Source: Verrucomicrobiia bacterium (lineage in GTDB: Bacteria; Verrucomicrobiota; Verrucomicrobiia; Verrucomicrobiales; Akkermansiaceae). From it: a stretch of 64,000 nt of DNA. Positions 1 through 64,000 of this stretch are shown here, piece by piece; positions within the stretch are counted from its first letter, which is position 1, and each line of letters opens with the position of its first letter. A model generated the notes under the pieces. It saw nothing but the letters and a program-made list of their open reading frames with translations. It had not been told where the DNA came from and ran no database searches. The stretch spans positions 62,001 through 126,000 of the forward strand of contig JAUIGV010000005.1 in NCBI GenBank assembly GCA_030432565.1. Direction: 5' to 3'. Both the position numbers and the translations under genes were made by a program.

Positions 1-1232
1 TATTTTTGGAAGAAGCGTTGGAATGAAATCTGGGCAATCGTGGTGCTAGGAGCCGTGATCTCGACTCCTTCCTTTGCTTCCACAATTTGGTGCAGGCCGA
101 GCTTCCAAGAACGGTCCGGCATCGGTCGCCCCGTGCTTTCGTCGATAATGACGATCTTACCCTCCTCGATGATGTAATGTGTTCCAAGGGTGAAAAATTC
201 CTGGGCCTCCAGTGCCAGCAAGATCATCTGGCGGCGACGATCGGGGCACCGCCAAAGAGGAACGTCGGGAAATTCATCTCCTTCTGCGATTTTGTCTTCG
301 CCGGAATCGGTCAGTGTCACCTCACGACGCCCCCTGTGCACCCTGTAGTCGATCTCAGGGCGGAGAAACTCCGCAACCTTCCAGGCACCCAGGCACGCCA
401 GCCGCAATTCTTCAGATTCGATTTTTTGGCTGATCAGAAGGGGCGTGACCGCCTCATCGATCAATCCATTGTCCGCCTCGTCAATCAAAGCCCTGAAAAG
501 CCCCCTCTGCGTCAGTCTCATACCACTCCCCGGGGCTTTAACAAACTTGCGAACATGCTGACGCGCTCCCGAACGTTCCCACTCGCCCAATTGCAGCCGG
601 TCGCGCAGGAAGTCGGCGGCGACCTCCTTGGCTGTCGTGTAGGTGACCTCAGCCTGATAACCCTCGCGCCGGTCTGCGGGTTCGGTCTTACCAATGACCG
701 AAGCAACAGAAAGCCCAAGCCGGGCGTAGAGCTTCTTCATCGTCAGCGCGTCCCGCTTGGCCAAATAGTCATTTGCCGTGATGACGTGAACAGGCTCGCC
801 CTTCCACGCTTCAAAGGAAGCAGCAAGAGCAATGGAAAGGGTCTTCCCTTCCCCCGTATCAATCTCTGCGAGATATCCATTTATCAGAGCCAACGCAGAT
901 AGCATCTGGACCCGATAAGGCGTCAGCCCCAACTCGCGACGAGCCGCTTCGCAAATTAGAGCGAGAACTTTGGGCGACGGAGAGGCATTCCCCGCAGCCT
1001 CCAATCGAGAGGCGGCGATAAGACGGTTGATTTCCTTGTCAGAGAGATCTGCAAGAGTTTCACGCTCGATCGCGGCAGCCTCAACCACCACCATCCAAGG
1101 CTTTAAAACCGAGCTTCGACGCTTCCACTTCCCGGCGATGCGCTTTGTCCAGAGATCCAGCCCACCAAGTTCCGGACCCGGTTTTTCCTGAAAAAACGAG
1201 TCTTGAAAACGGGTTGGCGCGGCGATCTGCAT
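1..1232 (-). CDS. Divergent SecA-like translocation ATPase, N-terminal part (cut by window edge)
   Basis: Reading the minus strand from the ATG at 1230-1232 gives 410 residues that run off the left edge. SecA hallmarks are in order: Walker A DTGEGKT at about 125-131, the HVITANDYLAKRDA segment at 149-162, a DEAD-type box with IDEADNGLIDEAVTPLLIS at about 250-268, and the preprotein cross-linking region ending in IIDESTGRPM and GLHQIVEAKEGVEI (about 362-391). The N-terminus differs from housekeeping SecA, being basic and Trp-rich, and part of the cross-linking domain is atypical. Only 14 bases separate it from the M50-HlyD gene upstream, so it is the last visible gene of the export operon. A core secA would not usually sit with HlyD and TolC genes, so I infer a dedicated accessory SecA. 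The C-terminal half, with motor domain 2 and any zinc finger, is outside the window. Confidence 0.9.
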   Translation of the reverse strand, partial: MQIAAPTRFQDSFFQEKPGPELGGLDLWTKRIAGKWKRRSSVLKPWMVVVEAAAIERETLADLSDKEINRLIAASRLEAAGNASPSPKVLALICEAARRELGLTPYRVQMLSALALINGYLAEIDTGEGKTLSIALAASFEAWKGEPVHVITANDYLAKRDALTMKKLYARLGLSVASVIGKTEPADRREGYQAEVTYTTAKEVAADFLRDRLQLGEWERSGARQHVRKFVKAPGSGMRLTQRGLFRALIDEADNGLIDEAVTPLLISQKIESEELRLACLGAWKVAEFLRPEIDYRVHRGRREVTLTDSGEDKIAEGDEFPDVPLWRCPDRRRQMILLALEAQEFFTLGTHYIIEEGKIVIIDESTGRPMPDRSWKLGLHQIVEAKEGVEITAPSTTIAQISFQRFFQK

Positions 1233-1246
1233 AGGAGTCAGCTGAA

Positions 1247-3391
1247 TTAAAGTTGATACTCGCGCTGGAAGAATTGTCTAATCGAGTGTCGCCACTGATT
1301 CAGGAGAGGCTTTTTCGGAAGAGCGAAACGGGCAATCCCCCGCTGTCCGTGTTGTAAAATAACACCTTTCGCTTCTTCGATTGTTCCGCGAACCTGGAAG
1401 TAAGGCTCGGTGGTCTTCTTTCCGCTCCCTTCCTCAGCCGCCACTCCCATCGACCCTCCACCAGCGACCCCCAAAGCCGCGCTGGGAAGATCCTCCTGCC
1501 CGGCAGGGATGGCATCGAGATTGGTCAGGCTCATATCCAGCCCTTCCTGGCCTCTGATTTTCAACTCGGAATCATCGAGAGATAGCCGCCCCGCATCCCG
1601 CTGATGAACCACCGCACTGAACACATAGCCATCCTCTCCCCGGACCATTCCAAGAGACTGCCCGCGCGGAACGACCGACCCCATAACTTCGTGCAGGTCG
1701 TCGGCTATCCATCGGCCTGCAACCGGCGCTCGAACCACAAGATTTTCAAGCTGGACCTTCAACGCGGCTTCGCGGGCGTCGAGTGCGGTGAGGAAAGCCC
1801 GGAGTCCGGCCAGCTGGGTCCCCTGTTCATTACGATCCTGCCTTAGGAGCAAATCCCCACGTTCCCGTTCGATACGAATCAGGTCCTTCTCCACTTCTAA
1901 TTCCTCGTTTTTCAAAAGGAGTAAGATCTGACCAGCCTCCACCTCTTCTCCGGAAGGAGTCACCAATTCCGCGATGCGTCCCGGACTGCTGGTATAGACA
2001 TTCTGGAAAGCGGAAGATTTCACCACGCCCTCCGCCCGAAAGTAGTAGGGCATCGGCACAAAAGCCAGAAAAGACAAAATGACCCCCAGAAAGAGGGCAA
2101 CGATTCCGAGTGCACGTGTTCGACGGTTCATAAGTTTGGGACTAAAAAATACATAGCGCAGTCCTTTCACAAAAGGAAGAATCCCCCAGACTACGCCGAA
2201 CAGGAGAGCCAATAGCAGCCCCAGAATCAGGAACTGTTTGGAAACGAAAATCAGGATTCCGATCATCAAAAGGAATCGGTAAGTCCAACTGGTAAAGAAA
2301 TAGAGGGTGAAACCGATCTGCTCGCGTCGGGATTTCGTTGGAATGGGGCCGGGGTCGATCTTGAAAATTTTCTTATTTACCCACCATGCCACCAGGGATT
2401 GTGAACGTCCTTGCAGATTGGGAGTCTCAAGGAGGTCACAGAGAATATGGTAACCATCAAATCGCAAAAGCGGATTAAGATTGAAAAGCAGTGCTCCAAT
2501 CGAAGCTGTGATCGCCACATTGTAAGCGACCCGCGAGGCCACTCCATCCGCTCCATCAGCCCAAATCTTTACCGCGACAGCGGCTATGAAGAGCTCAACT
2601 GCCATTCCCGCGATCCCGACAATGACGCGCTGATATTTCCGGGCGAATGCATAACAGGATGAGGCGTCGACGTAGGGAAGCGGATTAAAAACCAAAAGCA
2701 TCACCCCCATCTCAGGAACCTCCCGGCCATACCTTCGACAAGCATAGGCGTGTCCAAACTCGTGAAGCACCTTGGTGATGATAAGGCTCGCATAGAGGTA
2801 TGGGAGATTTGACCAACCGAGAATGGAACGGGAGGAATCCGAAAAACGTCCCCAGTTCTCGATCAGAGCCTGAAGGCCCCACGCAAAGACAATAAACCAG
2901 AGGATGGCACCGACCGGAGTGAATAGCCACGCGAAGAGAGAAAGAGTTCGACGTAAAAACGGATCCGGATTGATCAACGGGATCTTCAGAAAGAGAAGAC
3001 TGGAAATCCGCTGCTTGCGCTTCTGGGCATTCTCGCGGGCTTTGTTTTCTTCAAGCGCGCTGATGTCCGCGTTCTGATCACTTCGAAGAAGCCCCGATTG
3101 ATAAAGCTGGGAAAGCAACTGAATCACCTCTCCCTGCCCGGGAGAATCCACTGGATCGATTTCGAGAGCACGATCCCAGGCGTCCTGCACATTCTCGGCG
3201 TCCTCAAGATAACAAATAAAGCGGTAGGCCGCCGGTCGGATCCTGAAAAATCGATGACCTAATTTATCACAAACAACGTACCACGCCTCTCCCCGGAACA
3301 TCTGGCGGATCATTTCGACCCCTGGCAATAGCCTCACCTTGCTTCGGCTGACCCGATACCAGGATTCGTCAAATACCGTACGTTGTTTCAT
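1247..3391 (-). CDS. PqqD-like domain / M50 metalloprotease / HlyD adaptor fusion
   Basis: 714 residues. Residues about 10-105 resemble a PqqD-type winged helix, a fold known to bind peptide leaders. The middle is a multi-pass site-2 protease core with zinc motif HEFGH at 210-214 and the downstream Asp ligand in LLRFDGYH (D312), so it looks catalytically intact. Several hydrophobic segments follow, and from about 445 there is a HlyD/biotinyl-lipoyl adaptor with a coiled coil at about 500-545 and the split barrel after it (GRIAELVTPSGEEVEAGQ, then LVVRAPVAGRW). One chain would thus carry substrate recognition, an intramembrane protease and a periplasmic adaptor arm. It lies 18 bases downstream of the GAF-HlyD gene and 14 upstream of the SecA-like gene. 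Domain calls are from motif reading; PqqD is the least sure. Confidence 0.88.
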   Translation of the reverse strand: MKQRTVFDESWYRVSRSKVRLLPGVEMIRQMFRGEAWYVVCDKLGHRFFRIRPAAYRFICYLEDAENVQDAWDRALEIDPVDSPGQGEVIQLLSQLYQSGLLRSDQNADISALEENKARENAQKRKQRISSLLFLKIPLINPDPFLRRTLSLFAWLFTPVGAILWFIVFAWGLQALIENWGRFSDSSRSILGWSNLPYLYASLIITKVLHEFGHAYACRRYGREVPEMGVMLLVFNPLPYVDASSCYAFARKYQRVIVGIAGMAVELFIAAVAVKIWADGADGVASRVAYNVAITASIGALLFNLNPLLRFDGYHILCDLLETPNLQGRSQSLVAWWVNKKIFKIDPGPIPTKSRREQIGFTLYFFTSWTYRFLLMIGILIFVSKQFLILGLLLALLFGVVWGILPFVKGLRYVFFSPKLMNRRTRALGIVALFLGVILSFLAFVPMPYYFRAEGVVKSSAFQNVYTSSPGRIAELVTPSGEEVEAGQILLLLKNEELEVEKDLIRIERERGDLLLRQDRNEQGTQLAGLRAFLTALDAREAALKVQLENLVVRAPVAGRWIADDLHEVMGSVVPRGQSLGMVRGEDGYVFSAVVHQRDAGRLSLDDSELKIRGQEGLDMSLTNLDAIPAGQEDLPSAALGVAGGGSMGVAAEEGSGKKTTEPYFQVRGTIEEAKGVILQHGQRGIARFALPKKPLLNQWRHSIRQFFQREYQL

Positions 3392-3409
3392 AGCCGGGAA
3401 GATTTCCGG

Positions 3410-5179
3410 TTAGAACCAGAGTTTCATGCGGACAAATTCCCAGGTGCGATGAAGATAAACCCATGCCACCGAGCGTTTTCCAATGTCGACCTTACAGACG
3501 CCACTCATTCCCGGACGCCACCATGATTCCGGCTCGTCAGAAATATTAACCCGAACCCGGAACGTCGTGCCGGTTTCCTTCACCACGGCAACGGGTTCAT
3601 AGGAATCAAGCGAGACCTCGAATTTGTCTTCCGGTCGTGAGGTAAATGCCAGCTCTCCCGCCATGCCTTGCTCGAGAAAATGAATATCACGCTCGTCGAC
3701 CTGTAATTCTCCGTAAGTATCGCTGATCTCCACGATTCGCATGAGAATCTCGCCCACCTGGGTAGGCGAAGACAGTCGCTCCTTGAGGTCACCTTCCACG
3801 ATCACGCCATCAAAAGGCGCGCGAATCTCGGTACGATCGAGACGGTAATCCAAGACGGTCAGCTTGGCATCGGCCTGTTCTATCGCGAGTTGGGAAAGCT
3901 TCATTTGCGATAGATCACCCTCGGCTTCATAGCGCCGGGCATCTGAAAGGTTTCGATCCCGCTCAGCCCTGAGCTCGGTTTGCTGCATCACCAACTCACG
4001 CCGATCCAGAGTCACCAAAAGCTGGCCCTTCTTCACGGCGTCCCCCACGTTGACTTTTACGGTGTCGATGTAACCCGAAAACGGAGCGGTCAAATCGGCC
4101 GAAGCTTGAGTCCGGAGAAGAAACGGAGCTTTAACGGTATGAGTGATTGGAATGACACAACAAAGCGCGAACGCCAAAAGAAGAGTCAGTCCAGCCAACT
4201 TCCATCCGGTATGTCGATACCCCAAAAGAGAAGCAAACCGTCGCCGGACCGAACGCCAGACGCGTGAACCAATCCAGCCTGACTTGTCGTGCAGGGTCAC
4301 CAGTTGCGGACTTACCAAATCTAGCACGACCCGAAGGGCATCAACCCTCTCTTGTGAAATCCCCCCGGACTCCTGCGGATACTCCACTGTTACCGCTCCG
4401 TGAACTTCGCCATCTTTGCGAAGCGGTAGTGAGACGATCTGACAATTTCCATGGGCCTCCGAGAACGCCTTATGCTGGCGATTTATTTCAGCCCCTTGAA
4501 TGGCCGGCACACCAACCTCGCAATCTTGCTCGGCAGCTTCATCCATCGCACGGCCCAATGCTCCGGCTGTCTCGGTGTCATTTCGCATGCGCCCTCCGTG
4601 ATTGGTCGCGACCAATTCCATGAGCCCTTTCTTACGCCACCCGAGTGTCACCCGCATTGCGGCGAGCTCCGTCTCAAGCTCGTTACAGAGCCGGTTTGCC
4701 GCTTCTCCAAAATGCGCGGACTCACCAATGATGAGCCCCAAATCAACCACGCGCGAGATCTCGCCGAGGGATTTCTCCGAAGTTTCAGCTTTTCGCTGTG
4801 CCGAAAATGCGGTGACCGCAGCCTCCACGAATGCCCGCATTTGGGTCTGCTCGGTTTCCAAAATCGGAGTGTGGCGCGCGGAAACAAAAATAAAGCTCAT
4901 CTCCGTCCCAACAACATCCATGGGTTGAACCACCCAGTGAACTCCACCCTCTTCGATCGACTGCCCCCCGGCACCACCAGCCATGATCGCCTTGCGAACA
5001 CCCGGAGGAGCCGTCCTAAGATTGCTCCCCTCGCTCGAGCCGAACAGCTTTACGTTCCCGTCATCAACTTGAAGGGCAACACACTGGCTCAACTGCCACT
5101 GGCCGGCAACCGACTCAACCACCCTGCTCCAGAAGCCTGCAGGATCCGATCCACCTTGTAAAATTTCAGCCAGATTCAT
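3410..5179 (-). CDS. GAF-domain / HlyD membrane-fusion protein
   Basis: 589 residues. The N-terminal 300 or so look cytoplasmic: a first sensor-like domain at about 15-125 (VALQVDDGNVKLFG, then VVQPMDVVGTEMSFIFVSAR), a short coiled linker, and a GAF-like domain at about 140-295 (IVSLPLRKDGEVHGAVTVEY). A single membrane span sits at about 326-346, followed by a HlyD adaptor with lipoyl half-motifs (FSGYIDTVKVNVGDAVKKGQ and TEIRAPFDGVIVEGDL) and a C-terminal barrel. The layout, a sensor inside and an adaptor outside joined by one helix, suggests that a cytoplasmic signal controls assembly or activity of the exporter. The ATG overlaps the stop of the preceding adaptor gene as ATGA at 5176-5179, a sign of translational coupling. 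No membrane-pump domain is present. Confidence 0.87.
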   Translation of the reverse strand: MNLAEILQGGSDPAGFWSRVVESVAGQWQLSQCVALQVDDGNVKLFGSSEGSNLRTAPPGVRKAIMAGGAGGQSIEEGGVHWVVQPMDVVGTEMSFIFVSARHTPILETEQTQMRAFVEAAVTAFSAQRKAETSEKSLGEISRVVDLGLIIGESAHFGEAANRLCNELETELAAMRVTLGWRKKGLMELVATNHGGRMRNDTETAGALGRAMDEAAEQDCEVGVPAIQGAEINRQHKAFSEAHGNCQIVSLPLRKDGEVHGAVTVEYPQESGGISQERVDALRVVLDLVSPQLVTLHDKSGWIGSRVWRSVRRRFASLLGYRHTGWKLAGLTLLLAFALCCVIPITHTVKAPFLLRTQASADLTAPFSGYIDTVKVNVGDAVKKGQLLVTLDRRELVMQQTELRAERDRNLSDARRYEAEGDLSQMKLSQLAIEQADAKLTVLDYRLDRTEIRAPFDGVIVEGDLKERLSSPTQVGEILMRIVEISDTYGELQVDERDIHFLEQGMAGELAFTSRPEDKFEVSLDSYEPVAVVKETGTTFRVRVNISDEPESWWRPGMSGVCKVDIGKRSVAWVYLHRTWEFVRMKLWF

Positions 5180-5913
5180 TCGCCATCCTCCACTTCTGGA
5201 AGTTTCACCTTAACCCGAAGCCCGGGCTTAATCTTAAGCTTGCTGTTGTCAAAGTCGAACCTGACCCGGAACAGCCCGCTTCGCGAGTCGAGCTGCGGAT
5301 CGATAAACGCCAGAGTTGCCTTGGATTCCTTGATTTCTGGAAGCTCTGGAAAAAGAACCTGGGCCTCCATTCCTTTTTTTAGAATGGGTAAATGCTTGGT
5401 CGAGAGAAAGAACACCAGTTTCATTTTTGAAGCATCGATGATCTCGAAAAGAGGCTCGACCCGACCAATGGCCTCACCCGGATCCTTCAAACGATAAACG
5501 ACTGTTCCTCCAACGGGAGCTTTGATCGACCGTTGATCAACTGCAAACTGAGCCATTTCCTGCTCCACTTGCAACCTCTTGAGATCCGCTTCTTTCTCTA
5601 AAAGCTCGGACTTCTTTTGAATTTGCTTCCCGTAGAGTTCCCGCGCCGTCTTTGCGTCCTCGGCTGCTTTCGCAATCATGAAACCAAGGCGCTTCACTTC
5701 AAGCTGCTCACGGGTTGAAAACAGAGTTGCGAGAGTGGCACCCGCTTCCACAATATCGCCCTCTTCGACGGAGACGCTTTCAACGATCTCCTCAACCGGA
5801 GAACTAATAGTGATCCTTGCTGCGGGTTGACAGGTTCCCTCCACCCAAACCTGGGCGAAAGAAGCGGAGAGACAGCCCATGAGACTGCCGATAGTGATCA
5901 AAGTTCGATTCAC
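5176..5913 (-). CDS. Periplasmic adaptor protein (HlyD/RND-MFP type)
   Basis: 245 residues starting at GTG 5911-5913, with a cleavable signal peptide ending near ASFAQV (residue 21). The lipoyl halves (ITISSPVEEIVESVSVEEGD and RSIKAPVGGTVVYRLKDPGE) flank a short helical hairpin, and a beta-barrel domain follows (LEVKRLG to FRVRFDFDNSKLKIKPGLRV). It is the third adaptor-type protein of the operon and the only one without a membrane anchor. It lies 47 bases downstream of the TolC-like gene and overlaps the GAF-HlyD gene by four bases. Inferred role: periplasmic ring linking the inner-membrane HlyD fusions to the outer-membrane channel. Confidence 0.88.
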   Translation of the reverse strand: MNRTLITIGSLMGCLSASFAQVWVEGTCQPAARITISSPVEEIVESVSVEEGDIVEAGATLATLFSTREQLEVKRLGFMIAKAAEDAKTARELYGKQIQKKSELLEKEADLKRLQVEQEMAQFAVDQRSIKAPVGGTVVYRLKDPGEAIGRVEPLFEIIDASKMKLVFFLSTKHLPILKKGMEAQVLFPELPEIKESKATLAFIDPQLDSRSGLFRVRFDFDNSKLKIKPGLRVKVKLPEVEDGE

Positions 5914-5960
5914 AGCTCGTTGTTAGGGTAGTGGATTGAAAAAATGCCCGAGAAGAGGCC

Positions 5961-7520
5961 TTACTCTTTCTCTTTTGCGCGGGTGATCATCACTTCCACC
6001 TCGGCATTGGAGATCCCCATGCGATCAAAAATCTGTCCGGCAGCGAGCCAGACCGCGATCACCGACTTACTCAAGGCCGCTTCACTGGTGACAAGATTGA
6101 CCTGGGCATCTCCAAGAATCTGTTGCTGTTCGACGACCCGGTAAAAGTCTCCCTCCCCGGCATCAAATAAATCCTGTTCCTGCTTGAGCCTCTGCGTAGC
6201 GAGTTCGACCGCTTTTTTTGCAGTCTCGATCCGTTGCTTGGCAGCATCAACCCGGGTACAAGCTGTGTGCACTTCGAGCGAAATCGTTCGTTTCGCCTTC
6301 GCAAGCTCCAGCTGGGCCTGCCGAACCTGTGCCTCGGCAGCTTCCATGGCAGCATCAGCGCCGTCTTCACCAAGCGGCATCTTGAGGCTGAGGCCCAGCG
6401 ACCATTCGGTTCCCTGGGATCTGGCAGCCTCGTCAAAAGCACCATCAGCCTCAGCATCGAGGCCATAAAGACCAGCCGATCCCGTCACATTTAGCTGGGC
6501 TTTCCCCGCATCTTTCGCACGAAGAACATTCAATTTCGCAGTCTCAACGACATGATTGTAGTAAACGAGATCCAATCTGCGGCTTTGCCCATATTCGATC
6601 AGCTCACGCTTACCATTGACGGTCGCCCCCGAAAAAAAGGTAGAGATGGGCTTGAACCTGGTCTTGCCTTCAAGATCCGGCTCACGGTCGATCAGCGCGA
6701 AAAGGGTATTGACCCTCTCGATCTTGTCGGCAGCGCTGGTGATGTATTGGTCCTGACGCTGGTAAAGAGCGAGTTCTGCGGTGGTGACATCGGTGACAAG
6801 TCCCTCGTTGCTTTCAAGCAGCTCCTTGTTGCGCTTCAGCATCTGCTCGGCCAGCTTGATATTCTCACTGTGAACGGCAAGCACACGATCGGCGGTCACA
6901 ATATCGGTGTAGCGGCTGGCCACCTCGGCGACCAGATTCATCGCTTTCACCCGGGTCAGGACCTCTTGGGCGGCCCCGCGGCGCTTGGCAATGTTTAAGG
7001 CTGCGAGGTTGGCATCCTCACCAAAGCCTCGAAGAAGTGGCTGGGTGACTGTAATTCCTGTAAAAGTCTCATACTCAGGAGAAAACAGAGCATTCGCTGA
7101 AGTCCGGTTCAGTGTATTGCTCAGTCTGGAAAATCTTGATCCAACCTCCAGAACCGTTCCGGTGGTGTACTTCTTTTTGACGCCAACTCTCGCCGTGAAG
7201 TTCTCATCGACAAAAATTCGCTCGTCGTTTCCGGGCAGCTGAACTCCGCCAACCGCGATAAACTCCCTTGTGTTTTGCGGCTTTGAGCGGTCCTCATATC
7301 GCGCCAAAGCCTCCAATCCCCAGCCGAATTCGGCCAATTCCCGCCGAACCTGGGCGTCACTAATCTTCACGCTCTCAAGCTCTCCCTTAAATTCCGGGTT
7401 TTCGCGAAGGGCACGGCGAACTGAAGAATAAATACTCATTAGCTCGGTTTCCTGAGCTTGAACAATCGATGTTAAAAGAAGACTGAGACCAATTGCGGTC
7501 AAACGAGGTAGTAATTTCAT
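5961..7520 (-). CDS. TolC-family outer membrane efflux/secretion protein
   Basis: 519 residues with a signal peptide (cleavage after IVQAQ, about residue 23). Long amphipathic helices carry the two TolC repeats (about 170-260 and 385-480), separated by beta-rich strands such as FTGITVTQPLLRGFGEDANL, the usual OEP signature. The second repeat is rich in Ala, Glu, Lys and Gln (AEAQVRQAQLELAKAKR). It is the first gene of the operon that continues with adaptor, GAF-HlyD, M50-HlyD and SecA-like genes, so the promoter should lie in 7521-7755. The expected role is a trimeric channel-tunnel across the outer membrane and periplasm. Confidence 0.93.
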   Translation of the reverse strand: MKLLPRLTAIGLSLLLTSIVQAQETELMSIYSSVRRALRENPEFKGELESVKISDAQVRRELAEFGWGLEALARYEDRSKPQNTREFIAVGGVQLPGNDERIFVDENFTARVGVKKKYTTGTVLEVGSRFSRLSNTLNRTSANALFSPEYETFTGITVTQPLLRGFGEDANLAALNIAKRRGAAQEVLTRVKAMNLVAEVASRYTDIVTADRVLAVHSENIKLAEQMLKRNKELLESNEGLVTDVTTAELALYQRQDQYITSAADKIERVNTLFALIDREPDLEGKTRFKPISTFFSGATVNGKRELIEYGQSRRLDLVYYNHVVETAKLNVLRAKDAGKAQLNVTGSAGLYGLDAEADGAFDEAARSQGTEWSLGLSLKMPLGEDGADAAMEAAEAQVRQAQLELAKAKRTISLEVHTACTRVDAAKQRIETAKKAVELATQRLKQEQDLFDAGEGDFYRVVEQQQILGDAQVNLVTSEAALSKSVIAVWLAAGQIFDRMGISNAEVEVMITRAKEKE

Positions 7521-7755
7521 GTGTCGGTTTTTGGCAATGAAAACAAAGAACTGACCGTTCGGGACGATCCCTTATTCTTCGCAACGCTGATATTCAGTTT
7601 ATCTTTAGAATTCGAAAATAAAGCAAGATGTTTATTAACATTGCTTCAATTGCTCGGACCCATCTTCGGAAAAGAGCCTCCATGGATGTCAAAATTCTTT
7701 GAAAATGTGAACAACAGTGCCTCCACAGCCATTGAAATCAAAGATCCAACCACCT
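7521..7755 (-). promoter_or_regulatory. Leader/promoter region of the export operon
   Basis: 235 AT-rich bases lie between the epimerase stop and the TolC-like ATG. On the minus strand a weak sigma-70-like pair can be drawn, TTGCTT then GATAAA with a 17-base spacer, just downstream of the inverted repeat at 7621-7646. No convincing coding sequence was found. The promoter assignment is by eye. Confidence 0.35.
7621..7646. repeat. Imperfect inverted repeat (operator or terminator)
   Basis: The arms AAGCAA(g)ATGTT and AACATTGCTT pair around a TATT centre with a single bulged G. On the minus strand the hairpin is followed by TATTTTC, so it could end the upstream sialic acid operon. Its place just before the candidate promoter of the export operon also fits a repressor site. 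Confidence 0.5.
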
Positions 7756-8931
7756 TCACTCTTGCTTCAAGAGCTGCCAGCAATACCACTGCATCCGCGG
7801 CAGATGAAAAGGCCCCTTGAAATGATTTCCCTTCGCCGGTGAAGAAACCCGCCCATCGCGGTGCAGATAGCCAAACCATTCTCCAAATTCCTTATCATGG
7901 AAGTGCCGGTGGGCATAATCGTGCACCATTCTGTGCCATTCTGCATACTTCACATCCCCTGTCAGCTGATAGGCCAGCAAGGTCGCGATGATCGCTTCGC
8001 ATTGCGGCCACCAAAACTTCATGTCGTGCCAGTATTCCTGGACCGGCTTCCCATAAACATCACGAAAGTAGATGATTCCACCATGCTCTTGATCCCATCC
8101 CCGCTCCCACATGTAATCCAGCATTCGACACCCCAGGTCCATCAGTTCCGGATCGTTGTCCCTCCGCTTGGCCTCAGCCAAAATAAACCAGGCTCCTTCG
8201 ATGGCATGCCCTGGATTGAGTGTCCGTGCATCAATGTGGTCCACCACCTCTCCATTCGGCCCGACTTGCTCCATCACACAGCGGATATCATCCTTCACAA
8301 AATTACTAATTTTTTCGATCAAGCAGTCGATCACTTCACTCGAACAATCCCCGCCGCTGTCTCGAAGAATCTGGCCGACTTGTAGAAAGATCATCGGCTC
8401 CCCCAACCCCTTCATCGTCCGCTCATTGGTCCATTTGGGTTTCCCGGGCGCCACCGATCCGTCGAGATACCCGAGACACTTGTGAAAAAGTGCATTCGCC
8501 CGCTCCAACCAAATCATTTCGCCGGAAGCCTTCCCAAAGGACGCGAAAGCCATAATCGTGAAGGCCTCCGAATAAAAATACCGCCTTTTCCGAAGAGCTT
8601 TCCCTTCACGGGTCACCAGGAAAAACATCCGCCCGTCTTGATCAAAGCAGTGGTCCTGCAGGAACTTGACTCCACTCCGTGAAGTCTCAAGCCACTCCGC
8701 CTTTTTCTCCACCGTGTTATAAAGCGTCGCCATCATCCAGGCAAAGCGCCCCTGCAGCCACACGGCCTTGTCATCATCGATTAATTTTCCGTTGCGATCA
8801 CGCATCGACAGATACCCCCCAAATTCTTCATCGACTATCTCCGGCAACCAAAATGGCAAAGTATCATCGAGGAGACTCGCTCGATAAAAATCCCGCAGTT
8901 CATGCAACTCTTTCCTGGAATATCTGCTCAT
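7756..8931 (-). CDS. N-acylglucosamine 2-epimerase (AGE/RenBP family)
   Basis: 391 residues, the usual length for the family, which folds as an (alpha/alpha)6 barrel. Family segments visible are WLQGRFAWMMATLYN near 58, RYFYSEAFTIMAFASFG near 117, NPGHAIEGAWFILAEA near 240, EYWHDMKFWWPQCEAI near 308 and HRHFHDKEFGEWFGYLHRDG near 350; the last two hold the His residues used in proton transfer in characterised members. It follows the mutarotase-symporter gene with a four-base overlap (8928-8931). In that setting it most likely turns N-acetylmannosamine released by the aldolase into N-acetylglucosamine, taking the role of NanE as in Bacteroides. A cellobiose or mannose epimerase is possible by fold alone but fits the operon less well. 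Confidence 0.88.
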   Translation of the reverse strand: MSRYSRKELHELRDFYRASLLDDTLPFWLPEIVDEEFGGYLSMRDRNGKLIDDDKAVWLQGRFAWMMATLYNTVEKKAEWLETSRSGVKFLQDHCFDQDGRMFFLVTREGKALRKRRYFYSEAFTIMAFASFGKASGEMIWLERANALFHKCLGYLDGSVAPGKPKWTNERTMKGLGEPMIFLQVGQILRDSGGDCSSEVIDCLIEKISNFVKDDIRCVMEQVGPNGEVVDHIDARTLNPGHAIEGAWFILAEAKRRDNDPELMDLGCRMLDYMWERGWDQEHGGIIYFRDVYGKPVQEYWHDMKFWWPQCEAIIATLLAYQLTGDVKYAEWHRMVHDYAHRHFHDKEFGEWFGYLHRDGRVSSPAKGNHFKGPFHLPRMQWYCWQLLKQE

Positions 8932-11555
8932 GATTTTTTTTGCGTCCAGATTGTCAAACCGTCCACTTCATTATCAGCCGCCTTGAAAACGATCCCCAAA
9001 ATCAACCCCAAGATCAGAGTGGATAGAAACCCAACTGCTCCGTATAGCAAGGGCATCACATCAATTATTCCGAACTCGTTCAAGAAATGAACAGCCGTCA
9101 CCATGACCACCCCGCCGATCAAGGCCAACAATCCCGCGAACCCGTTGGGTCGTTTTACAAAAATCCCTAACGCAAACAACCCACCGAGTGGTCCGAGAGC
9201 GAATCCAATAAAGCGATTGAACAGGAGAAAAACCTCATCAGTCTTGATCATCGCCAGATAGCTGGAGGCTCCAATTCCAACAACACCCAAACCAATGACC
9301 ACGAGCTTCGCCACCTTCAGCTTCTGCAAGTCGCTACTTCCGGGCCTTAAAAGCCTCCCGTAAATGTCCGTTGTAAAAGCCGTAGCCACGGAATTCAGCG
9401 AACTGGAAATGGTCGATTGAGCTGCCGCAAACACACCCGCAATAATCACCCCTGCAACACCAACAGGCAGGTTCTGCATAATAAAGAAAGGCAAGACACT
9501 GTCCTTTGCAGGCAATGCCGGATCCATCAAATCCGGCCTATCCTGATAAAAGACAAACAAAGCGGTCCCCAGACCGAAAAAAATTGCCGAACCGACGAGC
9601 ACCATCCCGATATTCATCCACAAGGATCTGGCCGCTTCCTTCCGGGACGCAGTCGTGACATAGCGCTGCACGACATCCTGTCCGGAGGTGTAGGATGGAA
9701 GGTTTGCAAACATGAAGGCAATGAAGATTACAAACCCCGATTGCGAACTCCTGCCTATCGAAAGATCCCCCGGGTTCCAACTTGCAGTAAGCCCCTTGCT
9801 CTGCTCGCCCATAGCCAGAACAATCGCCCCCACCCCTCCTTCAACCTTGGAGACCACAAGGCCAAAGCAGAGCAAAGCCCCGCCAATCAGGACCAGAGCC
9901 TGAATGGCATCGGTCCAAACCACCGCTTCAATCCCGCCCATCACAGTGTAAATCACACACAGGATGCCGATGACTCCGATTGCGACCAAGATATTGATGC
10001 TGGTGACACTTGAAAGCGCAAGCGCCGGCAGGTAAAGGACGATTGCCACCCGTCCGACGTGAAATAAAATGAAAGTCATACTTCCTATCACCCGCGTTGC
10101 CACATTGAAGCGCAGTTCTAGATATTCGTATGCGGTCGTCACGTTCAAGCGCCGGTAAAAAGGCAGATAAAACATCACCACCAATGGAACAATCAACAGG
10201 ATTGGCCACTGCCCGATGTAGCCATTCCAGTTGGTCGCGTATGCGGTTCCAGGAACTGCCATGAAGGTAATCGCTGACAACATCGTCGCGAAAATTGACA
10301 ATCCGGCCACCCAGAAGGGAATCCTCTGACCACCACGAAAGTAGGCTTCGGTGGAAGACGCCGCTTCTCTCATCATGAAGCGGTAACCGATCGCGACCAT
10401 TCCCAGAAGATAAGCGATCACAACAACCCAGTTTACAAAGCCAAAGCTGAGTTGGGAGCCTCTGACTTCGCCGATCAATACCTGCGGCGATCTCACCCCC
10501 GGCTTGATTTCGCCGGTTGGTAAAATCACTTTCCCCTCCCAAAACACCACCTGGGTGGTCACCGGAGGCAAAGTCCCCTCCGTCGGCAAACTGCCCACTT
10601 CAGACCATCGATCCGTAACGACGTTGTAAGCAAGAACAGAAGGAGGAAAACCCGGATGCTCCATCCCCTGGCCCTTCAACTCTGGGCGGGCCTCAACCTG
10701 ATCCCTCAGAAACTCCACGGTCACTCCACCGAGCATAAGAAGAGAACTCGCCCCAACCGGAATCGCCACAGAAGGAGCTGCCGATCGCCCAACCGGCAAG
10801 TCCCGCAACCTCCGCCAATTCCCTTGCTTGACATCCAGCTCCCAACAATCCCGAAGCCAATCAAGATCAAAAATTCGCTCGCTGTCCTCCCCATCGGAAT
10901 CGGCAAAATCTCGCCCGCCAAAAAGGTAAAACTTGTTCCCTGTTACTCCTCCGACCGGATACACTCTGCCCCTGCCACCCTCCGGCCAACCCAGTGCCTT
11001 CCACTCCACAAACGTTGGGTCAGGCAAGGTCATTTGATAAAACTCCTTGGTCATCGTCATTCCGTCCCCCCCCGCCCCCACGATCACGTCGCCATTCATC
11101 TCGACCGCCACCCCCTCGGCCATCGGGGCGGGAAGCGCCCCAATTCTCTCGATCACCACGTTCCCATTCTTTATCGACACTGAAAGTACGTCATCCTTCG
11201 CTCCGGAAGCGTTTTTCCCTCCCATGAAAAGACACGTCCCGACATCGCGACTTGTGGACATTCCGTAACCCATCTTCGCTGGAAGCTTTGTCTTTGATTT
11301 CCGCCACTCTCCTTTCTTTGTTAAAGGCAGAATAAAAACATCATCATAGAAGACTTTCTCGCCTCCCTCCCATGGCCGCTTTTCAGGGAAATTGGCTCCT
11401 CCTGCCACCACCAAGAAATCCACGCCGTCATCGATGACAATCCCGGCATAAACACCCGCAAAGCCCTCTCTGTCCGGCAAATCCGGCAAGCGATCCCAGG
11501 TCAGAGCCCCAAAGGCAGAAGCCCACCCCAGAAGCCAATAAAAAATGATCCTCAT
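8928..11555 (-). CDS. Kelch-type sialic acid mutarotase fused to sodium:solute symporter
   Basis: 875 residues from the ATG at 11553-11555, chosen because it is followed by a signal peptide and lies two bases after the nanA stop; an upstream in-frame ATG would overlap nanA deeply. Residues about 20-370 form kelch repeats of the cyclically permuted mutarotase type (LVVAGGANFPEKRPW, YLFGGRDF, LLMLGGV), as in NanM, which speeds interconversion of N-acetylneuraminate anomers. From about 385 a 13-helix SSS-family transporter follows (FRGGQRIPFWVAGLSIFATM, then FMAVPGTAYATNWNGYIGQW). The predicted job is anomer conversion in the periplasm coupled to Na+-driven uptake. Neighbours are the aldolase and epimerase in one operon. 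Confidence 0.9.
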   Translation of the reverse strand: MRIIFYWLLGWASAFGALTWDRLPDLPDREGFAGVYAGIVIDDGVDFLVVAGGANFPEKRPWEGGEKVFYDDVFILPLTKKGEWRKSKTKLPAKMGYGMSTSRDVGTCLFMGGKNASGAKDDVLSVSIKNGNVVIERIGALPAPMAEGVAVEMNGDVIVGAGGDGMTMTKEFYQMTLPDPTFVEWKALGWPEGGRGRVYPVGGVTGNKFYLFGGRDFADSDGEDSERIFDLDWLRDCWELDVKQGNWRRLRDLPVGRSAAPSVAIPVGASSLLMLGGVTVEFLRDQVEARPELKGQGMEHPGFPPSVLAYNVVTDRWSEVGSLPTEGTLPPVTTQVVFWEGKVILPTGEIKPGVRSPQVLIGEVRGSQLSFGFVNWVVVIAYLLGMVAIGYRFMMREAASSTEAYFRGGQRIPFWVAGLSIFATMLSAITFMAVPGTAYATNWNGYIGQWPILLIVPLVVMFYLPFYRRLNVTTAYEYLELRFNVATRVIGSMTFILFHVGRVAIVLYLPALALSSVTSINILVAIGVIGILCVIYTVMGGIEAVVWTDAIQALVLIGGALLCFGLVVSKVEGGVGAIVLAMGEQSKGLTASWNPGDLSIGRSSQSGFVIFIAFMFANLPSYTSGQDVVQRYVTTASRKEAARSLWMNIGMVLVGSAIFFGLGTALFVFYQDRPDLMDPALPAKDSVLPFFIMQNLPVGVAGVIIAGVFAAAQSTISSSLNSVATAFTTDIYGRLLRPGSSDLQKLKVAKLVVIGLGVVGIGASSYLAMIKTDEVFLLFNRFIGFALGPLGGLFALGIFVKRPNGFAGLLALIGGVVMVTAVHFLNEFGIIDVMPLLYGAVGFLSTLILGLILGIVFKAADNEVDGLTIWTQKKS

Positions 11556-11557
11556 CG

Positions 11558-12490
11558 CTAAACGACAACACTGCGATCCTGCCCGACCCACTCGAACCAT
11601 CCCAAATCCTCCAGGCGTTTCCGCAAGGCCGCAATTTGCTCCTCGCCGGCCGGCTCGATCGGACGACGAACAGGACCACAATCAATTCCAACCATCTGCA
11701 TCATTGCTTTGAGCGAAGCCCGTCCGCAGGTCTCGAACATCGCTCCAATCATTTCGAGTGCCCTCTGCTGCCAGAGCCGCGCCATTTCAAAGTCCCCTCC
11801 GGACAGGGCTTTCCTGACCTGATCGTAGATTGGGGCCGCATAATTGTAAGTGCTACCAACCGCCGCTTGAAATCCCTGCGCCGCTGCCATCAGATACGCT
11901 TCGTCTGATCCCGCCATGAACTCCAGCCCCGGTCCCACCTTTTGTAAAAGTGACAAATGATACAAACTCCCGCCATCCGAGTACTTGATCCCGCAGAACG
12001 TCGGCAAACGATCCATCGAACGCCCCGTCAGCTTGATCGGATCCAGATTTACTCCTGAGAGAAGCGGAATGTGGTAGTAGTAGAAAGGCGTCTTCGGAGC
12101 CGCTTCCACAAGTGGAACCAACCCCTCCACCAATTCCTTTTCACTCCCCACTTTGAAATACCCTGTCGGCGTTGCTGAAACGGCGTCAGCACCAATTGAC
12201 TCGGCATGGCCTGCCAACTCTGCCGCAGCCTTTAAGCTGTTGTGCCCGACTTGCACCAATGTTTTCATCCTCCCCTTCGCGGCAGAGACATAAGCCTCAG
12301 CAACAGCCCGGCGCTCCTCATCTGTGAGAGACATCCCTTCACCGGTGCTTCCGGCAATGTAAATCCCGGTAATCCCTCGCGATTCCAAGTAATCAACCAC
12401 CCGCGGCACGAGCTCTAGCTTTAGTTCACTGCTGCGGTCCATGGGGGTCACCACCGCTGCAACCAGACCCCGGAGATTTAAAGGATTCAT
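11558..12490 (-). CDS. nanA: N-acetylneuraminate lyase
   Basis: 310 residues from the ATG at 12488-12490; a GTG start further upstream would add 58 residues with no family similarity. It is a class I aldolase of the DHDPS/NAL barrel family. The keto-acid binding loop is GSTGEG, the tyrosine block YYYHIPLLSGV is typical of the neuraminate branch, and the Schiff-base lysine is in FCGIKYSD. It cleaves N-acetylneuraminate to pyruvate and N-acetylmannosamine in the cytosol. It is the first gene of the sialic acid operon, followed after two bases by the mutarotase-symporter. No sialidase, NagA or NagB gene lies in the window, so those steps must be encoded elsewhere. Confidence 0.93.
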   Translation of the reverse strand: MNPLNLRGLVAAVVTPMDRSSELKLELVPRVVDYLESRGITGIYIAGSTGEGMSLTDEERRAVAEAYVSAAKGRMKTLVQVGHNSLKAAAELAGHAESIGADAVSATPTGYFKVGSEKELVEGLVPLVEAAPKTPFYYYHIPLLSGVNLDPIKLTGRSMDRLPTFCGIKYSDGGSLYHLSLLQKVGPGLEFMAGSDEAYLMAAAQGFQAAVGSTYNYAAPIYDQVRKALSGGDFEMARLWQQRALEMIGAMFETCGRASLKAMMQMVGIDCGPVRRPIEPAGEEQIAALRKRLEDLGWFEWVGQDRSVVV

Positions 12491-12771
12491 ATCGTTTGGA
12501 GAGATTAGATCATGCCTCCCCGCCGTGGAAAGAAAGTTCCAAAACTCTGGCCTAAGACTCAAACCAGTCCGTTTGGCTGCGATCTCCCTATCAATACGAT
12601 CCGACCCACCACAACTGGATGACATCCAAGACGGTGATTTCCCGGAGTTGGTCACTCTCTCCACCCCTGGCTTTTAGAGGATCCTGCTCCGCAAGGCCCG
12701 GAAAGGAAAGCCCGGTAAATCCCAATCACCTCGCAACGAACGGTCACAGGAGGACGACGACCGGCGACGCC

Positions 12772-13557
12772 CTATTTTTGAACTTCAACCTCCTTAAGGC
12801 CACCCAGGTTCACGGTGAACATGACTCCTTGATTTGGCCCGACGTAGGCATTCACACGGCGGTCACCGTAAGCCAGTTCCGGCTTGAGATAAACTTTCCA
12901 GGTCGATCCGACCGGCATCAACTTCAGAGCTTCAACAAGTCCCGGAACACCTTGTTCCCCGACTGCCACCATTTTATCACCGCCGATTCTCTCGAAAACC
13001 TTGCCGTCAAAGGTCGAACCTTCATAGGTGATCAGGAATCGGCGTTTCTCGACCTCACCAGCGGGTGGGCTCTGGTAAACTTCCCCTTCACCCTGCTTCA
13101 CGATTTCATACTGTAAACCGGACTTGGTGGTCTTAACTCCCTCCTTTTTTGCGTTCGTTGCCAACCACGCTTCAGCCTCCATCAGATTGCTCTTGGCAAC
13201 AATTCGCTCACGTTCCTGAAGGTGAGCCTTCATGAGATCAATCGCGACCTTCAATTGCTTGCTATCGACAGTTGAATCTTTCTCGGCGAGCGCCTCGCCA
13301 AAGCCTTTCTTGAAGCCTTCCAACGAGAAATCATCAGCCACATATCCGGACTTGAACAACTCTAGCGCAAGTTCGCGGCCCTTGAGATATCCCAATCCGT
13401 GGGAGGCGTTTTCACGCGCCTCGTCAGACACATTTAAACTCGGAAGCTTGGATTCCGCGGTCGACGTTTTATCCGATTTCTTGCTAGTTTGCGCCAAGGT
13501 TGGTGAGAGAAGCGCAGCAGTAATGCAGCCGATTGTAAGTGTATTTTTTAGTGTCAT
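12772..13557 (-). CDS. FKBP-type peptidyl-prolyl cis-trans isomerase, exported
   Basis: 261 residues with a signal peptide (cleavage near LLSPTLAQ, residue 23). Residues about 38-130 form the helical dimerisation domain of Mip/FkpA proteins (ASHGLGYLKGRELALELF), and about 150-258 the FKBP domain (FLITYEGSTFDGKVFERI, VPGLVEALKLMPVGSTWKVY, PELAYGDRRV, MFTVNLGGLKEV). Some active-site aromatics are replaced: the usual YTG is YEG, and the segment near AYGD is short. It probably assists folding of envelope proteins in the periplasm. It stands alone between the nan operon and a 747-base non-coding stretch. Confidence 0.92.
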   Translation of the reverse strand: MTLKNTLTIGCITAALLSPTLAQTSKKSDKTSTAESKLPSLNVSDEARENASHGLGYLKGRELALELFKSGYVADDFSLEGFKKGFGEALAEKDSTVDSKQLKVAIDLMKAHLQERERIVAKSNLMEAEAWLATNAKKEGVKTTKSGLQYEIVKQGEGEVYQSPPAGEVEKRRFLITYEGSTFDGKVFERIGGDKMVAVGEQGVPGLVEALKLMPVGSTWKVYLKPELAYGDRRVNAYVGPNQGVMFTVNLGGLKEVEVQK

Positions 13558-14304
13558 GGTATCATTGATCTAAATCGACGGGTAGCGCCGATGTGGAACC
13601 TTCAGGTTGAACGCCTGCCTGCATCTTCAATGAGCTGAAATCCATAGTCCATCCTGAAAATGATTTCATTGATTATCCCCAAGCCACAGACCGTGACCGG
13701 CAGATCGTATTTTAGGTAACACTGCGGGAGGATCCATCGGCCCTCACTTCGTCCTTGCCGTGCGATTGTGTCTTGGCTTGGTCGAGGGAATCCAAAATCT
13801 CCCACTCGTCCTTAAACTTCCCAGAAGTCCACGGGCATGACACATGCGAAGACAAAATCTTTCTGAAGCACCAAGCCGCCGTCGACGGTAGTGGTCCCGG
13901 GAAACGGAGCCGTAATAATGTTGATTTAGCCCCTGTCTTTGAAGAGGCAAGCACCCGGAAATAATGCCACTGGGTAAAAATAAGACATCCGACCGCCAGG
14001 TTCAAAGCTTACAAGATCTAGGTCCTAACTCTTGAGGAATCGAGCTATCACCCCACGGATATCGGCTAACGATCATCGACAAAACACAGAATTCTGTGGC
14101 ACCGAGCAAATGCCTGGATTGACCACCCGATAGTCCATCCTCTATGGAGGTTCGCCCATCGCGCCCCTGCATCGCCATTTCGGGAGTCAGGATCAAGTTT
14201 GATCAATTCCAGTTTAACCCTCCTGATCGCCTTAGAGCGATTTAATGCACCTCGGACGTCGGTAGCAACCTCCCGCCCAACCCAACCTCTATGTTCAAAG
14301 CAAG
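13558..14304. other. Long non-coding stretch, no gene recognised
   Basis: About 750 bases between the FKBP gene and tRNA-Leu. Short open frames on both strands have unlikely compositions (many Arg, Ser, Cys, Trp), no ribosome site and no recognisable domain. It may hold the FKBP promoter, regulatory sequence or eroded genes. No RNA family was recognised. Confidence 0.6.
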
Positions 14305-14386
14305 TACCGGCGATGGGAATCGAACCCATACTTCCGAAGAAACGCGATTTTGAATCGCGCGCGTCTACCAATTCCGCCACGCCGGC
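14305..14386 (-). tRNA. tRNA-Leu (anticodon CAA)
   Basis: On the minus strand the acceptor GCCGGCG pairs with CGCCGGT (one G-U). The D arm is GGAATTGGTAGAC, the anticodon stem CGCGA/TCGCG encloses TTCAAAA with anticodon CAA, and the variable arm and T arm ATGGGTTCGATTCCCAT follow. Length 82; CCA is not encoded (the sequence after A73 is CTTGC). Confidence 0.97.
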
Positions 14387-14400
14387 CTACATTTGCTGAA

Positions 14401-14432
14401 AGCGGGCGGAGTCTTCAAATTTCACCCCGCTC
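14401..14432 (-). terminator. Possible terminator after lpxI
   Basis: An AGCGGG/CCCGCT stem with a 19-base interior lies between the lpxI stop and tRNA-Leu. On the minus strand only a short TT follows the stem, so this is weak as an intrinsic terminator. Confidence 0.3.
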
Positions 14433-14460
14433 TGTCAAGCCCCCCCGCAACTTGATTTTA

Positions 14461-15309
14461 CTAAAAACCAACTATCGTAATTTTTTCTTCGCGACACTTC
14501 GATTCAATTTCCTTCAGACCTAAAAACAGAGTCCGACCAGCTTCAACTGCAATCACCCTTACGCCGGCCTCCTTACAACTCTCAATTGTCTTCGGTCCGA
14601 TCACCGGAACGTCGAACCTCATATCCTGATTTGGTTTGGAAACCTTGACCAAACTAACATCCTTCCCGTTCCCAAGCCTGCCGCCCCGCTTGATGCATTC
14701 ATCGGTACCTTCAAAGGCCTCAACTGCCAGAACGGTTCCGCGCCTCACCACGATACTCTGGCCAATATCAAGAGCACTGGTCTGTTTTACAATCTTTGCG
14801 CCGAAGCGAATATCCTCCCAGTCACGCTCGCTTGGGGCGGGCCCCTGAAGATGACCTTTTGATGCCATCTGGTCTTCGAGGAAAGTCGTTGCCGGCAGCA
14901 GGGTAATTTCATCCCTGGCCAATTCGTCCGCAATCGCTCCAAACAGGGACTCGGCATTTCTCTCCTTGACCGAATGGAGGACCTTTAAAGTCCTGAGATC
15001 CGGCCAAAGATCAAAAAGATTTCGCGGAGCGATCTGCCCGGTCATGATTGCCTCGGTCGCTCCTTTCTTACGGAAAAATTTGATCAGTCCGCCAAGCTGC
15101 CCCACCCGGAACCACTTGATCTCGTCAGCTATTCCCTCGAGTTCAGGCTTTGTCTCTCCCTTGAAGGCCGCCACGACGACCCTGACTCCTCTTCTTTTAG
15201 CGGCGTGAATAAAGGTTTCCGGATAGATTCCGTTTCCCGAAATCACCCCGATCGTCCGTTGCGCGCAGCTCACAACGAAGACTTTCGTGACTTGGGAGTT
15301 AAATTTCAA
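14461..15309 (-). CDS. lpxI: UDP-2,3-diacylglucosamine pyrophosphatase LpxI
   Basis: Up to 282 residues from a TTG at 15307-15309; a GTG at 15271-15273 (270 residues) would start closer to the family's conserved first strand, so the start is open. Conserved LpxI (DUF1009) blocks are [87 protein letters not shown] and [19 protein letters not shown]. It hydrolyses UDP-2,3-diacyl-GlcN to lipid X in lipid A synthesis, doing the job of LpxH. This shows the organism makes LPS-type lipid A. It is divergent from floA, with about 42 bases between starts, so the two share a promoter region. Confidence 0.93.
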
Positions 15310-15351
15310 ACTTCAAATTGCATCGTGCCACGGAATGACTACCCTAAGAAC

Positions 15352-16374
15352 ATGGATAATTTACCACTGATTCTCGGAGTCCTCGGCATTTTGGCTTTGC
15401 TGGTCGTCGGAGTGATCTTCATCAACTTTTTTGGTCTGTGGATTCAGGCCAAGGCTGCCGGAGCCCCGGTGAGCCTCGTAAATCTCATTATGATGCGCTT
15501 CAGGAAGGTCCATCCGGGAACCATCGTGAATAGCAAAATTACGGCCGCTAAAGCCGGGCTGAACTATGAGACTGATGATCTTGAAGCTCACTATCTGGCC
15601 GGCGGTGACATCATTAATGTCGTCCTCGCCCTCGTAGCAGCCGACAAAGCCGGGATCGCCCTCTCATTTGACCGGGCCTGCGCCATCGATCTGGCAACCA
15701 AGGACACTGGCAAAACGGTCCTCGATGCAGTCCGAACCTCGATCAACCCCAAAGTCATCGATTGTCCTAATCCAAGCGCTGGGATCACCAAAATCACGGC
15801 CGTTGCGAAAGATGGAATCGGCGTAAACGTTCGCGCCAGAGTGACGGTAAGAACCAACCTCGACCGCTTCGTGGGCGGGGCCACTGAAGAAACCATCATT
15901 GCCAGGGTCGGCGAAGGGATCGTGACATCGGTGGGATCGGCTGCTTCCTACAAAACGGTGCTTGAAAACCCTGACTCAATCTCACGCCTGGTTCTTGAAA
16001 AAGGGGTCGACGAAGCCACGGCCTTCTCAATCCTCTCCATTGATATCGCCGACGTGGACGTTGCTGATAACGTGGGAGCTCGATTACAAACCGAACAGGC
16101 CGAGGCCGACAAGCAGGTCGCCCAAGCCAAAGCTGAAATGCGCCGCGCCGCCGCCGTTGCTTCCGAGCAGGAAATGGCTGCCCGCACCCAGGAAATGCGA
16201 GCCAAAGTCGTTGAAGCCGAAGCTACCGTGCCTCTGGCCATTGCCGATGCATTTCGGAGTGGAAACCTCGGCGTGATGGATTTTGCAAAGTATCAGAATG
16301 TGGTCGCAGACACCAAAATGCGTGACTCGATTGGAGAGGAAAGCACGACCGAACACGAAGACGGACAATCTTAA
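15352..16374 (+). CDS. floA: Flotillin-like SPFH protein FloA
   Basis: 340 residues from the ATG at 15352; an upstream in-frame start would place 49 non-conserved residues antisense to lpxI. It has one N-terminal membrane hairpin (residues about 4-27), then the FloA/YqfA SPFH domain ([56 protein letters not shown]), then an Ala/Glu-rich coiled coil ([20 protein letters not shown]) and the end block [20 protein letters not shown]. FloA proteins scaffold ordered membrane microdomains. Their usual partner is NfeD; here the next gene is instead a small membrane protein of unknown family whose ATG directly abuts the floA stop. Confidence 0.95.
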
Positions 16375-16848
16375 ATGACTCTTGCCGTCAACATCCTTGA
16401 TCTTCTTGATCCGCAGGCCATCTTTGTCCTGCTGGCAGTTATTTTTGCTGCCATCAAGGCCTTCTTCGAACACAGGAAAAAAGGTGAGTCAGAGGAGATC
16501 GTCGGGGGGGAAACAGAGTTCGATCCATACCAGGCTTATGAAGAGGAAATCGCGAGACAGCGAAGGGATCTCCAGATTGAGGTTCCTTCTCCGACCGTTC
16601 CTCCGCCACTCGACAACTTTACACCAACGCCGCCACTCCCCTCTGTGCCAATTCGTCCAAGACTCAGCCAGGCCGAGGAGGAAGCATTGTCCAATCTCAA
16701 TCTGTTGAAGACACGTCGATCCAGAAAGGCCGGAAACTCAACGAGGTCGCGGCTCTATCGCCACCTGTCCAGTCCAACTGCGGCAAGGGAAGCCCTCCTT
16801 TTGGCAGAGGTTCTGGGACCTCCCAAGAGTCTTCAGAATGATCGTTAG
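16375..16848 (+). CDS. Small membrane protein with proline-rich linker, unknown function
   Basis: 157 residues. One hydrophobic segment at about 12-28 (AIFVLLAVIFAAIKAFF) is followed by an acidic stretch, a proline-rich linker at about 75-100 (PSPTVPPPLDN, TPTPPLPSVP) and a basic helical tail ending LLLAEVLGPPKSL. No domain is recognised. The ATG follows the floA stop with no gap, so it is co-translated with FloA. By position it could serve as an FloA partner in place of NfeD; this is inference only. Confidence 0.8.
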   Translation: MTLAVNILDLLDPQAIFVLLAVIFAAIKAFFEHRKKGESEEIVGGETEFDPYQAYEEEIARQRRDLQIEVPSPTVPPPLDNFTPTPPLPSVPIRPRLSQAEEEALSNLNLLKTRRSRKAGNSTRSRLYRHLSSPTAAREALLLAEVLGPPKSLQNDR

Positions 16849-16859
16849 ATCGCGTCCCC

Positions 16860-18041
16860 ATGGATAAGCTCCGGAGACTTCTCGTATTTCTTGTGTTCAG
16901 CTCATTTCTCATGGCTGACACCACCACTCTGATTGATGCCGAGCTAAGAAAAAAATGGCCTAAGAACCGGACGGTCAACATTGTTTTCCACGGTCACAGT
17001 GTCCCTTCCGGGTATCACCGTACTCCGCGCGTCAAACCCTTCGAGTCTTACCCTCACCTTTTTCGCCAAGCCCTCGCAAAATGCTATCCGCATGCTGTTT
17101 TCAATGTGATCACCACCACGATTGGTGGTGAAAACTCAGTAGAGGGTGCTGCTCGATTCAGCAAAGATGTCCTTTCCCACCGTCCGGATCTCATCCTGAT
17201 CGACTACGCATTGAATGATCGGCGTCTGCCAATCGATGACGTCAAAAAAGCATGGAGGGCGATGATTGATGAGGCCAAGGCTTCACAAATCCCACTCATT
17301 CTCATCACACCCACCGGTGCGACCGATGCTGATTTTTCAAATCCGGCCGATCCTCTTACGATCAGGGCCGAACTGCTCCGCAAACTTGCGAGGGAAGCAG
17401 ATGTGATGTTAGCCGATGTCTCGTCAGCATGGCTTGCAGCCATCAAATCAGGAACACCTCAAAAAGACCTCCTCAGTCAGAGCAACCATCCAAACCCCAG
17501 GGGCCATGAGATAGCCTCGTCTGTCATCACGCAAACCTTTCTCACGGGCATCGATGGCTCGGTAATTGTGAGGGCCGACCAATTTCCTCGAGATGGCATG
17601 GTGCAGTCCTTCACAACAACCGACCGGCAGCTCTCTTTCAAGACTACGAACACCTTTGGCGGCAAATTTGACATTGTAGGTGACAGTGGCGGAGACAAGT
17701 CCGGGAACATCGCCTGGAATGGCGATGAGCAATTGGAGATCAAGATCGCTCCCTCAGCCGAGTTGAAGGGATTTGGGGTCCGTTGGTCCCGCGCCAGGAT
17801 TGCTATCAAAGGATTTGACGAAAATCCCTCTGCGGTAATTTCATCGGCTGACCAAAATTCGGCGTGGGATGAGGAAAGCAAGACCTTAACCATCAAGCTG
17901 CAATGGGACCATGGAGAGGGCCGGGAAGTTAACTTCCTCAATCCTACCGCAACCCGAGGAAAAACCCTGACTTTCAAATTCAAGGGTGACACGCCCGGAT
18001 GGAAAACGAGCTTCACTGGATTCCACTACCGGCCCGGTTAG
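16860..18041 (+). CDS. Secreted SGNH/GDSL-family hydrolase
   Basis: 393 residues with an N-terminal signal peptide (VFSSFLMAD). SGNH blocks are visible: VNIVFHGHSVPSGY at about 39 (Ser in GHS), a Gly block (TTTIGGENSVEG), the Asn block LILIDYALNDRR, and the catalytic Asp/His pair in SNHPNPRGHEIA at about 207. The C-terminal 170 residues are beta-rich and look like a carbohydrate-binding or jelly-roll domain. It probably removes acyl groups from a sugar polymer outside the cytoplasm, but the substrate cannot be read from sequence. It starts 11 bases after the preceding gene and converges on the CotH gene. Confidence 0.85.
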   Translation: MDKLRRLLVFLVFSSFLMADTTTLIDAELRKKWPKNRTVNIVFHGHSVPSGYHRTPRVKPFESYPHLFRQALAKCYPHAVFNVITTTIGGENSVEGAARFSKDVLSHRPDLILIDYALNDRRLPIDDVKKAWRAMIDEAKASQIPLILITPTGATDADFSNPADPLTIRAELLRKLAREADVMLADVSSAWLAAIKSGTPQKDLLSQSNHPNPRGHEIASSVITQTFLTGIDGSVIVRADQFPRDGMVQSFTTTDRQLSFKTTNTFGGKFDIVGDSGGDKSGNIAWNGDEQLEIKIAPSAELKGFGVRWSRARIAIKGFDENPSAVISSADQNSAWDEESKTLTIKLQWDHGEGREVNFLNPTATRGKTLTFKFKGDTPGWKTSFTGFHYRPG

Positions 18042-18061
18042 GTTAATAGCGTGATTTAAAA

Positions 18062-21000
18062 TCAAGGGCGTTCGATCGTTACTTTGACGCGAAAAAACAA
18101 AGGCCGATCTTCGAAACCTTCACCGGGGTGGAATTCCTCAATTACATTGGCGGAATCAAGTCTCCGCGACAGTCTTACCATCTGTTCCTGCGACCATGAT
18201 TGTAGATCTGTCGAGCTCTCAACCTCAACTCTCGCATCATCTGCATTAAGTTTTCGGGTGATCTCAAACCGCCCGTATTGATTCAGACCTGAAGTCAAAA
18301 TGGCGTATCCCAGTGGGTCAGTATTATCTTGATAAGGCGACTTGTCTGCAACGCCAGGGCTTCCATTCTCCACCGAACTCGGGCGCCATGCTTCAGGCCC
18401 ATTCGGGACCCTGCCACGAAGCGTCAGGCTCCTCCCACCTCCATCCGCACTCTGCGGCCATTCCCCCTCGTCATTATAGGAGACCGTCCAAAGAATTTCC
18501 CCTTCAACAGTTTCCAATGAAAACTGATCTCCTCCATTTCCAAGCGCGCCCTCATAAACCCCGGCGAATCCTACCCCGGGATAAGCAGAGGCAAAACTAT
18601 CCGCATTTCTAACCAGCAGCAGACTCTCACCCGGTCCAAGCTGACTCATCCCGGAATCCTCAAACAAAAAGGAGATGCCACCTGAGATTCGAAGATCATT
18701 CAATGAGTGTGTAATCACACCCTGATTTGCTATTTCCAAAAACTCAGCACCTCCAACCGGGGGGTGATACATGATCTCACTCACGACCAAATCCTCTCCT
18801 CTTCCTTCGGGCTGAAAGAGAGCTTCCGCCAAAGCCGACCAGTCGCCGTCTTTCAAAACACGGGCTTTCACCAGAGTCCCACCATCAATCAAAATCGGCT
18901 CACTCGTCGTCGTTTCCTTGAAAGCCAAAAGCTCCAGGTCAAATCCCATATCAGAAGATCCAATCGCTCCCTGGTGGACTTCCAGCGCGAGAACATTGTT
19001 TCCCTCGACCAGGGCGTCCGTTGGAATTTCAAATTCAAGAAACGCTCCTTCATTCGTCGTCGTGTTAGCCAACGTCGCAAACCCGATGTTTCCCGCCGAG
19101 TCAAATCCCGACCTCACCACTTCAACCCCGTTGAGATAGACTATAGCCCCATCATCACGAAACAGTCTCAGCACGAGTTCATCAATATCATCCACCTCGT
19201 CAACCTGAAATCTATGTCGAAAGTATGTGGTGGGATGTCTTGAATTAACATCATCACCGTAACTCACGACTGTCGCAATCTCCCGACCTGTGATCGAGCC
19301 ATAGCCGAGAGGTGACAACCCTGTCCCCCAAAGATCATCATCAAATTCGGGATGTTTCCAGTTCCGGGAGTCATACGAGGGAAAGCCCTCTACGATATCG
19401 CTGCCTCCCAAGTCTTCACCATTATCGAGAAATCTCCAGGAACTCCCGAGACTCACCAAAACCAAATCCTCGATGACACTTCCAAAGGCACGAGCTCCAG
19501 TCGAAAGCCCGCCTCCAGGCAAGCGGGGATCCGTCCCATCAGTGGTGTAGTAAACTGTCGAGCCATCGCCTGTATTCTCAAAGGTCACTTCGCTCCCAAG
19601 GGTCAACACCCCGCCATTTGAGGGCAGAAACATTGGCGCTTCGATATTCGGAAAGAGTCCCTGGGAGCGCAGCTGATTGATAAGTGTCAGGCCACGTGAA
19701 GGCAGATAATTGCTCCTGATATTGGTGATTTCTGTCAGCCAGTCATCGCGGTCATAGGGATCTGATGGGCGATGAAGGTCACCCCAGCGGGCCGATTCAG
19801 CAACAATGGCCCTGTCAAGACTCTTTGCATAACCATCAACCAGCGCAGTAGTTTTTGATGGGGTTAAAGCGCCCCGACCAAAAAGATGGCGATACGCCCG
19901 GTCTGCAAACAACTGACGATACTCCGCGTTATTTCGCAGAGCCTGGTGAATTTCCAAACAAGTATCGGCGACATTTTGGGTCGTGGAATTTCGACCAACC
20001 GACAAAAGAGACTCCTCTCCGTCCCAGCAATAAAAACGAAACGGACCGTGAGTCACCCGGTTCCTCATCGCATACACGTTGTTATCCACCCAGTCTTGAT
20101 TCCCGATGAAGAAATTCACGAGGAGATAGTCCACGAAATTTTCAAGATCGAGTTTCTCCTGAATCCGGGAGTAGGTCACGGCGTTCTGCGGGGATCCTCG
20201 TACTAACGAAATCAACTCGATCCATCCGGCATTATCTCCTGCGGCAACCTGATGCCCCACTCCGCGACGCCATTTGATGACGTCATAGTCATCGTCATCC
20301 CCACCCAGATGACCTGCTGCCAAAAACTCATCCGGTCTTTCAACCGGATTATAGAGCCCCCAGTAATGCCCGTTTATATAGAGATGAACGAAATTTCCCG
20401 GAACGTAATCCTGTCCGGTGGCGGCCTGAAGGTCCCGTGCAAATTGATCGCGGAAATAGGTCGTTCGCGGCAATGAGTTCCCCCCTCCGGACAAAGCCCG
20501 CCATGGACTCGTCCAAGCCTTTCCATTTCCAGATCGAAGTATCAATCGGTCAAACTCATCCACCGGAGCCCCATCGAACAATGGGGCGTCAAAATTTGCG
20601 TCACCATATTCCGAACGAAAATAGAGGCGAAACGATTTCTTTAACATCTCGGGAAACCGATTCCATCCACCATGCATTCTCAACCCGCAGTTTGCCTGCA
20701 TGCTCGATCCAGTTGCCGGGTCAAGATACTCAATGGATGCCGGTCGCTCCCAGGCACGACCTCTTTGCGAAGCATTGATGTGTAATCCATCCACCGGATC
20801 AAAAAGCTCGTCGGCATCGACCACCAACGACAAGGTTGGGATCGCTTCCAGGGAATCTTCAAAGTCGAAATCCACTCCGTCGGAATCAATCAATGGCAGA
20901 CTGGCAAGAACGTCGCTCCCAAATCCATACTTGGATAAGGCTCTCACCGGATTCGACTGCACTCCTACATTGAGACCGGGAATCCATGCCGGCGGAAAGT

Positions 21001-22453
21001 TCGCGGGAGACGACGACTGGGACGCGACTTGGCCGGCAAAAAGATAAGTCACCGTATCAATATCAGTCGGCTCAAACCCCTCCCTAAACCCGCGCGCTCT
21101 CAAGATGGTGGTGGTGGAAATTTCCAGCGGGCCGCTATAAAGAATCGCCTCCGCATTACTCGCCCCAGGTTCCGAGCCATCAAGAGTATAGTAGATTTCT
21201 ACGCCCGGCGTTTCTGAAGAAATCGCTACCGTCTGGGTGCCTGAATAAAATCCTCGCGGGACACTAAACTGCGTATCAGCCACAAATCCTTGCACGATTT
21301 CACTGGTATTGATCCCCCCTGGGCTGGGCTCCGGAAAGTAGCCGGTTTCATCTCCAAACGGACCAAACGAAACATCGCTTCGTTGCCTTGGATAATTGAT
21401 CAATTGCAAAGTCTCCGCGACAGGATTACGAAAATGAACAAAGCCGCCTGCTGATCGGTCCAACGCAAATCCCGTCGCTAAAACGCCATCACGGGCAATT
21501 TCCGAAGCATCGACCACGAGGTATTGCCCGGCATCCAACAACAACGATGGAAAGGTAAATACCGAGATCGGATTCTCCTGGTCGCTCAGTTGGTAACCGG
21601 CAAGGTCGATGGCGAAGGGATTGGGATTCCAGATCTCGATCCAATCCGGAGAAGCCCCGTCGCTTCGGATGAGCGTCTCACTGTTCGACGCCATAAATTC
21701 CGAGATTCTCGGCTCAAGTGGAATGCCATCGACGATCACCGCCACGGATCTCGAAACTGTGCCAAATTCGCCGGTTGCGATGAGCTGATAAACCGAACTC
21801 CTGACGGGAGAGACTTCTCTTTGACCATTGGGCTCCACAAAACCCTCCCCCACCAAAATGACCTCGCTCGCATTGGCAGTCTGCCAAGACAAGGTGACGG
21901 ACCGGCCGGCCGGGATGCGGTTGTTGCTGACCGCAAAGGAGGTGATTTCGGTCTTGGGGAGTTCACCGCTGAATACGCGGACTTCACCAAGGTGAATCAC
22001 ATAAATTCCAGAACCGGGGTTGGTTTCGCCATTTTCCAGCCCCACCCTGATCGTGCGCGCATCAATCCCGGGAGGAATCTCGATAACCGTGGTCCCTCCA
22101 ATCCCGGGGTCTTCCACCACCTCGTCAAATACCGAATCCCCCTCTTCATCAAATAGACGAAGGATGGTTCCGCTCAAGCGGCCACCGCAGCAATCACCAC
22201 GCATCTGCAATTCGACCCTGGAGATAGGATGGGAATCCTCGAAAGTTAATTGCCAGGCGTTATTTGGGGTGATTGAGTCAGTGTGCGAAAAAGTTCCGGG
22301 ATCTCCGTCGATCGCCCTGGGGGCGGGAAAAAGACCGTTCTGCCATTCCGTGGTTTGCGATGCTGTTCCCAGATCAGTAATCTCAAGAATCTGCCCGCAG
22401 GTCTGCCAGGTGAGCGCAATCAACGCCAGAATCGATGTCCTTAAATTCCCCAT
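18062..22453 (-). CDS. Giant secreted CotH / lamin-tail domain protein
   Basis: 1463 residues from the ATG at 22451-22453, placed just before a signal peptide (ILALIALTWQTCGQ). Domains in order by motif: discoidin-like (about 20-165), Ig-like (165-240), lamin-tail domain (250-370, ISEFMASNSETLI then DWIEIWNPNPFAIDLAGYQL), chitobiase C-terminal-like (395-475, YYTLDGSEP), CotH kinase-like core (about 540-940, GLRMHGGWNRFPEMLKKSF and RFYCWDGEESL), a second chitobiase-like unit, a jelly roll (about 1040-1190, IVYLNGVEVVRSG), a second lamin-tail domain (about 1225-1330) and a short C-terminal module ending in LFFRVKVTIERP. It is a paralogue of the protein at 56529-61547. It is likely extracellular or surface-bound; the CotH activity, phosphorylation in spore-coat relatives, is unproven here. 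Confidence 0.88.
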   Translation of the reverse strand: MGNLRTSILALIALTWQTCGQILEITDLGTASQTTEWQNGLFPAPRAIDGDPGTFSHTDSITPNNAWQLTFEDSHPISRVELQMRGDCCGGRLSGTILRLFDEEGDSVFDEVVEDPGIGGTTVIEIPPGIDARTIRVGLENGETNPGSGIYVIHLGEVRVFSGELPKTEITSFAVSNNRIPAGRSVTLSWQTANASEVILVGEGFVEPNGQREVSPVRSSVYQLIATGEFGTVSRSVAVIVDGIPLEPRISEFMASNSETLIRSDGASPDWIEIWNPNPFAIDLAGYQLSDQENPISVFTFPSLLLDAGQYLVVDASEIARDGVLATGFALDRSAGGFVHFRNPVAETLQLINYPRQRSDVSFGPFGDETGYFPEPSPGGINTSEIVQGFVADTQFSVPRGFYSGTQTVAISSETPGVEIYYTLDGSEPGASNAEAILYSGPLEISTTTILRARGFREGFEPTDIDTVTYLFAGQVASQSSSPANFPPAWIPGLNVGVQSNPVRALSKYGFGSDVLASLPLIDSDGVDFDFEDSLEAIPTLSLVVDADELFDPVDGLHINASQRGRAWERPASIEYLDPATGSSMQANCGLRMHGGWNRFPEMLKKSFRLYFRSEYGDANFDAPLFDGAPVDEFDRLILRSGNGKAWTSPWRALSGGGNSLPRTTYFRDQFARDLQAATGQDYVPGNFVHLYINGHYWGLYNPVERPDEFLAAGHLGGDDDDYDVIKWRRGVGHQVAAGDNAGWIELISLVRGSPQNAVTYSRIQEKLDLENFVDYLLVNFFIGNQDWVDNNVYAMRNRVTHGPFRFYCWDGEESLLSVGRNSTTQNVADTCLEIHQALRNNAEYRQLFADRAYRHLFGRGALTPSKTTALVDGYAKSLDRAIVAESARWGDLHRPSDPYDRDDWLTEITNIRSNYLPSRGLTLINQLRSQGLFPNIEAPMFLPSNGGVLTLGSEVTFENTGDGSTVYYTTDGTDPRLPGGGLSTGARAFGSVIEDLVLVSLGSSWRFLDNGEDLGGSDIVEGFPSYDSRNWKHPEFDDDLWGTGLSPLGYGSITGREIATVVSYGDDVNSRHPTTYFRHRFQVDEVDDIDELVLRLFRDDGAIVYLNGVEVVRSGFDSAGNIGFATLANTTTNEGAFLEFEIPTDALVEGNNVLALEVHQGAIGSSDMGFDLELLAFKETTTSEPILIDGGTLVKARVLKDGDWSALAEALFQPEGRGEDLVVSEIMYHPPVGGAEFLEIANQGVITHSLNDLRISGGISFLFEDSGMSQLGPGESLLLVRNADSFASAYPGVGFAGVYEGALGNGGDQFSLETVEGEILWTVSYNDEGEWPQSADGGGRSLTLRGRVPNGPEAWRPSSVENGSPGVADKSPYQDNTDPLGYAILTSGLNQYGRFEITRKLNADDARVEVESSTDLQSWSQEQMVRLSRRLDSANVIEEFHPGEGFEDRPLFFRVKVTIERP

Positions 22454-22586
22454 AAAAGCTACCTCCCAACCTACAATCACCATGGTAAGGGAAAAGGAGT
22501 AAAATTGATTCTCAAAGATTTCATCAAAATTGGAATCGGGAGGTTGATACCGCGATTGATCCACTGAAGACAGAATTCCATTCGAC
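22454..22586. promoter_or_regulatory. Divergent promoter region
   Basis: About 130 bases separate the CotH gene (minus) from the two-barrel protein (plus), so both promoters must lie here or in the gene starts. No clear -35/-10 pair or operator was recognised. Confidence 0.3.
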
Positions 22587-24680
22587 ATGACCACACTTGC
22601 CAATCTCCGATTCATTCTCCTTTTCGCCCTCTCAACACTCGCTGGGACTGCCACTCCAAACCGCGGGCTTTGGTTCTGGGGCAGCACCACGATTCCGGAC
22701 GGAATCGGCGGGACCACCTCGAGTCCTTATGGCTCAAATCTAGTTGTTGGCAACGACCTCCTCGAGCGCGATTGCCTCGCATTCTTCAAGCTTCATTACG
22801 TCAAACGGATCTATGGAAGCTATGGCAATCGTCCCGTCTCCGAACAGGACACCATCGGCAAATGGAACGAAAAATTAGACTGCCTTGGAATCGATTCCCA
22901 GATCCTGATCGCAGGTTCCCTCGTCTCCCCCGCGGACTACTCCTACTATCTCAGCCGGGTCTCCAGCAGGCTCATCGACTTCAACAACGATTTTGCAGCA
23001 CAGCCCGCCAAACAATTCGATGCCCTTCACCTTGATATCGAACCCCAGCAACAAAATGCCTGGAAAATTGGTAGCCCGGCAGTTCGACGCACATTCTTGC
23101 AGGACCTTCTCAATACCTACACCGCAATCAGAAATCATCTCAATAGCAACGGGTATCCCGACATGCCCATCTATGCTGACATCCCCTTCACGTGGGACAA
23201 GTTCCCGGGCTCGATTGGCTGGGCGGACGCCGCTGATCGTGACAATTGGTTTCTCGATCTCAAAGCAGTTCTCGATGGACTTTCCATCATGACCTTCTCG
23301 AAGGACACCGCTCCGGAACTTGATATCGCGACCGCATTCGAACGCTCCGGCGCACTCGATGGCTTCTCGAGGATCGGAATTCAACCTAAAGTCGGCATCG
23401 TCGATCCTCCCGAAATAATCTGGCCTGATTACCCAACCTTCAACAGCGTTCTCAACGATCTCGAGGCCTTGGTTGAGCCCGGGGAAACCACTGACATCGA
23501 GAACCTCGGCTTCTGGCGCCATGCCATCGATTCCACGGGCCTTGGTTACACCTTGCGCAACCGCGGGCTTTGGTTCTGGGAACAAAACTCATTCGAGGAC
23601 GACACGGTCAGCATTTACGACGGACTCAGCGTGGTTGGTCAACCGATTCGCGAGGATGAAGCAATCGACTTTATGAGCAATCGACAGGTTCGCCACCTTT
23701 ACGGTGAATACACGAACCGCCCCGTCACCCAGCCGCTCGTCATTGCAGCGTGGAACACAAAACTACACAATGCCTGTATCAACTCCGAGAGCATCTTCCG
23801 GGGAAACGCAACCGATCTGCCTTCCCTTAAAGTCGAACTGCTCGATGATATTCAGAACTCCTTCATCAATTTTATGGACGCCATGGGATCGGACACACCG
23901 TCCAAATTCAAAGCGCTTCGTCTTAGACTCAGCCCTCAATATGACTTCTCCTGGACCGCTGGAACTCTCTCCTTTCGCAGAATCCAGCTCAACAACATCC
24001 TGGATATTTTAGGCGACGCGCGCGCTCTCCTTGACACGACAGGATACTCCCATCTCCCTCTCAATGCCGACATCGCTGCAGACTGGGACCTCCTACCCGT
24101 CGACGGAGGGCTCATTGGATGGGCCAATGCCGCTGATCGTGACACGTGGTTCGCAAATCTTCACCAAATTGTCGATAGCATCTCACTCCTGTCCTTCGAC
24201 CAAGTAACTCCGGCATCCATCGAGTCCATCACAGATCACGAGCGGGCCACGGTTCTCCCAACCAAGGCTCGAGTCGGCATGAAATCCGATATCGGTCTCA
24301 CAGGTATCTGGCCAACCCTCACATCCTTCCAAAGCGCCAAGGCTTCAGTCGAAAACAGTGTCGGCCCCGCTGAGGCACTGGACATCGACAGCTACGCCCG
24401 ATGGCGTCATTTCGAGGAAAAAGGTTCTCCGGTGATCAATACCGGAACCGGTCTGAATGCCACCTTCGACTTCGCGAGACCAACCCGCCCGGTGATCGTC
24501 ATCGATATCGATCCCAATCACCTCTACCTTGTCCGGTTCAGCGAGAACCTCCGACACATGAAACACGGCCGGGAGATTGCCCGTCTTCGCACCACCTCCC
24601 AGAAAACAGAACGAATGACAGTTCCCGTTCAAACCACAGGAAAACAAGGATTCTGGATGATCGAAAGAATTCAGGATTAG
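22587..24680 (+). CDS. Secreted protein with two tandem barrel-like domains, second one lacking the acidic motif
   Basis: 697 residues, signal peptide to about residue 22. Two homologous halves each begin NRGLWFW (residues about 25 and 325, exactly 900 bases apart) and share YGxYxNRPV, the GWAxAADRDxWF block and a final RWRH/FWRH segment. The first half has ALHLDIEPQQQ, resembling the strand-end acidic motif of TIM-barrel glycosidases. The second has ALRLRLSPQYD at the same place, losing the Asp and Glu. So the first unit may be catalytic and the second a decayed binding copy. The last 60 residues form a short beta module (LYLVRFSENL to FWMIERI) like the tails of other secreted proteins here. 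No family is recognised with certainty. Confidence 0.8.
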   Translation: MTTLANLRFILLFALSTLAGTATPNRGLWFWGSTTIPDGIGGTTSSPYGSNLVVGNDLLERDCLAFFKLHYVKRIYGSYGNRPVSEQDTIGKWNEKLDCLGIDSQILIAGSLVSPADYSYYLSRVSSRLIDFNNDFAAQPAKQFDALHLDIEPQQQNAWKIGSPAVRRTFLQDLLNTYTAIRNHLNSNGYPDMPIYADIPFTWDKFPGSIGWADAADRDNWFLDLKAVLDGLSIMTFSKDTAPELDIATAFERSGALDGFSRIGIQPKVGIVDPPEIIWPDYPTFNSVLNDLEALVEPGETTDIENLGFWRHAIDSTGLGYTLRNRGLWFWEQNSFEDDTVSIYDGLSVVGQPIREDEAIDFMSNRQVRHLYGEYTNRPVTQPLVIAAWNTKLHNACINSESIFRGNATDLPSLKVELLDDIQNSFINFMDAMGSDTPSKFKALRLRLSPQYDFSWTAGTLSFRRIQLNNILDILGDARALLDTTGYSHLPLNADIAADWDLLPVDGGLIGWANAADRDTWFANLHQIVDSISLLSFDQVTPASIESITDHERATVLPTKARVGMKSDIGLTGIWPTLTSFQSAKASVENSVGPAEALDIDSYARWRHFEEKGSPVINTGTGLNATFDFARPTRPVIVIDIDPNHLYLVRFSENLRHMKHGREIARLRTTSQKTERMTVPVQTTGKQGFWMIERIQD

Positions 24681-24823
24681 TGTTACCGAACTAAACTGTC
24701 TATTTGCAACACAAAGGCAGAACCTCTCCACGGTCGACTCTCACCTGGTAAATTACAGCTTTATGATCCGACCGATTTACTCCGTTCCTGGGAGTTGTTC
24801 CCACCCGGCGATGATTCCAGAAA

Positions 24824-26095
24824 TCATCGTTCCAGCAAAACCTCATCACCCAAGACCACCATCTCAACCGAACCCTTCAGCGTCTTATTCAGGAACGGGG
24901 TATTGGAACTCTTGGACTTCATAAATTCCTTGGTAAACGTGGTCTCCTTGTTCGGATCAAAGACAATCAAATCAGCAGGCTTTCCTTCGGCCACTTCGGC
25001 AACCTCCAGCCGCATCATACGACGCGGTTCGGCAGAGTAACGTTTCACGATTAAATCCCAGCCGAATTCCCCCGTCGCAATAAAACGATCGTGCAGTGAA
25101 ACCAAAGCGGTATCCAGGCCTGTGATGCCATTTGGAGCATCCACAAAGGCCTGCGATTTTTCGAACTCAGTGTGTGGTGCGTGATCGGTCGCAATGATTC
25201 GGAATACACCATCTTTCAGGCCTTGAAGCAAAGCCGCATTGTCATCGCGGGTCCGAAGCGGAGGATTCATTTTGTAGTGCGTATCATAGTCGCCAATGTC
25301 CTCGTCCGCGAACATGAGATGGTGCGGCGAGACCTCTCCCGAAACTTTCGCACCCCGCTCATCCCGCCACCAACGAATCGTCTCCATTCCGATGGCCGAA
25401 CTGACGTGCTGGATGTGTAAGGTCGCGCCGGTCGCGTGAGCCAAACGAATATCCCGGTCCATACAAATCTCCTCGGCCAACGCCGGAGTTCCCTGAATAC
25501 CCAGTCGATAACTCACCGGCCCTTCATTCAAAGCCCGCGGTCCACAAAGCTGGGGATCCTCGCAATGACTCGCAAAAAACATGTCGAACTCCGTCCCATA
25601 TTCCATCGCCCGCTTCAGCAATGCCGCATTGGGAACCGCATCACCATCATCAGTCAACATCAGAACTCCTGCTTTCTTGAGTCCGGCAATCGGAGCCATC
25701 TCATGCCCGGCACGATCCACGGTAATGCAGGCCGAGGTCAAAACAGGAATGCGGCACTTCGCTCCCTGCTCAAGCACCCGCTTGACCACCGTAGGTGAAT
25801 CGACCGAAGGCGAAGTGTTCGGCATCATGACCACTCCCGTAATTCCACCATTGATGGCCGCCTCCGTGCCATCAAGAATCGTCTCCTTCTTCTCCTGGCC
25901 CGGCTCACGGAAATGAACGTGGGCGTCAAACATCCCCGGCATCACGATTTGCCCGCGGCAATCGATTATCCGGGCTCCCTCGGGAGCATCGATGACGCCA
26001 ACGGCCTTGATCATACCATCAACAACCCAGACATCGGCGCGTTGGGGGGCTTCGTTTTCTGTTGCGACTTCGCCGCCTTGTAAAAAGAGATTCAT
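24824..26095 (-). CDS. pyrC: Dihydroorotase
   Basis: 423 residues, type I amidohydrolase dihydroorotase. Motifs: FDAHVHFREPGQEKKETI (metal His pair and substrate Arg) at about 58, LTDDGDAV, HIQHVSSAIG, GEVSPHHLMF and the catalytic IIATDHAPHTEFEK. It cyclises carbamoyl-aspartate to dihydroorotate in pyrimidine synthesis. The ATG overlaps the pyrB stop as ATGA (26092-26095). It is the last gene of purD-pyrR-pyrB-pyrC. A small inverted repeat at 24809-24829 spans the stop but has no T tract. Confidence 0.96.
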   Translation of the reverse strand: MNLFLQGGEVATENEAPQRADVWVVDGMIKAVGVIDAPEGARIIDCRGQIVMPGMFDAHVHFREPGQEKKETILDGTEAAINGGITGVVMMPNTSPSVDSPTVVKRVLEQGAKCRIPVLTSACITVDRAGHEMAPIAGLKKAGVLMLTDDGDAVPNAALLKRAMEYGTEFDMFFASHCEDPQLCGPRALNEGPVSYRLGIQGTPALAEEICMDRDIRLAHATGATLHIQHVSSAIGMETIRWWRDERGAKVSGEVSPHHLMFADEDIGDYDTHYKMNPPLRTRDDNAALLQGLKDGVFRIIATDHAPHTEFEKSQAFVDAPNGITGLDTALVSLHDRFIATGEFGWDLIVKRYSAEPRRMMRLEVAEVAEGKPADLIVFDPNKETTFTKEFMKSKSSNTPFLNKTLKGSVEMVVLGDEVLLER

Positions 26096-27015
26096 GAATG
26101 TTCGTTCTTAAGGTCTGGTTTCAAGCCAAAGAGCACGGCCATACGGGCCGCGATTCCGTTTTCCACCTGCTGTGAGATGAGACAGCGATCATAATCAAGC
26201 ACCCCATCGCAAAGCTCGACGCCACGATTGATCGGTCCCGGGTGCATCACGTAAATGCCTTTGTCGCTGATCTCCTTGAGACGGTCCTCGGTGATTCCGA
26301 AGACCGAGTGATACTCACGGTCACTGGGATAAAAGGGCGCATCCTGCCGTTCCTTCTGAACCCGGAGCAAATAAACCGCATCCGGCCCCCAGGACATGGC
26401 CTCTTCGTAGTTCGTAAAACGTTTAAAACGCGTCTGCGGCACCAGACTTCCCGGTCCGCAAAATGCCACCTCGACTCCAAGCTTGTCCAAAATCGTACTC
26501 GTCGAACGCGCCACCCGGCTGTGCAAAATATCACCCATGATCACCACCTTGCGTCCCTCCATCTCGGGATAAACTTCCCTTAAAGTAAAAGCATCGAGCA
26601 AAGCCTGGGTCGGATGGGCATGCGCTCCGTCACCCGCATTGATGACCGAAGCATTCGTCTGCCGTGCAATCGCCGCAGGTTGCCCCGCAAGCCGATGGCG
26701 CACCACAATGTAGTCCGCCCGCATCGCTTGCAAGGTATCGATGGTATCCCGCACCGACTCCCCTTTCGTCACCGACGAGTGCGGCACGTCGAAGATTGTG
26801 ACATCAGCCGAAAGACGTTTTGCCGCGACTTCAAACGAGGACAGCGTCCGCGTGCTGGGTTCATAAAACAACATCAGAACCGTCTTCCCCTTAAGGGCCG
26901 GAACTTTCTTAACCGAGCGAGTGAAGAGGTCTTTGAACGGCACCGCTTGATCGAGCAAATGAATGATTTCCGCGCGGTCAAGTGAGCCAATATCCAGGAA
27001 ATCTTTTCGGGCCAT
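26092..27015 (-). CDS. pyrB: Aspartate carbamoyltransferase catalytic chain
   Basis: 307 residues, the typical length for an unfused catalytic chain. The carbamoyl-phosphate site is EPSTRTLSSFEVAAKRL, with GDGAHAHPTQALLDAFTL and VMHPGPINRGVELCDG further on. It condenses carbamoyl phosphate and aspartate, the committed step of pyrimidine synthesis. No pyrI regulatory chain is beside it; the gene follows pyrR after 11 bases, as in PyrR-regulated operons. Confidence 0.97.
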   Translation of the reverse strand: MARKDFLDIGSLDRAEIIHLLDQAVPFKDLFTRSVKKVPALKGKTVLMLFYEPSTRTLSSFEVAAKRLSADVTIFDVPHSSVTKGESVRDTIDTLQAMRADYIVVRHRLAGQPAAIARQTNASVINAGDGAHAHPTQALLDAFTLREVYPEMEGRKVVIMGDILHSRVARSTSTILDKLGVEVAFCGPGSLVPQTRFKRFTNYEEAMSWGPDAVYLLRVQKERQDAPFYPSDREYHSVFGITEDRLKEISDKGIYVMHPGPINRGVELCDGVLDYDRCLISQQVENGIAARMAVLFGLKPDLKNEHS

Positions 27016-27026
27016 AAGCTTCTTTT

Positions 27027-27548
27027 TTATTGAGCGATAATTTCGACGGAGTCCTTGCCGTCAATTTTTTCCAAACTGACATCAACACGATCCATTCGAT
27101 CAGTCTTGAGATGTTCACCAACAAACCGAGGCTCAACCGGAATCTCCCGATGCCCCCGGTCAATCAAAACCGCGAGATCAACTTTGGCCGGACGTCCGTA
27201 ATCAAAAAGCGCGTCCAATGCCGCCCGGATGGTGCGACCGGTGAAGATCACATCGTCAACCAGAACAATATGCGAACCATCAACCGGAAAATCAATCGAG
27301 CTGCTTTGAAGCGTCGGATTGCTGCTCAGATGCTCGTAGTCATCGCGGTATAGCGAAATATCCAGAACCCCAAACCGTGCTTGCGCTCCCTTTGCGACCA
27401 GCTTTGCAAAGACCCGCTCGGCCACCTCATCGCCACGACTTCGAATCCCTACGAGGTCAATCGCATCACCACCGGCAGCCAAAAAAATCTCATCCGCCAG
27501 ACGGTCAATGGCCGCCGAGATGGCTACTGGATCGAGGGCAATACTCAT
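27027..27548 (-). CDS. pyrR: PyrR, bifunctional pyr regulator / uracil phosphoribosyltransferase-like
   Basis: 173 residues. The PRPP-binding motif is HIVLVDDVIFTGRTIRAALD at about 91-110, with the PyrR N-terminal block DLVGIRSRGDEVAERV and the loop preceding it (DISLYRDDYEHL). In Firmicutes PyrR binds pyr mRNA when UMP is high and promotes termination. Only 28 bases separate it from purD and 11 from pyrB, and I see no anti-terminator/terminator pair in either gap, so control may act at an upstream leader or by another means. Confidence 0.93.
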   Translation of the reverse strand: MSIALDPVAISAAIDRLADEIFLAAGGDAIDLVGIRSRGDEVAERVFAKLVAKGAQARFGVLDISLYRDDYEHLSSNPTLQSSSIDFPVDGSHIVLVDDVIFTGRTIRAALDALFDYGRPAKVDLAVLIDRGHREIPVEPRFVGEHLKTDRMDRVDVSLEKIDGKDSVEIIAQ

Positions 27549-27576
27549 TCGGTTGGGACGATGCTAGAAAGTGCCG

Positions 27577-28830
27577 TTAGAAATGCAAGCGACCAATGTC
27601 AGCACGACGCTGACTACCATCAAAGGTGACTTTGGCCGCCTCGGCGTGGGCCTTCTCCACCGCAGCTTCGCGAGTCTCACCACCAGCTACAATCGCAAGA
27701 ACACGACCTCCGTTCGTCGCCCACTCGTCCCCTACCTTCTTGGTTCCGGCATGATAGATGCGGGCGTCTGTAACCGAGCCCAAACCGCTTATCACATCAC
27801 CGGCCCGGGAAGATTCGGGATAACCCGCAGAAGCCAAAATACAACACACCGACCAACCTTCGCTGAACGAAAGCAATTCGGGCTTCAGATTCCCTTTCGC
27901 TCCCTCCAGGCAAAACTCCGCAAGATCACCCGAAACCAAAGGCATCACCGCCTGACACTCAGGGTCTCCAAAGCGGCAATTATACTCGATGATCTTGGGG
28001 CCGTCCTCCGTAAGCATCAGCCCGAAGTAGAGAAAACCCTTATAATTCAGCCCATCCTTTTCCAGACCAGCCACTGTCGGCGCGACAATTTCTGTCTCGA
28101 TCCGCTTCATCAATTCGAGATCGGCCAGCTGTCGACTTGCCACCGCGCCCATGCCTCCCGTGTTCGGCCCCTCGTCACCTTCACCAATACGCTTGTAATC
28201 ACGGGCCGGAGTCAGGATGAGATAATCGGGACCACTGACTGCCGCGAAAATCGAAATTTCGGGGCCGACCAAACACTCCTCCACCAGAAGTCGTCCGGGA
28301 CCAAATCTCCGCTCAACCATCACCTCCTGTAAAAATTCCTCGGCCGATGCCTCATCAGGACAAACTGCGACACCTTTGCCTGCCGCGAGGCCGTCGAACT
28401 TCAAAACCGTCGGATACTTCCCGTCAATCGCGGACCGCGCCTCATCGACATCCGCGCATCCCCAAGCAGCACCCGTCGGAATCTCGTGCCGCTGCATGAA
28501 CTCCTTCGCAAATTCCTTCGATGCTTCCATCTGCGCCGCCGCAAACGGCGGGCCCCAGCAAGGAATCCCCACCTCATCACATCGATTCGCAAGACCAGTT
28601 CCCGTTACCAAATAACTTTCTTCTCCAGCAACACAAAGATCGATCCCCGCCATCGTCATCCAGGAAATCAAAGAATCAAGATCATGGGCCTCCACCGTCC
28701 CGGCCCCTTCGATTTCATGAATCGCCTCACTCCCTGGGAAACAAAACACCTCGGGCTGGCTGGCCGATTCACGGAGAGCCCGAATTAGGGCATGCTCACG
28801 TCCACCTTTTCCGACAACGCAAATTTTCAC
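27577..28830 (-). CDS. purD: Phosphoribosylamine-glycine ligase
   Basis: 417 residues from the GTG at 28828-28830, chosen because the family begins (M)KxxVxGxGGREHAL; here KICVVGKGGREHALIRAL. ATP-grasp features are KFDGLAAGKGVAVCPD, LVEECLVGPEISIFA, NTGGMGAVAS and EYNCRFGDPECQAV. It makes glycinamide ribonucleotide in purine synthesis. A purine gene heading a pyrimidine operon links both branches. It is divergent from the nucleotidyltransferase at 28926, with a 95-base promoter region between. Confidence 0.95.
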   Translation of the reverse strand: MKICVVGKGGREHALIRALRESASQPEVFCFPGSEAIHEIEGAGTVEAHDLDSLISWMTMAGIDLCVAGEESYLVTGTGLANRCDEVGIPCWGPPFAAAQMEASKEFAKEFMQRHEIPTGAAWGCADVDEARSAIDGKYPTVLKFDGLAAGKGVAVCPDEASAEEFLQEVMVERRFGPGRLLVEECLVGPEISIFAAVSGPDYLILTPARDYKRIGEGDEGPNTGGMGAVASRQLADLELMKRIETEIVAPTVAGLEKDGLNYKGFLYFGLMLTEDGPKIIEYNCRFGDPECQAVMPLVSGDLAEFCLEGAKGNLKPELLSFSEGWSVCCILASAGYPESSRAGDVISGLGSVTDARIYHAGTKKVGDEWATNGGRVLAIVAGGETREAAVEKAHAEAAKVTFDGSQRRADIGRLHF

Positions 28831-28925
28831 GCCCTCGAAATAGCGCACCTCAGCCCCTTTGACCAAGGAAACAATGGAGATTCTCTCTTGCCAATTTCGC
28901 TTCCCCCCTTCCAAATCCACCCGAC

Positions 28926-29849
28926 ATGGCAAATTCTCCCGCACTCGTCGTTCTCGCCGCTGGCATGGGTAGCCGTTACGGCGGCCTCAAACAAATGGAC
29001 CCCATGGGTCCGAATGGTGAAACCGTCCTCGATTACTCGGTGTTCGACGCCATCCGTGCCGGATTCTCCAAGGTGATTTTTGTCATTCGTGAAGACTTTG
29101 CCGAAGCCTTCCGCACCACCGTCGGGTCGAAGTTTGCCGATCAAATCGAGGTCGCCTACGCCTTCCAAAAACTCAACGATCTTCCCGGAGAATTCGCCGT
29201 TCCCGAAGGACGCGAAAAACCCTGGGGCACCTCCCACGCCATTCTTGCCGCACGCGACGAAATCGATCGCCCCTTCGCCGTCATCAATGCTGACGATTTT
29301 TACGGAGCCGACGCCTACCAAAAAGCTGCCGGATTCCTGACCAGCGAAGATCCAGGCCGTGACAACAGTGGCAAGGCCCGCTACGCACTCGTCGGTTACC
29401 ACATCGTGAACACCCTTTCCGATCACGGCGCCGTCAATCGAGGCATCTGCCAAATCGACAATGGTCTGCTCAAAGGTGTCGAAGAAGTGGTCGAAATCTC
29501 CCGCAAGGACAATGACCAAATCGAAGGCCGCGGACTCGATGGCAATGCCTGCCTCGTCGATGAAAATGTCGTTGTTTCCATGAACCTTTGGGCCTTTCCC
29601 GTTTCCTTCCTCGCCGAACTCATGGACCACTTCACCCGGTTCCTCGCCGAACGCGGGACCGAGCCAAACAGCGAATGCTACATTCCAACCGTCATCGACG
29701 ACCTTATTCATCGCGGCGTTGCCGACTGTCACGTCCTCGAAACATCATCCTCCTGGTTCGGCGTCACCTACCCGGAAGATAAGCCGCACGTTGTCGCCAG
29801 CATCGCCGCTCTGATTCGAAATGGCGACTATCCAACGCCGCTGACTTAG
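28926..29849 (+). CDS. NTP-transferase-family sugar-phosphate nucleotidyltransferase-like protein
   Basis: 307 residues with a Rossmann-like nucleotidyltransferase fold. The nucleotide-binding start is LVVLAAGMGSRYGGLKQMDP at about 7-26 and the metal-binding Asp pair is in FAVINADDFYGADAY at about 117. Features after it (GICQIDNGLLKGVEEV, VVVSMNLWAFPVSFL, ECYIPTVIDDLI) match a stand-alone family often seen in Bacteroidota and PVC genomes. It likely activates a sugar phosphate or a related small molecule. The exact substrate is unknown, and there is no sugar operon around it. Confidence 0.85.
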   Translation: MANSPALVVLAAGMGSRYGGLKQMDPMGPNGETVLDYSVFDAIRAGFSKVIFVIREDFAEAFRTTVGSKFADQIEVAYAFQKLNDLPGEFAVPEGREKPWGTSHAILAARDEIDRPFAVINADDFYGADAYQKAAGFLTSEDPGRDNSGKARYALVGYHIVNTLSDHGAVNRGICQIDNGLLKGVEEVVEISRKDNDQIEGRGLDGNACLVDENVVVSMNLWAFPVSFLAELMDHFTRFLAERGTEPNSECYIPTVIDDLIHRGVADCHVLETSSSWFGVTYPEDKPHVVASIAALIRNGDYPTPLT

Positions 29850-30089
29850 TTTGAAGACGAAATCCGCGAGTGCCCCGGACAGCAGTTCGCGAAGATTTTC
29901 TTAATACCCCGTGGAATCGCCATGCAAGCAGGGGAATGGGGACTGCAAACCAAGTCCATTCATCCCACGTTTGGAGGACTGTCAGTGTGTTCGGAACTCC
30001 GCCAAAGAGCTTTGAGCGTCAAGTTCCGGGCAACCCCATCCAACCGATCTACCTAATAAGGCCGATGCCGGGTTTCATTCCCTCACGGA
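29850..30089. other. Intergenic stretch without recognised gene
   Basis: About 240 bases between the nucleotidyltransferase stop and the tRNA-Lys terminator. The one open frame on the plus strand has no family features or ribosome site. No RNA or repeat was recognised. Confidence 0.5.
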
Positions 30090-30128
30090 AAAAAGGAAAC
30101 CCGCTAATCTGTTAGGATTAAGCGGGTT
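30090..30128 (-). terminator. Rho-independent terminator of tRNA-Lys
   Basis: AACCCGCT at 30098-30105 pairs with AGCGGGTT at 30121-30128, and an inner ATC/GAT helix extends the stem. On the minus strand the stem is followed by TTTCCTTTTTT. It starts seven bases after the tRNA 3' end. Confidence 0.85.
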
Positions 30129-30134
30129 ATAAAG

Positions 30135-30207
30135 TACGCAGACTGGGACTCGAACCCAGGACCAATTGGTTAAAAGCCAACTGCTCTACCAACTGAGCTA
30201 TCTGCGC
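30135..30207 (-). tRNA. tRNA-Lys (anticodon TTT)
   Basis: On the minus strand the acceptor GCGCAGA pairs with TCTGCGT (G-U at 1-72). The D arm is GCTCAGTTGGTAGAGC, the anticodon stem GTTGG/CCAAT encloses CTTTTAA with anticodon TTT, and the T arm contains GGTTCGAGTCC. 73 bases; CCA is not encoded. Confidence 0.98.
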
Positions 30208-30317
30208 ATTTCGTTGGGTTTGAAAGCACCGAACCGAAATCCGGCGCGGCGGAGCTTTAGGATGACTCGAGATCTTTGACAAGTGAATCTTTACACTTTT
30301 TTTGCCAAAGGACTCCG

Positions 30318-30346
30318 TTGCACTGGCTGATCCCCGGCATTATAGC
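30318..30346 (+). promoter_or_regulatory. Sigma-70-type promoter for mfd
   Basis: TTGCAC at 30318-30323 and TATAGC at 30341-30346 with a 17-base spacer. Transcription would begin near 30353, which excludes a TTG start at 30276 and supports the ATG at 30390. Confidence 0.55.
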
Positions 30347-30389
30347 ATCTCCCGTGAACGCCGGTTCTGCAAAAGAACAGTGGCGGGGT

Positions 30390-33300
30390 ATGTCCCTGTC
30401 CACCTGGCAAACCATGCCCGGGATTGGCGACAAGCCTGCAATCCTGGGAGGCTGTGACACCGCCGCACAAGGATATTTGTTGGCCTCGCTTCTCGCCGAC
30501 CGAAAATCAACGTCACAGGGAAGAGTCTGGATCTTTGCCCCTCATGCCCGCCGGCGGGATCACCTGGCCGAAGAATTTGCCTTCTGGAAAAGTCCTGCTC
30601 TTTTGCTAACCGATCCGACGATAATCGTTGAGGAGGAATTGACAGACCCTGATCGCGAGGCCGAACGGGTCGCCACTCTCCATCGCATCGCAAAAGCGCC
30701 TTCCGCCCCCGTCATACTCTCGAGAGCTTCCTGGCTGTCTCCGGCCCCGCCCTTGTCTTCCATCGACGAGACCGAACTCTCCTTGAATATCGGCCAGGAA
30801 ATTTCACCGGAAGATCTCATCGATTGGCTTGGCGAGCATGAGTTCGAAGAACACCCTCAAATATTTCAACGTGGCCAATTTGCCCGCCGGGGTGGAATTC
30901 TCGACTTCTTCCCTCAGCAACTTTCCGACCCCATACGCATCGAGTTCTTTGGAGATGAGATTGAATCGATCCGCGAGTTTAGCGTCGAAACTCAAACAAC
31001 CACGCGAAAGCTCGAGTCGATCGAAATCAGCAAGGAAAGCGAGATTGCCGGGGATCCACTTTCAAGTTGGCGAGGCCCGGATGATCTGGTCATCGCACTC
31101 GATGAGGATGACAGGGAAATCGCTGACATTCTGATCAGCGACGGCCCCAACGAAAATTGGAGCGCGGACCTGCAACCCTCTCCTGCGGCTGGATTCGAAG
31201 CCGGTGATTTTGTGGTCGCCGAATCAAGCCGGGCCCTCTTTCTGGAGCAACTGGACGAATGGATCCGCGAAGATTGGCAAATCGGACTGGTGGCGCCAAG
31301 CAAGGCCGAACGACATCGCTTTTTGGAGATCCTGGAACGGGACGAGACCGATTTCAATTTCGTAGAAGGGCGGCTCGCAAAGGGTTTTGTGGCACCCAAT
31401 CAGAAATTTGTAGTCCTTTCGACTCTGGAGATCTTTGGACGTCAACATCTTCCCGGAACCCGGGGTAAGGAAAAACTCACCCATCAGCGGAATGCTGCCG
31501 CGATCGCCGGGGTCCACGAGCTCAACGAAGGCGACTATGTCGTCCACGCGGACTATGGCATTGGAGAGTTCATCGGGCTCATTGACGGCGAAGAAGGACA
31601 GGAAGAGCTCGGAATTGAGTACCAGGATGGTGCCACTCTGCATGTCCCCATTGACCAAAGTCATTTGGTGTCGCGCTATGTGGGAATCGGCGGGGGCAAG
31701 CCCAGGCAAAACAAGCTCGGAGACAAGAAATGGAAAAAGGCCCGCATTACAGCCGAGGCCGCCGTGATGGACTATGCGGCCCAGCTGCTCCGGCTTCAGG
31801 CCGAGCGTGACGCCAAGTCTGGCCACGGCCATGCTCCGGACGGTCAATGGATGCAGGAGTTTGAAGCCTCCTTCCCTTTCACCGAGACTCCAGACCAACG
31901 TCGAGCCATCGAAGACACCAAAATCGACATGGAATCTCCCCGCCCGATGGACCGCCTCATCTGTGGTGATGTCGGCTTTGGCAAAACGGAGGTGGCCATC
32001 AGAGCGGCTTTCAAGGCCGTCACGGGAGGCACCCAGGTCGCGATCCTGGCGCCCACAACTGTTCTGGCGGAACAACATTGGCGCACCTTCAAGGCTCGAA
32101 TGAGCGATTACCCGATCGAGATCAAGCTCTTGAGCCGGTTACAAACACCCGCTGAAGTACGAGAAACACTTGAAGGATTGCGGGAAGGGAATGTTGACAT
32201 CGTTATCGGAACCCACCGACTTCTCTCAGCGGGAGTTGAATACCAAAAAATCGGATTACTGGTGGTTGATGAAGAGCAGCGCTTTGGAGTCCGGCACAAG
32301 GAAATCTTAAAAGAACGATTTCGACTGATCGATGTTCTCACTCTCTCGGCCACTCCCATTCCACGAACGCTGTATCTTTCATTGATGGGTGCCCGGGACA
32401 TGTCGACGATTGACACCCCTCCCCCCAACCGGCTTCCGGTACAAACTTCAATTTGTGCATACGATGAGCGATTGATTCGAAATGCCATCCGGCGCGAACT
32501 AACGAGGGGCGGCCAGGTCTTTTTCCTGCACAACCGGGTCGGCACAATCGAGGGAATGAAGGAGAGAATTGAATCACTTGTACCCGAAGCCAAGGTCGTT
32601 GTTGGTCACGGTCAAATGGATCGTGAGGATCTGGAACATGTTATGCATCAGTTTGTGGAGGGAAAGGCCGACGTATTGCTGGCGACGACCATCATCGAAA
32701 GCGGGATCGATATTCCCAATGCAAACACGATCCTCATCGACCGTGCCGATCGGTTTGGTCTCGCGGACTTGTATCAACTTCGGGGTCGGGTCGGGCGTGC
32801 CGGAAGACGGGCATACGCCTTGTTGCTGCTTCCAAGCGATCTCATTGCCGGCGGAGACGCTCGCAAGCGGCTTAGCGCGATCAAGCAATACACGGAACTG
32901 GGGTCGGGATTCAAAATCGCGATGCGGGATCTCGAGATCCGGGGAGCCGGCAGCTTGCTCGGAACCAAGCAATCGGGTCACATTACCGCAGTCGGCTTTG
33001 AGCTGTACTGCCAACTCCTCCAGCAGTCGGTCGAACAGCTACAGGGTAAGAGCCCGGGAAAGAGAGCCGACACCCAGGTCAGGATCGACTTCATGGTTTA
33101 CTCAGAAAGCACATGGACGGGTGAAAAAACGAAGGTCCCGGCGTTTATCCCAAGAACCTACGGTTCCGACCCCGAAATGAGAGTCGCAGCATACCGCCAA
33201 CTCGCTTCGGCCCGGACCGAAAAGGAGATCAAGGGGATCGAAAAAGACTGGCGGGACCGATTTGGAAGGTTCCCCGACCCCGTGAAGAATCTCATTGAGA

Positions 33301-33485
33301 CAAACCGTCTTCGCGTTATCGGTTCATCAAAGGGTGTGCAAGTTGTCGAAATTAACAAAGACAGGTTGATGCTGCAGCGAAATGGCGAGTATATTCTTCC
33401 CCCCGGCGGAAAGTTTCCCCGCTTGAGTTCACGGCAGACCAAGGATAAACTTCTCGAGGCGGTTCAGCTGCTCAAAACCCTCTAA
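30390..33485 (+). CDS. mfd: Transcription-repair coupling factor
   Basis: 1031 residues from the ATG at 30390, preceded by GGCGGGG and lying just past the promoter; frames further up lack family sequence. Order: UvrB-like damage-recognition part (FQRGQFARRGGILDFFPQQL), RNA-polymerase interacting domain (LNEGDYVVHADYGIGEFIGL), helicase motor with Walker A CGDVGFGKTE and DEEQ box VVDEEQRFGVRHKE, motif VI region YQLRGRVGRAGRRAYALLLL, and the C-terminal domain with PEMRVAAYRQLASA. It removes polymerase stalled at lesions and recruits UvrA. It is slightly shorter than E. coli Mfd (1148), with a compact N-terminus. It is followed after 15 bases by a SurA-like gene. Confidence 0.97.
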   Translation: MSLSTWQTMPGIGDKPAILGGCDTAAQGYLLASLLADRKSTSQGRVWIFAPHARRRDHLAEEFAFWKSPALLLTDPTIIVEEELTDPDREAERVATLHRIAKAPSAPVILSRASWLSPAPPLSSIDETELSLNIGQEISPEDLIDWLGEHEFEEHPQIFQRGQFARRGGILDFFPQQLSDPIRIEFFGDEIESIREFSVETQTTTRKLESIEISKESEIAGDPLSSWRGPDDLVIALDEDDREIADILISDGPNENWSADLQPSPAAGFEAGDFVVAESSRALFLEQLDEWIREDWQIGLVAPSKAERHRFLEILERDETDFNFVEGRLAKGFVAPNQKFVVLSTLEIFGRQHLPGTRGKEKLTHQRNAAAIAGVHELNEGDYVVHADYGIGEFIGLIDGEEGQEELGIEYQDGATLHVPIDQSHLVSRYVGIGGGKPRQNKLGDKKWKKARITAEAAVMDYAAQLLRLQAERDAKSGHGHAPDGQWMQEFEASFPFTETPDQRRAIEDTKIDMESPRPMDRLICGDVGFGKTEVAIRAAFKAVTGGTQVAILAPTTVLAEQHWRTFKARMSDYPIEIKLLSRLQTPAEVRETLEGLREGNVDIVIGTHRLLSAGVEYQKIGLLVVDEEQRFGVRHKEILKERFRLIDVLTLSATPIPRTLYLSLMGARDMSTIDTPPPNRLPVQTSICAYDERLIRNAIRRELTRGGQVFFLHNRVGTIEGMKERIESLVPEAKVVVGHGQMDREDLEHVMHQFVEGKADVLLATTIIESGIDIPNANTILIDRADRFGLADLYQLRGRVGRAGRRAYALLLLPSDLIAGGDARKRLSAIKQYTELGSGFKIAMRDLEIRGAGSLLGTKQSGHITAVGFELYCQLLQQSVEQLQGKSPGKRADTQVRIDFMVYSESTWTGEKTKVPAFIPRTYGSDPEMRVAAYRQLASARTEKEIKGIEKDWRDRFGRFPDPVKNLIETNRLRVIGSSKGVQVVEINKDRLMLQRNGEYILPPGGKFPRLSSRQTKDKLLEAVQLLKTL

Positions 33486-33500
33486 AAATACGAATCCCCC

Positions 33501-34523
33501 ATGTTTTCAAGCTTCACAAAAGCAATCGTCTTTGGAATGGCCTTGGTTTTGCCTGCATTCACGCAAGAACCACCTCCTGGAGCCGAAAATGAGCCAATTC
33601 GACCTCCGCAAGGCCCCCAACTGGTCAACAAGATCGTGGCCAAGGTGAATGGAGACGTGATCACCCTCAACGAGCTCATGATCAAAGTGGCCCCCAGCCA
33701 ATCGGTTCTCATGTCGAGATACCCACGCCGGGGACCGGCCTTTCAGAAGCAATTGAAAGAGCTAAAGTCGTCCATCTTGGACGAACTAATTGATCGTGCC
33801 ATTATTTTCACCCAGTTTAAAGATCGTGTGAATTCTTTCCCGGACCATCAAATCGAAGCCGAAGTCTCAAGAATCATTCAGAATGTTTACAAGGGAGACG
33901 AGGAACTTTTCAAGAAATACCTGAAGGCAACCCACTTGACCCGGGACCAGTTCAAGGAGCAACAGCGGAAGGAATTACTCGTCCAGATTGTCCGTTCCCA
34001 GCACTTTGGCGATGTCGCAGTCCCCAAAGAAAAAGAACTTCGCGAGGAATACGAGCGCTGGAAAATCACGAATCGCGATCGAACCAAAGATGTCGGGACC
34101 TACCGGAGAATTTATATCCATAAGAACCGCGGAGGAGGCCCCCTGGCCCAACTCCAGCTTGCCGAGGAGATTGTAAAGAAACTCAAAAACGGGGGAGATT
34201 TCAATGAATTGGCAAAAGAACATTCCAATGGCTCCCATGCCGAGCAAGGGGGAGTTTGGAAGGACATCCCGCGAACCGACCTCGCCATGGAATTTGGCAC
34301 ACTCCTCTTTGAAACCGAAGGAAATGAGATAATGGGCCCTTTGGAAGATCGGATTGGCTTCAACATTGTCCAGGTGATGGAGCGAAAACCCGGACCAGCG
34401 GAGCCCTTCGAAAAAGTGCGTGAGGAGATGAAACGCCGCGTGGTTTCAGAAAAGAAGAAATCCAATTACGAAAAGTGGATGAAAAAAATGCGCTCTAGCG
34501 CCGTGATCGAAAAAATGCTCTAA
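33501..34523 (+). CDS. SurA-like periplasmic peptidyl-prolyl isomerase
   Basis: 340 residues with a signal peptide (cleavage after PAFTQ, about residue 22). A SurA-like N-terminal chaperone region (VNKIVAKVNGDVITLNELMI, then a helical bundle to about 170) precedes one parvulin domain at about 195-300 (RIYIHKN, IVKKLKNGGDFNELAKEHSN, AEQGGVWKDIPR, MGPLEDRIGFNIVQVMER). E. coli SurA has two parvulin domains, so this is a one-domain form. It should escort outer-membrane proteins to the Bam complex; BamA is encoded at 61614-63977. It lies in one run with mfd and coaD. Confidence 0.9.
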   Translation: MFSSFTKAIVFGMALVLPAFTQEPPPGAENEPIRPPQGPQLVNKIVAKVNGDVITLNELMIKVAPSQSVLMSRYPRRGPAFQKQLKELKSSILDELIDRAIIFTQFKDRVNSFPDHQIEAEVSRIIQNVYKGDEELFKKYLKATHLTRDQFKEQQRKELLVQIVRSQHFGDVAVPKEKELREEYERWKITNRDRTKDVGTYRRIYIHKNRGGGPLAQLQLAEEIVKKLKNGGDFNELAKEHSNGSHAEQGGVWKDIPRTDLAMEFGTLLFETEGNEIMGPLEDRIGFNIVQVMERKPGPAEPFEKVREEMKRRVVSEKKKSNYEKWMKKMRSSAVIEKML

Positions 34524-34529
34524 CTGCTT

Positions 34530-35021
34530 ATGCAGACAGCGGTTTACGCAGGTAGCTTTGACCCTCCGACAAACGGTCACCTTTGGATGATCAGCCAGGG
34601 ACTCGAACTTTTTGATCGATTGGTGGTCGCGATCGGGCAGAACCCTACGAAAAACTATACTTTTTCCACCGAGGAAAGAATCGAGCTTCTCCAGGCCTCC
34701 ATTCCCTCTTGTGAGAGGCTGACTATCACCCATTTCGACAACCGCTACCTCGTGGACTATGCCAAGGAGGTCGATGCCGAATTCGTCCTGAGGGGGATTC
34801 GTTCTCCCGGCGACTACGAATACGAGCGCGTCATGCGCCACCTCAACAGTGACATGGCACCCGACATCAATACCGTATTTCTCATGCCCCCGCGTGACAT
34901 GGCGGAACTTTCCTCGAGCATGGTCATGGGAATGATCGGCCCGGAAGGTTGGGAAAAAACAGTGCGGCGCTACGTCCCGGCTCCGGTGTTCGACGCCCTA
35001 GAATCGAAGCATTCACAATAA
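34530..35021 (+). CDS. coaD: Phosphopantetheine adenylyltransferase
   Basis: 163 residues, standard size. AVYAGSFDPPTNGHLWMI carries the TxGH nucleotidyltransferase motif, LRGIRSPGDYEYERVMRHLN the substrate loop, and the end has AELSSSMVMGM, matching the ISSTxVR region in modified form. It makes dephospho-CoA, the fourth step of CoA synthesis. It starts six bases after the SurA-like gene and five bases before cstA. Confidence 0.96.
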   Translation: MQTAVYAGSFDPPTNGHLWMISQGLELFDRLVVAIGQNPTKNYTFSTEERIELLQASIPSCERLTITHFDNRYLVDYAKEVDAEFVLRGIRSPGDYEYERVMRHLNSDMAPDINTVFLMPPRDMAELSSSMVMGMIGPEGWEKTVRRYVPAPVFDALESKHSQ

Positions 35022-35026
35022 GCGCC

Positions 35027-36916
35027 ATGACCACCATCGCCATCGCTCTGGGAGCTTTCATCCTCTACCTGATCGCCTATCACACATACGGGAAATGGCT
35101 TGGCCAAAAAATCTTTCGCCTCGATGCCAAAGCGAAGGTGCCTTCAATCGAGCTGGAAGACGGAAACGATTATGTACCGACAGACAAAGGAATCGTCTTT
35201 GGCCATCACTTCACCTCAATCGCGGGAACGGGACCGATTGTGGGACCGGCACTTGCGGTGATTTGGGGTTGGGTTCCCGCCCTCCTCTGGGTGATCTTCG
35301 GCTCGATCCTGATCGGCGCGGTCCATGACTTCGGAGCACTCGTTGTTTCGCTGCGCAGCAAGGGCCAGACTGTCGGAGACATCGCCGGGCGGGTGATCAC
35401 CAGACGGACGCGCATCCTGTTTCTGACCGTTTTATTTTTGGCGCTAACCATTGTGCTGGCAATCTTCGGTCTCGTTATTGCAAGCGTCTTCAAGAGCTAC
35501 CCTCAGGCCATCTTCCCCTGCCTGATCCAAATTCCGCTCGCCGTAATCATCGGACTCACCCTGCACCGCAAAGGGGCCAGCATCCTCCTGCCGTCGCTCA
35601 TCTCATTAGCCGTGATGTATCTCACCGTCGCCTTTGGTAACGTGGGGTTTTTAGGTGACTTCAACGAATATCTCGGTGGTGATCCGTCTGATCCGGACAG
35701 CAACGGCCTCCCGGTCATCGGCTGGGTCGTCCTTTTGCTGATTTATTCCTACGTTGCCTCCGTCCTCCCTGTTTGGACCCTTCTCCAGCCACGCGATTAC
35801 ATCAACAGTCTCCAGCTTCTCTCGGCCTTGGGTCTGGTTGTTCTGGGGCTTGCCACAGCGTCTTTTTTTGGAGGAGCTGCGCCGACCCCGGGGGCCGAGC
35901 GACCCACGTTGGAAATCGTTGCTCCCGCTTTTAACTTCTCTCCCGAAGGAGCTCCCTCGATCTTTCCGTTTCTCTTCATCACAATCGCCTGTGGGGCAAT
36001 TTCAGGATTCCACTGCCTTGTTTCCTCAGGAACTTCCTCGAAGCAATTGAAGTGTGAGAGTGATGCCCAACTCGTGGGTTACGGCTCCATGCTGACAGAG
36101 GGATTTCTAGCCGTCCTCGTCATTCTCGCCTGCATCTCAGGGCTTGGACTGGGAACCGGCAGCGGCGAAAGCTTTCTCTCGGGTTCGGCAGCCTTTGAAG
36201 CGCGCTACGCCTCGTGGGATGCCGCGAAAGGTTTGGGGGCAAAAGTCGGAGCCTTTGTCGAAGGCAGTGCCAACTTCCTGAAGTCACTCGGGCTGCCTGC
36301 TGGATTCTCAATCGCTTTGATGGGAGTCTTCGTGGCATCATTCGCGGCTACCACTCTGGATACCGCCTGCCGCTTGCAACGATACGTCGTGCAGGAACTC
36401 GCCGGAACTCTGGCCCCGCGCCACCGCGTCGAGGGAAAACGAACCGGAGAGTATGTGGACGGCAATCCTCTCTTCTGGCTTACCAATCGTCATGCCGCCA
36501 CTCTCTTCGCGATTACCATCGCTTTCTTCATCGCGCAACTGCCGGGAGGAGAAGGCCAAAAACCCGGCACCGGAGGGCTTCTTCTGTGGCCGCTTTTCGG
36601 CGCAATCAACCAACTCCTGGCCGGTCTTGCCTTCCTCGTGATCACTTTCTGGTTGAGACGCCGGGGTCTCCCCTATTACCTCGCCCTCATCCCGGGCATC
36701 CTGATGCTCATTCTTCCCGCCATTGCGATGTCCATGAACTTAAGAGACTTTGCCGACAATCACAGCTGGCTTTTGTTCGGCTTTGGTTTCTCCACGATCA
36801 TCATCGAGGTCTGGATGATCGCCGAGGCGATTTCGGTCTGGAAAAAATCCAAGGGAATTCTCGAGCCGGGAACGACTCTCCCTCAATCATCTGACGAGGG
36901 AGGGAGATCGTGCTAG
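35027..36916 (+). CDS. cstA: CstA-family carbon starvation / pyruvate-peptide transporter
   Basis: 629 residues from the ATG at 35027, just after the coaD stop, with many hydrophobic helices. Family blocks: YVPTDKGIVFGHHFTSIAGT, GPIVGPALAVIWGWVPALLW, GSILIGAVHDFGALVVSLR, ISGFHCLVSSGTSSKQL, FAATTLDTACRLQRYVVQEL and WPLFGAINQLLAGLAFLVIT. Members import pyruvate or peptides during carbon limitation. The length is between the long E. coli CstA (701) and shorter forms. No two-component regulator lies beside it. Confidence 0.93.
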   Translation: MTTIAIALGAFILYLIAYHTYGKWLGQKIFRLDAKAKVPSIELEDGNDYVPTDKGIVFGHHFTSIAGTGPIVGPALAVIWGWVPALLWVIFGSILIGAVHDFGALVVSLRSKGQTVGDIAGRVITRRTRILFLTVLFLALTIVLAIFGLVIASVFKSYPQAIFPCLIQIPLAVIIGLTLHRKGASILLPSLISLAVMYLTVAFGNVGFLGDFNEYLGGDPSDPDSNGLPVIGWVVLLLIYSYVASVLPVWTLLQPRDYINSLQLLSALGLVVLGLATASFFGGAAPTPGAERPTLEIVAPAFNFSPEGAPSIFPFLFITIACGAISGFHCLVSSGTSSKQLKCESDAQLVGYGSMLTEGFLAVLVILACISGLGLGTGSGESFLSGSAAFEARYASWDAAKGLGAKVGAFVEGSANFLKSLGLPAGFSIALMGVFVASFAATTLDTACRLQRYVVQELAGTLAPRHRVEGKRTGEYVDGNPLFWLTNRHAATLFAITIAFFIAQLPGGEGQKPGTGGLLLWPLFGAINQLLAGLAFLVITFWLRRRGLPYYLALIPGILMLILPAIAMSMNLRDFADNHSWLLFGFGFSTIIIEVWMIAEAISVWKKSKGILEPGTTLPQSSDEGGRSC

Positions 36917-36977
36917 CCAGTCGTCACACAATCATTTCTTGACCCCTCGCAAGCACGCTCCTAGCGTCCCTCCAATA

Positions 36978-37385
36978 GTGAAGCAGAAGTTGCGGGCAAT
37001 CTTTCTTCTGGTCTGCTGCCTTCTTGTGGCGGTGGGACCATTCAACGTGCTCCAAACAATCGCTTGGGGAAACATGCTCCACGACTACTCTTCGGAGCGC
37101 ACTTTGTCCGAAGCTGCCGGGATGACTTTCAGCGGTGACTACCCCTGCGAAATGTGCCGGCGGCTAGCCCAGGCAAAATTTCAGGAGAGCGAAAACCAAC
37201 GCCCAAAACCATTCCCGACCGAGGAGCGATTGAGCCTTCGATTGGACTTCAGTCTCGAACGGGAAGACCAAGACATCGATCTGCGTTGGCTCTTTGGTCT
37301 CGCCTCCCCATCGCCAGGTGAGTTGAACTCATTGCACCCGTCGCCGCGTTATCTGCGTGTCCCGACCCCTCCTCCGCAGGTTTAG
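36978..37385 (+). CDS. Small membrane-anchored CxxC protein, unknown function
   Basis: 135 residues if started at GTG 36978; a TTG at 36939 would add 13 residues before the hydrophobic segment. One N-terminal span (AIFLLVCCLLVAVGPFN) is followed by an outside part with SGDYPCEMCRRLAQAKFQ, a CxxC that could bind metal or form a disulfide. The C-terminus is proline-rich (RYLRVPTPPPQV). It recalls small DUF2946-like metal-linked proteins, but the match is weak. It lies just upstream of the cytochrome-propeller gene and could belong to the same metal or redox locus. Confidence 0.65.
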   Translation: MKQKLRAIFLLVCCLLVAVGPFNVLQTIAWGNMLHDYSSERTLSEAAGMTFSGDYPCEMCRRLAQAKFQESENQRPKPFPTEERLSLRLDFSLEREDQDIDLRWLFGLASPSPGELNSLHPSPRYLRVPTPPPQV

Positions 37386-37411
37386 AACTGCTGATTGGAA
37401 CCTTTGAAAAC

Positions 37412-37550
37412 AAGTGCCCCGGTATTCCGGAAGGGTACTTGTTAGGGGCTGAAAATAACGGCCCTTGACGGGTGTCCGCACAACTCCGTCACACAGCGGC
37501 TTCCCGTCTCCAAACCGCCTAATAACCCCATTGAGGGGTATTTGTCTTCT
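37412..37550 (+). promoter_or_regulatory. Structured leader with terminator-like hairpin before the cytochrome gene
   Basis: Three successive hairpins: AAGTGCCC/GGGTACTT (37412-37440) with inner CGG-TATT-CCG; AGGGGC/GCCCTT (37444-37466); and AATAACCCC/GGGGTATT (37521-37542), followed by TTTGTCTTCT, like an intrinsic terminator. The last lies about 50 bases before the ATG. It could end the preceding gene, or be an attenuator or riboswitch-like leader. No known riboswitch consensus was recognised. Confidence 0.45.
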
Positions 37551-37598
37551 CCCTCAACTTGCTGAGGAAACCCGCAGTTCTTGCACCCCACTTTTTCC

Positions 37599-40196
37599 AT
37601 GAAACGAATCATCGTTTTCAACTTTCTTCTTGTCTTTCAAATCGTCGCCTCCGCCAAAGAGCAACTTTTTTTCGCCCGTGAAACCCATCCACTGGAAATC
37701 TCGCCGGACGGTTCCCGCCTCTTCGTGGTCGATGCCCCCGGGGCACGCTTGTCTGTTTTCGCCACCGGCGCAGCACCAGTCCTGATCAAAGAGATCCCCG
37801 TCGGCCTCCTTCCGGTCGCAGTCCGACTCAGAGCACCCGATGAAGCCTGGGTGGTTAACGAACTCTCGGATTCCATTTCCGTGGTCTCCCTCTCGCAAGA
37901 AGTGGTAGTAAAGACCATCCCGACCGGCGACGAACCCGGTGATGTCGCATTCGTGGGAGGCAAGGCCTACGTCACGTGTTCTCGGGACAATCGCCTGGAT
38001 ATCATCGATCTCGAGACCTATGAAAAATCCGGCGAAATTCCGCTGGAAGGACTTTTCCCGAGATCCCTCACGAGCTCTTCGAACGGCACCCGGCTTTATG
38101 TCTCTTTTTTGATGACGAGCAACGGCACGACCATTCTTCCAAGGTCAATTGCGCCACCTCAAGAGGTTCCCGGGTGGGCAAACCCCGAACTACCGGAACC
38201 ACCGCAGACTGGAAAAATTGTCACAACGGATCATCCTGAAATACCCTATCAAGTGCAGGACCATGATATCGCGATCATCGACCTTGCCGGCCCCACCACC
38301 AGCTACCGGGGAAATCTCGGAACCAACCTTTTCAACCTGACCATCTTGCCCGATGGCCGGATCCTTGCGCCCAACTCCGAGGCTCGTAATCTGATCATAT
38401 TTGAGCCCGAATTGCGCGGCCGATTCACGCTCAGCCGACTGGCGATCATCGATGAAAACGAGGTTCGGCAACTGGATCTAAATTCGAATCCAGACCTGAC
38501 TTTTCCAGAAATCGATCGCGAAGCTGCCACCACCGCAATGGCGCAGGTCATGTCCACCCTTCCTGAAGAAGACGGCCAACATGTCTGGCTTGCCGCATTC
38601 GGCTCCGACCGCCTCGCAAAACTTCGAATGAGCGATCTCATGATTACCGAACGAGTGGACCTCCGCAGCAATGATCAATCGATTGGGCGCAACGGCCAAA
38701 CTGTGCGCGGTCCACGCGGCATGGCCATCCACCCGACTCTGCCACACCTCTACGTTTTTAATAAGCTTTCCCACACGCTCACCACGATCGATCGAAACCG
38801 CCTTGAGATCATTGCCGAGACGCCGGTTGGCTCGTCACCAGATCTTGCCCCCTCGCTCAAACTCGGGCGGGCTTTCCTGTTTGATGCCCGCCTCTCCGGA
38901 AACGGCTTGGTTTCCTGCGCTTCCTGCCACATCGACCTGGAGCGCGACGGAATGGCCTGGGATCTTGGAAATCCGAAGGGAGAAGTCTTTTCGGTGCCCG
39001 GAGCCTTCCTCTCGCTGCACGCCCCAAACATTTTCGAAGATCGCGAGATGCACCCGATGAAGGGCCCCATGGTCACGCAAACCTTGATCGGTCTCGTTGA
39101 GCAAACCAAACTGCACTGGCGCGGAGACAAGCCGGACATCCAATCATTCAACGCAACATTCCCCGACCTGCTCGCGGCGGAACGACTGGAGGAATCGGAA
39201 ATGAATCTGGTTGCAGACTACCTCAACAAACTTCGACATCATCCCAATCCCAATCTCCAGCTTGATCGCAATCTCCCCACTGAACTGAATGGGGGCAATC
39301 CCGTCGATGGCATCGCTGTTTACACCCTTTTCGACAACCACTGCTCGTCCTGCCATCTCCTTCCCAGTGGCTCCAGCAACAATATCGATATCCCATCGAC
39401 GGTCGGTTCATTCCAGCCTCTCAAGGACACGCCTTTTCGAACAACCTACCAAAGGATTCACTTCGATCCCACACCCGGCGGAATTTCGCCAAGCGGCTAC
39501 GGCATTGGCTCGGACGGAAGTCTTCATGAACTCCCAATCGGACACCCATACTCGCTCCATATCCTGGATGATATCAACCGTCCGCCCGAAGTGAGACAAA
39601 AGGAAAAACGGGATCTCACGGCGTTCATTCTTTCGTTCGATAGTGGCACCGCGCCGGCCATCGGGCAAAGTGAAACTTTTGCCGCCCAAGACATTGGAAA
39701 TGAGAAAAAACTATCACGCCTTGAGGTTCTCGAGTCTCAATCCTCTCTTGGTCAATATAGTGAAGTCTCGGTTGTTGCCCACGGTCTCATCAATGGTATT
39801 TCCAGATCCTTCCGTTACGATCCGGAGCTCGATCAGTATCACCCGGACCTGTTTGAAGAGCACCCCGCCTCGGCGACAAACCTTTTAGCGAGACTGAGTT
39901 CAACCGACGTGATCACTTTTACCGGAGTTCCCATCGAGGACGCCGGTCGACTTTCCACTGATCGGAATTCGAACCAAATCCCCGATCGTTCGGAGCCTCT
40001 TCCAACACTCCAAATCCAGCCTGGCGGGACGATCAACTGGGTCCAGTCCGCCAGCTCGTGGTATCCGGAAATCTCCACCGATTTTGAAAACTGGACCCCT
40101 CTGGCAACTCCTCGTCGTGGAGACAACGGCCTCTTCTTTCAGCCTCTGCCGAACAACGTCCGGAGGGGATTCCTCCGACTTCGTAACACCAATTAA
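37599..40196 (+). CDS. Exported beta-propeller / dihaem c-type cytochrome
   Basis: 865 residues from the ATG at 37599, signal peptide to about residue 19. Residues 20-410 are propeller blades of the YVTN type (HPLEISPDGSRLFVVDAPGA, DEAWVVNELSDSISVVSLSQ, LPHLYVFNKLSHTLTTIDRN). Then come a cytochrome part with SCASCHIDLERDG (about 440) and a second haem site HCSSCHLLPSG (about 583), each CxxCH, resembling the MauG/CcpA dihaem peroxidase layout. The last 60 residues form a short beta module (WYPEISTDFENWTPL to FLRLRN). It is a likely periplasmic or surface redox enzyme; its substrate is unknown. It is followed after 11 bases by the PEP-CTERM gene. Confidence 0.85.
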   Translation: MKRIIVFNFLLVFQIVASAKEQLFFARETHPLEISPDGSRLFVVDAPGARLSVFATGAAPVLIKEIPVGLLPVAVRLRAPDEAWVVNELSDSISVVSLSQEVVVKTIPTGDEPGDVAFVGGKAYVTCSRDNRLDIIDLETYEKSGEIPLEGLFPRSLTSSSNGTRLYVSFLMTSNGTTILPRSIAPPQEVPGWANPELPEPPQTGKIVTTDHPEIPYQVQDHDIAIIDLAGPTTSYRGNLGTNLFNLTILPDGRILAPNSEARNLIIFEPELRGRFTLSRLAIIDENEVRQLDLNSNPDLTFPEIDREAATTAMAQVMSTLPEEDGQHVWLAAFGSDRLAKLRMSDLMITERVDLRSNDQSIGRNGQTVRGPRGMAIHPTLPHLYVFNKLSHTLTTIDRNRLEIIAETPVGSSPDLAPSLKLGRAFLFDARLSGNGLVSCASCHIDLERDGMAWDLGNPKGEVFSVPGAFLSLHAPNIFEDREMHPMKGPMVTQTLIGLVEQTKLHWRGDKPDIQSFNATFPDLLAAERLEESEMNLVADYLNKLRHHPNPNLQLDRNLPTELNGGNPVDGIAVYTLFDNHCSSCHLLPSGSSNNIDIPSTVGSFQPLKDTPFRTTYQRIHFDPTPGGISPSGYGIGSDGSLHELPIGHPYSLHILDDINRPPEVRQKEKRDLTAFILSFDSGTAPAIGQSETFAAQDIGNEKKLSRLEVLESQSSLGQYSEVSVVAHGLINGISRSFRYDPELDQYHPDLFEEHPASATNLLARLSSTDVITFTGVPIEDAGRLSTDRNSNQIPDRSEPLPTLQIQPGGTINWVQSASSWYPEISTDFENWTPLATPRRGDNGLFFQPLPNNVRRGFLRLRNTN

Positions 40197-40207
40197 AATC
40201 TAGAAAA

Positions 40208-40849
40208 ATGAAAAACAAACGAATCAACATCATTGCAATACTACTCCTGACCACAAGCTGCCACGCTGCATCCATCGCTCCGCTTGGCGGGAATCCCGCA
40301 GGCGGAGAAGGCTACACCTACAACCTCGTTCTCGATGCAGCAAACAAGGACACCAGTTCCTTTCAAGGCACGGTTGGAAGCTGGAGCTGGGAAGACTCCC
40401 GCCTTCCCGGCGACAATACCTTCTGGAGGCACCAATCCGATTGGCTTGCCGTCACTTTGACCTCTGATTCCGTCCTCAGGATCCAGGCCGAACGGAATGA
40501 TCCTGTGGCTGACATCAAACTCTTTCCTTCATTCACAATTTTCCGAGGAATTAACGACACAACGGAAGGCCCACATTTCGGATCAAACGTCAGTGATCTG
40601 CAATGGGAAGCGGGCTCGCAACTGCTCGAATACGTTGGGCATCACAACAACTCGGTGTCAGGAGAAATCGATGAAAGGATGACCCTCGCCGCCGGTGACT
40701 ACACCATCCTCTTTGGCGGCAACGCCCGGTCAGAAATTGATGCCGTCAACGTGGCTTACAGCATGACCCTCACCGCAATTCCCGAGCCCGGATCATCATT
40801 CCTGATAGCACTTGGAGGCATTCTTCTGCTAAGGCGTCGTAATCGCTAA
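40208..40849 (+). CDS. PEP-CTERM anchored protein
   Basis: 213 residues with a signal peptide (ATTSCHAAS region) and a classical PEP-CTERM tail: IPEPGSSFLIALGGILLLRR, i.e. Pro-Glu-Pro, a hydrophobic span and an Arg cluster. The middle is beta-rich with no recognised domain; it may have a jelly-roll pattern (DNTFWRHQSDWLAVTLTSDS, AAGDYTILFGGNA). Exosortase would process the tail, but no exosortase gene is in the window. It sits between the cytochrome and the His-rich protein and is probably co-transcribed (4 bases to the next gene). Confidence 0.85.
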   Translation: MKNKRINIIAILLLTTSCHAASIAPLGGNPAGGEGYTYNLVLDAANKDTSSFQGTVGSWSWEDSRLPGDNTFWRHQSDWLAVTLTSDSVLRIQAERNDPVADIKLFPSFTIFRGINDTTEGPHFGSNVSDLQWEAGSQLLEYVGHHNNSVSGEIDERMTLAAGDYTILFGGNARSEIDAVNVAYSMTLTAIPEPGSSFLIALGGILLLRRRNR

Positions 40850-40853
40850 ACTG

Positions 40854-41708
40854 ATGAAACCCCTCATCATACTTTTCGGGCTGTCACTGTCGGCCTACGG
40901 ACACCACGGACAGGATTTTCTGGTGACCATCGATGCCGGGAAAAATGATCCATGGGCATTTCGTAGTACTTTTGGTGGCGAATACACCGAGTATGCCAGC
41001 GGATACGAAAGCTCCGTGACCCAATCGATCGTCCTCGGTCTCCCTCACCGCATGACCTTCATATCGATCTTGCGCTATGCCGACGATGGCGCGGGATCGT
41101 GGAGTTCATTTTCGGCCACGCCCATGCTGCAATGGACCCTTCCTGATCTCGACCTGGAAGGACCGCTTTCGTCTCTTCGACTGGCTATCGCCGGAGGTTG
41201 GGAATTTCCGATCAACGGAAGCCACAAAGATGGTCACGATCACGGCTCGGCGCCCACGATGGATTGTTCGGGACTGATCGGAATCCCCCCGCTTTTCCAG
41301 GCGTGTCAAATGGCCAACCAAAATGCCGCCAATCACACTCATGGAGACGATAGGCACGGACACGATGGAATTCATCGCCACGGCGAAAGCCACGGATTCC
41401 TTCGCTTCGTGGGAGAACTGCGTCCGACTCCGAAAGATCGGATCGTGATCAACTCCATCACCGTATTCCCGGAGAACGACTCCCCGCAATGGGGATATGC
41501 CGCAGCTTACCGACACCGCTTCACAGATCGCTTTGCGCTGGGCCTGGAGGCCACCGGCGATCTCGACGCCAACGGCGAACACTTGCTCTTTCTCACCGGC
41601 ACCTCTTATGTATCCCCGCACTTCACCTTGACCCTTGGAGCGGCGACCGGACTCACGGATGATTCACCGGACCTAACACTTCAGACGCTCTTGTCACTGC
41701 GCTTCTAG
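40854..41708 (+). CDS. Histidine-rich probable outer membrane beta-barrel protein
   Basis: 284 residues, signal peptide to about residue 17. Alternating strands and a final strand ending in Phe (LTLQTLLSLRF) fit an outer-membrane barrel. Two loops are histidine-rich: NGSHKDGHDHGSAP (about 122) and NHTHGDDRHGHDGIHRHGES (about 161), suggesting Zn, Cu or Ni binding. The start HHGQDFLVTIDAG also has His after the signal cleavage. It is the last gene of the set with the PEP-CTERM protein and cytochrome. The function is not known; metal uptake or sensing is inferred from His content only. Confidence 0.75.
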   Translation: MKPLIILFGLSLSAYGHHGQDFLVTIDAGKNDPWAFRSTFGGEYTEYASGYESSVTQSIVLGLPHRMTFISILRYADDGAGSWSSFSATPMLQWTLPDLDLEGPLSSLRLAIAGGWEFPINGSHKDGHDHGSAPTMDCSGLIGIPPLFQACQMANQNAANHTHGDDRHGHDGIHRHGESHGFLRFVGELRPTPKDRIVINSITVFPENDSPQWGYAAAYRHRFTDRFALGLEATGDLDANGEHLLFLTGTSYVSPHFTLTLGAATGLTDDSPDLTLQTLLSLRF

Positions 41709-41714
41709 CGGTCA

Positions 41715-41750
41715 TAAAAAACGGTCCTTCACGTGGAAGCAAAGGACCGT
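41715..41750 (-). terminator. Terminator of the DUF1501 operon
   Basis: ACGGTCCTT and AAGGACCGT form a nine-pair stem in the gap between convergent genes. On the minus strand TTTTTT follows at 41716-41721. It may also act on the plus strand, where the tail is less T-rich. Confidence 0.88.
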
Positions 41751-41781
41751 CTTGAAAAGGAGTATCCGCCGAACTTTCGGT

Positions 41782-43098
41782 CTAGCCAAAGATCGAAGTG
41801 ATCGGTTTTCCAAGCTCGGCTTCCGCGCCGCCCAGACGGAAGGGACGCCCACTTGGGGAGCTGACAACCTGTGCGTGGTCGATGCCGAGGGCGTAACCGA
41901 TGGTCGCGTTGAAATCCTGAATAGTAACCGGATCCTTGGCAACGCGGGCGCCGTTCTTATCGGACTCACCGTATTTTTGTCCGCCTGCGATTCCGCCTCC
42001 CGCCATGACAGCGGAGAAACAGGCCGGGTGGTGGTCACGTCCGGAGTTATGCTCCTCCACAATTCGTGGCGTGCGGCCAAACTCAGTGGCGATGACAACA
42101 AGGGTTGACTCAAGGAGTCCACGCTTATCGAGGTCACTCACAAGCGTCGAGAAGGCCTGGTCAAGAGTCTTGGCGCGGTTTTCAACGTTGGTAAAGTTGT
42201 CGTAGTGGGTGTCCCAACCTCCGTGGGAAACCTCCACAAAGCGGACACCGGATTCGACGAGACGACGGGCAAGTAGACATCCCTGGCCAAAACGATTTTT
42301 ACCATAGGAATTTTGGACATTACCCGGCTCCTTGTTGATATCGAAAGCTTCGAGGTCCTTGCTCTGCATCAGCTTCACAGCTTCCTCATAAAGGCTATCG
42401 TAGGCTTTCACTGCTGGAGTCTGATAGTTCTCCTCAAAAGTCTTGTTGAGAGCATCTGCGATGGCGAGGCGCTTCTTGAAATCTTCTTCGCTGACAGATC
42501 CCGCACGGGTTGAGTTCTTTAACCCTTCATCAGGTCGGCCCAGAGGCACCCCTCCGAATTGAGCACCGAAAAAACCAGGTGAGGATACGGCAGGACTGGT
42601 ATTGGCAGTCACAAAGCCCGGAAGAGTGGTATTCTTGCGGCCCTTCTGGCGAACAACCCAGGCCCCGATGGCCGGGTGAACGATGGTTCCACGGGGTGAA
42701 TAACTCCGGTGAAGAAGGTACTGTCCCTGACTGTGGGCACCCTGTTTCGAGGTCATTGAATTGATGATGCACATCTTGTTCCCGATCTTGGCACTCTCAG
42801 GGAGATACTGGGAGATCTGGAAATCACCGGAGGTGCCGATCGACTCAACCGGCCCCTGGACTTCTTTATTTCCGGGCTTGGTATCGAAGGTATCGAGATG
42901 GCTCATTCCACCTCCCATATTGAGGAAGATGACGTGTTCGGCCTTTGCTCCGCCCACGTGTTTTTGACCGAAGGCAGAACCGGCAAGACCGGCTCCGAGC
43001 ATGGGTGCGAGACTCACTCCGAGGTAGCTGCGCGCGGCGTTGATCATGAACTGACGACGGCCAAGCTCATCGACTTTGTTAAAATGACTGTTATCCAT
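41782..43098 (-). CDS. DUF1501 sulfatase-like protein, Tat-exported
   Basis: 438 residues from the ATG at 43096-43098; a longer frame would overlap the upstream gene's end. It has a twin-arginine signal (GRRQFMINAARSYLG). DUF1501 proteins share the alkaline-phosphatase/sulfatase fold; here HVIFLNMGGGMSHLDTFDTK, FVEVSHGGWDTHYDNF, VVIATEFGRTPRI and GRDHHPACFSAVMAGGG are the likely metal-site blocks. The usual partner in PVC bacteria, a DUF1549/DUF1553 cytochrome, is directly upstream at 37 bases. The substrate is unknown, and polysaccharide sulfate esters are often suggested for such pairs. Confidence 0.92.
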   Translation of the reverse strand: MDNSHFNKVDELGRRQFMINAARSYLGVSLAPMLGAGLAGSAFGQKHVGGAKAEHVIFLNMGGGMSHLDTFDTKPGNKEVQGPVESIGTSGDFQISQYLPESAKIGNKMCIINSMTSKQGAHSQGQYLLHRSYSPRGTIVHPAIGAWVVRQKGRKNTTLPGFVTANTSPAVSSPGFFGAQFGGVPLGRPDEGLKNSTRAGSVSEEDFKKRLAIADALNKTFEENYQTPAVKAYDSLYEEAVKLMQSKDLEAFDINKEPGNVQNSYGKNRFGQGCLLARRLVESGVRFVEVSHGGWDTHYDNFTNVENRAKTLDQAFSTLVSDLDKRGLLESTLVVIATEFGRTPRIVEEHNSGRDHHPACFSAVMAGGGIAGGQKYGESDKNGARVAKDPVTIQDFNATIGYALGIDHAQVVSSPSGRPFRLGGAEAELGKPITSIFG

Positions 43099-43135
43099 TG
43101 TTTCTGTTGGGTTCGGTTTTTGTGAATCTTTGTGT

Positions 43136-45046
43136 TTATTGGACGAACATGAATTCGTGGGTTTGGACGAGAGCGGCAACGAGATTTTGATAACTCTCTT
43201 TGCTTCCATCGATGACGTCACGCATGAGCATGTTCATCTCCGACTCACTCGGCGGGCGACTTAAAATGGCGTAGTAGATGTAACGTGCCTTGTCAGCTTC
43301 CGTGGTGCCCTTCTTAAGAGCGTCATAAACCGAGGCCCCGCTGTTGGCGACCACCATCTTTTCGACGTGACCATTCATGATTTCCAGAATCTGGGCGACG
43401 TTGGCTTCCTTGGTAGACGATTCGATCAATTCGCGATCCGACTGACCAAACTCACGCAGGAAGTGACCTGCGGGCGCCGGTGCGGAAAGCTCGGAGGCAC
43501 GGGCAATTCCCTTTGCGGGTCCGGGACGAGACTTCGCAGCCATCATCATCATGTCTTTGGAGGCTGAAGAACCGCCACCACTGGACTTGATCTCTTCAAG
43601 CAAGGCCTCGGCATACTCGCGATATTTCTTGGGGTCTTCGATTGCGACAACTTCCTTCGCAAGATCCGACATGGTTTTTTTACCAACGAGAATTGGCTTA
43701 TTGTTGTAGTAGATGTTGTTGCTGAATTTTCGCTTGGCGAGCTTGTCAGGATGCTCGGCGACAAGAGTCACGAGCGAATCCCACATTTGTTCGGCGCTCA
43801 TCCGCTCCAGCTGGCGACCATTAAAGGCTTGGGGCACTCCGGCTTCGAAAGCCTTGGGATTTGCCGCAAACTGAAAGGTCTTGGTCAGGAAGAGGACGTT
43901 CTGGAAAGCCTTGAGGTCGTAATCAAGATCTACCATGAGGCGGGTCAGATAATTGGTCAGTGCCGGTGACGCAGTCTTCTCAGGCTTGACGTAAGCATCC
44001 ACCGGGTAGGTCAGAGGGCTTCCCATGACTCGCTCCCACATTCGATTCACTGCGACATAATCAAAGTTGGGATTGTCTTTGGTCATCCAATCAGCGAATT
44101 CAACACGGGACTTCCCGCTGTCACGACGGTCGGAAGAACGGATCTTTTTTCCAAAGTGCGTCCGTCCACCAATCATCTCACCGGGATCTCCGTCCTTATA
44201 CTGGTAGTCGCTTGGAAGTTTGATTCGACCGGCTCCCTGGTCGGCGATGGTGCCGTAGTGAATATTGTCGCGGAGCCAATAGAAGAGACGTCCAATGTCA
44301 GACCGGCGGAAATCTTCGTCATTGTAGCTCCGCATCGCTTTGTTCCAGACGCCGTCATTCATTTCGCGCTGACCGTGGGTGAATGCGGCCAGCTCGTAAA
44401 AGTCCATGCGCTCCCACTTGTTCGTCGGGCTATCGTGGCACTGGGCACACTCAAGACGCTCACCGGTGAAGATTTGCATGGTGATCGCGAGGTTGTCCAA
44501 AGGCATTCCCTTGTCCCGGATGTAGTAACCAACGGCCCCATTGCCGTCCTCCCAGGCGATTCCCTTCGCCGACACCAGACTGTGGACGAACTCGTCCCAA
44601 GGTGTGTTGTTGGCAACCGCCTGCTGAATGAAGTGCATGTAGGGAGCTGCATAAGATTCCGCACCGTTGCGGCTATTGTCTTTCGCGCGCAAAAGATCGA
44701 AAGTGTAGTTCTGCATGTGGCTGCGGTAGCCGTCGCTTTGCAGAAGATACTGGGTCAGCATCTCGCGCTTTTCCGGATCGTCGATCTCCAGAAAGCTTGA
44801 CGCTTCTTCCAGTGTTGGAATCCGGCCGGCCGCCACCAGAAAGCTTCGGCGAAGGAAAGTTGGATCGTCAACGACCTTGGGCACAGAAAGCTTCTTGCGG
44901 CGGAAAATCTCGGCGACAAATTTGTCGACGTTGTAGGCCGCTTTCTTGAGTGCGGCAGGCGTTTTGAGGTCCTTCGTCGACTGGGCAGCCAGCGGAGCGG
45001 CAATGCCGCCGAGAAGGAGAGCACAAAGAAATTTACTCTTCATCAT
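43136..45046 (-). CDS. DUF1549/DUF1553 domain protein with haem-binding-like motif
   Basis: 636 residues from the first of two adjacent ATG codons (45044-45046 or 45041-45043), signal peptide to about 21 (GGIAAPLAAQ). The DUF1549 region spans about 55-260 (DDPTFLRRSFLVAAGRIPTL) and includes ERLECAQCHDSPTNKW, a CxxCH motif. The DUF1553 region spans about 320-600 (ADWMTKDNPNFDYVAVNRMW, NGRQLERMSAEQMWDSLVTL, LYYAILSRPPSESE-like end). It forms an operon with the DUF1501 gene. No separate cytochrome c domain is fused at the N-terminus, unlike many planctomycete versions. Confidence 0.9.
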   Translation of the reverse strand: MMKSKFLCALLLGGIAAPLAAQSTKDLKTPAALKKAAYNVDKFVAEIFRRKKLSVPKVVDDPTFLRRSFLVAAGRIPTLEEASSFLEIDDPEKREMLTQYLLQSDGYRSHMQNYTFDLLRAKDNSRNGAESYAAPYMHFIQQAVANNTPWDEFVHSLVSAKGIAWEDGNGAVGYYIRDKGMPLDNLAITMQIFTGERLECAQCHDSPTNKWERMDFYELAAFTHGQREMNDGVWNKAMRSYNDEDFRRSDIGRLFYWLRDNIHYGTIADQGAGRIKLPSDYQYKDGDPGEMIGGRTHFGKKIRSSDRRDSGKSRVEFADWMTKDNPNFDYVAVNRMWERVMGSPLTYPVDAYVKPEKTASPALTNYLTRLMVDLDYDLKAFQNVLFLTKTFQFAANPKAFEAGVPQAFNGRQLERMSAEQMWDSLVTLVAEHPDKLAKRKFSNNIYYNNKPILVGKKTMSDLAKEVVAIEDPKKYREYAEALLEEIKSSGGGSSASKDMMMMAAKSRPGPAKGIARASELSAPAPAGHFLREFGQSDRELIESSTKEANVAQILEIMNGHVEKMVVANSGASVYDALKKGTTEADKARYIYYAILSRPPSESEMNMLMRDVIDGSKESYQNLVAALVQTHEFMFVQ

Positions 45047-45163
45047 AATGGGAACGTATTGGTGATTGGGTTTGTTAGGAGGATTAGCGAAAAAACTAGG
45101 AAATTGAGGAGGTGCTGTCAAATCAGGAGATTTTCACACAGAACATCGCCCAAAGCGCGGATT

Positions 45164-46267
45164 TCAACGGGAAAATCCGCCCTGAATCCCCTCAAAATAC
45201 CAAACCCAGCCCTCCCAACCTCCAAAAATCCACACCAAAGCCCCCAAAGCGAGGAACGGTCCGTAAGGTAAAGGTTGCCCAAACCCAACTCTCGCCACCA
45301 AAGCCGCCGCAATCGCAAACAGGCAACTCGTGAAAATTACGAAAATTACGGCAGGCCAACCCAAAAACGCCCCGATCATTCCGAGAAGATGAGGATCTCC
45401 CATTCCCATGGCCTCGCGCGGGATAACCACTTTGGTCGCCTTGCCCTCCAGAGACTTAAGATCCGCGATCTTCCAGGTCCGACCATCGATCTCCAGGTCG
45501 TCACAGCGGATCCGCATCTCCCTGGCCGGTTGACGTTTCCCATCGATCTTAAATCCATGCCCCTCAATGATCAACTGATCCGAAGGCCGGAAAAACAAAT
45601 CGTCCCAGCAGTGGGCTTCCCCATTGATGACAAAGTGAAGCTGTTCACTATTCTCGTGACCTTCCTGCAACTTCCAATGAACCGCATCTTTAAAGTCTAA
45701 TTTAAAGCGGCCAAAAATGACCTTTCCCAGCAAAACAACCATCAACAGTGATCCAAATCCTGATACCCAGCCGATTGCGGAAGCCTTCAAGCCGACCCAA
45801 CCACTCTCCTCGATCCAGTCAAGCTCCTGTCCCGGAAGATCCAACAGCTTGGGCACCATAAAACTTCCGCCCAGAGCAATCACCGAACCAGTGGTCGTCC
45901 AGGACGTGGGAATAAGTTGATGCTCGGCATCAATAAAAGTCACCGTCACCAGAATAGTCAAAAGAACGATTGCGAGGATTGCGCTGACCATTGGCAGGGT
46001 CAGCCAAGCCGCCAAATAAAGACCTCCTGTCAGGACCTCAACCAAAAGATACCTGACCGCAATCGGGGCCTGACATGTTCGACACCGGCCTCGTTGAATC
46101 AACCAGGTGACGACCGGGATGTTCTGCCACGCCGGAAGACTCGTCTTACAACGGGGACAGAACGACCGCTTGGGATCATTCACCGAAAGCCCTCGTGGCA
46201 GGCGATGAATCGCCACGTTCAAGAAAGAACCCACACAGAGACCAATGAAGAGAACCCCCCACCCCAT
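45164..46267 (-). CDS. Prepilin peptidase (A24) with central insertion
   Basis: 367 residues from the ATG at 46265-46267; further upstream starts give no extra family sequence. The N-terminal methylase part has GVLFIGLCVGSFLNVAIHRL and the zinc motif CPRC then CRTC. Peptidase Asp sites are in FIDAEHQLIP (about 132) and GMGDPHLLGMIG (about 280). Between the two halves lies an insertion of roughly 105 residues with hydrophilic beta segments (HFVINGEAHCWDDLFFRPSD, REMRIRCDDLEIDGRTWKIA). It cleaves and methylates type IV prepilins or pseudopilins. It is divergent from the serine ammonia-lyase gene; no pilin gene is nearby. Confidence 0.92.
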   Translation of the reverse strand: MGWGVLFIGLCVGSFLNVAIHRLPRGLSVNDPKRSFCPRCKTSLPAWQNIPVVTWLIQRGRCRTCQAPIAVRYLLVEVLTGGLYLAAWLTLPMVSAILAIVLLTILVTVTFIDAEHQLIPTSWTTTGSVIALGGSFMVPKLLDLPGQELDWIEESGWVGLKASAIGWVSGFGSLLMVVLLGKVIFGRFKLDFKDAVHWKLQEGHENSEQLHFVINGEAHCWDDLFFRPSDQLIIEGHGFKIDGKRQPAREMRIRCDDLEIDGRTWKIADLKSLEGKATKVVIPREAMGMGDPHLLGMIGAFLGWPAVIFVIFTSCLFAIAAALVARVGFGQPLPYGPFLALGALVWIFGGWEGWVWYFEGIQGGFSR

Positions 46268-46414
46268 AGTCGCACTATACCAAATTTCAGTCACTTGCCG
46301 AACGCTAGGCCCGAATCCACCCACGATCAAGCTCATGCCCTTCGAGTCATTTTTTTTGCAAATCCAACCTGTCGCACGCAAAGATCCTGGGTCATTCTCC
46401 CCTCAACAAAGGCG

Positions 46415-47998
46415 ATGAATACTCCACCCAGCATCTTCAACGACGTCCTTGGCCCCGTGATGCGAGGCCCCAGCAGTTCACACAGTGCCGCCGCCAACCG
46501 GATCGGCCGGCTGATGCGTGCTCTTGCCAAAGAACGAATCGCCAAGCTGGTGGTTCGCTATGATCCCAATGGCTCGCTCGTCACCACCCACAAGGAACAG
46601 GGGAGCGATCTCGGACTTTATGGAGGCATCCTCGGCTGGACTCCCGACGACCCGCGCCTGCCAACTTACGAGCAAGTCCTGAAAGATCAGAACATCGAAA
46701 TCGATCTCCGATACGAAAGCTACGACGCACCCCACCCCAACTTTTATCGACTCGAAGCGCACGGCGTGTCGGGAACGATCTATTCATTCGACGCCATTTC
46801 GACGGGCGGCGGCATGATCGAAACCATTGCCATCGATGGTATTCCCTTCTCCTCGGCCGGCGACTACCATCACGTGCTTCTGTGGTCCAATGGCGCGCCG
46901 GAAATCAATTCGGACCTTCCGGCGGAAGTTGTCACCACCCACCAATCCGGGGACGGTCGACACCTTGTGAATCTCAGCCTCCGGGAAGAGCCTGATGAAG
47001 CGACTCTTCAGGCGCTGGCAAAGCAGTTCGATGCCACCCGCGTTCGACACCTGCCTGCCGTTCTCCCGGTCCTCGCCCGCAAGGAAATCAAGGTCCCTTT
47101 CTCCCGGGCCGGTGAAATGCTCGAAGCGGCCAACGCCGAAGAAATCCCACTCTGGAAAATGGCCCTGCGCTACGAAGCAGAACGCGGTGGCATCAGCGAA
47201 GAGGAAGTCATGGCCAAGATGGATCACATTCGATCAATCATGGAAGCCGCCATCGCTACCGGCCTCGCCGGCACGGAGTATGAGGATCGTATTCTCCCCT
47301 CCCAGTCTCCCGCATTCCAATTAGCCGAAAAAGAAGGCCGCCTCATCCCAGGAGACATCTCCAACGCCATCATCCGTTCGGTGACTGCGATCATGGAAGT
47401 CAAATCCTCGATGGGTGTGATTGTCGCCGCGCCCACCGCCGGTTCCTGTGGAGCCATGCCCGGAGCCGTTCTGGCCGTCGCAAACGGCCTCGGCAAAAGT
47501 AACGAAGAGAAAAATGGAGCCCTCCTTCTCGCCGGACTCATCGGCGTCTTTATTACCCTCGATGCCACTTTCGCCGCCGAGGAAGGCGGGTGTATGGCCG
47601 AAACCGGATCCGGAGCCTCAATGGCTGCCGCGGCCCTAACCTGGCTCGCCGGAGGCAGCAATGATCAGCAGATGGCAGCCGCGTCCCTGGCCCTGCAAAA
47701 CTCCTTTGGATTGGTCTGCGACCCCATCGCAAACCGGGTTGAGGCTCCTTGTCTCGGCAAGAATGTCATGGCGGCCACCAATGCCCTTTCATGCGCCAAC
47801 ATGGCCCTCGCCGGATACAACCACCTCATCCCTTTTGATGAAGTCACTATCGCGATGAACAAGGTGGCCCATCAAATTCCGCGCGAACTTCGCTGCACCA
47901 ACCTGGGTGGACTTTCCATCACGCCAACCGCAAACAGCATCGCCGAAAAATTGGCAGGGAAAGCGGGATGTGGATGCGGTGGTAAAGTGACCTGCTAG
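46415..47998 (+). CDS. L-serine ammonia-lyase, iron-sulfur type
   Basis: 527 residues from the ATG at 46415, where family similarity begins (FNDVLGPVMRGPSSSHSAAA); an open upstream extension overlaps the prepilin peptidase and is not real. The beta-type domain is N-terminal, the alpha-type C-terminal, as in one-chain enzymes. The [4Fe-4S] cysteines are likely in TAGSCGAMPGAV, VCDPIANRVEAPCLGKN and the GCGCGG tail region, with the block AAEEGGCMAETGSGASMAAA. It turns L-serine into pyruvate and ammonia, feeding carbon to central metabolism. The C-terminal CGCGG could be an extra metal site. Confidence 0.94.
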   Translation: MNTPPSIFNDVLGPVMRGPSSSHSAAANRIGRLMRALAKERIAKLVVRYDPNGSLVTTHKEQGSDLGLYGGILGWTPDDPRLPTYEQVLKDQNIEIDLRYESYDAPHPNFYRLEAHGVSGTIYSFDAISTGGGMIETIAIDGIPFSSAGDYHHVLLWSNGAPEINSDLPAEVVTTHQSGDGRHLVNLSLREEPDEATLQALAKQFDATRVRHLPAVLPVLARKEIKVPFSRAGEMLEAANAEEIPLWKMALRYEAERGGISEEEVMAKMDHIRSIMEAAIATGLAGTEYEDRILPSQSPAFQLAEKEGRLIPGDISNAIIRSVTAIMEVKSSMGVIVAAPTAGSCGAMPGAVLAVANGLGKSNEEKNGALLLAGLIGVFITLDATFAAEEGGCMAETGSGASMAAAALTWLAGGSNDQQMAAASLALQNSFGLVCDPIANRVEAPCLGKNVMAATNALSCANMALAGYNHLIPFDEVTIAMNKVAHQIPRELRCTNLGGLSITPTANSIAEKLAGKAGCGCGGKVTC

Positions 47999-48040
47999 AA
48001 TCACAGCCTCCCATTCCCGCTTGATCGGCAGCCTCGCGGA

Positions 48041-48661
48041 CTATTGATAAAAAGCCTTGAGCATCCAGTAGCAAAACGGGCCGGTCACCGCCACATAGAG
48101 CCAAAGCGGAAAGGTCTTCTTTGCCAATTTACGATGCTTCTCAAAATCCCGGGTCCAGGCATGTACGAAAGTCATCAAAATCATCGGAAAGCTCACCGCG
48201 GCTGCAATAATGTGGGTGAATAAAACGCCAAGATACAAGATCCGGAGATTTCCGAATTTCTCAAGCTCACCCTCACTCAGTTCACCGTTGCCATCAGCAT
48301 CACCAAACTTGGTTTCAAAGGTGGTGAAGTGATACACCACGTAAAACACGAGGAAGATCGACGATAAAATCAGCGCCGTCGTCATCAAGCGTTGGTGGAA
48401 TTTATGCTTCTTTTTGAGGATCGCTAAAATCCCACCCAAGAGACACGCCGCAACCAGAGTGTTCAGCAACGCAATCACTCCGGGAAGCGCCTTGATGAAG
48501 TCGTGGGCCGTCTCGTATTCGGGCGGAACATCAAATTTGTAGGGGGCCCTCATCAGCGCCACCAGCAACAGCACCACCGCACTGACGATCCAAACCACAA
48601 CTTTTAGCCTCCGCGCCTTTTCAGTCTGGACGGGTTGCTCCAGGATGCTCGATTTGCTCAT
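48041..48661 (-). CDS. DUF420 membrane protein with inserted EF-hand loop
   Basis: 206 residues, four to five membrane spans. DUF420 features: VIALLNTLVAACLLGGILAI, HQRLMTTALILSSIFLVFYV, YLGVLFTHIIAAAVSFPMIL and a C-terminal FPLWLYVAVTGPFCYWML, with His residues that may bind haem or copper. Between spans lies DADGNGELSEGE (about 120-131), a perfect canonical EF-hand loop, suggesting Ca2+ binding in an outside loop. DUF420 members are tied to caa3-type oxidase assembly. The start overlaps the SCO-like stop by four bases (48658-48661). Confidence 0.9.
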   Translation of the reverse strand: MSKSSILEQPVQTEKARRLKVVVWIVSAVVLLLVALMRAPYKFDVPPEYETAHDFIKALPGVIALLNTLVAACLLGGILAILKKKHKFHQRLMTTALILSSIFLVFYVVYHFTTFETKFGDADGNGELSEGELEKFGNLRILYLGVLFTHIIAAAVSFPMILMTFVHAWTRDFEKHRKLAKKTFPLWLYVAVTGPFCYWMLKAFYQ

Positions 48662-49359
48662 GATTCGGGTTCTTTCTCGTTCGATTCTGCGGGCTTCCTG
48701 ATCTCAGCCAGGGCTGCCCTGATCTCGCCACGCAATTGATCCAGAGGCAGTCCCTGGTCCCATTTGTGGACCAAAGTGTCTCCACGATAAAGCTGATATC
48801 CCATGTCGTGGGCCCAACGTCCTTTTTGCGCGATGTGGATCGGATCCGTCCGCTCCTTGATCGTTGTGAAATACATTTCCTTGGTCATGAACTCCCAAAG
48901 TTTCTCGCGCTCGGCACGAAGAAACCACCAATTGTTTTTATTCAACTGCAGTCCATCGCGAACGCTCGAAAGAAGCTCTTCGGTATCATTCTCGGGATCG
49001 ACCGAAAAGCAGACCACCAGAAACTCATCCTCATCCTTGAATTCATTATAAATCTCAACCAAGGAGGACTGGTTCCGCTCGGCGCACATCGGGCAGGTCG
49101 CGTAAAATTGCGCGGCCAACCAAACCTTGTCGTTCAAATCAGAGATCTTCACCGCCGCCCCGTCCTGCCGCTGCAATTCAAAATCAGATTTCAGAACCAC
49201 CAAATCACCGGAATCTTCCTTCCCGACGCCTGTCGCCGGAAGCTCATCATTCTTCTTCACCTTTTTAAGCCCGACCAACAGGAAGGACATCCCGAGCACC
49301 AGAACGCAGATCAGCGCAACGCCCGTATAGATGAGGGTAATCTTTTTCCTATCAGTCAT
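48658..49359 (-). CDS. SCO1/SenC-like thioredoxin-fold protein, membrane anchored
   Basis: 233 residues with one N-terminal span (about 9-29), then a thioredoxin fold: FELQRQDGAAVKISDLNDKV, AAQFYATCPMCAERNQSSLV with CxxC rather than the CxxxC of classical SCO, and FLVVCFSVDPENDTEELL. Its role is likely copper delivery to, or thiol reduction at, the CuA site of cytochrome oxidase. The spacing change suggests reductase work more than copper binding. It overlaps both neighbours by four bases (ATGA at each end), so the set is translationally coupled. Confidence 0.88.
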   Translation of the reverse strand: MTDRKKITLIYTGVALICVLVLGMSFLLVGLKKVKKNDELPATGVGKEDSGDLVVLKSDFELQRQDGAAVKISDLNDKVWLAAQFYATCPMCAERNQSSLVEIYNEFKDEDEFLVVCFSVDPENDTEELLSSVRDGLQLNKNNWWFLRAEREKLWEFMTKEMYFTTIKERTDPIHIAQKGRWAHDMGYQLYRGDTLVHKWDQGLPLDQLRGEIRAALAEIRKPAESNEKEPES

Positions 49360-50138
49360 TCCTGTCCTTTCTCATCGGGGTTTTCATAGAGGTATTTGAT
49401 CGAATCGATCAAAATTTCGCGCAGCTTTGGGGTCGTCATCGGAAGCGGATTCAGCTCCTCTTCAGGTGATTCCTTTTTTGCTTCCTCATACTTTCGTTCC
49501 ATCTCTGCGACCGTTTCGAAGTCCCATCCTTCGGTCACACCGGGGATTCCCCGGACAAACATATTTTGATCAAGCAAAACCAAACGCGTGTCGTAATCAA
49601 AGACGCCGTCTTTTTCCGTCGGGACGCGATTGAACCTCATCTTGGTCTTGGTGAATGAGCGCAATGATGTCTTGCCATCATCGTCGGCCACCACCCGTAG
49701 GACCTCGGGCTCCTTGCCATACTCCGCAAGGACTCCGGACATCCCCCCTGGGTCTGAGTTGGAACCATCGAGGACAAAGACGAGAATTCGGGGTTTTTTC
49801 GTTTCATCTTTGAAGGCATCCATCACTTCACGAAGAGCATCCAAGGAAGGTTGGGACTCTGGATTGGGAGTCTTCGGAAGCGTCAACACCAGAGTGACGT
49901 TTCCCTGAAGGTCCTGCAAATTCCGCTCTTTTCCGTCCGCCGTTAAAAGCTCGACCTCGGGTTCGGTAATCCGTGTTTCAAAACTAGGGCGCCGGCTGTC
50001 CGACGTCTCCTCCTGGTAACGTTTGTAGGCAAAAGTCAAAATCACTCCGCTCACGATCATGAAGATCACGAGCTTGATCGCGGTTGCTCGTAGTTTTTTC
50101 GGGTCCCGCTCGGCGGGCTCTAATTGGCTGACGTCCAC
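49356..50138 (-). CDS. Cysteine-less SCO-like paralogue
   Basis: 260 residues with an N-terminal span (about 20-40) and a thioredoxin-like body (PEVELLTADGKERNLQDLQG, VTLVLTLPKTPNPESQPSLD, RLVLLDQNMFVRGIPGVTEG) similar in order to the next gene's product. No cysteine is present in the whole chain, so neither copper binding by thiols nor redox activity is expected. It may be a scaffold or partner for the CxxC SCO protein. It lies 17 bases after ctaB and overlaps the next gene by four bases. Confidence 0.8.
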   Translation of the reverse strand: MDVSQLEPAERDPKKLRATAIKLVIFMIVSGVILTFAYKRYQEETSDSRRPSFETRITEPEVELLTADGKERNLQDLQGNVTLVLTLPKTPNPESQPSLDALREVMDAFKDETKKPRILVFVLDGSNSDPGGMSGVLAEYGKEPEVLRVVADDDGKTSLRSFTKTKMRFNRVPTEKDGVFDYDTRLVLLDQNMFVRGIPGVTEGWDFETVAEMERKYEEAKKESPEEELNPLPMTTPKLREILIDSIKYLYENPDEKGQE

Positions 50139-50155
50139 TTCGGGCGAAAACTAGC

Positions 50156-51115
50156 CTAAGTCCAAGCAAAGGCAAGACCGACCAACACAAGAGGCAGGTA
50201 GAGCAAAGTCCCGAGGAAGGCCTTCCGCATGGGAGCACGTTCGCCCGAGGCCCGATAGCTCAAAATCGGACGCATCAGGTAGATCACCAAAGCGGTGTGA
50301 GCGACCGCTACCCACCAGGGAAAGAGCCCAGTCGCGCTCCCTGCAATCACCAGCGACATCAGGCAAATCGAGAAAACGACAAAGAGCACCGAAGTCTTCC
50401 GCCCTGTCACATCGCCATTCGACCACATTTGGTAGCCCGCTTCTTCATATTCCTCGCGGCAGAGCCAGCTGATCGCGACAAAGTGAGGCAATTGCCAGAA
50501 GAACAGGAGCCAAAAAAGAAACCAACCGCCCCACGCCATCCAATCGCCTCCCGCGCCCACCCAGCCAATCAACGGAGGAATCGCGCCGGGGATTGCCCCC
50601 ACCAGAGTGTTGGTGGAATGCCACTTCTTCATCGGAGTATAGACAAAGACGTAAATCGCGATCGTTGCAGCCGCCAAAATAGCAGCTTCCGCATTTACCT
50701 TTGCGGCCAGATGAATCACCCCGAACGCCGCCAGGCCCCAGCCGATGCCGAAGGCCTTCATCACACTCATTCGTCGCGAAGGCAGCGGGCGATCCGAAGT
50801 CCGCTGCATCCGGGCATCGTCCTCGATCTCCATCAGTTGGTTAAAGGCCGCAGATCCGAAGGCCGAAGCAGCCGTCCCGATCAGGGTGTGGAGGAGGAGC
50901 CACCACTTATCAGCCATCCCCCCCACTCCTTTGGCTGCCAAATAGAAGCCAAAAAAGGTGGTAATCAGGACAAAGGTATTGAGACGCAACTTCGTGAGAA
51001 CTTGCAAATCCTTGGCGAGACTGGGAGTCTCTGGTTTGGCATCGATCGCTGGCAACGTCGCGAGTCTGGCCCCGTCCGCCCGTTCCCGCAATCCCGAGTG
51101 TGCCGGAATTGCCAT
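50156..51115 (-). CDS. ctaB: Protohaem IX farnesyltransferase
   Basis: 319 residues from the ATG at 51113-51115. It is a UbiA-family prenyltransferase with nine spans; the first Asp-rich motif is AAFNQLMEIEDDARMQRTSD and the second HFVAISWLCREEYEEAGYQM, with VYTPMKKWHSTNTLVGAIPG between. It makes haem O from haem B for cytochrome oxidase. It is the first gene of an assembly operon with two SCO-like proteins and DUF420; the oxidase subunits are not in the window. It is divergent from the Nramp-like gene, with 44 bases between starts. Confidence 0.95.
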   Translation of the reverse strand: MAIPAHSGLRERADGARLATLPAIDAKPETPSLAKDLQVLTKLRLNTFVLITTFFGFYLAAKGVGGMADKWWLLLHTLIGTAASAFGSAAFNQLMEIEDDARMQRTSDRPLPSRRMSVMKAFGIGWGLAAFGVIHLAAKVNAEAAILAAATIAIYVFVYTPMKKWHSTNTLVGAIPGAIPPLIGWVGAGGDWMAWGGWFLFWLLFFWQLPHFVAISWLCREEYEEAGYQMWSNGDVTGRKTSVLFVVFSICLMSLVIAGSATGLFPWWVAVAHTALVIYLMRPILSYRASGERAPMRKAFLGTLLYLPLVLVGLAFAWT

Positions 51116-51159
51116 TTTTCCTTTTCGGCAGCCCATCCATTCACAAGAATCCCCCACAC

Positions 51160-52851
51160 ATGAGCGAAAAAGACCAATACCAGCGCGAACTGGATGTCAT
51201 CGAGGAAGTGAAGGACAAGGGAGCCCTCGGAAAATTCCTCGGATATGCCAAGATCTCCGGCCCCGGCTGGCTGCAAGGCGCCATCACGCTGGGCGGCGGC
51301 TCTCTCATCGGGGCTCTTTACCTGGGAACCATCTCAAACAATGGCCTCCTCTGGGTCCAACCCCTCGCAATGGTTTGCGGCATCATCATGCTCTCCGCCA
51401 TCGCCTATGTCACCCTCTCAACCAAAGAACGCCCCCTGGGATTGATCAACGAGCACCTCAACCCGCTTCTTGGCTATTCCTGGCTCATCGCCACCATTAT
51501 GGCCAACATTGTTTGGACCATGCCCCAGTTTTCTCTGGGAACCGCCGCCATTCAACAAAACCTCCTCGGTCTGGAAGCGGGCTCAGGCGCTGAAAAAACA
51601 AGTCAGTGGATCATCATCCTGGTCCTTTTCGCCGTCGGTCTCTACGTAAACTATCTCTACCAGTCCGGAGGAAAAGGCGCCAAACTCTTCGACCGGATTA
51701 TCAAAGTCATGGTCGGGGTTGTCGTCCTTTCTTTCATTGCCGTTGTCGTTAGTCTGGCCGGATCCCTGCCTTGGGGTGAAATCACCACCGGTTACTTTCC
51801 GAATTTCTCTCTCCTGACGACCCCGGCCGAAGCCTATCAACCCCTCGTCGAGGCCTCGTCCAACCCGGAATGGTGGGAAAAGAAAATTCTCGGAACCCAG
51901 AAAGACGTCATTTTTACCGCCTTCGGCACCGCGGTTGGCATCAACATGACCTTCCTTCTCCCCTACACTTTGCTTAAGAAAAAATGGGGCCCGAAGCACC
52001 GCGGGCTCTCAATCACGGACCTCTCCATTGGATTGTTTATCCCCTTCTTTCTCGCCACCTCTTGCGTCGTAATCGCCGCCGCTTCTTCCTTCCACGGCAA
52101 GGTTGACATGGACAATCTGGCCATCGGCAACAAAACCATGCTCTCGGTTCCAGCCATTGAGAAGTCACTCGATGACTTTGAAGGCTCTCCCGATGAAAAG
52201 GCCGCCTTCCAGAAAGCCACTCTTGAGAATGCAAACGAGAACGATCGCAAGATCGCAGCAATGCTCGTGAAGCGTGACGCCGGATCGCTCGCCAAGACCC
52301 TTGCTCCCTTCACTGGTGATTTCGTCGCCCAAAAGATCTTCGGTATCGGTGTCCTGGGCATGGCGGTCTCCACGATCATCATCCTGATGCTCATCAACGG
52401 TCTCGCCTTCCAGGAACTCTTCGCCGGCAAGCAACTCCCCGGACAGGATTCGTCCATCGCCCTGTCCCAGAAGCGCCCGTATTTCCTCGGTTGCGCCGTC
52501 TCGGGATTCGTTGGCTGCCTTTTCCCTTTGATCTGGAACAATGCCGATGCAAAAGCAGCTCTCGCAGTTCCTACTTCCGTAATCGGGGGAGCCCTTCTTC
52601 CAATCGCTTACTTCACCTTCCTCCTCATGATGAATTCCAAGAAAACCCTCGGAGACCGACGCCCGGAAGGAAAGGCGCGCATCATCTGGAACACCCTCAT
52701 GATTTTCGCCACTGTCATGGCCACAGTCGGAAGCATCTGGGCGATCAAGGATAAACCATTCCACGCCGGAACCATCGGAATCTGCTTCCTCGCTCTCCTC
52801 TTTGTAGTAGGGACCATTTCCTTCATCAGGAAAGAGCGGGAGGAAAACTAG
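51160..52851 (+). CDS. Nramp-related divalent metal transporter, divergent
   Basis: 563 residues from the ATG at 51160, with 11 or so spans. It has the LeuT-like Nramp layout, but the TM1 metal site DPGN is replaced by the region SGPGWLQGAITLGGGSLIGA and the TM6 MPH site by INMTFLLPYTLLKKKWGPKH. These changes match NRAMP-related transporters that move Mg2+ or unknown substrates instead of Mn2+/Fe2+. A hydrophilic loop of about 90 residues (around 330-410) carries DDFEGSPDEKAAFQKATLEN. It stands next to oxidase assembly genes on the opposite strand, but a functional link is not shown. Confidence 0.85.
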   Translation: MSEKDQYQRELDVIEEVKDKGALGKFLGYAKISGPGWLQGAITLGGGSLIGALYLGTISNNGLLWVQPLAMVCGIIMLSAIAYVTLSTKERPLGLINEHLNPLLGYSWLIATIMANIVWTMPQFSLGTAAIQQNLLGLEAGSGAEKTSQWIIILVLFAVGLYVNYLYQSGGKGAKLFDRIIKVMVGVVVLSFIAVVVSLAGSLPWGEITTGYFPNFSLLTTPAEAYQPLVEASSNPEWWEKKILGTQKDVIFTAFGTAVGINMTFLLPYTLLKKKWGPKHRGLSITDLSIGLFIPFFLATSCVVIAAASSFHGKVDMDNLAIGNKTMLSVPAIEKSLDDFEGSPDEKAAFQKATLENANENDRKIAAMLVKRDAGSLAKTLAPFTGDFVAQKIFGIGVLGMAVSTIIILMLINGLAFQELFAGKQLPGQDSSIALSQKRPYFLGCAVSGFVGCLFPLIWNNADAKAALAVPTSVIGGALLPIAYFTFLLMMNSKKTLGDRRPEGKARIIWNTLMIFATVMATVGSIWAIKDKPFHAGTIGICFLALLFVVGTISFIRKEREEN

Positions 52852-52861
52852 TCACCCTTAA

Positions 52862-53236
52862 ATGTCTTCGGAATCCGACCCCTATCAACCTCCGGAGCAT
52901 GATTCGGAGTTCGGAGGGGTCCGGGACTTTGTCCCAAAAAGCGATTGGCACATTCGCATCGTTTACCTTCTACCGACGACTCTTTACCTCGCCGGAGCGC
53001 TGGCCCTGCGGGGCATCCTTACCCTCAGCGGCCTCAAAGTCAGCGGAGTCAGCCTCCCCGCCACCTGGGTCATCTTCGGAGCGCTTGCCCTTCCCGCTTC
53101 AGTTTATACCGCAAACTACTATCGCTTACGCGACCAGAACAACTTCGGCACGATGATCGTCATGGTTTGCATTCATTTTGTGCAACACGCCTTCATCCTC
53201 TTTGGAGCAGCAATCGTTCTGCTCATGTTTTCCTGA
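52862..53236 (+). CDS. Small membrane protein with DPYQPP N-terminus
   Basis: 124 residues. It starts MSSESDPYQPPEHDSEFG, a motif widely seen in small PVC membrane proteins, then three hydrophobic segments (YLLPTTLYLAGALALRGILT, LPATWVIFGALALPASVYTA, FVQHAFILFGAAIVLLMFS). No function known. It follows the Nramp-like gene by 10 bases and has a paralogue 42 bases downstream. Confidence 0.8.
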   Translation: MSSESDPYQPPEHDSEFGGVRDFVPKSDWHIRIVYLLPTTLYLAGALALRGILTLSGLKVSGVSLPATWVIFGALALPASVYTANYYRLRDQNNFGTMIVMVCIHFVQHAFILFGAAIVLLMFS

Positions 53237-53278
53237 ATTTTTCTAATTCCCTCTCCCCTCAATTCGTTTCCATTCCGG

Positions 53279-53638
53279 ATGATAACCGACAGCAATCCCT
53301 ACCAGGCCCCGGAGGAGGCTGAATTAACGCAGGATATCAGGCAAAGGTTTGAAAAATGGTCAAACCCCAGATTGGTCACCCTCTTTTTTTTCCCGGCCTT
53401 TACTCTCGCACTTTCCTTGATTGTAAGCCGACTCACCCACCATCTCATCCTGAGCGGTGTGGTTTTTGCAATCATCGCCAGCATCGGGGTTTCCGTGCTC
53501 AGCGCGCATATTCATACCGTCAGACAAGGCGCCAATTGGGGAACCCTCGCACTCTTTACATTCGTTTACCTCCTCGCCCAAACTTTCGCGCTTTTGCTTT
53601 GCACCGCCACCCTTTGGGTATTCGTCACCCGGTTCTAG
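53279..53638 (+). CDS. Small membrane protein with NPYQAP N-terminus, paralogue of the previous gene
   Basis: 119 residues. The N-terminus MITDSNPYQAPEEAELTQ again has the NPYQAP signature, and the same pattern of three spans follows (VTLFFFPAFTLALSLIVSRL, LSGVVFAIIASIGVSVLSAH, LFTFVYLLAQTFALLLCTAT). Overall identity to the previous protein looks low outside the N-terminus. No function known. Confidence 0.78.
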   Translation: MITDSNPYQAPEEAELTQDIRQRFEKWSNPRLVTLFFFPAFTLALSLIVSRLTHHLILSGVVFAIIASIGVSVLSAHIHTVRQGANWGTLALFTFVYLLAQTFALLLCTATLWVFVTRF

Positions 53639-53679
53639 GAGGGCTTCTCAGGCCGCAGCAGTATTTGCAGGGTTTTTCG

Positions 53680-54144
53680 ATGGCCGAAATGGCCCTTCAA
53701 CGCTTCATTGACAACATGTCTGATGGTTACGAAATGCCCCGCTCCGCCCGCGACGAACTCGACGGGATCGTTTACTTTCCCCGCCTTTGCGACAAAGTCC
53801 GCAAACATTACGCCGGAACCCTGCACCCCGAGTTCCACACCAATCTCGGCCTCGGCATGGACCTTTGGACCTGCCAATTCCTCGGAGTCGATTACAACGA
53901 CTTAAAAGCCCAAATCATCGCCGGAGCCACCGATGAAGATGCCCTCGTCTGGGCTCGCAAAAATGGCATCACCCGTCCCGATTACGAAAAAGCTTGGTTC
54001 CTTGCCTACATAAAGACCCGCGGCTTTCGCGATGATCTCAGCAAACGCCTCGCCGAACGAAAAAAAGAAGATCCCCGCACCGATCGCGAGGACATTCTCA
54101 CCTTCATGGACTACATTGAAGTCGACGAAGGACGCAGCATTTAA
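53680..54144 (+). CDS. DUF5069 protein
   Basis: 154 residues from the ATG at 53680 (another at 53689). A cytosolic helical protein: [60 protein letters not shown] and [12 protein letters not shown] match the DUF5069 family, small soluble proteins of unknown function. An upstream open extension crosses the end of the previous gene and is not used. It lies 13 bases before fumarase, so the two may share a message. Confidence 0.85.
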
Positions 54145-54157
54145 TCCAACCAGATCC

Positions 54158-55783
54158 ATGACCGATTTCCACTACCAAGATCCGTTTCCCCTCGGACCCG
54201 ACCCCACCGAGTATCAGAAAATCACTTCCGACTTCGTCACTACCGAAACCATCGGTGATCGAGAAATTCTTAAAGTTGATCCAAAGGCTCTGACCCTGCT
54301 TGCCAACGAGGCCATCAAGGCCGTTTCCTTTAAACTCCGCACTTCCCATTTGAAGCAGGTCGCCTCCATTCTCGACGATCCCGAGGCCACCGAAAACGAC
54401 CGCATGGTCGCTCTCATGCTCCTCAAAAATGCCGAGATCGCCGCTCGCGGAATCCTCCCCGGCTGTCAGGACACCGGCACCGCCATCGTGATGGGCAAGA
54501 AAGGCGAAGGCGTCTGGACCGAAGCCAATGATGCCGAGGCTCTCTCGGCCGGAATTCACAAAACCTACCAGGAAGAAAACCTCCGCTACTCGCAAGTGTC
54601 GCCACTAAGCATGTTCGAGGAAATCAATACCAAAACCAATCTTCCCGCACAGATCGATCTCTACGCCGCTCCCGGATCGGAATACAAATTTCTCTTCATG
54701 ACCAAGGGCGGCGGCTCGGCCAATAAGTCCTTCCTATACCAGCAAACCAAGTCGCTGCTCAATCCCGAGAGCCTCATGGAGTTTTGTATCGAAAAAATGC
54801 GCAGCATCGGCACCTCCGCCTGCCCACCCTACCACCTCGCCTTCGTCATCGGAGGAACCTCGGCGGAAGCCTGCCTCAAAACCGTCAAGCTCGCCTCGGC
54901 CCGCTACCTCGACGAACTCCCGACTTCCGGAAACGAACACGGCCAGGCCTTCCGTGATATCGAACTCGAGGGCAAACTCCTCGAAGCTGCCCGCAAGATC
55001 GGTATCGGAGCCCAATTCGGCGGCAAGTATTTCGCGCACGATGTCCGCGTCATCCGCCTCCCAAGACACGGAGCGTCGTGCCCCGTTGGCCTCGGCGTGT
55101 CCTGCTCTGCTGATCGTCAGGCCAAAGCCAAGATCACCAAGGACGGAATCTTCCTCGAAAAACTCGAGGAGAACCCCGGCCAATTCATCCCCGATGAATT
55201 CCGCGACTGGAAATTTAAAGGAGTCGAGATCGATCTCGACGAAGGCATGGAAAGCACTCTCGCCACCCTGGGCAAATATCCCGTCACCACCGCCGTTTCC
55301 CTGACCGGCCACATCATCGTGGCTCGCGATATCGCGCACGCAAAGCTCAAGGAAATCCTTGAAGCCAAAGGTGACTTCCCCGACTACTTTAAAAAGTATC
55401 CGGTTTACTACGCGGGACCGGCGAAGACTCCCGAAGGAATGGCCTCGGGCTCGTTTGGCCCGACCACCGCCGGACGCATGGATCCATACGTCGACCTCTT
55501 CCAGGAAAACGGTGCCTCCATGGTGATGCTGGCCAAAGGCAACCGCTCCCAACAAGTCACCGATGCCTGCAAAAAGCATGGTGGTTTCTACCTTGGGTCG
55601 GCTGGAGGCCCGGCCGCCTTACTCGCCAAAGAACACATCAAGAGCCAGGAAGTCGTCGACTTTCCCGAACTAGGGATGGAGGCCGTTTGGAAAATCAAAG
55701 TAGAAAATTTCCCCGCTTTCATCCTGGTTGATAACAAGGGCAACGACTTCTTCACCCAGATCAGTCAATGCCCGGTTCATTGA
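54158..55783 (+). CDS. Fumarate hydratase class I (iron-sulfur)
   Basis: 541 residues from the ATG at 54158. The N-terminal domain has [20 protein letters not shown] with the first cluster Cys, [20 protein letters not shown] with the second, and [20 protein letters not shown] with the third; the C-terminal beta domain has [53 protein letters not shown] and [20 protein letters not shown]. It interconverts fumarate and malate in the TCA cycle, in the cytosol. Its length matches FumA/FumB (548) as a single chain. Confidence 0.95.
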
Positions 55784-55829
55784 GGGGGCTGAAAATCACT
55801 CGTTCAGGTAAGCCACCTCATTTCGCGTT

Positions 55830-56477
55830 GTGAAAGATGAAAAAATCCCCCTTCTGGTCTGGCTCATTTGGGCCGCACTTGCCATCTCCATCTTTGGCGC
55901 GATCCACGGAAAGAACTGGTCGGTGCTCTTCATTTCATCCGGAACCCTCTTTCTGACCTGGCTGCCGATCGCGTATGCGGATCGCTTCGATATTAAAATC
56001 CCGAGCCGATTCGCCACTGCTATCGTTGTTTTCATTTTCGCAACCCTGTTTCTTGGTGAGATCAAGGACTTCTATGAGCGATTCTGGTGGTGGGATGTTA
56101 TCCTTCACACCGGTTCCGCTGTCGCCTTCGGGCTCACCGGGTTTATCCTTATCTTTATGCTTTTCGAGGGCGACCGCTTCGCCGCGCCTCCGATCGCCAT
56201 TTCCTTCCTCAGCTTTTGTGTCGCGATGGCAATTGGCAGCATCTGGGAAATCTTCGAGTTTGCGATGGACCAGCTCTTTGGCATGAACATGCAAAAATCA
56301 GGACTCGTCGATACAATGTGGGACTTGATCGTGGATGCAATCGGTGCACTTTTCGCCGCGATCACCGGCTTTCTCTACCTCAAGACTCCGCGCAATTCCG
56401 GCCTGGGACGTTGGATCAAGGACTTCATCGAGAAAAACCGCAGCAAGTTCGGAAAAATAGACAACGGAGGAACCTGA
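55830..56477 (+). CDS. DUF2238 (YjdF-like) membrane protein
   Basis: 215 residues starting at GTG 55830, about six spans. Family blocks: FWWWDVILHTGSAVAFGLTG, AMAIGSIWEIFEFAMDQLFG and LVDTMWDLIVDAIGALFAAI, with a conserved His, Glu and Asp set near the membrane. The function of the family is unknown. It follows fumarase by 46 bases and precedes the LamG/CotH gene by 51. Confidence 0.88.
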   Translation: MKDEKIPLLVWLIWAALAISIFGAIHGKNWSVLFISSGTLFLTWLPIAYADRFDIKIPSRFATAIVVFIFATLFLGEIKDFYERFWWWDVILHTGSAVAFGLTGFILIFMLFEGDRFAAPPIAISFLSFCVAMAIGSIWEIFEFAMDQLFGMNMQKSGLVDTMWDLIVDAIGALFAAITGFLYLKTPRNSGLGRWIKDFIEKNRSKFGKIDNGGT

Positions 56478-56528
56478 TCTTTCCATTGGCAGGGGCGAAA
56501 AACTTCGCGTATGTTGTCCGAACACACA

Positions 56529-59500
56529 ATGCGAAAACAAACCATTTTTCTTGCCTGTCTGCTGATCACCAATTGCCTTGCTGCTCCATCGGACGACCTC
56601 CTGGCTTACTGGAATCTCGACAACAACACCACCGACTCCGCCCCCTCGGGAGCAACCAATGATAATGGATCTTGGATTGGCGGAAGTTCTTATAGTTCAA
56701 GCAACGCCCAATTCGGTGCGGCCGGCGTATTCAACGGCAGCAACTACATTTCCATCCCCAGTAGCAGCGATATTGCTAGCAATGGCGGGAGCCTCACCAT
56801 CTCGGTGTGGTGCCAGGTCGGGACCTGGGATAGAAGTTGGCAGGCCCTTCTAAGCAAAGGAGAGGGCACAAACTACCGGATCGCCCGCCAGTCAAACGAT
56901 CAAAATGCGATCTCTTACGCAGGCGGATCGGCCGACATTGGCGGAGGAGCCGTTAATGATGGCAACTGGCATCACGTCATGGCGGTCTCAGAAGCGGGTG
57001 AAGGAACATATTTGTATGTCGACGGGCAAGAAGTTGCCACCGGCGTGGCCCCCAGCCTCACAGACCAGGGGCTGAATCTCCTCATTGGGGAAAACCCGGG
57101 GGCAACGGGACGCCGGTGGAACGGAGGAATCGACGATGTGGCAATTTTTGACGCTCCGCTCAGCGCATCCCAAGCAAGGGCAATTCACGATTTGGGCACC
57201 ATCTATGGCTACCCTATGGGCGATGCCATTCAGATCCTCGACGCCCACGACAACCGGGGGGCTGTCACCATTGGAAATGAAACATGGAGTTATGAACCCA
57301 CCGATACCGGTTCGGGCACCTTTATTCCCCTCGGAAATGATCTCAGCGGAGTTGATCTTTCCGCCGGCCCTTCGATCACCCTGTTTGAAAGTAACCCAAT
57401 TTTTATCACCTCCGGCGGAACAGCCACCCTCTCCTGGCAAATCTCCCCACCATTTTCGGCAATCTCAATCGACAATGGTATCGGAAGCGTTCTGGCTCAG
57501 ACCGATGGCAGCGGGGCCGGAAGCATCTCGGTATCCCCGACCATCAGCACCACTTACACGATCACCGCAACCAATGTCGATGGTGACACACTACGCAGCA
57601 CGAATCTTTTCGTCGATGTCGATCCGTCGACTCCCCGCATCAACGAATTTTCAGCGGATACTGCAGCCGACGGCCTCCTCGATGAGGATGGAGACACCGA
57701 GGACTGGATTGAGATTTATAATCCCGGTCCCAACGCCGCCGACCTTTCCACTTTTTATCTGACGGATGACATCACCGCACTCAGCAAGTGGGCGATTCCC
57801 GCAGTGGTCATGCAGCCGGATACTTATCTCATCATCTTCGCTTCCGGAAAAGATCGGGCAGTTGCTGGAAACGAACTGCATACCAATTTCAGGTTATCGG
57901 CAAATGGAGAATATCTTGCTCTCACTCGTGACGACGGCAGCGGCGGATTCACAGTCGCCGGCGAATTCTCACCAGCATACCCGCCCCAGGAAGAGGGCTT
58001 TTCCTATGGTTTCGCCCCGGACGGCCTCACTCTTGGCTTCCTTGAGAATCCAACGCCCGACGCCCCCAACGGAGCAGTGGCCCAAGGATTTGTGGCCGAC
58101 ACCACCTTTGATATCGACCGTGGATTCTACACAGCCCCTTTCAATCTCACCATCAGCACGGCTACTCCGGATGCACAAATTCGCTATACTACCGATGGTT
58201 CCGAACCGACCGCGACCAACGGGATTATCTATTCCGGGCCGATCAATATCAGCTCAACCACGACGATCCGCGCAGCAGCATTCAAGGCCGGATTTTTCGA
58301 AACAAATGTTGATACCCACACCTACTTCTTTCTCGACGACGTGCGAACCCAGTATGCCAACGGAGCAGCTCCAAGCGGTTGGCCCACCGGCCCGGTGAAC
58401 GGACAGGTCTTCAACTACGGAATGGATCCTGACATCACCAATCGATACTCTTCGCAGGAAATGATCGACGCTCTCTCAGCAATCCCTTCGATCTCACTCT
58501 CAACAAACCAAGCCAACCTGACCGGAGGTGGAAGTCAGGGGATCTACGTCAATCCGGGATCACGGGGAAGGAGCTGGGAACGCCCCGCCTCGTTTGAGGT
58601 GATTCACCCTGACGGCACCACCAGAAACCTGCAGAGCAACTGTGGCATCCGCATTCGGGGAGGCTTCAGCCGGAGCACCGCAAATCCCAAACACGCTTTC
58701 CGGATTTTCTTTAGAAACGAATACGGAGATGGAAAGCTCAACTACCCGATGTTTGGAGCCGAGGGTGTTGACCAATTCGACAAGCTGGACCTGAGGACTT
58801 CCCAAAACTACTCATGGGCATTTCAGAACAGCACCTCCAACACCTTCCTCCGGGAAGTCTTGGGACGAGATTTACAGCGCTCGTTCGAGCGCCCCTACAC
58901 CCGCAGCCGATACTATCACCTTTACCTCAATGGTGTTTACTGGGGACTTTTCATGACCCAGGAGCGGGCCGAGGCAAACCACGGGGAAGCTTATCTCGGC
59001 GGGGATGATCAGAACTACGACACCATTAAATCAGCTGGCAGCAGCGGAGGATACAACACCGAGGCAACCGATGGCTCCTTCGCCACCGGAAGCGATTGGA
59101 ACACCCTTTGGAGCATGTCAAGAAACCAGCAAACGACTCCTACAGATGCGAACTTCATGATGATGCAGGGACTCAACCCGGATGGATCAAGAAACCCCTC
59201 TCTCCCCATTTATTTGGACGTCGACAACCTCATCGATTACCAAATGATCATCGGTTACACAGGAAACTACGACGCGCCCCTTTCCGACTTCGTGGGTGCT
59301 TCCAATAACTGGTATGCCGTCCGGGATCGAGAGCGCGACAGCTTTGGCTTCCAGTTCTTCGTCCACGATGGCGAGCACTCCATGGGGGCAGGAGGAAAAT
59401 GGAACGGTGCCAACGACCGTATCAACACCACCAATGGTGCCGGCAGCCGTACCTCATATAACAAGAGCAACCCTTCTTTCCTGCACTTTGATCTCGCTGA

Positions 59501-61547
59501 AGGAACCGAGGAGTATCGCTTGCGTTTTGCTGATCGCGCCCACCTCGCTCTTTTTAATGGCGGGCAACTGACCAGAGACCGGGTCTTCGCCTTGATGGAC
59601 GCCCGTCGATCGACGGTATCCGATGTCATCATTGCAGAGTCCGCCCGCTGGGGAGACTCCAAGCGAACCGATCCTCTTGATGAGCAAGACTGGATCAACG
59701 CCGTAAACAGCCTGATTGGAATCATCAACAACCGAAGCGAGGACTTTCTCGGACACCTCCGCTTGGCCGATCTTTACCCCGACCTTGCAGCACCAAGGTA
59801 TTCGCAACATGGAGGCAAGGTCACCCCGGGAACCTCCATCAACGCTATTGTTCCTACTGCCGGAACACATTTCTACTACATGATCGGAACGGGCGATCCC
59901 GATGAAACCGATTGGCAGGACGCCCTCGATCCCCGACTGCTGGGCGGCTCCGTCAATCCAGCCGCTTCGATGTTGGCCATCAATGGCGGTGGCGGTGGTG
60001 TTGTTGAAACAGACTACATCAACAATGGTGAAAGCTGGAAGTATCTCGATGACGGGAGTAATCAAGGGACCGCCTGGCGGAATCCCGCCTTCAACGATAG
60101 CCAGTGGGCCTCGGGTAATGCGGAACTGGGATACGGCGACGGCGACGAAACAACGATGGTGGCTTCCGGGCCTAACAACGCAAAGTTCGCGACCACCTAC
60201 TTCAGGAAAAACGTCACCATTCCAGACCCTTCGGTCTTCGGCGATTTTCAGCTCAGAATTACCTATGACGATGCCTATGCCGTCTATGTAAACGGAGCAG
60301 AAGTTGCCCGTCATGCCAGCCTGCCGGCCAACCCTGCCTTTGATTTGTATTCAGGAAATACGGTCGGCGACAACGCGATCGACAGCCTTTCCATTCCTGT
60401 TTCGGCATTCTCCGCCGGGCAAAACACAATCGCCGTGGAAGTTCACCAGGGCAATGGCACCAGTTCCGACCTTAGCTTCGATCTTTCTCTCACCGGGCGT
60501 CCGGAGGGAGACGGAGAAACAATCGTCCTTAACCTCCCCGAGACCATCAATGAGCCGGTCTGGATCAAGTCGCGAACCTACAACTCAATTTCGGGAACCT
60601 GGAGCGCCCTGAACCAGGCTTTCTTCTCAACCGCTGAACCAGCGACACCGACTGATATTGTCATCAGCGAAGTTCACTACCACCCAACCGAACCTACCGC
60701 TGCCGAACTTGCCGTCGATCCCACGTTCGACCAAGATGACTTTGAGTTCATTGAGATCTTAAACATTGGCTCAAGGACAGTGGATCTCGGAGACGCCGCC
60801 TTTGTCCTCATTCCTGTTGGCAACAATCTCGAGGGGGTGGAATTCACCTTTCCCCAAGGCACCCTGATCGCCCCCGGTCAGCGACTGGTCATTGCAGCCA
60901 ACGCCACGGCCTTTGCGGCGCGGTATCCCGGAGTGGCCATTGCCGGCGACTACTCGAGCCGCCTCTCAAACACCGGAGAGTGGGTCACCCTGGTAGACCG
61001 TGATGGTAACGTCATCGATAGCTTCCGCTACAATGACATTTCACCATGGCCGGAAAGCGCGGACGGCACCGGACCATCTCTGGTCCGAATTTCCCCCGCT
61101 TCAGATCTTGATCCAAACCTTTCCACAAGCTGGACTTCCAGCCCCACCTCCGGAGGAAGCCCCGGGGCGGCGGACGGCACCCCCTTCGTTGGAGATCCTC
61201 TGGCTGATCTTGATGGCGATGGTTTTGTCGCGATCATCGAATATGCGCAGGGATTATCCGATACGGTCTTCTCAGCCGGAGAACACATCGACACCTCCAC
61301 CATTGATGTCGACGGAGTCATTTACCCCGCGTTCAGCTTCCGGGAAGATCCCAATGCCACCGATGCCTCGATCTCGATCGAAGTATCACCGGGTTTGGCA
61401 ACCGGAACGTGGATTGGAGGCGGAGCTTCCTTGATCTTCGTCAACACCGTGAATGATCCCGATGGCATCCCCCGCCACACCTACCGGCTCAACACTCCCT
61501 TTAGTTCCACCTCGCGAAACTTCTTCCGCCTGAAAGTCACCTACTAG
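56529..61547 (+). CDS. Giant secreted LamG / lamin-tail / CotH protein
   Basis: 1672 residues from the ATG at 56529, directly before a signal peptide (FLACLLITNCLAAPS). Order by motif: LamG/concanavalin-like (about 20-215, LTISVWCQVG and NWHHVMAVSEAGEGTYLYVD), Ig-like (275-360), lamin-tail domain (365-500, INEFSADTA then DWIEIYNPGPNAADLSTFYL), chitobiase C-terminal-like (515-600, IRYTTDGSEP), CotH core (about 650-1090, CGIRIRGGFSRSTANPKHAF and GFQFFVHDGEHSM), jelly roll (about 1180-1330, YAVYVNGAEVARH), a second lamin-tail domain (about 1350-1490) and a C-terminal tail ending FFRLKVTY. It is a paralogue of the protein at 18062-22453 with a LamG unit in place of the discoidin-like one. Confidence 0.9.
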   Translation: MRKQTIFLACLLITNCLAAPSDDLLAYWNLDNNTTDSAPSGATNDNGSWIGGSSYSSSNAQFGAAGVFNGSNYISIPSSSDIASNGGSLTISVWCQVGTWDRSWQALLSKGEGTNYRIARQSNDQNAISYAGGSADIGGGAVNDGNWHHVMAVSEAGEGTYLYVDGQEVATGVAPSLTDQGLNLLIGENPGATGRRWNGGIDDVAIFDAPLSASQARAIHDLGTIYGYPMGDAIQILDAHDNRGAVTIGNETWSYEPTDTGSGTFIPLGNDLSGVDLSAGPSITLFESNPIFITSGGTATLSWQISPPFSAISIDNGIGSVLAQTDGSGAGSISVSPTISTTYTITATNVDGDTLRSTNLFVDVDPSTPRINEFSADTAADGLLDEDGDTEDWIEIYNPGPNAADLSTFYLTDDITALSKWAIPAVVMQPDTYLIIFASGKDRAVAGNELHTNFRLSANGEYLALTRDDGSGGFTVAGEFSPAYPPQEEGFSYGFAPDGLTLGFLENPTPDAPNGAVAQGFVADTTFDIDRGFYTAPFNLTISTATPDAQIRYTTDGSEPTATNGIIYSGPINISSTTTIRAAAFKAGFFETNVDTHTYFFLDDVRTQYANGAAPSGWPTGPVNGQVFNYGMDPDITNRYSSQEMIDALSAIPSISLSTNQANLTGGGSQGIYVNPGSRGRSWERPASFEVIHPDGTTRNLQSNCGIRIRGGFSRSTANPKHAFRIFFRNEYGDGKLNYPMFGAEGVDQFDKLDLRTSQNYSWAFQNSTSNTFLREVLGRDLQRSFERPYTRSRYYHLYLNGVYWGLFMTQERAEANHGEAYLGGDDQNYDTIKSAGSSGGYNTEATDGSFATGSDWNTLWSMSRNQQTTPTDANFMMMQGLNPDGSRNPSLPIYLDVDNLIDYQMIIGYTGNYDAPLSDFVGASNNWYAVRDRERDSFGFQFFVHDGEHSMGAGGKWNGANDRINTTNGAGSRTSYNKSNPSFLHFDLAEGTEEYRLRFADRAHLALFNGGQLTRDRVFALMDARRSTVSDVIIAESARWGDSKRTDPLDEQDWINAVNSLIGIINNRSEDFLGHLRLADLYPDLAAPRYSQHGGKVTPGTSINAIVPTAGTHFYYMIGTGDPDETDWQDALDPRLLGGSVNPAASMLAINGGGGGVVETDYINNGESWKYLDDGSNQGTAWRNPAFNDSQWASGNAELGYGDGDETTMVASGPNNAKFATTYFRKNVTIPDPSVFGDFQLRITYDDAYAVYVNGAEVARHASLPANPAFDLYSGNTVGDNAIDSLSIPVSAFSAGQNTIAVEVHQGNGTSSDLSFDLSLTGRPEGDGETIVLNLPETINEPVWIKSRTYNSISGTWSALNQAFFSTAEPATPTDIVISEVHYHPTEPTAAELAVDPTFDQDDFEFIEILNIGSRTVDLGDAAFVLIPVGNNLEGVEFTFPQGTLIAPGQRLVIAANATAFAARYPGVAIAGDYSSRLSNTGEWVTLVDRDGNVIDSFRYNDISPWPESADGTGPSLVRISPASDLDPNLSTSWTSSPTSGGSPGAADGTPFVGDPLADLDGDGFVAIIEYAQGLSDTVFSAGEHIDTSTIDVDGVIYPAFSFREDPNATDASISIEVSPGLATGTWIGGGASLIFVNTVNDPDGIPRHTYRLNTPFSSTSRNFFRLKVTY

Positions 61548-61590
61548 CAAAAAAAAACCGAGTCTCCGCCAAGAGCCTCGGTTCTTTGAA
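61548..61590. terminator. Bidirectional terminator between CotH and bamA
   Basis: AACCGAG at 61556-61562 and CTCGGTT at 61577-61583 form the stem. The plus strand continues as CTTTG; on the minus strand a run of eight or more T follows, so it should end bamA transcription and probably the CotH transcript too. Confidence 0.88.
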
Positions 61591-61613
61591 ATGATTGCTA
61601 AGGCCCCTCTTTT

Positions 61614-63977
61614 TTAGAATTGATAGTTCATGTAGAACTGGATCTGGGCGCCATCGTCGGCCCGGTCGTCGGGCGTCTCAACGGGAACCGCGTAATCCAC
61701 AGCAAGCGGTCCGATGCCCGGAAGATTGAGACGAACACCAAGTCCCACATCACTGGCCATATTACTGGTATCAAAGTCCCACGAATCCGAGTTCACAAAT
61801 CCGGCATCATAAAAGACCGCACCTCTCACCGAACCAATCACGGGGAAGGTCAGCTCCAAGGAACCGAAGACACTGGTCGCACCTCCAAGAACTTCCTGGG
61901 TGGCATTGGGTCCGGTATCGTCACGGGGACCAATATCACGGAACTGGAATCCACGCAGATCACGGGCACCACCGAGAAACTGACGTTCAAAGATAGGAAT
62001 TTGATCGTTGTCACCATGGCTATCAACCACCGCAAATGATCCCCTCGCCGTCAGGATGGTATCAAAGGGAAGAGCCCAGTGCTTGGTCCCGGATCCCGAT
62101 ACCGTGAAAGTATCGACTTCACCACCAAGGAAACCACCGGCGTAGGTCACACCGAGATCAACCTTGTGTCCCTTGCGGGGCAATTGGTTGCTGTCACGAC
62201 TATCGTAAACGTAGTTGAGGGAAATCGCACTCCGGAGGTATTTGTCTTCCTCATCCTTGAAGGCCTGTGAAGTGTCGCTCTCAGCTTCGATCTCTATTGT
62301 TTCGATGCGGTATTCTCCTTTAATATAACTCCGGCGACCAACTGGCTTCCGGAGGAAAACAGAGGCTCCAATATTGGTTTGATCAAACTCCGGGCTGAGG
62401 AAAATGAGGTCGCGATAATAGAGATCGGTTCCGAGCGAGAGCTTCTGCCCAAGGAACCAGGGCTCCACCAGCGAAACCCGGAAATCCGTGCGCTGTGCAC
62501 CAATCTGCAGGTTTACGCTGAAACGCTGTCCAGCACCGGTAAACCTCCCCCAGTTCGTGATATCAAAGTTGGATTGCTCGAGGTTAATCCGGCCAATCAC
62601 ACTATCGATGGAACTAAACCCGACTCCAAAGTTGATCGATCCGGTCTTTTGCTCCTGAACGAGAATGTTCACATCGCGGTAACCGTCTTGCGAACTGTTC
62701 GAGCCCGTCACTTGGACGTCTTGGAAATAGCCCAGATTCTGAAGGCGGCGCTTCGTGGTCTCGAGATCCACCGAATTGTAATTTTCACCCGGACGCATGG
62801 GCACCTCTCGGCGAATCACGCGGTCCTGACTCTTGGTATTCCCCTGAATGTTGACCCGCCCAACACGCTTCCGCGTTCCAGGAGTGATCCGGTAAAAAAT
62901 GTTCACCCTGGCTCCCTCGGTCTCGCGAACATCAGGAACAACCGAGACATCGGCATACCCGCGTGAACCGTAATAACTGCGAATCATCCGGATATCATCC
63001 CTCATTTTCTTTGAAGAATAGGGCATGTTGCCGATGAGGCTCAACGCAGGCATAAGCTCTTCCTTCTTGAAAACCTTGATTTCGGGGAAGGCAATCGCAT
63101 TGACGGTATAGCGGGGTCCCTCGACAACCGGAATGACGAGGTCCACGCCATCACCCTTGCGTGGAATCCGCTTCGGCGAGCCCACTCGGGCACGCCAAAA
63201 CCCCTTGCTCTTATAAAAATCCTCCAGCTTCTGGATATCCTCATCAAGGATCAGGGCATTAATCCGCCCTGATTTGGACAAGAAGGAAAACCATCCCTTT
63301 TCCTTGGTCGACATCTCCTTGCGCAGGTCGGCGTCCTTTAGGATGCGATTGCCCTCGAAACGAATATTGTAGACTTCATTTTTCTCCCCTTCTCCGATCA
63401 AGAACACCAAATCAGCATAACCGTCCTTACCCGTCGACTGAAGCCGGTGACTGACGGTGACATCCGGATAGCCGTAGCCTTCGTAATACTTTTCGATATT
63501 CTGGCGCGCTTTCACAATCTCCGCATCGCTCAAGATTTGACCTACCGTCACTTTCGTTTCTCCCGCCAATTTCTTGTCGGAGAATTTCGCATTCCCGTCA
63601 AATCCGACGCCCCGGATCAACGGGCGCGTAACCACTTCGGCGATCACCTTGACGCCACCGGCAACATCTTCGGCAAAAAACTCCACATCATCGACGAGAC
63701 CACTTTCGTAAAGAGTCCTAATATCGCCATCGAGCATGGTCTGGGAGTAGGTCTTCCCCGGCGCAACTGCCATGTGAGTCCGCAGACGAGCTTCGTTCAC
63801 GGTCTTCGCCCCGCGATAACGAATCTCAACCGCAGTAATCTTCTTATCGTCAAAGAGAGCGGCTTCGCTCAGAAAATCCTGCCCGGTGGCACACCCCACC
63901 ATGACCGGGCTGGTAAATAAAAGACTGCCCAAGGTAAAGGCCCTGAGGGATTGTTTCGGAGTCACAGATGATCGCAT
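61614..63977 (-). CDS. bamA: Outer membrane protein assembly factor BamA
   Basis: 787 residues, signal peptide of about 28. Five POTRA domains at about 45-420 (TAVEIRYRGAKTVNEARLRT, RGVGFDGNAKFSDKKLAGET, VYNIRFEGNRILKDADLRKE, YTVNAIAFPEIKVFKKEELM, GRVNIQGNTKSQDRVIRREV), then the Omp85 barrel with GSINFGVGFSSIDSVIGRIN, lid-loop block ERQFLGGARDLRGFQFRDIG (a VRGF-like motif) and the final strand ending YMNYQF, a normal OMP end signal. The signal region ends PVMVGCATG, so a lipid-modified Cys is conceivable but the lipobox is not canonical. It inserts outer-membrane barrels such as the TolC-like protein here. Confidence 0.95.
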   Translation of the reverse strand: MRSSVTPKQSLRAFTLGSLLFTSPVMVGCATGQDFLSEAALFDDKKITAVEIRYRGAKTVNEARLRTHMAVAPGKTYSQTMLDGDIRTLYESGLVDDVEFFAEDVAGGVKVIAEVVTRPLIRGVGFDGNAKFSDKKLAGETKVTVGQILSDAEIVKARQNIEKYYEGYGYPDVTVSHRLQSTGKDGYADLVFLIGEGEKNEVYNIRFEGNRILKDADLRKEMSTKEKGWFSFLSKSGRINALILDEDIQKLEDFYKSKGFWRARVGSPKRIPRKGDGVDLVIPVVEGPRYTVNAIAFPEIKVFKKEELMPALSLIGNMPYSSKKMRDDIRMIRSYYGSRGYADVSVVPDVRETEGARVNIFYRITPGTRKRVGRVNIQGNTKSQDRVIRREVPMRPGENYNSVDLETTKRRLQNLGYFQDVQVTGSNSSQDGYRDVNILVQEQKTGSINFGVGFSSIDSVIGRINLEQSNFDITNWGRFTGAGQRFSVNLQIGAQRTDFRVSLVEPWFLGQKLSLGTDLYYRDLIFLSPEFDQTNIGASVFLRKPVGRRSYIKGEYRIETIEIEAESDTSQAFKDEEDKYLRSAISLNYVYDSRDSNQLPRKGHKVDLGVTYAGGFLGGEVDTFTVSGSGTKHWALPFDTILTARGSFAVVDSHGDNDQIPIFERQFLGGARDLRGFQFRDIGPRDDTGPNATQEVLGGATSVFGSLELTFPVIGSVRGAVFYDAGFVNSDSWDFDTSNMASDVGLGVRLNLPGIGPLAVDYAVPVETPDDRADDGAQIQFYMNYQF

Positions 63978-64000
63978 AAGGTGAAATGTTTCGTTGATGA

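What the first reader, a model, noticed from the sequence alone, without database searches (positions are those of the whole stretch)
1..7520. Export operon with SecA-like ATPase, three HlyD modules, M50 protease and TolC, but no ABC or RND pump
The five minus-strand genes are packed with small gaps or an ATGA overlap and run TolC-like, adaptor, GAF-HlyD, PqqD/M50-HlyD, SecA-like. Known TolC/HlyD exporters (type I secretion, RND, MacAB) take energy from an inner-membrane pump; none is encoded here, and the only ATPase seen is SecA-like with Walker A DTGEGKT and its DEAD-type box. I infer a trans-envelope route where a dedicated SecA, rather than an ABC protein, drives a substrate, with an intramembrane protease trimming or releasing it. 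What it carries is unknown.
Basis: partly seen in the sequence, partly recalled or inferred. Interest (0 to 1): 0.88.

Follow-up and report, generated by a model that had tools for sequence, protein, structure and literature searches.

The report
SecA-powered exporter for giant proteins
These five bacterial genes look like a secretion machine that uses a spare copy of the SecA motor in place of the usual pump, and its likely cargo is an enormous protein encoded right beside it.

Summary
Confirmed. Five packed minus-strand genes encode TolC, an HlyD adaptor, a GAF-HlyD protein, an M50 protease-HlyD fusion and a short SecA, with no ABC or RND pump. The gene set is in print: Kamneva et al. 2015 described it and proposed SecA in place of the ABC protein, role unknown. 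What I add is the likely cargo and its reader. In 58 relatives, 15 of 15 genomes with this SecA (two as fragments) have LEPR proteins, against 4 of 43 without (p=1e-10). With the M50 protein as marker the link also holds in a 387-genome phylum sample and a 185-genome sample of a different class. The protease's N-terminal 105 residues model as a PqqD/RRE fold, which in peptide natural-product enzymes binds leader peptides. Best reading: LEPR is a leader read by this domain and trimmed by M50, SecA drives the chain, HlyD/TolC carry it out. The cargo link is strong; the mechanical steps are inferred.

The parts
3..1232 (-). Short secondary SecA (SecA2-like): NBD1, preprotein cross-linking domain and NBD2, no wing-scaffold, no SEC-C. 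Continues left of the window; the whole gene is C55:61250-63232 (660 aa). The next gene to the left, outside the window, is the giant LEPR-XLL frame at C55:3786-60374, minus strand, 18,862 aa, the proposed cargo.
   Evidence: giant:
840..860 (-). Walker A DTGEGKT (SecA residues 125-131)
   Evidence: sequence; T126-K130 conserved in at least 95% of 66 SecAs
471..482 (-). DEAD box (SecA residues 251-254)
   Evidence: sequence; D251, E252, D254 conserved in at least 95% of 66
1247..3391 (-). Membrane protease-adaptor: PqqD/RRE-like domain, M50 intramembrane metalloprotease, HlyD-type adaptor (714 aa)
3062..3376 (-). PqqD/RRE-like winged-helix domain, proposed reader of the LEPR leader
2750..2764 (-). 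HEFGH zinc motif of the M50 protease (residues 210-214)
   Evidence: H210, E211, H214 invariant in 18 of 18 aligned
2450..2476 (-). NPLLRFDGY, second metal-ligand motif of the M50 protease (residues 306-314)
   Evidence: N306, P307, D312, G313 invariant in 18 of 18 aligned
3410..5179 (-). GAF-HlyD protein (589 aa)
   Evidence: HlyD_D23 7.3e-20; GAF marginal, just under its cut-off
5176..5913 (-). HlyD-type periplasmic adaptor with a hydrophobic signal-like N-terminus (245 aa)
5961..7520 (-). TolC-like outer-membrane channel with a hydrophobic signal-like N-terminus (519 aa)
   Evidence: OEP 2.7e-35

Best explanation
This is a secretion system for giant proteins that carry an N-terminal LEPR-XLL leader; here the cargo is the 18,862-residue protein encoded just left of the window. 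Proposed path: the PqqD/RRE-fold domain of the membrane protease-adaptor binds the leader ([F/Y]x[V/L/I/F]ExLEPRxLLS[A/G]). The short dedicated SecA feeds the unfolded, nearly cysteine-free chain across the inner membrane by ATP hydrolysis, through SecYEG or through the M50 membrane part. The M50 site cleaves the leader. The HlyD parts connect to TolC, so the chain goes outside and folds on calcium through its RTX repeats. Shown: gene content, conserved order, cargo association, RRE-type fold, intact catalytic motifs. Inferred: leader binding, cleavage, channel, direction and energy source.
For: Giant LEPR-XLL/RTX gene is next to the operon and is the one LEPR hit in the genome. In 58 relatives, 15 of 15 genomes with this SecA have LEPR against 4 of 43 without, p=1.3e-10; without the two fragment-only genomes 13 of 13 against 6 of 45, p=8.6e-9. 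Phylum sample of 387: both markers in 24, M50 only 56, LEPR only 5, neither 302 (p=8.7e-14); strong M50 hits 23/3/6/355 (p=1.8e-28). Class sample of 185: 14/10/2/159 (p=5.5e-13). LEPR in 40 of 48 other genomes with the locus (33 of 48 at E<=5e-4). LEPR start within 1 kb of the SecA gene in 8 of 15 relatives. M50-HlyD loci that lack the SecA go with genomes that lack LEPR. RRE-type fold of the N-terminal domain with the recalled leader-binding elements more conserved. Invariant protease motifs, conserved ATPase motifs. No ABC-type ORF in 78 of 80 loci (motif scan).
Against: No experiment. Genomes with the SecA version but no LEPR hit: G342 and G242; G490 has a strong M50 hit and no LEPR; 8 of 48 have none. 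G558 has LEPR (1.4e-5) without M50. In the 80 loci a LEPR frame lies within the fetched flanks in only 15, many flanks being cut by contig ends. Here the giant gene is 875 bp from secA2, so it may have its own promoter. SecA2 lacks the wing-scaffold domain that housekeeping SecA uses. The RRE fold match has weak Foldseek E-values (0.02), and winged helices of GdmN score slightly higher than RREs; fold does not prove leader binding. p-values treat related genomes as independent.
Confidence: 0.62

Rival explanations
1. Two-step export: SecA2 drives the giant protein through the ordinary SecYEG into the periplasm, and HlyD/TolC only take it over the outer membrane or anchor it; the M50/RRE protein is a leader peptidase and not part of a channel.
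For: One SecY in the genome, none dedicated; SecA normally works with SecYEG (established knowledge); SecA2 keeps both nucleotide-binding folds and the preprotein domain.
Against: The adaptor is fused to the protease, which ties protease and outlet together; the giant has no ordinary signal peptide (most hydrophobic 11 residues in its first 80 average 1.3 on the Kyte-Doolittle scale, against 2.0 and 2.3 for the HlyD and TolC N-termini); SecA2 lacks the wing-scaffold domain.
Confidence: 0.22
2. SecA2 is a cytoplasmic unfoldase or chaperone for the giant protein and does not drive export; an ABC exporter encoded elsewhere supplies the energy through the HlyD/TolC parts.
For: The genome has ABC exporters of about 600 aa, as the 14 control genomes also have matches.
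Against: No match over the HlyB cut-off (best 366 against 725.6 bits); the SecA gene, not an ABC gene, is the one that stays beside the M50 gene across groups (71 of 80 loci against 2 of 80 with an ABC-type ORF).
Confidence: 0.1
3. The adaptor-protease-TolC set is an exporter of a small peptide or drug, and the SecA and the giant gene are only neighbours.
For: PqqD-like domains, M50 proteases and HlyD are also found in peptide natural-product systems; the M50 part resembles daptide and epipeptide proteases (all below cut-off).
Against: LEPR proteins follow the SecA version of the locus across patchy genomes, and M50-HlyD loci without SecA go without LEPR.
Confidence: 0.05
4. The SecA is simply the housekeeping secA of this genome.
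For: Clear SecA homology.
Against: A full-length SecA with wing-scaffold and SEC-C is at C68, and the short SecA goes with this operon in many bacterial groups.
Confidence: 0.01

Closest known systems
Secondary SecA_DEAD / type I-like locus of Kamneva, Poudel and Ward 2015 (PMC4452313)
   Same: Second SecA without wing-scaffold beside HlyD, M50, GAF and OEP domain genes and no ABC gene; the authors propose SecA as the ATPase in place of ABC.
   Different: No cargo is named there ('giant' does not occur in the text; role called completely unknown). New here: LEPR-XLL giant proteins as cargo, the PqqD/RRE-type domain, and co-occurrence tests.
Type I secretion system (HlyB-HlyD-TolC)
   Same: HlyD adaptors, TolC channel, very long RTX-bearing cargo.
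   Different: No ABC transporter in the locus; SecA-like ATPase and M50 protease instead; candidate signal at the N-terminus instead of the C-terminus (C-terminal signal of type I cargo is recalled).
Accessory SecA2 systems of Gram-positive bacteria and mycobacteria
   Same: A second SecA for a few chosen cargoes.
   Different: Scores far below the SecA2 family cut-offs (for example 356 of 1100 and 400 of 725 bits); sits with HlyD/TolC genes.
RiPP maturation with RRE (PqqD-type) domains and M50 proteases (daptide, YydH/LiaK)
   Same: RRE-type fold and intramembrane metalloprotease related to daptide_HExxH (6.6e-47, below its cut-off).
   Different: Fused to an HlyD adaptor; the proposed 'precursor' is a megadalton protein, not a peptide.
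LEPR-XLL giant proteins (NCBIfam NF012209); e.g. the Vibrio protein of about 8000 aa in PMC10868602
   Same: N-terminal LEPR-XLL and C-terminal RTX.
   Different: The passages seen in that paper name no exporter.

Membership tests
Kamneva secondary-SecA locus | Second SecA_DEAD protein with lost wing-scaffold | tested here: met
   Two SecA genes; the short one lacks SecA_SW and SEC-C, the other has both
Kamneva secondary-SecA locus | Neighbouring M50, GAF and HlyD domain proteins, sometimes OEP | tested here: met
   GAF marginal in this member
Kamneva secondary-SecA locus | No ABC transporter in the locus | tested here: met
   None among the five genes or the giant gene to the left
Type I secretion system | Dedicated ABC transporter | tested here: not met
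   None in the locus; no genome match over the HlyB model's cut-off. Other type I ABC models were not searched
Type I secretion system | HlyD adaptor and TolC channel | tested here: met
Type I secretion system | C-terminal secretion signal on the cargo | not tested
   RTX repeats are present near the end; a signal was not tested
Housekeeping SecA | Wing-scaffold domain and SEC-C motif | tested here: not met
Accessory SecA2 (Gram-positive, mycobacterial) | Score over a SecA2 family cut-off | tested here: not met
   458 of 1085, 410 of 930, 400 of 725, 356 of 1100 bits
M50/S2P intramembrane protease | HExxH and NPxxxxDG motifs | tested here: met
   Invariant in 18 of 18 aligned; Pfam M50 at its cut-off
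RRE / PqqD domain | Sequence match to PqqD | tested here: inconclusive
   Window protein: none; 52 of 80 aligned sequences match at E<=0.1, best 1.3e-9
RRE / PqqD domain | Winged-helix fold of leader-binding RREs | tested here: met
   Model pLDDT 92; Z 9.9, 9.5, 9.4 to lasso-peptide B1 proteins with leader and 8.7 to PqqD; GdmN winged helix Z 10.3
RRE / PqqD domain | Binds a leader peptide | not testable with these tools
   Only single-chain prediction is offered
LEPR-XLL protein (NF012209) | Match to the LEPR-8K model over its cut-off | tested here: met
   29.8 bits against 17, residues 24-45 of the giant

The most novel reading that the evidence does not exclude
A distinct class of secretion system, spread over many bacterial groups, in which a stripped-down SecA drives megadalton proteins along one continuous path through an RRE-protease-HlyD inner-membrane unit and TolC, and in which the LEPR-XLL motif is the export signal of bacterial giant proteins, read by a fold known from peptide natural-product enzymes.
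Probability: 0.5. Interest if true: 0.9.

Novelty: new member of a known kind. Interest (0 to 1): 0.75.

Why it matters
Giant bacterial proteins have been counted in genomes for years; the passages I saw in four papers on them (PMC11573180, PMC10066038, PMC5352709, PMC10868602) name no dedicated export route. The locus published in 2015 was a machine without a known cargo. Joining the two gives a testable system with a leader, a reader domain, a protease site, a motor and an outlet, in about a dozen bacterial groups by record title. If true, it adds a SecA-driven route to the ABC-, RND- and MFS-driven tripartite exporters, and gives an N-terminal tag that might export very long repetitive proteins.

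Tried and rejected
Housekeeping SecA: rejected, a full-length copy exists. A pump gene left of the window: rejected, the next gene is the giant. A second SecY as a dedicated channel: none found. An HlyB-type ABC elsewhere: none over the cut-off among 58 matches. Pfam domains in the giant: five pieces gave only RTX repeats; the pieces leave out about 530 residues of the 18,862. Promoter scan of the gap between secA2 and the giant: about as many hits as in shuffles. A pattern for regular internal repeats in the giant gave no even spacing.

Choices in the counts. In the 58 relatives I counted M50 only at E<1e-50 (18 genomes); the call itself lists 21 at E<=0.001, and G021, G026 and G039 were left out as weak partial hits. 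SecA2 against housekeeping SecA was told apart by eye, by span and frame length. G026 and G027 count as SecA2-positive on fragments only; without them. G047 counts as SecA2-negative although its contig ends inside the M50 gene. G014's SecA2 has an internal stop and was counted as present. G039 has five LEPR hits without M50 or SecA2, but no SecA match of any kind at E<=1e-20, so its assembly is probably incomplete. LEPR hits without M50 in the phylum sample (G035, G174, G378, G081, G115; E 9.6e-4 to 0.009, frames of 138-636 aa) look like chance and were kept in the counts. In one search I gave 48 of the 80 loci (titles outside Verrucomicrobia proper; L156, from the same isolate as L149, was left out); 7 of its 40 positives are weaker than E 5e-4, and G442 there has the same LEPR hit places as G427, so it is probably one genome counted in both samples. 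The 80 loci are the best 80 of at least 570.

Literature: 9 searches. Nine papers were opened, none in full; nothing I saw links LEPR-XLL or giant proteins to this locus. The other listed papers were seen as listings only; the library lacks most subscription journals and preprints.
Full report
What is there. The window is contig C55:62001-126000 of a 5.9 Mb genome, 97% complete. Two genomes of the same genus (G014, G020) have contigs of the same lengths as records titled Akkermansiaceae (50,644 and 68,129 bases), so the source is taken to be a verrucomicrobial Akkermansiaceae bacterium (inference). Domain and model support.

A second secA exists: 1058 aa at C68, with wing-scaffold and SEC-C. 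Left of the window the 660-aa SecA ends at C55:61250. No ABC or RND gene follows. After 875 bp comes a minus-strand frame from C55:60374 to 3786, 18,862 aa, 1.96 MDa, very acidic (2437 D+E against 913 K+R), with two cysteines. Its computed pI of 4.05 is probably the program's floor. Its residues 24-45 match the LEPR-XLL model NF012209 (29.8 bits against a cut-off of 17), and RTX repeats lie near its end (1.6e-11). It is the only LEPR match at E<=0.01 in the genome.

The machine is conserved. A scan of the 84,980-species genome collection with the M50-HlyD alignment found at least 570 relatives and kept the best 80 loci. Their titles name Verrucomicrobia, Lentisphaerae, Kiritimatiellae, Planctomycetota (mostly Phycisphaerae), Elusimicrobia, Nitrospirota, desulfobacterial groups, Spirochaetales, Gamma- and Betaproteobacteria, Magnetococcales, Chlorobiaceae and Fibrobacter. 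A SecA of this kind is in 71 of 80, within 500 bp of the M50 gene in 69 of the 71. All five genes are in 36 of 80, and in the window's exact order in 29 of 80; many loci are cut by contig ends. ATPase motifs hold in 66 SecAs aligned, the window's included; 252 C-terminal residues of the housekeeping protein lie beyond the end of the short form. By a motif scan, ABC-type ORFs are in 2 of 80 loci.

The cargo link. (a) 58 relatives, the source genome included: this SecA in 15 genomes (13 whole, 2 as fragments), LEPR at E<=0.01 in 19; 15 of 15 with SecA2 have LEPR against 4 of 43 without (p=1.3e-10). Whole genes only: 13 of 13 against 6 of 45, p=8.6e-9; without the source genome: 14 of 14 against 4 of 43, p=4.0e-10. 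With the M50 protein as marker (E<1e-50) the table is 15, 3, 4, 36 (p=8e-8). (b) 387 genomes of the phylum: M50 at E<=1e-40 in 80, LEPR in 29, both in 24 (p=8.7e-14); with M50 at E<=1e-180 the table is 23, 3, 6, 355 (p=1.8e-28); LEPR at E<=5e-4 is in 22 genomes, all 22 with the M50 hit. (c) 185 genomes of the class of G439, whose locus L109 is titled Cocleimonas, so presumably Gammaproteobacteria: 14, 10, 2, 159 (p=5.5e-13). (d) 48 genomes with the locus, from titles outside Verrucomicrobia proper: LEPR at E<=0.01 in 40, at E<=5e-4 in 33. The 14 control genomes of the family search show no LEPR. The p-values treat genomes as independent, which they are not; patchy presence inside one genus (M50 and LEPR together in 5 of 27 genomes of g1, LEPR alone in 1, strong M50 alone in none) argues that common descent alone does not explain the link.

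Adjacency. The LEPR motif lies within 1 kb of the SecA2 gene in 8 of 15 relatives (G000, G003, G004, G014, G020, G026, G038, G052), and within 10 kb of the M50 gene in 12 of the 24 phylum-sample genomes that have both (read). In the 80 named loci a LEPR frame is within the fetched flanks in 15, against none in shuffled proteins. Open frames that hold LEPR reach 20,466, 19,216, 18,984, 18,870, 18,189 and 17,103 aa; many others are short, often at contig ends.

A control inside the data. Verrucomicrobial M50-HlyD loci include a looser subgroup. Six that I fetched (L212, L213, L214, L215, L221, L222) show no SecA2 in the fetched stretch, and their genomes show no LEPR. Of the 52 phylum-sample genomes whose best M50 hit is weaker than 1e-160, one (G234, whose M50 gene is split over contigs) has LEPR. 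So the LEPR link follows the SecA version of the locus. Against this, G342 and G242 have the SecA version without a LEPR hit, G490 has a strong M50 hit without LEPR, and 8 of 48 have none. Motifs below threshold beside L108, L119 and L138 suggest that the model misses some.

Recognition. The first 105 residues or so of the M50 protein form a PqqD/RRE-type winged helix. 52 of 80 aligned sequences match Pfam PqqD (best 1.3e-9). The model (pLDDT 92) matches lasso-peptide B1 proteins solved with leader peptides (6jx3 Z 9.9, 5v1u 9.5, 5v1v 9.4) and PqqD (5sxy Z 8.7); GdmN and NovN winged helices score 9.1 to 10.3. Foldseek E-values are weak (0.02). That RRE domains bind leaders along strand 3 and helix 3 is recalled; those elements are more conserved here than the other elements (mean entropy 1.23 against 1.86 bits, permutation p about 0.01). 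In 53 N-termini taken from 59 LEPR loci the motif is [F/Y]x[V/L/I/F]E-x-LEPR-[I/L/V]-LL-S-[A/G]-[D/A]-P, with a basic stretch before it (18.5% K+R) and an acidic one after it (2.4% K+R, 18.9% D+E). The protease motifs are invariant in 18 of 18.

How it most likely works. Shown: gene content, order, association, fold, motifs. Inferred: the RRE-like domain holds the leader at the inner membrane, SecA2 threads the chain, M50 cuts the leader, and HlyD/TolC lead it out, where RTX repeats fold on calcium. An N-terminal signal makes sense for such a chain, since export could begin before synthesis ends (inference). The inner-membrane channel is open: one SecY exists, while Kamneva et al. suggested that the M50 protein could form the pore (section 17). 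SecA2 lacks the wing-scaffold domain, so its coupling must differ from that of housekeeping SecA.

What was known. Kamneva, Poudel and Ward 2015 (PMC4452313; seen: abstract, background and part of the methods, passages, outline, sections 15 and 17) described secondary SecA_DEAD proteins beside HlyD, M50, GAF and OEP domain genes, noted loss of the wing-scaffold and proposed SecA as the ATPase in place of ABC. 'Giant' does not occur in that text, and the role is called completely unknown. LEPR-XLL with RTX is mentioned for a Vibrio giant protein (PMC10868602, passages), and a LEPR-XLL protein of Limnohabitans is mentioned among lake transcripts (PMC9611531, passages); neither text has a match for SecA or HlyD. 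Other papers that mention giant proteins or genes (PMC11573180, PMC10066038, PMC5352709, PMC6461901; passages) have no match for SecA or HlyD either, and PMC5177795 has none for the export terms asked. A review of tripartite exporters (PMC8277102; passages, first 300,000 characters held; abstract) names ABC, RND and MFS pumps and has no match for Kamneva in the part held. So the locus is a new member of a described kind; the cargo and reader-domain assignments were not found in print in the nine searches made.

Noticed in passing
window 7756-12664, minus strand: Next to the operon lies what looks like a sialic-acid use cluster: an N-acylglucosamine 2-epimerase family gene, a 917-aa frame that joins a NanM-like Kelch epimerase to a sodium:solute symporter, and a DHDPS/N-acetylneuraminate lyase family gene. 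The epimerase-symporter fusion is unusual to me.
   Followed up: partly
L212, L213, L214, L215, L221, L222: M50-HlyD loci with GAF-HlyD and/or HlyD neighbours but no SecA2 seen in the fetched stretch, from genomes without LEPR hits: probably a related exporter with another cargo or energy source.
   Followed up: partly
L069 8979-10970 (G014): The secA2 gene of this relative is interrupted by one in-frame TAG; assembly error or decay.
   Followed up: no
G053, G048 and G480: Genomes with 14, 10 and 22 LEPR hits; G053 and G048 also have two SecA2 genes each. One exporter may serve many giant proteins.
   Followed up: no
C55:60375-61249, left of the window: 875 bp with no gene recognised between secA2 and the giant gene; in relatives L071 and L068 the gap between the open frames is about 40 and 180 bp.
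   Followed up: partly
L217, L142, L129: In some loci a LEPR frame runs divergently from the exporter genes instead of behind secA2.
   Followed up: no
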